Source: Candidatus Poribacteria bacterium
GTDB taxonomy: Bacteria > Abyssobacteria > SURF-5
DNA length: 20,755 bases
Assembly (NCBI GenBank): GCA_016215705.1
Contig: JACRIR010000266.1
Span: forward strand, 1 to 20,755
Direction of reading: 5' to 3'
Shown one piece after another: positions 1 through 20,755 of the stretch (positions are counted from its first letter, which is position 1; every line of letters begins with the position of its first letter). The position numbers were made by a program, and so were the translations under genes. Below the pieces are notes generated by a model. That model did not search any database. It had not been told where the DNA came from and saw nothing but the letters and a program-made list of their open reading frames with translations.

Positions 1-1
1 C

Positions 2-1564
2 GTCTACAACATCTATTGGAACACCTCGCCCGGGGTCAGCAAGAGTAGCGGAACGAAGATCGAAAACGTCACGTCCCCGTTCGAGCACACCGGGCTTACC
101 AACGGGGTCACCTACTACTACGTCGTCACCGCCTACGACACTGTAACTGGCCTCGAATCGGCGGAAAGCGTTGAGGTAAACGCGACCCCGGCCGGTCCGC
201 CGGCTTCGTCGGCCAGAGCCGTCACGGTGCGGCCGTACTGGAAGCGGTTCATGTCGCGAAATCCCAACTACAAGGGGCGGCTCCTCGAGATCTACGAGGG
301 CCAGGTCGGGATGGCGGAAGGGGAGTTCCAAAGGACCTGGGTCGGGAAACTGACCAACGTCACGATGCAAAACGGAGAGGTCACGTTCGAGTCGACGGAC
401 CTCCTGAAAGACCTCTCCCAGGTAGACGTCCCGCCGAAGCTCGATCTGAAACTCGCGGCGGATCTCTCCGAGGTGGAGACCGGGCAGGTCACGCTGACCG
501 GTGTGGACGGGCTTGACCCGTCCGGCTATATCCGGATCAAGGACGAGATCATCGGGTACGACGCGCTCTATTCGTCTGCGAAGGCCCTTCGGACGATCGA
601 GAGGGGGGCGTTCGGCACGATACCCGCGGCATATGCCGCAAGGGACAAGGTGCAGAAGGTCCGATACTTCGCCCCCTCCAACCCTTGGGACATTCTGCTG
701 GAAATGCTGCGAGAGGATGCCGAGATCGCAGACGCGGATATCGATCTCGATGCGTTCGAACGGGGGAAGCGCACGCCGGGGAACGACCTGCTCTTCCGGG
801 CGGTGGTCTCCGAGCCGGAGAAATTGGACAAGCTCTTCTTCGAGATCACCGACCTGCTCGATGCAAAAGCCTGGGTGGCGGAGGACCTACGGATCACCAT
901 CCGGCGCAACCTCACAAACGCCCCCGGGAGGGCGTATTACCGGATCACCGATGAGGCGAACATCGTCGACGAATCGGCTTCCGTCGACCTGAACGAAAAG
1001 TCTCGTCTGACCCGGATGCTGATCTACTGGCACAAGGACGTCCTCGGTAAAAAGGACGACCCTGCTGCCTACGACCGCCTGGACATCGCGGTCGATGCGG
1101 ATGCCGAGGCCGCCTACGGGGATGTCGTCGAGAAGAAGGTCTTCTGCCGGTGGATCGACCCTGTCACGAACGAAGAGGACGCCGCCGAGAGGTACATAAA
1201 GAACCTTGGAATGCGGCAGGTGCGCCGGTGCCGGGACGCGCAGCCATTGATTGCCCTGTCGCTGTCCCTGCGAGACCTCTCGCTTAAGACCGGGGAGTAC
1301 GTGCGGCTGGACACCGACGAACTGGTCCGGTTCAACGGCGACTCCATCGCCAACGAGATCTTCCAGGTGGTCAAGCGCGAGCTGCAGGACGACTTCTCGG
1401 TCAAGGTGTCGCTCCTGAAAGTCTCGACGCGGCGCCTGGCGTTGATCGCTCCGAATGGCTATCCGCATTATCTGAACGCCACGGACGCGCAGCGCGAGTA
1501 CGGGTTCATATCGCTTCCCACGGGGCTGATGGAAAACGAGGACGAAGGGTACTTCATCTGGTGA
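2..1564 (+). CDS. Phage tail / baseplate-hub-like protein with N-terminal FN3 module (5' end outside window)
   Basis: The frame is already open at base 2, so the gene starts upstream of the window; 520 residues are visible. A GTG at 227 could serve as a start, but the 75 codons before it read as good protein: the end of a fibronectin type III domain (pattern TGLTNGVTYYYVVTAYD, closing with VEVNATP) and a short Pro/Ala linker. The rest (RPYWKRF, RLLEIYEGQVG, WVGKLTNVTM, then FESTDLLKDLSQVDVPPKL) resembles phage proteins at the tail tip or baseplate hub that carry a 'description of a deformed surface' type beta-rich core. In tailed phages such proteins lie between the tape-measure/tail-tip genes and the fibre gene, as here. 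Inference: a virion structural protein at the tail tip, with FN3 giving surface binding. The exact hub family is uncertain; the phage assignment is fairly sure from the neighbours. Confidence 0.72.
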   Translation, partial: VYNIYWNTSPGVSKSSGTKIENVTSPFEHTGLTNGVTYYYVVTAYDTVTGLESAESVEVNATPAGPPASSARAVTVRPYWKRFMSRNPNYKGRLLEIYEGQVGMAEGEFQRTWVGKLTNVTMQNGEVTFESTDLLKDLSQVDVPPKLDLKLAADLSEVETGQVTLTGVDGLDPSGYIRIKDEIIGYDALYSSAKALRTIERGAFGTIPAAYAARDKVQKVRYFAPSNPWDILLEMLREDAEIADADIDLDAFERGKRTPGNDLLFRAVVSEPEKLDKLFFEITDLLDAKAWVAEDLRITIRRNLTNAPGRAYYRITDEANIVDESASVDLNEKSRLTRMLIYWHKDVLGKKDDPAAYDRLDIAVDADAEAAYGDVVEKKVFCRWIDPVTNEEDAAERYIKNLGMRQVRRCRDAQPLIALSLSLRDLSLKTGEYVRLDTDELVRFNGDSIANEIFQVVKRELQDDFSVKVSLLKVSTRRLALIAPNGYPHYLNATDAQREYGFISLPTGLMENEDEGYFIW

Positions 1565-1572
1565 GGTGAGCA

Positions 1573-2655
1573 ATGCCGTACATCGCAGTAACCGATTCGG
1601 AGATCCAGTCGGGCGAGCCGATCTCCCAGTCCCTGATGCAGAAGATCAAGGACAACTTCGACGACCACGAGGCGAAGATCGCCGGAGGCGGCGGGGGAGC
1701 GTCTGCCGGAGCCGTGGGTGAGATCCTAAACGGTTCTCTGGAGGCGGATGCCGACGGGGACGGCGTCCCCGACAACTTCCTCGTCAACTACTATCCCGGC
1801 GGGACCGGCGGGTACGACACGACCGACTACGTGCACGGGACCAAGTCCTGGCGATTCGATCTGCACGGCGGGGCGAACACCGGTGGCGGATACTTGGAGA
1901 CGGACTACATCTTCGCCAACCGACTTTTTTTCAAGCCCATCTGGCTGGCGTACAAGACCAGCGCATCTTCCGGCACTTCGCGCGTGCAGGTCGTCGCCCG
2001 GTGCTTCAACAAGACCAAGGCGTACATCGGGGAAGTGGTCATCTGGAACACGGTCACGCACCTCTCGGGATGGAGCCTCGTTGTCATCCACCACATCAAC
2101 AGCACCTATAACGACACGGAATACGTGAAATTGCGGTTTATCGGCGGAGCCGTGGACCCGGCGGGAGTCGTGGGATCGGTATGGTTCGATGCCATCGGAG
2201 TCGAAGGGTACGGGGGAAGAGCCACGGTTCCTGAGAGTATCGTCCAGCCGCGAGTTTGGATTTATTCGTGGGGATGGTCGGCCGCTGGATCGGTCTTTAA
2301 CATCAGCATTCCCGCAGGGAAGTACCAATGGCTCGTCGTCCCGGTAACTGTCTCAGGGGCGGTGGGGTGGACAGGTGAAATGGAGGAAGCGTACCCAGCG
2401 GACGTCCGGTGCTACATCGACTCGGCGTATTCCTCGGTGGTGTCGTCTCCGAACGCGACCGCGGTGACCGGCAATTGCGTGCTCAATATCGGCGGCATGT
2501 CCGGGGCAAAGCAGCTACGTTTCCAGGCGAAAGGCCTCGGCAACGGATGGTTCGAATCTCCTGCCTCTTTAAGGAAATTTTACGCGACGAACTTCCGCGA
2601 CGTGGACCACGGGGCGGGAACCGAGGCCGACACGTACGTAAAGCCTGCGGTATAG
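1573..2655 (+). CDS. Phage tail-fibre / receptor-binding-like protein with carbohydrate-binding-type module
   Basis: A 360-residue protein whose ATG lies 8 bases after the previous stop, with GAGGTGAG just upstream as ribosome site. Residues 1-38 (SEIQSGEPISQSLMQKIKDN) match the short N-terminal segment common in phage structural proteins that attach to the tail. A glycine-rich linker (residues 38-43) follows. From residue 52 the pattern NGSLEADADGDGVPDNF begins a jelly-roll, CBM-like domain rich in aromatic and glycine residues; phages often use such domains to bind cell-surface glycans. The C-terminal part (about 220-350) is beta-rich and unrecognised. The position between the tail-tip gene and the lysis genes supports a host-recognition role. 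Receptor and fold are inference. An intrinsic terminator lies about 90 bases downstream. Confidence 0.65.
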   Translation: MPYIAVTDSEIQSGEPISQSLMQKIKDNFDDHEAKIAGGGGGASAGAVGEILNGSLEADADGDGVPDNFLVNYYPGGTGGYDTTDYVHGTKSWRFDLHGGANTGGGYLETDYIFANRLFFKPIWLAYKTSASSGTSRVQVVARCFNKTKAYIGEVVIWNTVTHLSGWSLVVIHHINSTYNDTEYVKLRFIGGAVDPAGVVGSVWFDAIGVEGYGGRATVPESIVQPRVWIYSWGWSAAGSVFNISIPAGKYQWLVVPVTVSGAVGWTGEMEEAYPADVRCYIDSAYSSVVSSPNATAVTGNCVLNIGGMSGAKQLRFQAKGLGNGWFESPASLRKFYATNFRDVDHGAGTEADTYVKPAV

Positions 2656-2745
2656 GCGGAAGAGCGCGAACAGGCAGGCCAGGGAATGGAGCAATTGCAG
2701 GGACACGCATTGTAAGCGTTGCCGGAATTCCGCGTTACGACGAGA

Positions 2746-2767
2746 CCCCGCTTCGGCGGGGTTTTTT
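2746..2767 (+). terminator. Intrinsic terminator after the tail-fibre-like gene
   Basis: A perfect 6-bp GC stem (CCCCGC / GCGGGG, 2746-2751 and 2756-2761) with a TTCG tetraloop is followed by six T. This is a textbook rho-independent terminator. It separates the structural genes from the endonuclease and lysis genes; only 16 bases lie between the T run and the endonuclease ATG, so lysis genes need read-through or another promoter. Confidence 0.88.
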
Positions 2768-2783
2768 GTTTGGAGGTGTTTCC

Positions 2784-3416
2784 ATGCACCCGCAGTACGA
2801 GATGGTCCACGAAATATGCAGAGTGTCCGGGTGTGAATCTCCTGCCACAAAAAGGGGGTGGTGCGGGAAGCACTACTACCGCTGGCGAAGCTACGGCGAC
2901 CCAACCAGAAGGACGAAATACGACCCCAATGAAATCATCGTCCGCGGCGATGCCTGCTACATCGGCCTCTACAACATGAGCGGGAAGCTGGTTTCCCGGA
3001 CCGTCATTGACGCCGAAGACCTTCCGAAGGTCCACGGCAGGAAGTGGGGACTCGGCGGCGATGGCTATCCTCGGACCGGAGCCAAAGGGCCGAAGCTCCA
3101 TCAGGTCATCTTGGGCTGCCGCGGGGTAGACCATATCGACGGAGACAAGCTCAACAACCGCAAAGCGAATCTTCGCCCCTGCAACCAGACGCAGAACCTT
3201 GCGAACGCGAGGGTCGGAAGAAACACTTCCGGGCTCCGTGGAGTTTCCCGGCAGAAGAACGCGTGGGTCGCGCAGATATCGGCTTCCGGGAAGAACCATT
3301 ACCTCGGGCGGTTCCGCGACAAGAACCAGGCGGCGCTGGCCTACAACGAGGCGGCGCTACAACTGTTCGGTCCTTTCGCTCGGCTGAATGCTGTGACAAC
3401 CACGGAGGTTGCATGA
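2784..3416 (+). CDS. HNH homing-type endonuclease with AP2 DNA-binding domain
   Basis: The start at 2784 is preceded by GGAGGTG. The frame is open upstream, but that part overlaps the fibre gene and the terminator and was discarded. The 210-residue product has an N-terminal zinc-binding motif (C12, C17, C27, H30; ends YYRWRSYGDP), a central HNH core (KLHQVILG with H106, VDHIDGDKLNNRKANL with H117 and N125) and a C-terminal AP2 domain (about 149-200: GLRGVS, WVAQI, YLGRF, AALAYNEAA). This is the usual order in free-standing phage HNH-AP2 endonucleases, which nick or cut DNA and spread themselves into new sites. The stop overlaps the endolysin start (ATGA, 3413-3416), so the two are translationally coupled. 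The first residues resemble the start of the endolysin (see findings). Confidence 0.9.
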   Translation: MHPQYEMVHEICRVSGCESPATKRGWCGKHYYRWRSYGDPTRRTKYDPNEIIVRGDACYIGLYNMSGKLVSRTVIDAEDLPKVHGRKWGLGGDGYPRTGAKGPKLHQVILGCRGVDHIDGDKLNNRKANLRPCNQTQNLANARVGRNTSGLRGVSRQKNAWVAQISASGKNHYLGRFRDKNQAALAYNEAALQLFGPFARLNAVTTTEVA

Positions 3417-3886
3417 ACCCGCAATATATCTGCATCCACCACAGCTTGACGAAAGACGGGACCGTCGTCGATTGGGAGGCAATCCGGAAGTACCACCGCG
3501 AAGTCAACGGGTGGTCCGACATCGGCTACCACTACGGGATCGAGCGCGTGGGGCAGGGGACTCTCCTTCAGGTCGGTCGCCCGGAATCACAGCCAGGAGC
3601 CCACTGCAAGGAGATGCACATGAACTCCAAGTCCATCGGGATCTGTGTGGTCGGGAACTTCGACCTGGCCCCGCCGGGCCTGGAGGTCCTGCGGTTTCTC
3701 TCCGAAATCGTCCGGCGGAAGGTCATGGAGTACGGGATTCCGGTACAGGCGGTCCTCGGGCACCGGGAGGTCGGGGCGATGGCTGGGTTCGACTGGAAAA
3801 AGGGCCAGTACAAGAGCTGCCCGGGGAAATATTTTCCGATGGACACGCTTCGGTCGCTGCTTTCCGGCGAGCTCAAGTTCACTTGA
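3413..3886 (+). CDS. Endolysin: N-acetylmuramoyl-L-alanine amidase (Amidase_2 / T7 lysozyme-like)
   Basis: A 157-residue enzyme expected to cut the amide bond between N-acetylmuramic acid and L-alanine in peptidoglycan at the end of infection. Visible family marks are the IHHSLT strand (H9/H10), the GYHYGIER segment (residues 38-45), the NSKSIGICVVGNFD strand typical of the amidase/PGRP fold, and the zinc-ligand pair H117 (GHREV) and C136 (SCPGKYF). The spacer between the last two is longer than in animal PGRPs, a common phage variant. ATG 3413 was chosen because GGAGG lies 5 bases upstream (3404-3408) and because Amidase_2 endolysins begin at this point. There is no signal peptide, so export would depend on the holin encoded just downstream. 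Confidence 0.92.
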   Translation: MNPQYICIHHSLTKDGTVVDWEAIRKYHREVNGWSDIGYHYGIERVGQGTLLQVGRPESQPGAHCKEMHMNSKSIGICVVGNFDLAPPGLEVLRFLSEIVRRKVMEYGIPVQAVLGHREVGAMAGFDWKKGQYKSCPGKYFPMDTLRSLLSGELKFT

Positions 3887-3901
3887 AGCAGGGTTTGTGC
3901 T

Positions 3902-3938
3902 GGCCCGGGTTCGACGGCTGGTTCCCGCCGTTCGGGCC
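3902..3938 (+). other. GC-rich hairpin in the endolysin-holin gap
   Basis: GGCCCG (3902-3907) pairs with CGGGCC (3933-3938), and inside it ACGGC pairs with GCCGT, leaving a 6-base bulge. No T run follows, so it is not an obvious terminator. It could affect translation or stability of the lysis mRNA, or be chance in GC-rich DNA. The 99 bases between endolysin and holin otherwise hold only an unsupported Cys-containing frame (see findings). Confidence 0.3.
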
Positions 3939-3985
3939 GGAAGAAGTTTGTTTGCTCTGCAAAGAACGATACGGGAGGTGCATCG

Positions 3986-4366
3986 ATGGGAAGCGTACTG
4001 TCACTGGTGATCCCGGCGCTCATACCGGCGCTGGCGGACGGGCTTCGGGGCGTGTTCAGCAGGCTCACGGGCGGGGCGGGAGCAAAACCCCAGACGGTCG
4101 AGGAGCAGATCAAGCTCATGGCCGCGGAGAACGAGCGGCTCAAGGCCCTTGCGGAGCTCGATAAGCCGGCGGAGAACATCTCGCTGTGGGTAGCGGACTT
4201 GCGGGCGTCGTTCCGGTATATTGCTGGCGGGCTCATCATCCTCGGGGCGGTTTCGACGCTTTATGCGCCTGTGGCGCAGGACGTTCAGGAAGCAGTGTGG
4301 AATCTTGCCGGGAGCGTGTTCGCGTTCCTCTTCGGGGACCGGATGTACCTGAAGTTCAAGCGGTAG
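3986..4366 (+). CDS. Phage holin of the 3TM (GTA-holin-like) type
   Basis: A 126-residue protein with a strong ribosome site (GGGAGGTG before ATG 3986). The N-terminus (MGSVLSLVIPALIPALADGL) is hydrophobic or amphipathic. A polar, coiled-coil-prone middle follows (EEQIKLMAAENERLKALAEL). Two clear membrane segments come next, about 76-95 (YIAGGLIILGAVSTLYAPV) and 104-118 (WNLAGSVFAFLFG), with a basic tail (DRMYLKFKR). This arrangement and the sequence around AGSVFAFLFGDRMY fit the family called holin of 3TMs. Its expected role is to permeabilise the inner membrane at a set time so that the endolysin reaches peptidoglycan. The location directly after an amidase supports this. Confidence 0.8.
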   Translation: MGSVLSLVIPALIPALADGLRGVFSRLTGGAGAKPQTVEEQIKLMAAENERLKALAELDKPAENISLWVADLRASFRYIAGGLIILGAVSTLYAPVAQDVQEAVWNLAGSVFAFLFGDRMYLKFKR

Positions 4367-4377
4367 GGGAGGTCGCC

Positions 4378-4659
4378 ATGGAGCAATCAATCTCAGGAAT
4401 GGTGACCGGCGCGATCATCGCGGGAGGCGTGGCGGGGCTCGTATCGGTGGGCGGGGCGATTGCCACAGTTTCCTTCTTGCGGCAGTCGTTCACGGAGTTC
4501 AAGGCGGAGACGGCGGCCTCATTCCGGGAGCTATGGAAAAAAGAAGGGGAACAGGACGCTCGGCTGAACACGGTTGAACGGAAACACGAGGGGCTCGAAC
4601 GGGAGCATAACGTCCTGACCAGGGAACACCGGGTGCATCATGGAGGAGAGTCCCCTTGA
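4378..4659 (+). CDS. Small membrane-anchored coiled-coil protein of the lysis module
   Basis: A 93-residue protein starting 11 bases after the holin stop, with GGGGAGGTC as ribosome site. Residues 8-34 (VTGAIIAGGVAGLVSVGGAI) form one membrane segment; the rest is charged and coiled-coil-prone with many Glu/Lys/Arg and ends in RVHHGG. Position and layout suggest a late lysis accessory protein, such as an i-spanin- or antiholin-like product, or another phage membrane protein. I do not recognise a named family and see no outer-membrane spanin partner next to it. Its last 30 codons or so are repeated in a degraded second copy on both sides of the insertion sequence (to 5911, then 7810-7877). Confidence 0.6.
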   Translation: MEQSISGMVTGAIIAGGVAGLVSVGGAIATVSFLRQSFTEFKAETAASFRELWKKEGEQDARLNTVERKHEGLEREHNVLTREHRVHHGGESP

Positions 4660-4671
4660 AACCGCTGCAAT

Positions 4672-5346
4672 CTACTCCTGAAGGCGGGCGATGCATCGCA
4701 GGTCTTCGGTCTTCGGATCATTGACGAAGAACCCCACCGGATAAGCTTCCATTTCCTCCGCTGGATAAGGATGGAGGAGCGACAACAGGTGACCTCGTTC
4801 CTGGATTTCCGTACCAAGCCAGAGATCATAGGCAGCGTGCGGCATGATCACGGGCATCCGATCATGGAGCTGGGCGACCACGTTGTTCGCATCCGTTGTA
4901 ATCAGGGTGCAACTTTCCACGGGTGAACCGTCTGGTCCCTTCCACAGGTCCCACAGCCCGGCAAAAACGAAGAGGCGGCCATCTTTCATGCGGATGTAGT
5001 ACGGCTGCTTCCTGCGCTCCCCCTTCTTCCACTCGAAGAACCCACTTGCGGGAACGAGACAGCGCCGGCGCTGGAAAGCGTCCCGGAATGCCGGTTTCTC
5101 TGCCACAGTCTCGCCGCGGGCATTGATCATCCGGTTGCCGATCGAAGGGTCCTGCGCCCAGTGCGGAACGAGTCCCCAGCGCAGCCAGGCAAATTCCCTC
5201 TTCCCGGTTTCCGGAGAGACACGCACTGTGAGGATCGGCTGGGAAGGAGCGACGTTGTACCGGGGGGTTAAGTCGAATGAGATTGGAACGCCGAAGGCCT
5301 TTGAAAGAATGGCGTCAGAATCGAAGAGTGTGAACCGTCCGCACAT
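4672..5346 (-). CDS. yedK: SRAP-domain protein (YedK/HMCES type), abasic-site DNA-protein crosslinking
   Basis: The 224 residues cover a full SRAP domain. The start MCGRF puts the catalytic Cys at position 2, exposed once Met is removed. The other conserved residues are present: N31 (NVAPSQP), N75 (MINARGE), E105 (SGFFEWKK) and H161 (LHDRMPV). Members bind abasic sites in single-stranded DNA and form a thiazolidine crosslink that shields the lesion. Length and motif spacing match bacterial YedK. It runs convergent to the prophage lysis genes, with only 12 bases between the two stop codons, and divergent from the next small gene. No recognisable SOS box was seen. It could be a phage cargo gene or part of the chromosome flanking the prophage. 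Confidence 0.93.
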   Translation of the reverse strand: MCGRFTLFDSDAILSKAFGVPISFDLTPRYNVAPSQPILTVRVSPETGKREFAWLRWGLVPHWAQDPSIGNRMINARGETVAEKPAFRDAFQRRRCLVPASGFFEWKKGERRKQPYYIRMKDGRLFVFAGLWDLWKGPDGSPVESCTLITTDANNVVAQLHDRMPVIMPHAAYDLWLGTEIQERGHLLSLLHPYPAEEMEAYPVGFFVNDPKTEDLRCIARLQE

Positions 5347-5484
5347 GATCCATAATCCCCCTCTGCATATCTTACAGCCCTATTTCTCCCGCCGCTTTCC
5401 GACTCCTGGGGCTCCCCACATAAGCGCATGAAAAGACTTGAATTAATCCTGACCGCGAGCCCTCATGTGTCCCAAGAGGGGGTG

Positions 5485-5862
5485 ATGCGCGTGGAGCAGC
5501 CGGACAGCGTGGAGCTGAACCACACGGACCTGGCTTCGTGGCTAAGCCGTCTGGCGTGCCGACTCCGCAACGACGGGCTGGCCCTTGTCGGCCGGGCCAG
5601 CTTGGAGTCCTCGCCTGGGCGGCAGGACTACGAGGACCTTACTGAGATCTGGAACTCGCTGGAGTGGACAGCCTCGCTGCTGGATGCCATCCAATGCCGG
5701 CTGTGCGCCGACTGTCAAACGATGGATGTTTCGGAATGCGTGACCTTCGGCGTGGTACCGGAGGTGCGCGCCGGTTCAACCAAGAAAGGAGGCAGGAGCC
5801 ATGAGCAAGAAGAAGGGAAGGGCCGGAAAGCCGGCCGCCGCGGGAAGGGGCACCACGGCTGA
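5485..5862 (+). CDS. Hypothetical small protein with Cys cluster
   Basis: A 125-residue frame; ATG 5485 was chosen because GAGGGGG lies just upstream, although ATG 5428 in the same frame is possible. Residues about 14-80 look globular and helical (TDLASWLSRLACRLRNDGLA, TEIWNSLEWTASLLDAI), followed by a CRLCADC cluster. The last 19 codons are very basic and overlap the start of a 35-codon frame that has a better ribosome site, so the true 3' end may be altered. No family recognised. It is divergent from the SRAP gene, with 138 bases between the starts, and the IS begins 49 bases after its stop. Confidence 0.45.
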   Translation: MRVEQPDSVELNHTDLASWLSRLACRLRNDGLALVGRASLESSPGRQDYEDLTEIWNSLEWTASLLDAIQCRLCADCQTMDVSECVTFGVVPEVRAGSTKKGGRSHEQEEGKGRKAGRRGKGHHG

Positions 5863-5908
5863 GGCCAAGAAACTGGACGCGACTGGGGAGATCATGACGC
5901 GCAGCTGA
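5801..5908 (+). CDS. Small basic 35-residue ORF, possibly a truncated gene
   Basis: AAGGAGG (5786-5792) lies 8 bases before ATG 5801, one of the best ribosome sites in the window. The product begins MSKKKGRAGKPAAAGRG and ends at TGA 5906-5908, within the IS target site. Its last codons (from about 5896) coincide, in another frame, with the repeated end of the coiled-coil phage gene. This suggests that an older recombination joint cut the gene short before the IS arrived. It may be a real micro-protein or a broken 5' end. Confidence 0.4.
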   Translation: MSKKKGRAGKPAAAGRGTTAEAKKLDATGEIMTRS

Positions 5909-5911
5909 ACA
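5906..5911. repeat. IS target-site duplication, left copy (TGAACA)
   Basis: TGAACA immediately outside the left end of the IS; identical to 7804-7809. Confidence 0.7.
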
Positions 5912-5927
5912 CTTGAGTTTGACACCT
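5912..5927 (+). repeat. IS left terminal inverted repeat
   Basis: CTTGAGTTTGACACCT; 11/16 match to the complement of 7788-7803, with the last seven bases (GACACCT) identical. Confidence 0.65.
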
Positions 5928-5979
5928 GATCTCCGTAAGTCATTGATTTATAAGGAGTCAGTTTCTGCAATCCCCCGAT

Positions 5980-7656
5980 TTATACGCTACAGGACTCAGG
6001 GAACAGTTCGGACGGGGCGGGAACGCCCAGCCGTCGCAGGATCTCCTTCTGCTCCCCCTTCGCCCTTGTCACCATCAGGGTGTTCTTCTCGGGAGACGTC
6101 AGCATGACCGCCTTGATCCGCCGCAACATGCCGATTGCCTTCAGGACCGAGATGTCGACCAACTTCTTCCGCATCCACCGCTCCATCTGCAGGGCCAGGA
6201 TGCAGATGAAGACGTGCGACCGTATCCTTCTTTCCGTCCAATGATTGAGCGGCCGAAGCTTGAGAGAGCTCTTCAACGCCCGGAACCCGCGCTCGATCTC
6301 GGCCAGTTCCTTGTATCGCCGGATCACCTCCTTGGGGGGACTTTTCAGATCCGTCGTTTCGACGAGCAGCATCCCGTCGATCTTCTCTTCCCAAGCGCGG
6401 GTTTTTCTGTTCGGGCGGACTCTCACTTCCCCGTCGTCGATCGACACATCGTAGAGGGAGAGCAGACGACGATCGCGAAGATAGTCCCGGATCCGGTCGT
6501 ATGCACCCTGCGGGGTCATCCTTCTCCCTCGCGCCGAGGGATTGGCGAGCTTCTCCAGAACCTGGCGGATGAACGCGTCGGCGCCAAGGAGGCGTTCCTC
6601 GCGGTTGCGCCGCGCCTCCTTGGCGATGACGGGAGAGTAGGCCAGGGCGAACCGGAGCGAAGCACGCTCGTCGGAGAGGAACTGCTCCTTCTCGCTGCTC
6701 CGGTCGAACTGGCTCCAGAGTTCTCCGATCACCTCGGTAGCTTGCGCATTCCGGCGCAGCGGGTGGGCGACGATGAAACCGAGCTCCTCGTCAAGGACCG
6801 CCTCGAGGTTCTCGTCGGAGAGCATCCCGCGATCCCCCACGAAGATCACGTTGCGAAGATCGAACCTCTCCTTCAGATCCCGGACCACTTCGACCACCGT
6901 GGTCTTGTCGAGGGTGTTCCCGGGAAAGACGTGGTGGCACAGTGGAATCCCGTTCCCTGCCATCACCATGCCGATCGTGATCTGCCGGCGGTCGAACCGG
7001 CCGTCCCGGCTGTAGCCGAAACGCCGGAGGCCGTCGTCTTCGATCGAGCGGTCCCCCTCGAAGTACGTCGAGGTGATGTCGTAGAAGACCAGGTCCACCG
7101 AAGAGGAACCGGAAGATTCGAGGAGGCACTTCGCAACCAACGGCTCTGCCGTCTCCTTCACGGCGATCAGCCGGTCCATCGCCCGAAGGAAGTGGTGATA
7201 CGCGGGCTTCTTCCCCACGAATCCCGGGACGTGGACATCCCCCATCCAGTCGAGCAGCGCAAGCTTGCTGCAGGGGTCGCAGATCCGGTTGATGACCATC
7301 AGCCGCACCAGTTCGGTGACCGGGTATTCGGCGTCACCGGCGATTCCCGCTTCCAGCAACGCCTCGGAGAACCCGATGTTCTTCCAGGTACGGTCCAGCG
7401 CATAGACGTGGCCGAAATCTTGCCCGTCCGGGAGGGAGACGACCGTCTTGTCGGGCGTCTCTCCGCCGGCGATCTTGCGGAATCCGCCGGCAAGCTTCCG
7501 GACGGCGTCCATACCGAGCTTGTCCAGGGAGCCCAGGTTGTACACGACACGACTGCGGGGCTTGCCACCCTTTTCCGGATCCCGATAGCTCTCGCACAGA
7601 TGGACGGAGGTGTACTCCCTTCCTCCGTGCCGCTGGCGATGAAGGCGGACGAACAT
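5980..7656 (-). CDS. IS1634-family transposase (DDE)
   Basis: A 558-residue transposase of the IS4/IS1634 group, a full length for the family. The catalytic triad can be placed at D193 (VFYDITSTYFEGD), D275 (VIFVGDRGML) and E455 in the C-terminal motif (YKELAEIERGFRALKSSLKL). The stretch IPLCHHVFPGNTLDKTTV (about 237-254) is also typical. It cuts and pastes the element using the terminal repeats. The frame is intact, so the IS may be active. There is no Shine-Dalgarno before ATG 7656; a promoter with an exact TTGACA lies so close that the message may be nearly leaderless. A long open frame on the opposite strand here is a shadow of this gene. Confidence 0.93.
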   Translation of the reverse strand: MFVRLHRQRHGGREYTSVHLCESYRDPEKGGKPRSRVVYNLGSLDKLGMDAVRKLAGGFRKIAGGETPDKTVVSLPDGQDFGHVYALDRTWKNIGFSEALLEAGIAGDAEYPVTELVRLMVINRICDPCSKLALLDWMGDVHVPGFVGKKPAYHHFLRAMDRLIAVKETAEPLVAKCLLESSGSSSVDLVFYDITSTYFEGDRSIEDDGLRRFGYSRDGRFDRRQITIGMVMAGNGIPLCHHVFPGNTLDKTTVVEVVRDLKERFDLRNVIFVGDRGMLSDENLEAVLDEELGFIVAHPLRRNAQATEVIGELWSQFDRSSEKEQFLSDERASLRFALAYSPVIAKEARRNREERLLGADAFIRQVLEKLANPSARGRRMTPQGAYDRIRDYLRDRRLLSLYDVSIDDGEVRVRPNRKTRAWEEKIDGMLLVETTDLKSPPKEVIRRYKELAEIERGFRALKSSLKLRPLNHWTERRIRSHVFICILALQMERWMRKKLVDISVLKAIGMLRRIKAVMLTSPEKNTLMVTRAKGEQKEILRRLGVPAPSELFPESCSV

Positions 7657-7663
7657 AGGCTAC

Positions 7664-7692
7664 AACATATAGCAATACATCCACCTTGTCAA
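7664..7692 (-). promoter_or_regulatory. Sigma-70-like promoter of the transposase
   Basis: On the - strand an exact TTGACA (7692-7687) is followed after 17 bases by TATGTT (7669-7664). The transcription start would fall at about 7657, next to ATG 7656, which implies a leaderless or near-leaderless mRNA. The surrounding 60 bases are AT-rich. Confidence 0.6.
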
Positions 7693-7787
7693 GCAATATA
7701 TTGTGTTTATAATACACTACGTACAACGCCGCCTGGAATCAAGTTTGTTCACTGATATCGGAGAGTTGAGCATGCTGTCAGATGGCA

Positions 7788-7803
7788 AGGTGTCGAAGTT
7801 CTG
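7788..7803 (-). repeat. IS right terminal inverted repeat
   Basis: Reads CAGAACTTCGACACCT on the - strand and pairs with 5912-5927. Confidence 0.65.
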
Positions 7804-7809
7804 TGAACA
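7804..7809. repeat. IS target-site duplication, right copy (TGAACA)
   Basis: TGAACA immediately outside the right end of the IS; identical to 5906-5911. Confidence 0.7.
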
Positions 7810-7877
7810 CGGTCGAGCGGAAGCACGAGGGGCTGGAGCGGGAGCACCGGGTGCATCATGGAGGGGAAACAGGATAG
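7810..7877 (+). pseudogene. Degraded second copy of the 3' end of the coiled-coil lysis gene
   Basis: Continuing from 5896-5911 across the IS, the frame reads DAQLNTVERKHEGLERE and then HRVHHGGETG, stop at 7875-7877. The intact gene (4378-4659) reads DARLNTVERKHEGLERE, then seven extra residues, then HRVHHGG. The copy therefore has a 21-base deletion and scattered substitutions, and it lacks the 5' part with the membrane segment. It is an older partial duplicate or the relic of a related prophage, later split by the IS. Confidence 0.8.
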
Positions 7878-7892
7878 CTTAGGATGCCAAGG

Positions 7893-9452
7893 CTAATCGG
7901 ACTTCAGTTTGCCGAGAGCCTTCTTTCTCATATACCGCCCGAACACCTCAAATAGGAGGCGGTCCTTGGACATACTTCCATCGTATATATTCACAATCGA
8001 CTTGGCGATTTCTTGGATGAGTTCCTTCGGGTCGATGTGAATGCACCTCCCATCAATAAGCTCTACAATGGCGGGTTTTCCACGTAAGCCTCCATCTATT
8101 CTGCTCTTAATCGATTCCAATCGCTTCTCCAGATGATGGACGTTAACAGATTTCCCAAAGGTTCTTTCGAGCTCCATCAACCGAGCCTGAGTTTGGTCAC
8201 AGAATTGCGCCAATTCATCTTTGTCGAGGATAAGCTGCATGCTGATGAGTTCTTCCAGCCTGTCAAGAGCGTTCTCGATAGATTTTTCTTTGCTTCGGAG
8301 TTTCGATGAAACCCGACATAGACCGCTTAAATGTCTGCATAGGCAATGCATCTGCTCAAGGAACATCTCGTATTCGGAGGATTGCTCAAAGCCATCGCGC
8401 CTGGCATTGGCTTTTACCGAATAATCGAGATAAATCTCTCCGATATGCCAAGCGGCAAAGCGTCTTTCGCTAAACAAATCGGCGAGGAAATACTCGTTCC
8501 CAATTTCGATGTTTCCTTGCCGGACCCGCAACCCTCGCATGGACACCTGCGGAGGTAGGGCTGCTTGAAATTTCGTAACCGCATACCATCCACGTCCCAT
8601 TTCTCGACCTTCTGGTCCTCTAATACCAAAGGTTTCTACCCCCTTTATCTCGTCTATGTCCTGACCGTGTAGGGGCACCTTATTGGTATGGGGACGGGCA
8701 ATCTTTTCTCCATTTAATGAGATGTTGTACGTGCGATACCCCGGCACATCGGACACATGGTTTCTAACCATCTTCGCAAATTCAAATTGCTCGTCGCAAA
8801 AATCAACAGGACCCACCTTTCCCAAAGAACCCGCAACGCTTTTTGGGTTCATCAATTCGTCCCGATGAAATCGGTGAACGCTCCTCATGGTTACGCGGAA
8901 AAACCGATGGGGATCACCGACCCGGGGTTTTGTCGCTTCAACAGAGACTGCCTTCTCGATGGCTTCTTCTGCCGATAGACCCTTTCCATTTTGGGAAATC
9001 AATTCCTGAAGCTTTTTACCATCCCAAATTAAAATCGACAGAGGTTCCGATTTATCGGCTCGTGTTTCGAATACTACCTGGTCGCAATATCCCAGGCCTC
9101 CCAGTCGTCCGATACCACGAAAGCCACGTTGCTTAAGACGCTCTTTTGGGCTGCATCCTAGGCAGCGTAACAGGGCTCCCACATCCTTTTGGGGAACCCC
9201 GGCACCGTTGTCTGTCACCGAGATACTGCGGTGGATGCCATCAATATTGATATCAATGTGCTCTTCGCCAGGAAGAAGGAGGCCGCGGTCGCAGGCCGCA
9301 TCTATTGAATCTGCGGCGTTTTGAACGTACTCCCGAACAACCGCAAGGGGATTGCTGTACATCCCAGCGGTAACAACGTCGATTATTTGGCTCCCAACGA
9401 CGAGTCCGGGCTCGGGGTTGATTTTGGCCGTGCCAGGTACATTTCTAACCAT
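7893..9452 (-). CDS. GHKL (HSP90/MORC-like) ATPase, last gene of the six-gene block
   Basis: A 519-residue protein with a GHKL ATP-binding domain at its N-terminus: N box with E41 and N45 (VVREYVQNAADSID), DNGAG at 81-85 binding the adenine, and a glycine-rich lid, GFRGIGRLGGLGY, at 110-122. The middle resembles the transducer part of HSP90/MutL-type proteins. About 385-470 is charged, coiled-coil-prone helix (ENALDRLEELISMQLILDKD), which may mediate dimerisation or partner contacts. GHKL proteins of the MORC/MutL type are known in restriction-like operons with helicases and nucleases. The ATG has GGAGA about 8 bases upstream, inside the radical SAM gene; the two genes overlap by 70 bases, so they should be coupled. 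Exact partner and substrate are unknown. It is not HtpG: the C-terminal half does not match. Confidence 0.8.
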   Translation of the reverse strand: MVRNVPGTAKINPEPGLVVGSQIIDVVTAGMYSNPLAVVREYVQNAADSIDAACDRGLLLPGEEHIDINIDGIHRSISVTDNGAGVPQKDVGALLRCLGCSPKERLKQRGFRGIGRLGGLGYCDQVVFETRADKSEPLSILIWDGKKLQELISQNGKGLSAEEAIEKAVSVEATKPRVGDPHRFFRVTMRSVHRFHRDELMNPKSVAGSLGKVGPVDFCDEQFEFAKMVRNHVSDVPGYRTYNISLNGEKIARPHTNKVPLHGQDIDEIKGVETFGIRGPEGREMGRGWYAVTKFQAALPPQVSMRGLRVRQGNIEIGNEYFLADLFSERRFAAWHIGEIYLDYSVKANARRDGFEQSSEYEMFLEQMHCLCRHLSGLCRVSSKLRSKEKSIENALDRLEELISMQLILDKDELAQFCDQTQARLMELERTFGKSVNVHHLEKRLESIKSRIDGGLRGKPAIVELIDGRCIHIDPKELIQEIAKSIVNIYDGSMSKDRLLFEVFGRYMRKKALGKLKSD

Positions 9453-10999
9453 TTTTTGATCTCTCCATCTTGAATATTTTGTAGGGTGGCTCTAACGTCA
9501 TCGATCGAATTGGAGCTTACCGCTTTATGAAAAGTCATAAACCGGTCGCCGTTTTCTTTGAGAAGTTTTAGGATGAACGCCCTAAATCCCTCGACTTTCC
9601 CAGATCCTGGTTTTCTCTTTGGTTCTTCCTTGTGAACCTTGCGTTCGTGAAGGTTTCTGTTTCGGATCAATTCCTCGGGCATGTAAAGGTTAGAGAGAAA
9701 CTCCTCAAACGTGTGCCCGATGGTACGCCATGCCAGCGATGGAGTGGGAGAGATCGCTCCGTTTGCGGCTCCTTTCATGATCTCGACGTTACGGAGGAAC
9801 CGCTTAGTCCAGATGGGTTCCCTCAGCCAATCTCGACGGGCATCCGTATCGCCGGCAATGATGTCCCGACCTTTATGGACCCCCCTGCGCTCTGGATCAG
9901 CAATTGGTGCAAATCGCATGGGGTAGCTGTAGATTTTCCCGGAACGCTTCTGGACTCCTTCTTTGGCCATCTCTTCGTTCAGCTCGATATTCACTTTCAG
10001 CCTTTGATAAAGATCTTCGGGAGTGTCGCGGAAATTGTACAGCATGTAGTTGGAAAATTTCTGAACACCATGCTTATTCGCCAATCGAATGGCACGCGCG
10101 TATTCCTTTTGCTCGCGCACGTGGTCAAAGGCAATCCGCATTGGCTCTATATTCAACTTGGCCAGAAGGGCCATTTTTTTCTCGGTGAAGTGCGTGGCGT
10201 CTAAACCTTGGTTAAAATCAATTACCCGCTGGCGTCGTGGGAACGTGTTGGTGTATTCATTTCTGCCGTAACCCAACTCAACAAGGTCGTCGACAATTCT
10301 TTCGAGCTCTGAACTACCCAGAAGATTGTTGTCCATTAGTTTAAGTACAGGAAGGTCCCCGCGTTCATCGCGCAGAGTCCGGATCGTGTTCCTAATATCG
10401 ATATAAGGAATGAACCTTGGCTCTAGCTTATGCACGCCGCAGTAGGCGCATTTATGTTTGCATCCTCGTGTGGTGTAGGCGTAAAAAGTATTTCCTATTC
10501 CGTAGGGGTATGTCTCCAAAATGCTGTAATCAGGTGGCAGCAAGTCTATTGATGTATTATCCGGCAGTCCAATCTGTCGTGCTGAATCTAATATCCCTGG
10601 TACGGGCAAGATCCCAGTTTCCCTAAATATTTCGTCACGCATCAAAGTCGCCATAATGCCGCCAACGAATATTTTGGAAGTGGTACCCCCCACAGCGTTT
10701 TTATAATAATTTATGGTTTTTACAACGTTGTTGAAATGAAAAGTAAAAAGAGTCGTTATATAAACTCGGTCCCATAACCTGGTAAATAAAGGTTTATCTA
10801 TGTATGCTTCTTTAAGGATCTTGGGGTCGCGGCCAACCACGAATTCCACGTGATGCCCGAGGGTTTTATGGTACCGCGCCAACTTCATTAACCCCAAGGG
10901 GGGGTACCATAGTGTCTCGTCGTCCGGCCGTTTGTCGGTCACGAAAGACCGCTTTGCGGACGTTCTTCTGAAATCAGGCTCGACCAAAAGGATTTTCAC
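9383..10999 (-). CDS. Radical SAM enzyme with N-terminal cobalamin-binding-like domain
   Basis: 538 residues. The N-terminus (MKILLVEPDF, then WYPPLGLMKLARYHKTLGH) looks like the Rossmann-type B12-binding domain of class B radical SAM enzymes, but the usual DxHxxG cobalamin motif is not evident. The radical SAM cluster motif is clear: C180, C184 and C187 (TTRGCKHKCAYCGV), which would hold a [4Fe-4S] cluster and cleave S-adenosylmethionine. The TIM-barrel part continues to about residue 400 (LKLMDNNLLGSSELE, FNQGLDATHF). The C-terminal 100 residues are basic and unfamiliar. It is not viperin-like. GTG 10999 is the start, with only a weak AAGAGG upstream. Its place between ParB-B and the GHKL ATPase suggests a role in the same system, perhaps modification of a nucleotide or base; the substrate is unknown. 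Confidence 0.82.
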   Translation of the reverse strand: MKILLVEPDFRRTSAKRSFVTDKRPDDETLWYPPLGLMKLARYHKTLGHHVEFVVGRDPKILKEAYIDKPLFTRLWDRVYITTLFTFHFNNVVKTINYYKNAVGGTTSKIFVGGIMATLMRDEIFRETGILPVPGILDSARQIGLPDNTSIDLLPPDYSILETYPYGIGNTFYAYTTRGCKHKCAYCGVHKLEPRFIPYIDIRNTIRTLRDERGDLPVLKLMDNNLLGSSELERIVDDLVELGYGRNEYTNTFPRRQRVIDFNQGLDATHFTEKKMALLAKLNIEPMRIAFDHVREQKEYARAIRLANKHGVQKFSNYMLYNFRDTPEDLYQRLKVNIELNEEMAKEGVQKRSGKIYSYPMRFAPIADPERRGVHKGRDIIAGDTDARRDWLREPIWTKRFLRNVEIMKGAANGAISPTPSLAWRTIGHTFEEFLSNLYMPEELIRNRNLHERKVHKEEPKRKPGSGKVEGFRAFILKLLKENGDRFMTFHKAVSSNSIDDVRATLQNIQDGEIKKWLEMYLARPKSTPSPDSSLGAK

Positions 11000-11142
11000 A
11001 ATATATTCAGCCTCTTATCGTTCCCATGTCCCATGCCTGGATATTCTTGCAGGCATCTTACCAACATTCCGGCGTTTTGTCGATCCCTTGTCGAAAAAAA
11101 ACGGACGGACTGACAGAGGGGATTCCCATGAGGGTCATGAGG

Positions 11143-11177
11143 TACAGGAAATCTGATTAACCGATGGTTTTCCTGTA
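11143..11177. promoter_or_regulatory. 9-bp perfect inverted repeat between ParB-B and the radical SAM gene
   Basis: TACAGGAAA (11143-11151) and TTTCCTGTA (11169-11177) are exact complements with a 17-base spacer, 13 bases downstream of the ParB-B stop. A second small palindrome (CATGA, 3 bases, TCATG, 11127-11139) lies beside it. No T run follows on the - strand, so a simple terminator is unlikely. An operator or an mRNA-processing hairpin are options. It sits in the only sizeable gap (190 bases) of the block. Confidence 0.45.
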
Positions 11178-11189
11178 ATTATGAATTTG

Positions 11190-12191
11190 CTATTTTAGTC
11201 GCTTTAGGATCTTCTCAATAGCCTCGTTGATCTTTTTTAACTCGTATACACACTTTTTTCTGTGTCCGTCTTCCATTTCAGAAAAATCACTCCTTGCATC
11301 ATCACTTAACAAAAATTCTCGAAATTTATGAAGGCGATTGTACCATTCATTATCATAACCCCTCGCGGACGCTCTTTCGTAAGAACGATTGAATGAGCCC
11401 TCTTTTTCAAGAAAATCGTTCAAGATACTGCCGCTTGCCTTCGCTATAATCTTTAGCTTTTTCCTTACTTCTATGGCTTCCCTTATTTCTCCTGTCTTTA
11501 TTTTTCGTACTACAGTTCTGTCCATATCCGAGTGACCTTCTCTTGCCTTTCTTATATCTCTTGATTTTATGTATTCATCATAAAAGCTCCACCGTGTCAC
11601 ATTGTTGTCGTTGTGCTTAACCATAAAACTATATACGTTAATAAGATGGCTCACTTCCTTTGGGCCAAGTCCCATTTCCTTTGCGATTTCGGATGGGTCA
11701 ATTCCGTAATTCTTATGTTGCCGGTATAAGTAACCTGCTTGCTCGTAGGGTGCCCAATCTTTTCTTCCAATAATGTGATATTTCCCAAGCAGAGCAAAGA
11801 CGAGTTCGTCCGGAATATCTTTTGGCAACAACATGACCTTTACTTTACCCCATTGGATTGCGTCAAATCGGCTCAAAATACGGTATGCGGCGAGTCGGCT
11901 GTTTCCTTCTAACACTACATAGTCCCCATCTCGGACGATAAGAGGGTCGATAAGCCCTCCATTTGCGCGAATCGAGTGAACAAGACGCTTAACATGTTCT
12001 AAGTCCGCCAATTTTCTCTCAATATCAGTTTGACCAAGTATATTGCCATCCGATGAAATTATTGAGTAGATTCTTGGATTTTCTGGATAGAACTTGAGTT
12101 CGTTCTGTCGCAAGAATCCAACTTTGACAGGAACCTTCCGCCTGCTAATAGTCAGAAAATCGTCCACCCAATGGTCACTCGGGACGGTCAT
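11190..12191 (-). CDS. ParB/Srx-fold protein B (ParB-like N-terminal domain plus HTH)
   Basis: 333 residues. The ParB N-terminal domain is recognisable from NPRI at 38-41, GGLIDPLIVRDGDYVVLEG and the EGNSRLAAYR segment from residue 95, the counterpart of ParB's GERRxRA CTP-binding box. A WAPYEQAGYLYRQHKNYG segment and a KorB/ParB-like helix-turn-helix (PSEIAKEMGLGPKEVSHLI) follow. The C-terminal third is lysine-rich helix. Proteins of this fold bind or hydrolyse nucleotides (ParB CTPases, serine kinases) or sense modified DNA (DGQHR/DUF262 relatives in phosphorothioation systems). It is not a chromosome-partitioning ParB: no ParA is present and the ends differ. It starts inside the helicase gene (17-base overlap) after a good AGGGAGG. 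The gene is clearly AT-rich. Confidence 0.8.
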   Translation of the reverse strand: MTVPSDHWVDDFLTISRRKVPVKVGFLRQNELKFYPENPRIYSIISSDGNILGQTDIERKLADLEHVKRLVHSIRANGGLIDPLIVRDGDYVVLEGNSRLAAYRILSRFDAIQWGKVKVMLLPKDIPDELVFALLGKYHIIGRKDWAPYEQAGYLYRQHKNYGIDPSEIAKEMGLGPKEVSHLINVYSFMVKHNDNNVTRWSFYDEYIKSRDIRKAREGHSDMDRTVVRKIKTGEIREAIEVRKKLKIIAKASGSILNDFLEKEGSFNRSYERASARGYDNEWYNRLHKFREFLLSDDARSDFSEMEDGHRKKCVYELKKINEAIEKILKRLK

Positions 12192-13674
12192 CGTTTCCCT
12201 CCCTGTCGATTTTCAGCACTGATTTAAGAATGTGTCCGAAGTCATAGGTCATTTCGGAGCGAAAGAATTCTTCTGTGATATCACCCTGAAGCAATTGAGC
12301 GGATAAATGCTTCGCATGAATCAAAGCACCTATCCACTCGTCAATGGAATCAGGCATGAGCAGATTGTATACATAGCACTCCTTGGCTTGAGAAATTCTG
12401 TGGATTCGATCTTGGGCTTGAAGATAATCATCCAGACTGAAGTTTCTGTCGTAAAAAATGACGTGATTCGCGACAGTGAGTGTGAGCCCCTCTTTTGCCG
12501 CCCCCGGGGTCGCCACCAGAAAGCCGATGTCGAGATCCTCAAGGAATCGTTTGATCGCTAAATTGCGCGCCTGTATCCCGAGGTGCCCGTGTACACGTAC
12601 AGCATTGTACTTGCCGAGTTGACCACACAACCAGTCGGCGTTTTCTGTGAAAGTGGTCCAGACAATTCCCTTCTCGTTTTTCGCCCTAATCCGCGTTACC
12701 AAGTCCAACAGGTGGTCGAGTTTTCCTGGTTCCCCTCGATATGCACCATCGATCATCGCTGGGTTTGAGGCGATCTGCACGAGCCGAAGTAATCGTTTCA
12801 GGATGTCGTCAGATCTGTCTAGCGTAGGAACACCTTCCTTAATTACGACAGCCTTGAGAGTATCCCGAACCTGTCTGTAGAGGTCGAACTGTTTATGTTC
12901 CCAGTCGCAGTAGATGTTTTGGTAATGTTTTTTCGGAAGGGATATCACTCCGCTATTTTTATTTTCTCTGACAGAGAATGCTGATATTCGTGTCTGGACC
13001 TTTTGCAGCCCGGCCTCGAATGCGGTTTGCAATCCCTCATCGTAGACAAGTTTGTTCGAGAGATCGACCTCTCGCTTGAAACGTGAAAAGTCATTACCGA
13101 GGTTTTCCCCTTGATCGAGGAAATACACTTGTGCCCAGATATCCTCCGGCCGATTGGCGACGGGAGTACCAGTCATGATCACTCTTTTCTTAAAAAAGGG
13201 AGCCAGTTCAAAAAATGCCTTGGTAAGATCAGTATCGGGATTTTTTATCTTTGTGGATTCGTCTAATATCACCCCGACATCCCGAGTCCGGAGAAACAGC
13301 TTGAGACGACGCAATTCTGATCGGAATACTTCATAATGTGCCAACATTGCCCGAGCTGGACTGTTGAAAGCATAGAAGTTTGCTGCTCTATTTTGCGTTA
13401 ATTCACGAGGGGAAATATGACTATGCATGGTCAACTCACGCTGCCAATTGACCAAGAGGTGCTTCTTCGTGACAAATAGCACTGTATCGACGACCTTCTT
13501 TTCCAACCAATAAATCATAAGGTCGATCGCGATCTTTGTTTTGCCAAGACCCTGTTCATGGAAGATTGCGGCATACTCGAGATCCTTGATCGCCTCGAAT
13601 GCCTCGTGCTGGTAGGAAAAAGCGCTTAGTTTTGCTTGGAGCTTAGGTTCGCGGTGGAGATGTATCTTCGTCAT
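12175..13674 (-). CDS. SNF2-family helicase/translocase (compact, 499 residues)
   Basis: Superfamily 2 motifs appear in order: motif I HEQGLGKT (39-46), motif II ILDESTKIKN (DEST at 138-141 in place of DEAH), motif III MTGTPVAN (167-174), motif IV IVWTTFTENADWL, motif V ATPGAAKEGLTL, and motif VI QAQDRIHRISQ (419-429). The spacing and the QAQDRIHRISQ form are diagnostic of SNF2/HepA-type double-stranded DNA translocases. There is no fused nuclease, methylase or zinc domain, so it is little more than the motor core. Such motors move along DNA to remodel bound proteins or to drive restriction complexes. It overlaps ParB-B by 17 bases and follows the small nuclease gene by 55 bases. No strong ribosome site precedes ATG 13674. 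Confidence 0.9.
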   Translation of the reverse strand: MTKIHLHREPKLQAKLSAFSYQHEAFEAIKDLEYAAIFHEQGLGKTKIAIDLMIYWLEKKVVDTVLFVTKKHLLVNWQRELTMHSHISPRELTQNRAANFYAFNSPARAMLAHYEVFRSELRRLKLFLRTRDVGVILDESTKIKNPDTDLTKAFFELAPFFKKRVIMTGTPVANRPEDIWAQVYFLDQGENLGNDFSRFKREVDLSNKLVYDEGLQTAFEAGLQKVQTRISAFSVRENKNSGVISLPKKHYQNIYCDWEHKQFDLYRQVRDTLKAVVIKEGVPTLDRSDDILKRLLRLVQIASNPAMIDGAYRGEPGKLDHLLDLVTRIRAKNEKGIVWTTFTENADWLCGQLGKYNAVRVHGHLGIQARNLAIKRFLEDLDIGFLVATPGAAKEGLTLTVANHVIFYDRNFSLDDYLQAQDRIHRISQAKECYVYNLLMPDSIDEWIGALIHAKHLSAQLLQGDITEEFFRSEMTYDFGHILKSVLKIDREGNDDRPE

Positions 13675-13729
13675 TATTTCTGTGCCGATACTTTATGGTC
13701 ACAGTGTTGATGAGAAATATGCAATATTT

Positions 13730-14137
13730 TTAACCCCGTAATTTTTCTAAAACGATGGTCTTTACGTCCTCAAGGTTTTCTTTCTTTTTGATGTATTTTA
13801 ATCGGTCCTTCGCCAGTGCTTCTACGGGCCATGGAACGGCGACAACAAGAAAGGATTGTGGGTTTAGCTTGCAGAATTTGAGGTAGGTTCGGAACTGACC
13901 CTCAGTATGTCGGTTTTCAAGATCCGCGGACGTCTTTGCTTCACCGATCACGATTCCGCCAGCATGAAGCGGGGCATACACGTCTGGGATAGCCTCACCT
14001 ACCTGAGGGGGCTTCGAATATGCGTTTCTGTCTGGTAAGTCCACGAGGATGTGCCTGGCCTCGCCGTTGAAGTGCATCGCTGCGACCCAATCGACAAGTG
14101 ATCTTACTAACCTCGTGTGGGATTCAGATTCCCCCAT
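13730..14137 (-). CDS. Small PD-(D/E)xK-type nuclease
   Basis: A 135-residue protein with the restriction-endonuclease-like core: D52 in IPDVYAPLHAG, then E66 and K68 in GIVIGEAKTS, 14 and 16 residues later, and a following Q81 helix (TEGQFRTYLKFC), as in many Holliday-junction-resolvase-like and VRR-type nucleases. It is short enough to be a bare catalytic domain. It probably acts as the cutting subunit of a larger complex with DNA specificity supplied by partners. It begins 4 bases after the ParB-A stop and precedes the SNF2 gene, so it is in the same transcription unit. The exact nuclease family and target (duplex, branched or modified DNA) cannot be read from sequence. Confidence 0.75.
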   Translation of the reverse strand: MGESESHTRLVRSLVDWVAAMHFNGEARHILVDLPDRNAYSKPPQVGEAIPDVYAPLHAGGIVIGEAKTSADLENRHTEGQFRTYLKFCKLNPQSFLVVAVPWPVEALAKDRLKYIKKKENLEDVKTIVLEKLRG

Positions 14138-14141
14138 CGTT

Positions 14142-15161
14142 TTAGTCGGACGATGCGATGTCCTCGCAAAGCCTTGTCAAGTTGTCCCTGGCCTCGCAGA
14201 ACCCTTCGTTTTCCGGTCCGTCAATGTGCGATCGCAGTCTCTGAAGCTCCCCGTAGGGCATGTTCAAGACGCGCCGGGATATCTCCCGCGCCAATTGTAT
14301 GAGCGAGGCATCACGAAGAGCTTGGTCCGGGGTCGGAACGTCTAAAAGTTTTATCGCTTCTTGTGCACCGTCACGCAGGAAGACTTCCCTTGCCCTCGGG
14401 TTCTCTAAGATCCCTGGTAGGCTCCGGACCGTGGACTGAGGAGAGAGGAGATGGCTCTTGACCCACCGGGCGAAATCATCCTTCGTGAACCCGGCAGCGA
14501 ACACTGCTTCGGTGATGCGTCGGCGTTGGAATTCCACGAATGAGCTGAAACGTGTTGGGTCGAATTGGTCGTCACTTTCGAGGAGGGGTCGGTAGTGCTT
14601 CTCCATGTCGTGGTAAGCAGCGATGTAATCTTGCACTTCCCGGGTTCGACCACCACTCAAGTCAACGATCTGGCTGTACGTCAGGTGTTCGGAGTTCCGA
14701 AGGTGGTTGAGGTACTTTGCTTTTGAGTATGGGTCCCATGCCCGGGGACCTACAAGATGAGCTTGGAGTCGAATTGCGTCTATGTCCGTTTGCGATAGGC
14801 CGTCATAAACCATCGCGGGAATCTGGCTCCAGTTCCCCTTGGCCTTTTGTTCGAGGAATTCCCGGTAAATGAGGGTTCTCGTGTTTCCCTCGATCACCAT
14901 GTGTTGTCCGCGCTCGTCCTTATTGACGATGATCGGGTGGATGATTCCCCCACTTGTCTTTATCGCCTCGCGGAGGCTGTGAAACGTGGTACCCCCTTCC
15001 CCTTCTGAATCATCTGCGGCTCCCAGTGCCATGCTCATCTGTTCCGCGGTGATGGTGCCACCGTACATCTCGAGCCACTTGGCGATCCTGGGATTGGCGA
15101 TGTCGAGCGCGATCTCCAGGACTGGAAGCGTTTCATACTTCGGCGTCTTCGCGCTATCCAT
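14142..15161 (-). CDS. ParB/Srx-fold protein A (first gene of the six-gene block)
   Basis: 339 residues from ATG 15161, chosen because AGGAGACCGCC precedes it; 11 further in-frame codons upstream lack such a site. It has the same architecture as protein B: NPRI (23-26), GGIIHPIIVNKDERGQHMVI, EGNTRTLIYR (91-100), a WDPYSKAKYLNHLRNSEHL segment and an HTH-like stretch (YSQIVDLSGGRTREVQDYI). The C-terminal half is unique. An insert of about 25 residues (GAADDSEGEGG, about 47-57) lies between strands. Like protein B it lacks a ParA partner and parS context. Likely a nucleotide-dependent DNA-binding or modification-sensing subunit; a ParB-type nuclease or kinase activity is an alternative. GC content is much higher than in protein B, so the pair is not a recent duplication. 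Confidence 0.8.
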   Translation of the reverse strand: MDSAKTPKYETLPVLEIALDIANPRIAKWLEMYGGTITAEQMSMALGAADDSEGEGGTTFHSLREAIKTSGGIIHPIIVNKDERGQHMVIEGNTRTLIYREFLEQKAKGNWSQIPAMVYDGLSQTDIDAIRLQAHLVGPRAWDPYSKAKYLNHLRNSEHLTYSQIVDLSGGRTREVQDYIAAYHDMEKHYRPLLESDDQFDPTRFSSFVEFQRRRITEAVFAAGFTKDDFARWVKSHLLSPQSTVRSLPGILENPRAREVFLRDGAQEAIKLLDVPTPDQALRDASLIQLAREISRRVLNMPYGELQRLRSHIDGPENEGFCEARDNLTRLCEDIASSD

Positions 15162-15261
15162 GGCGGTCTCCTGCTGATATTCAATCCAAGTCAATATCTA
15201 CCGGTTCTGGGCGTCTCCGGAATGTCCGAGAGGCCCTGCGTGACAAGGGGAATCGTATCAC

Positions 15262-15627
15262 CTACGAAAATTCGGAAACAGGGAGAATATTCCCGGAGAA
15301 GGCTGACAATCCGTCGAGCCGCAGAAGGCCGTGCCGGCCGAGGAGAACTCGGGGTCGGCCTCAATAGCTGCGAGTAGCCCATCGGTGAAGGGGACGAAGC
15401 CGTCCATGGAGACCCTGGCCAGATATTCGCGCAAAGGGCCATTGCGGGCGTTGCGGGTGAATGAGCGAGATAATCTTTTCTACCACCTCGCCGTCTACGA
15501 ATTGCAGGAAGGTGACCTCCACGATCCAGTCCCCATCGTCCGGGGAGAAGTCGGTTGTTTCGGTGCCGGCGCTGACGAAGGTTCGGGAAATATATTTTTT
15601 ACCATCGCCACATCGCCCGATCTTAGC
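15262..15627 (-). pseudogene. Frameshifted gene remnant downstream of the GajB-like gene
   Basis: Two abutting frames on the - strand read as one protein if a single base is skipped at the AAAA run (15476-15479). The first, from 15627, contains YISRTFVSAGTETTDF and WIVEVTFLQFVDGEVVE. The second continues RLSRSFTRNARNGPLREYLA, then VSMDGFVPFTDGLLAAIEAD, and stops at 15262-15264. Together this is about 120 residues with protein-like composition. No start codon is visible in the first frame, which is bounded upstream by TAG 15628-15630. It follows the GajB-like stop by 35 bases in the same direction. Family not recognised. It may be a broken third gene of the Gabija locus, an unrelated remnant, or a frameshift in the assembly. 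Confidence 0.5.
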
Positions 15628-15662
15628 CTATGCAAGAATTCCCGACAAACCACGGAAAAGAC

Positions 15663-17006
15663 TCAGGGTACGGCAGACGGCGCAAAAGGCGGTGCGTCAA
15701 GCCTACCCCGCCCGAGCACGATTACAGTGCAATGATTGATGGCACGCGTGACTGCGTTGTAGAGGAGCCTACGCAGTTGTTCGGGACTGCCCACGGCTGT
15801 ATGGGGCCAGAGGACTACGACATTCTGGAACTCGCGGTTTTTTGCGCGATGGATTGTCATCGCAAGGTGGCCCCTGTGCTGCCGGAACCCGAGGCGCGAC
15901 TGATTGCGCACGGCATCCCGGACAAACTCCTCCACGTGTGCGGACGTGAAGTCGTTCTGCCCCCGCACCCGGCGCAGGCGGTCCATGCGGCTGATTGCTT
16001 GAGCAACGGGCACATTGACAGCGAAAGGTAGGAGTACGGCGCAGAAGTCGGCATAGGTCGCCGCTGGAGGCAACTGGATGTCAGCGAGCAGCGCGTCGGC
16101 GATTTCGACATCCTGTATTTCCCAAGTGAAGGGAAACGGCCCGAAGGTCTGTCCATTCTTACGTTGCCATGTCCGGGTCCCAACGATATCGAGCGCGGCG
16201 CGCAGCGACGCATTCCCCGCATCCGGTGTGAGGATCGCGGTCTGGCCATTCCGCTGGGACATTTCATTGGCAATCGCCCATGCAACAAGTTGTGCGTTGC
16301 GGGCGTGGATTTCGAGAATCCGAAAGCCCTGAGCAGCCCATAACGGGTTTTGTGCATGCTGGCTCTGCGTGAGCACAGCCTTGATGTCACGCCCCTCTCT
16401 CACGGCGTTGGCTGTCGTGAGCAAGCCCCGCTGCTCTGTGCGCATGGGCTGCGTGAGGCGGTGGGTTTGACCAGCTCCTTCAAGCCAGCCCATAACGCCA
16501 GCGGTGTCCCGCCCATCGGCAAGACACTGGAATGCATCTGCGGCCGCGACGATGCTGCATGAACCAGCAAGCCCCTGAAGGATGCGTAGCCGGTGATCGT
16601 CGAGGTCCTGCGCTTCATCCACGAGAACGAGCGGAAAACTGGCCGCAACCCACCGCTGAACAGCGGGCGTTTCAAGAAGCGTAGCTGCCTGAAAGCACGG
16701 CCCGTCGAATTGATTGAGGGTGGCAGTTCGTTGAAGCACTGCTGCGTTGCCGGTCAGGAGGCTTCTTCGCCGTGCGGCCAGTGTGCGTGAGAACACATCG
16801 AATGTCTGGCACTCGAATCGGCGGCGGAACAGGACGTTCTGGCCAAGACGCGACTGCAGACGACGACGCGCGCCGTTCATGAAGGTTAGCGCCAGCACGC
16901 GGCGGTCGTCGCCCAGAACACCATCGCGAACGAGTTCGGCCGCACGGCCCACTACGTTGTACGTCTTGCCCGTTCCCGCTGCGCCTTCGAAAAGCTCCAG
17001 CGTCAT
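15663..17006 (-). CDS. gajB: UvrD/Rep-like superfamily 1 helicase, GajB-like (Gabija)
   Basis: 447 residues from ATG 17006. The frame extends 33 codons upstream, but that part lies inside the GajA-like gene, and MTLELFEGAAGTGKTYNVV is the natural start, with the Walker A at 8-15. Other SF1 motifs are LALTFMNGARRRL (Ia-like), LVLVDEAQDLDDHR (DEAQD 130-134), IVAAADAFQCL (III), AMTIHRAKNREFQ (V) and LLYNAVTRAI (VI, from about 414). The protein is compact, lacking the large inserts of housekeeping UvrD, as in GajB. In Gabija, GajB binds the GajA tetramer and is thought to sense DNA ends or termini and activate cleavage. The ATGA overlap with the upstream gene (17003-17006) is typical of the coupled pair. 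Confidence 0.82.
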   Translation of the reverse strand: MTLELFEGAAGTGKTYNVVGRAAELVRDGVLGDDRRVLALTFMNGARRRLQSRLGQNVLFRRRFECQTFDVFSRTLAARRRSLLTGNAAVLQRTATLNQFDGPCFQAATLLETPAVQRWVAASFPLVLVDEAQDLDDHRLRILQGLAGSCSIVAAADAFQCLADGRDTAGVMGWLEGAGQTHRLTQPMRTEQRGLLTTANAVREGRDIKAVLTQSQHAQNPLWAAQGFRILEIHARNAQLVAWAIANEMSQRNGQTAILTPDAGNASLRAALDIVGTRTWQRKNGQTFGPFPFTWEIQDVEIADALLADIQLPPAATYADFCAVLLPFAVNVPVAQAISRMDRLRRVRGQNDFTSAHVEEFVRDAVRNQSRLGFRQHRGHLAMTIHRAKNREFQNVVVLWPHTAVGSPEQLRRLLYNAVTRAINHCTVIVLGRGRLDAPPFAPSAVP

Positions 17007-18832
17007 GGCACGAATCTGAACACCTGCATCGTGGCAGTGGAGTCCGCGGGGACGCGCGCAAAGAGGCGAGGATTGGCATTCGCGGGATCGCGAAGAATAT
17101 CGCATAGCGCGCCGAGCAATTCCCCAATCCGCACGCGGCAGGCGGGGTTGCCCATCAGGGTAACTGCGGTGGACTCGTGCGTCGGCGCGTAGGATTTATG
17201 GGTCAGAAGGAAGGCGGTCAATTCGTCCGTTGTCGGAAAATTCCCGCTGAGCGCCGTGGCAAGAGATGCGCGCGCGTTTGCCTCGTCCGCGCGAGCAATC
17301 CAAGTAACAACGTCCTCCATTACCCAATCCTGGGGCCAGAAGACAACACACTTCGGGGGCGGCGCGCTAACCCTCACAGCCTCGAAATAGGCGCACCCGT
17401 CCGCATCACCGTCAAGGAGAATGCAGGGCCGCGAATGGACCTTGTTGATGATCGAAAATGTATCGGTGACCTTCGCGTCGATGGTGGGTACAATCCCCAC
17501 GAATGTAGAGAACCGCGACCGGTTACCCTGCGTGTCCTCCCATCCCTGCTGCAACTCGAGCGCGGTTTGGAGCGCTTCAAGCCATGCCACGTCCGACACG
17601 CCTTCAGGTATAAGAACACATTCTTGCATGAGGGAGGCAACCAGCTTCTGACGCCACGCATAGAGAAGATGCTGCTGGTGGTTCGTCGGGGCCGCCGGAA
17701 CGGTGTCCATGAGGGGTTTGGCCGTCAGAGTCCCGCTGCTTGTATCGATGAAGAGCGTATCTGGAGCCGGGAACATTGCTGCCACGATGGGGGAGTGCGT
17801 AGTCACGATGGTCTGGTCGCACAAAGCATTGAGGCGGTTGACGAGGCGCTTTTGCTGGGAAGGCTGGATGTGCAGTTCCGGCTCCTCGACGGCGAGCACG
17901 AATGACTTGCCGGTTTCCGCGCGGGCCTTGCCGAACTGTAGGAGCAGGAGAAGGCTTTGCAGCGACACAAGCCCCGTCCCCTGCCGCGTTGCGGGGAGCG
18001 TCGGTCCGGTCCCTTGCGTGAAATGTGAGATAACAGTTTCTAACACACTATCGCTGTCGGTTCTGGTCAGGCGGAGCTTGAGTTGGGGGGCGGTCGGCAA
18101 TAGCTGGCGCAATTCCTCATTGGCTGAATTCACGATGTCAGTGAGGCCTGGCTGGTTCTCTATCCGTTCGGCCTCGGGCGGGTTCCAAAGCCGGTCGCGC
18201 TCCGCGCGCACGGCCTGCGCAGGCATACCGCCGCGCGTGGCAACAACGCGGCGGAATAGTTCGGAGGAGAAGGAAATCCAGCGGTCCCACGTCCGCGACG
18301 CCGGGACAAGAAAGAAACCGAGTTCCTGCAAGGTTTTGGTGTGCACCGTCCGGAGATGGGCGTTTTCAGCGAAGGGATCGCCGAGAGTGCCTTCATCGTC
18401 CACGAAAAATCGGACGGTCTCGGCTTCGAGTTCGTCGATATCAAACCGGGCGGCAAAGCCAATCTGAACGGCAAGCTCCGTGTGCTGTGCATCCGGGGCT
18501 GCGCTCAAGGTCTTTACGTTCGGATCGATCCATTTCTCGACGCCGCGTTCCAGACCGAACCACGCAGCATTGTGCTGCGGATCGTTATGTGGAAATCCCG
18601 TGACAGTTGCGACGATCGTGATACGGGCGGCCGCATCAGGGGCGCTGCCATGAAAATCATGCTCCGTGAGGCGACGCACCAAGCGGTCGCGCCCGAAAAG
18701 AAGAGACAGTGCTTCGATTATGGTAGTCTTGCCGCTGTTATTCGGACCGACCAGAACAACATGACGCCCGAGCGCGATGTCCGCGGATCGAACACCTCTG
18801 AAACCAACGATTGTTAATCGGGCAATATGCAT
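17003..18832 (-). CDS. gajA: OLD-family ATPase / TOPRIM endonuclease, GajA-like (Gabija)
   Basis: 609 residues. The N-terminal ABC-type ATPase has Walker A GPNNSGKTT (29-37), a signature-like region around RQGTGLVSLQSLLLLL (283-298) and Walker B VLAVEEPELHI (312-322), followed by TTHSP (344-348). A C-terminal TOPRIM domain carries E410 (LIPEGVSDVAWLEAL) and D474/D476/D478 (ILLDGDADG), the metal-binding acidic residues of OLD nucleases. This two-domain layout matches GajA, the nuclease of the Gabija anti-phage system; the protein is slightly longer than the known B. cereus one. A UvrD-like helicase gene overlaps its stop, which separates Gabija from lone OLD proteins and from PARIS. The region is the most GC-rich in the window. 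Only a weak ribosome site (GGTGAC) precedes ATG 18832. Confidence 0.85.
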   Translation of the reverse strand: MHIARLTIVGFRGVRSADIALGRHVVLVGPNNSGKTTIIEALSLLFGRDRLVRRLTEHDFHGSAPDAAARITIVATVTGFPHNDPQHNAAWFGLERGVEKWIDPNVKTLSAAPDAQHTELAVQIGFAARFDIDELEAETVRFFVDDEGTLGDPFAENAHLRTVHTKTLQELGFFLVPASRTWDRWISFSSELFRRVVATRGGMPAQAVRAERDRLWNPPEAERIENQPGLTDIVNSANEELRQLLPTAPQLKLRLTRTDSDSVLETVISHFTQGTGPTLPATRQGTGLVSLQSLLLLLQFGKARAETGKSFVLAVEEPELHIQPSQQKRLVNRLNALCDQTIVTTHSPIVAAMFPAPDTLFIDTSSGTLTAKPLMDTVPAAPTNHQQHLLYAWRQKLVASLMQECVLIPEGVSDVAWLEALQTALELQQGWEDTQGNRSRFSTFVGIVPTIDAKVTDTFSIINKVHSRPCILLDGDADGCAYFEAVRVSAPPPKCVVFWPQDWVMEDVVTWIARADEANARASLATALSGNFPTTDELTAFLLTHKSYAPTHESTAVTLMGNPACRVRIGELLGALCDILRDPANANPRLFARVPADSTATMQVFRFVP

Positions 18833-18888
18833 TACGGCGTCACCAGCATGAAGAGCCGCTTATGATAACATTTGGCTCGCAGGCTACC

Positions 18889-18941
18889 TTCTGCTGACGG
18901 TGATAGCGACTAAACAGACAGCTCACCTCCGGTCAGCAGAA
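18889..18941. repeat. 10-bp perfect inverted repeat upstream of the Gabija pair
   Basis: TTCTGCTGAC (18889-18898) and GTCAGCAGAA (18932-18941) are exact complements with a 33-base spacer; GGTGA and TCACC inside extend the symmetry imperfectly. It begins 57 bases upstream of ATG 18832 and could be an operator, a hairpin, or the edge of a transferred segment. The rest of the 379-base stretch 18833-19211 holds only the short frame at 19002-19133; otherwise I see nothing in it. Confidence 0.5.
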
Positions 18942-19001
18942 AGTTCCTTTCCTACCCTTCGACGCCGTGCCGGATCTACCTGCCCGACATTACTAATTCC
19001 G

Positions 19002-19133
19002 CTAGGTGAGCCGGCGCAGTTCCGGGTTGTCTTTTGCCGTCAGTATACTGAACGTGATATCGGAATCAATCGCGAGTTCGATCATATCTGGTTCAGCCGC
19101 AGCGATCAATTTGCGAGGAGGTTCGTGTGATCC
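19002..19133 (-). pseudogene. Possible remnant of a gene 3' end
   Basis: A 43-codon frame between a TGA and TAG 19002-19004 reads EPPRKLIAAAEPDMIELAID and then SDITFSILTAKDNPELRRLT, protein-like in composition. The only ATG in the frame (19085) has no ribosome site. It looks like the tail of a lost gene beside the Gabija locus. Family unknown, and it could be chance. Confidence 0.25.
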
Positions 19134-19211
19134 TCAATGTCGCCCGATCAGGTGTATACAAAACCAGGGGAAGTCCATTACCGCCCTTTGACGCGAATCT
19201 CGAGATATACC

Positions 19212-19685
19212 CTATTGCTTCTGGATCAAATCGGCTTCCAGGACCAGGCTTTTGAAAACGCCGCCCCCAAACTTCCTTTGTACAATTACCGGAACGGCGC
19301 GGCCATACACTTGGATCTGCTCGCCGTGGCGCAGCGTGAAAACGATATCTGCAATGTCCTTCGGCACTACTACCGTCAAGTGCCCTGGCGATTCAATGCC
19401 GTAGCCCCCTGGCGAGATTGCAAGAAAGGACATATACCTGGCAGTTGAATATCCTCCTGGGAGAGTGCCAGCCATAATAGACGAGAAGCGGCACTCAAGC
19501 TTCAGATATTTGTTGGCCAATTCATCAACGTAAACACCAGAGACGAACCGTTGATAATCTACGGCTAGATATTCACTTTGGGACGGCTTCGGAGGAACCA
19601 TTGGAAGAAGCCCTTGGCAGCCAGAAAGCCCTAGCATTAGCACAAGCATCCATGAATGGCCCGGAACCCTTCTGAATCGTCTCAT
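19212..19685 (-). CDS. Small lipoprotein of unknown function
   Basis: A 157-residue protein with GGAGGACTCTA directly before ATG 19685, a very good ribosome site. The N-terminus is a lipoprotein signal: basic start (MRRFRRVPGHSW), hydrophobic core and lipobox LGLSGC with the acylated Cys at 23. The mature part is beta-rich (YQRFVSGVYVDELANKYLKL, FTLRHGEQIQVYGRAV) and may form a small OB-like or beta-barrel fold, as in several uncharacterised delta-proteobacterial lipoproteins. Expected location is the inner face of the outer membrane or the periplasm. It follows the next small membrane-protein gene by 36 bases in the same direction, so the two may be co-transcribed. No link to the defence genes is visible. 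Confidence 0.75.
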   Translation of the reverse strand: MRRFRRVPGHSWMLVLMLGLSGCQGLLPMVPPKPSQSEYLAVDYQRFVSGVYVDELANKYLKLECRFSSIMAGTLPGGYSTARYMSFLAISPGGYGIESPGHLTVVVPKDIADIVFTLRHGEQIQVYGRAVPVIVQRKFGGGVFKSLVLEADLIQKQ

Positions 19686-19721
19686 TAGAGTCCTCCGAAA
19701 TATTCTGATAGGATGATAACT

Positions 19722-19961
19722 TCATTTCTCAAAGATTAGAATACTGCCGTAAATGCTATGAAATTTCCATCCTTCTTTTGAAATAGTATTTAAAATTCTT
19801 TCCATATTCTTCGCGTCTAGGTCTTCACTGTGTTGTATGTTGACAACTTTGTACTCAACAGGTTTTGCTGCTATTGCTTTTTCAAACGGGAAAAAATAAT
19901 TTGAAAACCAACCAAGCGAGAAAAGAACTATAGCACTAACTAAAAATACCCATTTCTTCAT
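19722..19961 (-). CDS. Small membrane-anchored protein, DUF4177-like
   Basis: 79 residues from ATG 19961, chosen because GGGAGG lies just before it; 14 in-frame codons upstream are unsupported. Residues 4-24 (WVFLVSAIVLFSLGWFSNYFF) form one membrane segment or uncleaved signal anchor. The rest (VEYKVVNIQHSEDLDAKNME, then ILNTISKEGWKFHSIYGSIL) has the pattern of the short DUF4177 domain: YKVV..., then a helix, then LN..G.EGW. The soluble part is predicted outside the cytoplasm. Function of the family is unknown. It is AT-richer than its flanks and is probably in one transcript with the lipoprotein gene. Confidence 0.65.
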   Translation of the reverse strand: MKKWVFLVSAIVLFSLGWFSNYFFPFEKAIAAKPVEYKVVNIQHSEDLDAKNMERILNTISKEGWKFHSIYGSILIFEK

Positions 19962-20383
19962 TTCCAACCTCCCTTCTGCGCCATGGGCAGGGCTCTTTTG
20001 CATCCTTTAATGCGGGCACGTGCCAAATCCGAGGCACCCGGTAGGTGGCATATGATAGCAAGAGAAGAGAGTACCGGACCCGCCTCCAGTACCCTCGTGC
20101 CATTCCTTGCCGCGCTCCCACATTTTTTCCGGCCTTTCTGGTGGACGGTCACCAGGTTGAGGAAACCAACAGCCCGGCCTGTGGTTATCCCGCTGTTCAT
20201 GGGTTTTTGGGCCAGGAGGTCACTATTGCCTTCACGGCGACACCTCCCTCCCCGGGTCAACACCGCGCTGGACACTCTCGCGCTTGGGCAGGGCGCGCGA
20301 GCATCGCTTGCAGGCGGAGGACCCGGGAGACGCTTCAGTATACTTAAATTCTGGAGCCAGCGGAATAGCGACGGTGGGTGGGG
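19962..20383. other. Stretch without a convincing gene
   Basis: Several open frames of 60-135 codons run through on both strands, but none has a ribosome site, a recognisable family or one clearly better composition. A hairpin, CTCGCGC (20277-20283) with GCGCGAG (20295-20301) and an 11-base loop, is the only clear structure; no T run follows it. It lies just downstream of the HTH gene and could be a 3' end, a non-coding RNA or the worn edge of a mobile element. Confidence 0.3.
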
Positions 20384-20755
20384 CTAAACCAAGAGCTTGT
20401 GAAACTCCCGAACCTGATTATGGGAACCGATGATGGCTGCAACCGGGCGAAGCATTCGCTCTGAAATCGGGGGACGACAGATACCGTGGGGCATGGTCAG
20501 AATCTGTTCCTGGATCTCCGGGGTGAGGCGCAGCATGCCCATGACCTGGGTCACGCGTGCCCGGGTGATCCCCTCCTGCCGGGCAATTTCGGCCTGGCTG
20601 GCCATCTTTCCGGAATCCAGGAGGGCCTGCCACTCGACTGCCTTTTTTAGAAGTTCGGTCACCCGTGGTGGTTTTGGCTCCTTGGGCGGTTTCGGGTCGC
20701 TCTGGAGAGGAGGAATGGCGCTTACAATCTTGTTGACGGGGGTGCGGCGCGTCAC
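20384..20755 (-). CDS. HTH DNA-binding protein of the type found next to large serine recombinases (may be truncated by window edge)
   Basis: At least 123 residues; the first visible codon is a GTG on the last base of the window, so it may be the start or an internal codon. A helix-turn-helix of the KorB/ParB type is clear at about 52-75 (ASQAEIARQEGITRARVTQV), followed by MGMLRLTPEIQEQIL. The C-terminal pattern ISERMLRPVAAIIGSHNQ is shared with small proteins commonly encoded directly beside site-specific (large serine) recombinases; that recollection of the family is my basis and was not checked. If so, a recombinase gene should lie just to the right of the window. No terminator with a T run is visible after its stop. 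Confidence 0.55.
   Translation of the reverse strand: MTRRTPVNKIVSAIPPLQSDPKPPKEPKPPRVTELLKKAVEWQALLDSGKMASQAEIARQEGITRARVTQVMGMLRLTPEIQEQILTMPHGICRPPISERMLRPVAAIIGSHNQVREFHKLLV

Follow-up and report, generated by a model that had tools for sequence, protein, structure and literature searches.

A conserved ParB, nuclease, SNF2, radical SAM and GHKL gene block as a candidate restriction-modification-like system with a radical SAM-made DNA mark

The six genes described here lie in a window of 20,755 nucleotides (the whole stretch of DNA that was analysed) on contig JACRIR010000266.1 of a Candidatus Poribacteria bacterium. Their grouping is conserved. A chance adjacency of unrelated mobile-element genes, in favour of which nothing was left after the survey and to which we assign virtually no probability, is ruled out because the same six families recur together in unrelated genomes. 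Within the grouping, the radical SAM enzyme, with or without a GHKL ATPase, is a hub with interchangeable partner modules. According to our analysis, chances are about even that the block is a mobile restriction-modification-like defence (or plasmid/phage exclusion) system with a DNA mark made by the radical SAM enzyme. For this function we infer that DNA is the substrate, that the mark is protective, that the ParB proteins provide specificity and that phages or plasmids are stopped.

The block is transcribed on the minus strand in the order ParB1, nuclease, SNF2, ParB2, radical SAM and GHKL, with spacings of +4, +55, -17, +190 and -70 bases; the last is the overlap of the GHKL gene start with the end of the radical SAM gene (Table 1). 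Internal stops are absent from all six open reading frames and the catalytic motifs are intact in 6/6, confirming the gene positions, gaps and overlaps of the initial annotation. The GC content is about 42-51% over roughly 8.0-14.0 kb versus about 60% on either side. Upstream of the block, profile matches to GajA (OLD-type ATPase-nuclease) and GajB (UvrD helicase) indicate a putative Gabija locus, as had been noted before, and a profile search revealed a DDE transposase downstream. Terminal repeats marking the ends of an insertion sequence were sought around 5.9-7.7 kb and none was convincing; promoter and terminator counts did not exceed those of shuffled sequence. The setting had also been called a typical defence island. 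Gabija does adjoin the block, but as an argument the setting carries little weight, with roughly a dozen defence-family genes among 141 flank genes versus about 7 among 126 control genes in our own reading of the family lists, counts that do not set flanks and controls apart.

Table 1. Positions of the genes, motifs and flanking features of the block within the window.
Feature	Position	Strand	Remark
ParB1	15161-14142 (14142..15161)	-	alternative TTG start at 15194 possible
ParB1 EGNTR motif	14877-14891	-	read from sequence
ParB1 AHLVGPRAWDPYSKA box	14718-14762	-	read from sequence
Predicted small stand-alone PD-(D/E)xK nuclease, 135 aa	14137-13730	-	motif in homologues and model
Nuclease PD-x13-ExK motif	13934-13987	-	
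SNF2 motor	13674-12175	-	Pfam SNF2-rel_dom and Helicase_C
SNF2 Walker A GLGKT	13537-13551	-	
SNF2 DES	13255-13263	-	
SNF2 QAQDRIHRISQ	12388-12420	-	
ParB2	12191-11190	-	TIGR00180 and motifs
ParB2 EGNSR motif	11895-11909	-	
ParB2 YHIIGRKDWAPYEQA motif	11736-11780	-	
190-base gap ParB2/radical SAM	11000..11189	-	ORF-free; DndB-type (DGQHR) gene at same place in some relatives
Radical SAM enzyme, N-terminal B12-binding-type domain	10999-9383	-	GTG start
Radical SAM CxxxCxxC	10439-10462	-	
Radical SAM YPPLGLMK	10883-10906	-	
Radical SAM DFNQG	10205-10219	-	
GHKL (Hsp90/MutL-type) ATPase	9452-7893	-	HATPase_c_3
GHKL N-box	9300-9332	-	
GHKL DNGAGV	9195-9212	-	
GHKL GFRGIGR	9105-9125	-	
Putative Gabija flanking genes	15663-18832		upstream of block; GajA 9e-48, GajB 4e-16 (PADLOC profiles)

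The folds assigned by the initial annotation were upheld by profiles and, for the nuclease, by motif and model. ParB1 and ParB2 both appear from their sequences to have the architecture of ParB partition proteins (ParB_N followed by HTH). Their Pfam ParB_N matches are weak (E 0.002-0.007); ParB2 matches TIGR00180 (E 7e-8, covering 58-186) and is 41-56% identical to its closer homologues, and the ParB1 profile matches the Noc structures 7ol9/7nfu across the ParB and HTH region. The SNF2 protein (Pfam SNF2-rel_dom 4e-22, Helicase_C 5e-16) contains no extra domains; its closest phage family is phrog_62 (DNA helicase, 8e-84), and in PADLOC it matches ZorD (6e-43) and DpdE (1e-24) best. The 135-aa protein had zero matches in Pfam, NCBIfam, PADLOC, PHROGs models or PDB sequences. 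By motif and predicted fold it is a PD-(D/E)xK nuclease: P-D-x13-E-x-K is common to 27-29 homologues, among which P51, D52 and A67 are invariant and E66 and K68 are present in at least 90%, and the model (pLDDT 93.5) matches EndoMS, Nt.BspD6I, Can2 and PaqCI (best Z 7.4). The GHKL protein matches HATPase_c_3 (1.6e-8). The Noc-like ParB and HTH architecture, together with SNF2 and EndoMS-like nuclease folds that are known in repair too, would also suit a complex for DNA maintenance or repair; in it, the ParB proteins, motor and nuclease would work on DNA that is segregating or damaged, and the radical SAM enzyme would repair or edit a lesion. The slim probability that we leave to such a complex reflects the patchy presence of the genes (radical SAM in 3/60 relatives; among 385 genomes in the class of Nitratireductor, ParB1 in a single one), their carriage on plasmids and proviruses, and the coupling of the enzyme to Pbe and DrmAB modules elsewhere.

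The radical SAM enzyme (Pfam Radical_SAM 2e-6, B12-binding 8e-5) combines CxxxCxxC, whose three cysteines are invariant in 69-75 homologues, with a B12-type domain, and may bind cobalamin. Rows from annotated plasmid and phage records were left out of the alignments behind the nuclease and radical SAM models. The nearest solved folds to the radical SAM model (pLDDT 88) are AprD4 (Z 16.3), MgmA (16.1), TsrM (14.5) and MiaB (14.1), which share its Rossmann B12-type domain and radical SAM barrel, but are only 13-16% identical to it and act on a sugar, a protein, tryptophan and tRNA, respectively. Since the substrates of its near neighbours range from tRNA and protein to sugars and small molecules, the modelled fold is silent on the substrate. 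In long radical SAM proteins of Firmicutes, the C-terminal extension showed no similarity to ParB, DndB or nuclease.

The initial annotation made co-occurrence in unrelated genomes the test of its proposal, and this was found: all six families co-occur at 22/86 radical SAM loci, and a SNF2-plus-ParB core is present at 35/86, drawn from at least nine phyla. The unit itself had to be redrawn, as the conserved core is the radical SAM(-GHKL) pair instead of the six-gene set. GHKL lies directly downstream of radical SAM in 57/86 loci; it is absent there in 29/86 and is therefore not essential to every version. Relatives often add a seventh, DndB-type gene (12/35 loci with the ParB-nuclease-SNF2-ParB module; Pfam DndB 2e-11), which the window lacks; plasmid pR132505 of Rhizobium leguminosarum WSM1325, for one, carries all seven genes. 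Where the ParB-nuclease-SNF2-ParB module occurs, radical SAM is a near-obligate companion. Among 72,556 plasmid records, the ParB1 and SNF2 queries each match 7, and all 7/7 fall within the 16 radical SAM-positive ones (hypergeometric 5e-27, relatedness ignored). Likewise, 9/9 viral contigs found by ParB1 have an adjoining radical SAM gene, one copy being divergent (64 bits). A search of viral contigs with a single radical SAM sequence returned zero close relatives, and an alignment query returned matches.

Carriers are conjugative plasmids, proviral contigs and chromosomal contigs of many phyla, and integrases and toxin-antitoxin genes lie near the plasmid and proviral copies. This carriage would be expected if the genes served the mobile elements themselves, with a plasmid or prophage excluding rivals or protecting its own incoming DNA by the same chemistry and for a different beneficiary. 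A role of ParB/Srx proteins in plasmid conflict (Maindola et al., 2014, as cited in PMC10853773) points the same way. We nevertheless regard mobile-element self-interest as distinctly improbable, given the chromosomal copies in many phyla and the Gabija genes adjoining the block in the window.

Exchange of partners around the radical SAM(-GHKL) unit is extensive, with the partner module switching at least 18 times on the radical SAM tree. The partners seen are the ParB-nuclease-SNF2-ParB module, a long DndB-HEPN protein, PbeA/C/D (2e-222, 6e-163 and 1e-4, respectively, in radical SAM operons elsewhere) and DrmA/DrmB of DISARM (3e-161 and 5e-51, likewise elsewhere). Enzymes that are 88-89% identical occur with ParB-nuclease-SNF2-ParB at two loci (L063, L084) and with long DndB at two others (L072, L073). 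Related loci also contain HEPN and PIN partners, both of which are RNase folds. DISARM usually occurs with methyltransferases; near some radical SAM loci lie a small number of genes with methyltransferase domains, and a second modification enzyme may be present there. At the Pbe- and Drm-type loci, DNA methyltransferase is absent among the 25 commonest Pfam families listed. Pbe/CxC modules are usually accompanied by genes for phosphorothioation or for cytosine methylases (Rakesh et al., PMC10853773). Saro_3948, a ParB-HEPN protein in a HEPN survey (PMC3710099), is probably the long DndB-HEPN partner adjoining radical SAM on plasmid pNL1, where it stands in for the ParB-nuclease-SNF2-ParB module and is not part of it.

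A minimal ParB-radical SAM pair is carried by many phages. Among 65 phage-type loci, at least 11 have a ParB_N gene immediately upstream of radical SAM, overlapping or abutting it, and in the loci checked the pair precedes terminase genes. The phage ParB_N proteins that were tested all (5/5) match the ParB portion of phrog_498, a family in which ParB is joined to a DNA methyltransferase. Partner swapping among restriction modules and the pairing with phage ParB place the radical SAM enzyme where a DNA-modification enzyme would be expected, and our preferred reading is therefore restriction-modification-like, with the radical SAM enzyme making the mark.

Interchangeable partners would also fit a shared effector, modular exchange being typical of effectors too. 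The main alternative casts the radical SAM-GHKL pair as an effector or as the source of a signal: upon infection it would make an altered nucleotide or modify a protein or tRNA, with the swapped modules as alternative sensors or extra effectors. GHKL proteins serve as sensors or chaperones elsewhere, and HEPN/PIN partners would suit such a role. Viperins, which produce ddhNTPs, are among the structural neighbours of the radical SAM model, though low (Z 8.7-8.9 over the barrel versus 16.3 for AprD4); the B12-type domain and overall fold are nearer MiaB, TsrM and MgmA. As the phage pairs parallel ParB-methyltransferase fusions and two established restriction cores are among the partners, we judge an effector unlikely, if still a serious contender.

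In the restriction-modification-like system that we favour, host DNA would be chemically marked by the B12-type radical SAM enzyme with the help of the GHKL ATPase. Both ParB proteins, with their ParB fold and HTH, would recruit this enzyme as well as the motor and nuclease to DNA; the SNF2 motor would travel along unmarked DNA and the small PD-(D/E)xK nuclease would cut it. That the enzyme marks DNA and that motor and nuclease attack unmarked DNA was already proposed in the initial annotation, and this stands in part: the swapping of the enzyme among PbeA/C/D, DrmA/DrmB and DndB-HEPN and its pairing with phage ParB lend it indirect support, and the mark itself is one we infer. More tentatively, and at somewhat less than even probability, we posit an immune superfamily in which modification falls to the B12-type radical SAM enzyme: it would make a previously unknown, ParB-guided DNA mark and would have been plugged repeatedly into ParB-nuclease-SNF2-ParB, PbeACD, DrmAB and DndB-HEPN, with phage ParB-radical SAM pairs marking their own genomes to escape. 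If this is true, bacterial immunity would gain a new type of DNA modification chemistry, radical-based and possibly cobalamin-dependent. The hypothesis would account for one radical SAM family beside DISARM-like, Pbe-like and DndB-like modules, give a reason for the phage pairs by terminase genes, predict a radical SAM-dependent mark in the host DNA of carriers, and offer a testable role of the ParB fold beyond chromosome and plasmid partition.

The six-gene set matches none of the named systems in PADLOC 2023, in agreement with the initial annotation; a description of the gene combination was not found in the open-access literature searched. Zorya was rejected, with a match of SNF2 only (ZorD) and ZorA/ZorB matches in 0/6 proteins, as was Dpd (7-deazaguanine in DNA; TGT-like DpdA with DpdB and DpdC), with DpdE-like SNF2 similarity only. 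ZorD of Zorya type I and DpdE are similar SNF2 proteins, but here the motor is single-domain and stands without ZorA/ZorB or DpdA/B/C. DISARM was rejected as well: 0/6 proteins match DrmA or DrmB (DUF1998), and DrmD appears only as generic SNF2 similarity. DISARM, ARMADA, Dpd and Druantia (YprA-helicase; PMC12458937) comprise several genes including a helicase and normally go together with DNA modification; the text of PMC12458937 makes no mention of radical SAM enzymes. Unlike DISARM-type systems, the window lacks DrmA, DrmB and a YprA homologue, and the block a methyltransferase.

Dnd/Pbe phosphorothioation was rejected on 0/6 matches to DndC/DndD/DndE or PbeC plus DndE (PADLOC, Pfam). Dnd systems with DndB (DGQHR) have the ParB/Srx fold in common with the block, which is without DndA, DndC, DndD and DndE and also without the DndB-type gene. 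Homologues of PbeABCD/CxC ABC-ATPase-DndE systems (PMC10853773, PMC6459918) lie beside radical SAM elsewhere, a link without mention in PMC10853773, but the window has no Pbe gene. Classical restriction-modification was rejected on 0/6 matches to a SAM-dependent DNA methyltransferase; the block does share with such systems a predicted restriction nuclease (PD-(D/E)xK motif and fold). The phage fusions of phrog_498 likewise pair ParB_N with a nucleic-acid-modifying enzyme; they fuse ParB to a methyltransferase, whereas here and in many phages a separate radical SAM gene takes its place.

The initial annotation had placed six minus-strand genes, encoding ParB1, a small nuclease, SNF2, ParB2, radical SAM and GHKL proteins in order of transcription. 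Their gaps and overlaps were confirmed in the window sequence, and translation revealed no internal stops in any of the six ORFs. Profile searches identified SNF2 and Helicase_C domains, B12-binding and Radical_SAM domains, and a GHKL ATPase as the last product, while ParB_N was weak in Pfam for both ParB-type proteins (TIGR00180 at 7e-8 for ParB2). GC content is 42-51% across the block versus about 60% outside, a drop suggesting that the block may have arrived separately from the flanking Gabija genes. These directly adjoin it upstream as a divergent pair (Table) overlapping by 103 bases, with about 60% GC, unlike the block.

Positions in the window, or surveyed loci, of the features discussed
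Feature	Window position	Surveyed loci	Detail
Six-gene block	7893-15161		minus strand
Gabija pair	15663-18832		GajA 609 aa, GajB 480 aa
SRAP gene	4672-5346		SOS-associated peptidase, HMCES-type; between phage-like genes and transposase
DrmA/DrmB type		L019, L023, L040, L046, L051-L053	same operon; mostly with GHKL
PbeA/PbeC/PbeD type		L011, L013, L020, L024-L029, L034, L042, L047, L049	adjoins radical SAM
C20/C21 type			unclassified pair of protein clusters
Two-family type		L041, L077, L078, L079	about 364 and 558 aa; precede GHKL-radical SAM-GHKL
Tandem ParB1-type genes		L004, L009, L065, L076	three genes, no separate ParB2
PIN_8-domain gene and second GHKL ATPase		L002, L004-L006, L057, L058, L061, L065-L067, L071, L082, L083	adjoin radical SAM module; often opposite strand
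Viral ParB_N-radical SAM pair		L123-L125, L127, L128, L132, L133, L135, L137, L139, L166	ParB_N about 200 aa

Because profile searches gave no support for a nuclease class of the small protein, this call was checked through homologues and structure. A P-D-x13-E-x-K motif is kept across 27-29 aligned homologues, with P51, D52 and A67 invariant and E66 and K68 present in at least 90%. The best matches of the structure model (pLDDT 93.5) include the PD-(D/E)xK nucleases EndoMS, Nt.BspD6I, Can2, PaqCI and LmuA, at a Z of about 7 that is weak by itself. Together, motif and modelled fold argue convincingly for the PD-(D/E)xK nuclease predicted initially.

In order to survey the block elsewhere, 84,980 species genomes were scanned with a radical SAM alignment, yielding 248 relatives, and the best 80 of these were carried forward; 86 loci, with mechanical gene calls where fetched, were mapped with HMMs. 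An undescribed defence or DNA-modification system had been proposed, with recurrence as its check, and the six families indeed co-occur in 22 of the 86 loci. The SNF2-plus-ParB core is present in 35, 12 of them with a DndB-type gene, and GHKL lies directly 3' of radical SAM in 57. Because some loci nearly duplicate one another (L036/L037, L025/L026, L057/L058/L066) and several come from MAG contigs, these counts slightly exceed the number of independent events. The loci with this core belong to Pseudomonadota, Bacillota, Nitrospirota, Planctomycetota, Thermodesulfobacteriota, Spirochaetota, Acidobacteriota, Chloroflexota, Elusimicrobiota and one Parcubacteria MAG. The 15-kb loci L036 (Bacillota MAG) and L037 (Desulfobacterales MAG) are practically identical, reflecting either recent transfer or binning contamination. 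On plasmids of Novosphingobium, Roseomonas, Bradyrhizobium and Rhizobium, the annotated neighbourhoods each hold a DndB-type (DGQHR) gene, radical SAM and GHKL in a row, and R. leguminosarum pR132505 carries the complete window gene order plus a DndB-type gene between ParB2 and radical SAM. An SOS-associated peptidase gene lies near the radical SAM locus of pNL1 (L002), as well as in the window.

As the loci had been collected via radical SAM, a reverse search was performed with ParB1 and SNF2. Each query found seven of 72,556 plasmid records, all within the 16 carrying radical SAM (hypergeometric 5e-27 under an assumption of independent records that does not hold). Radical SAM also lies beside the module in all nine viral contigs with ParB1, one copy being divergent (64 bits). 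At L098, the radical SAM protein ahead of the module is divergent (64 bits), which suggests that the module can use another radical SAM subfamily. The system is rare: within the Nitratireductor class ParB1 turned up in one genome out of 385, and among 60 genomes related to that of the window three have radical SAM. Genes of defence families number roughly a dozen among 141 flanking genes and about seven among 126 control genes, too close to claim enrichment.

Further loci of this radical SAM family lack the module and carry other partners in the operon: PbeA/PbeC/PbeD homologues (2e-222, 6e-163, 1e-4; PADLOC), DrmA/DrmB homologues (3e-161, 5e-51; PADLOC) with NERD-UvrD helicases, a long DndB protein with a Swt1-type HEPN end in the pNL1 copy, or C20 and C21. 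Mapped on a quickly built phylogeny (75 radical SAM proteins), partner labels change at least 18 times, and well-supported branches alone force 11 changes of the ParB-nuclease-SNF2 label. Partner exchange is recent in places, since radical SAM enzymes sharing 88-89% identity are joined either to the module or to long DndB (L063/L072, L084/L073). The DrmA/DrmB-type loci, whose helicases are of UvrD and NERD-UvrD types, apparently represent a DISARM-like system with radical SAM replacing the methyltransferase; the 25 commonest families listed for the Pbe and DrmA/DrmB types include no DNA methyltransferase. Most Pbe-type loci also encode a large protein (cluster C10) with an RNA polymerase alpha-CTD-like domain. 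The two-family type, without a match in one profile library for each family, is an uncharacterised partner module.

Viral contigs frequently carry short radical SAM homologues (468 stretches). Among 65 viral loci examined, at least 11 have a ParB_N gene that overlaps or abuts radical SAM on its upstream side. Where large downstream genes were tested (three), they encode terminase large subunits. Of the ParB proteins in these pairs, five were tested and all match the ParB portion of phrog_498, a family whose DNA methyltransferase annotation stems from the fusion of ParB to a methyltransferase; at L181, such a fusion comes after radical SAM. In phages, too, radical SAM thus occupies the position in which ParB otherwise has a DNA-modifying enzyme as its partner, and the phage pairs possibly serve DNA self-marking or anti-restriction.

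We therefore favour, at about an even chance, a restriction-modification-like system with a radical SAM-made mark. Radical SAM, with GHKL, would mark self DNA protectively, the ParB-type proteins would provide targeting, and SNF2 would translocate while the small nuclease cuts unmarked DNA, conferring immunity. The radical SAM model (pLDDT 88) combines a B12-type Rossmann domain with a radical SAM barrel. Among solved structures it lies closest to AprD4 (Z 16.3), MgmA (16.1), TsrM (14.5) and MiaB (14.1), followed by OxsB (13.5) and CysS (12.8). Several of these bind cobalamin, but AprD4 and MiaB do not, and the fold thus fixes neither cofactor nor substrate. Viperins rank lower (8.7-8.9). The main alternative, that radical SAM-GHKL is an effector or nucleotide modifier, appears less likely than the restriction-modification-like reading. 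Less probable still is a role in mobile-element exclusion, a variant with the same chemistry but a different beneficiary.

No description of the six-gene combination was found in the open full-text literature searched, so its novelty is provisional. The texts on Dnd/Pbe (PMC10853773), YprA helicases (PMC12458937) and BREX (PMC12839542) do not mention this radical SAM link. The six block proteins lack a defining component of each of Zorya, DISARM, Dnd/Pbe, Dpd and classical R-M. The block would work like modification-based restriction systems; as its mark is posited, we place it beside them rather than among them.
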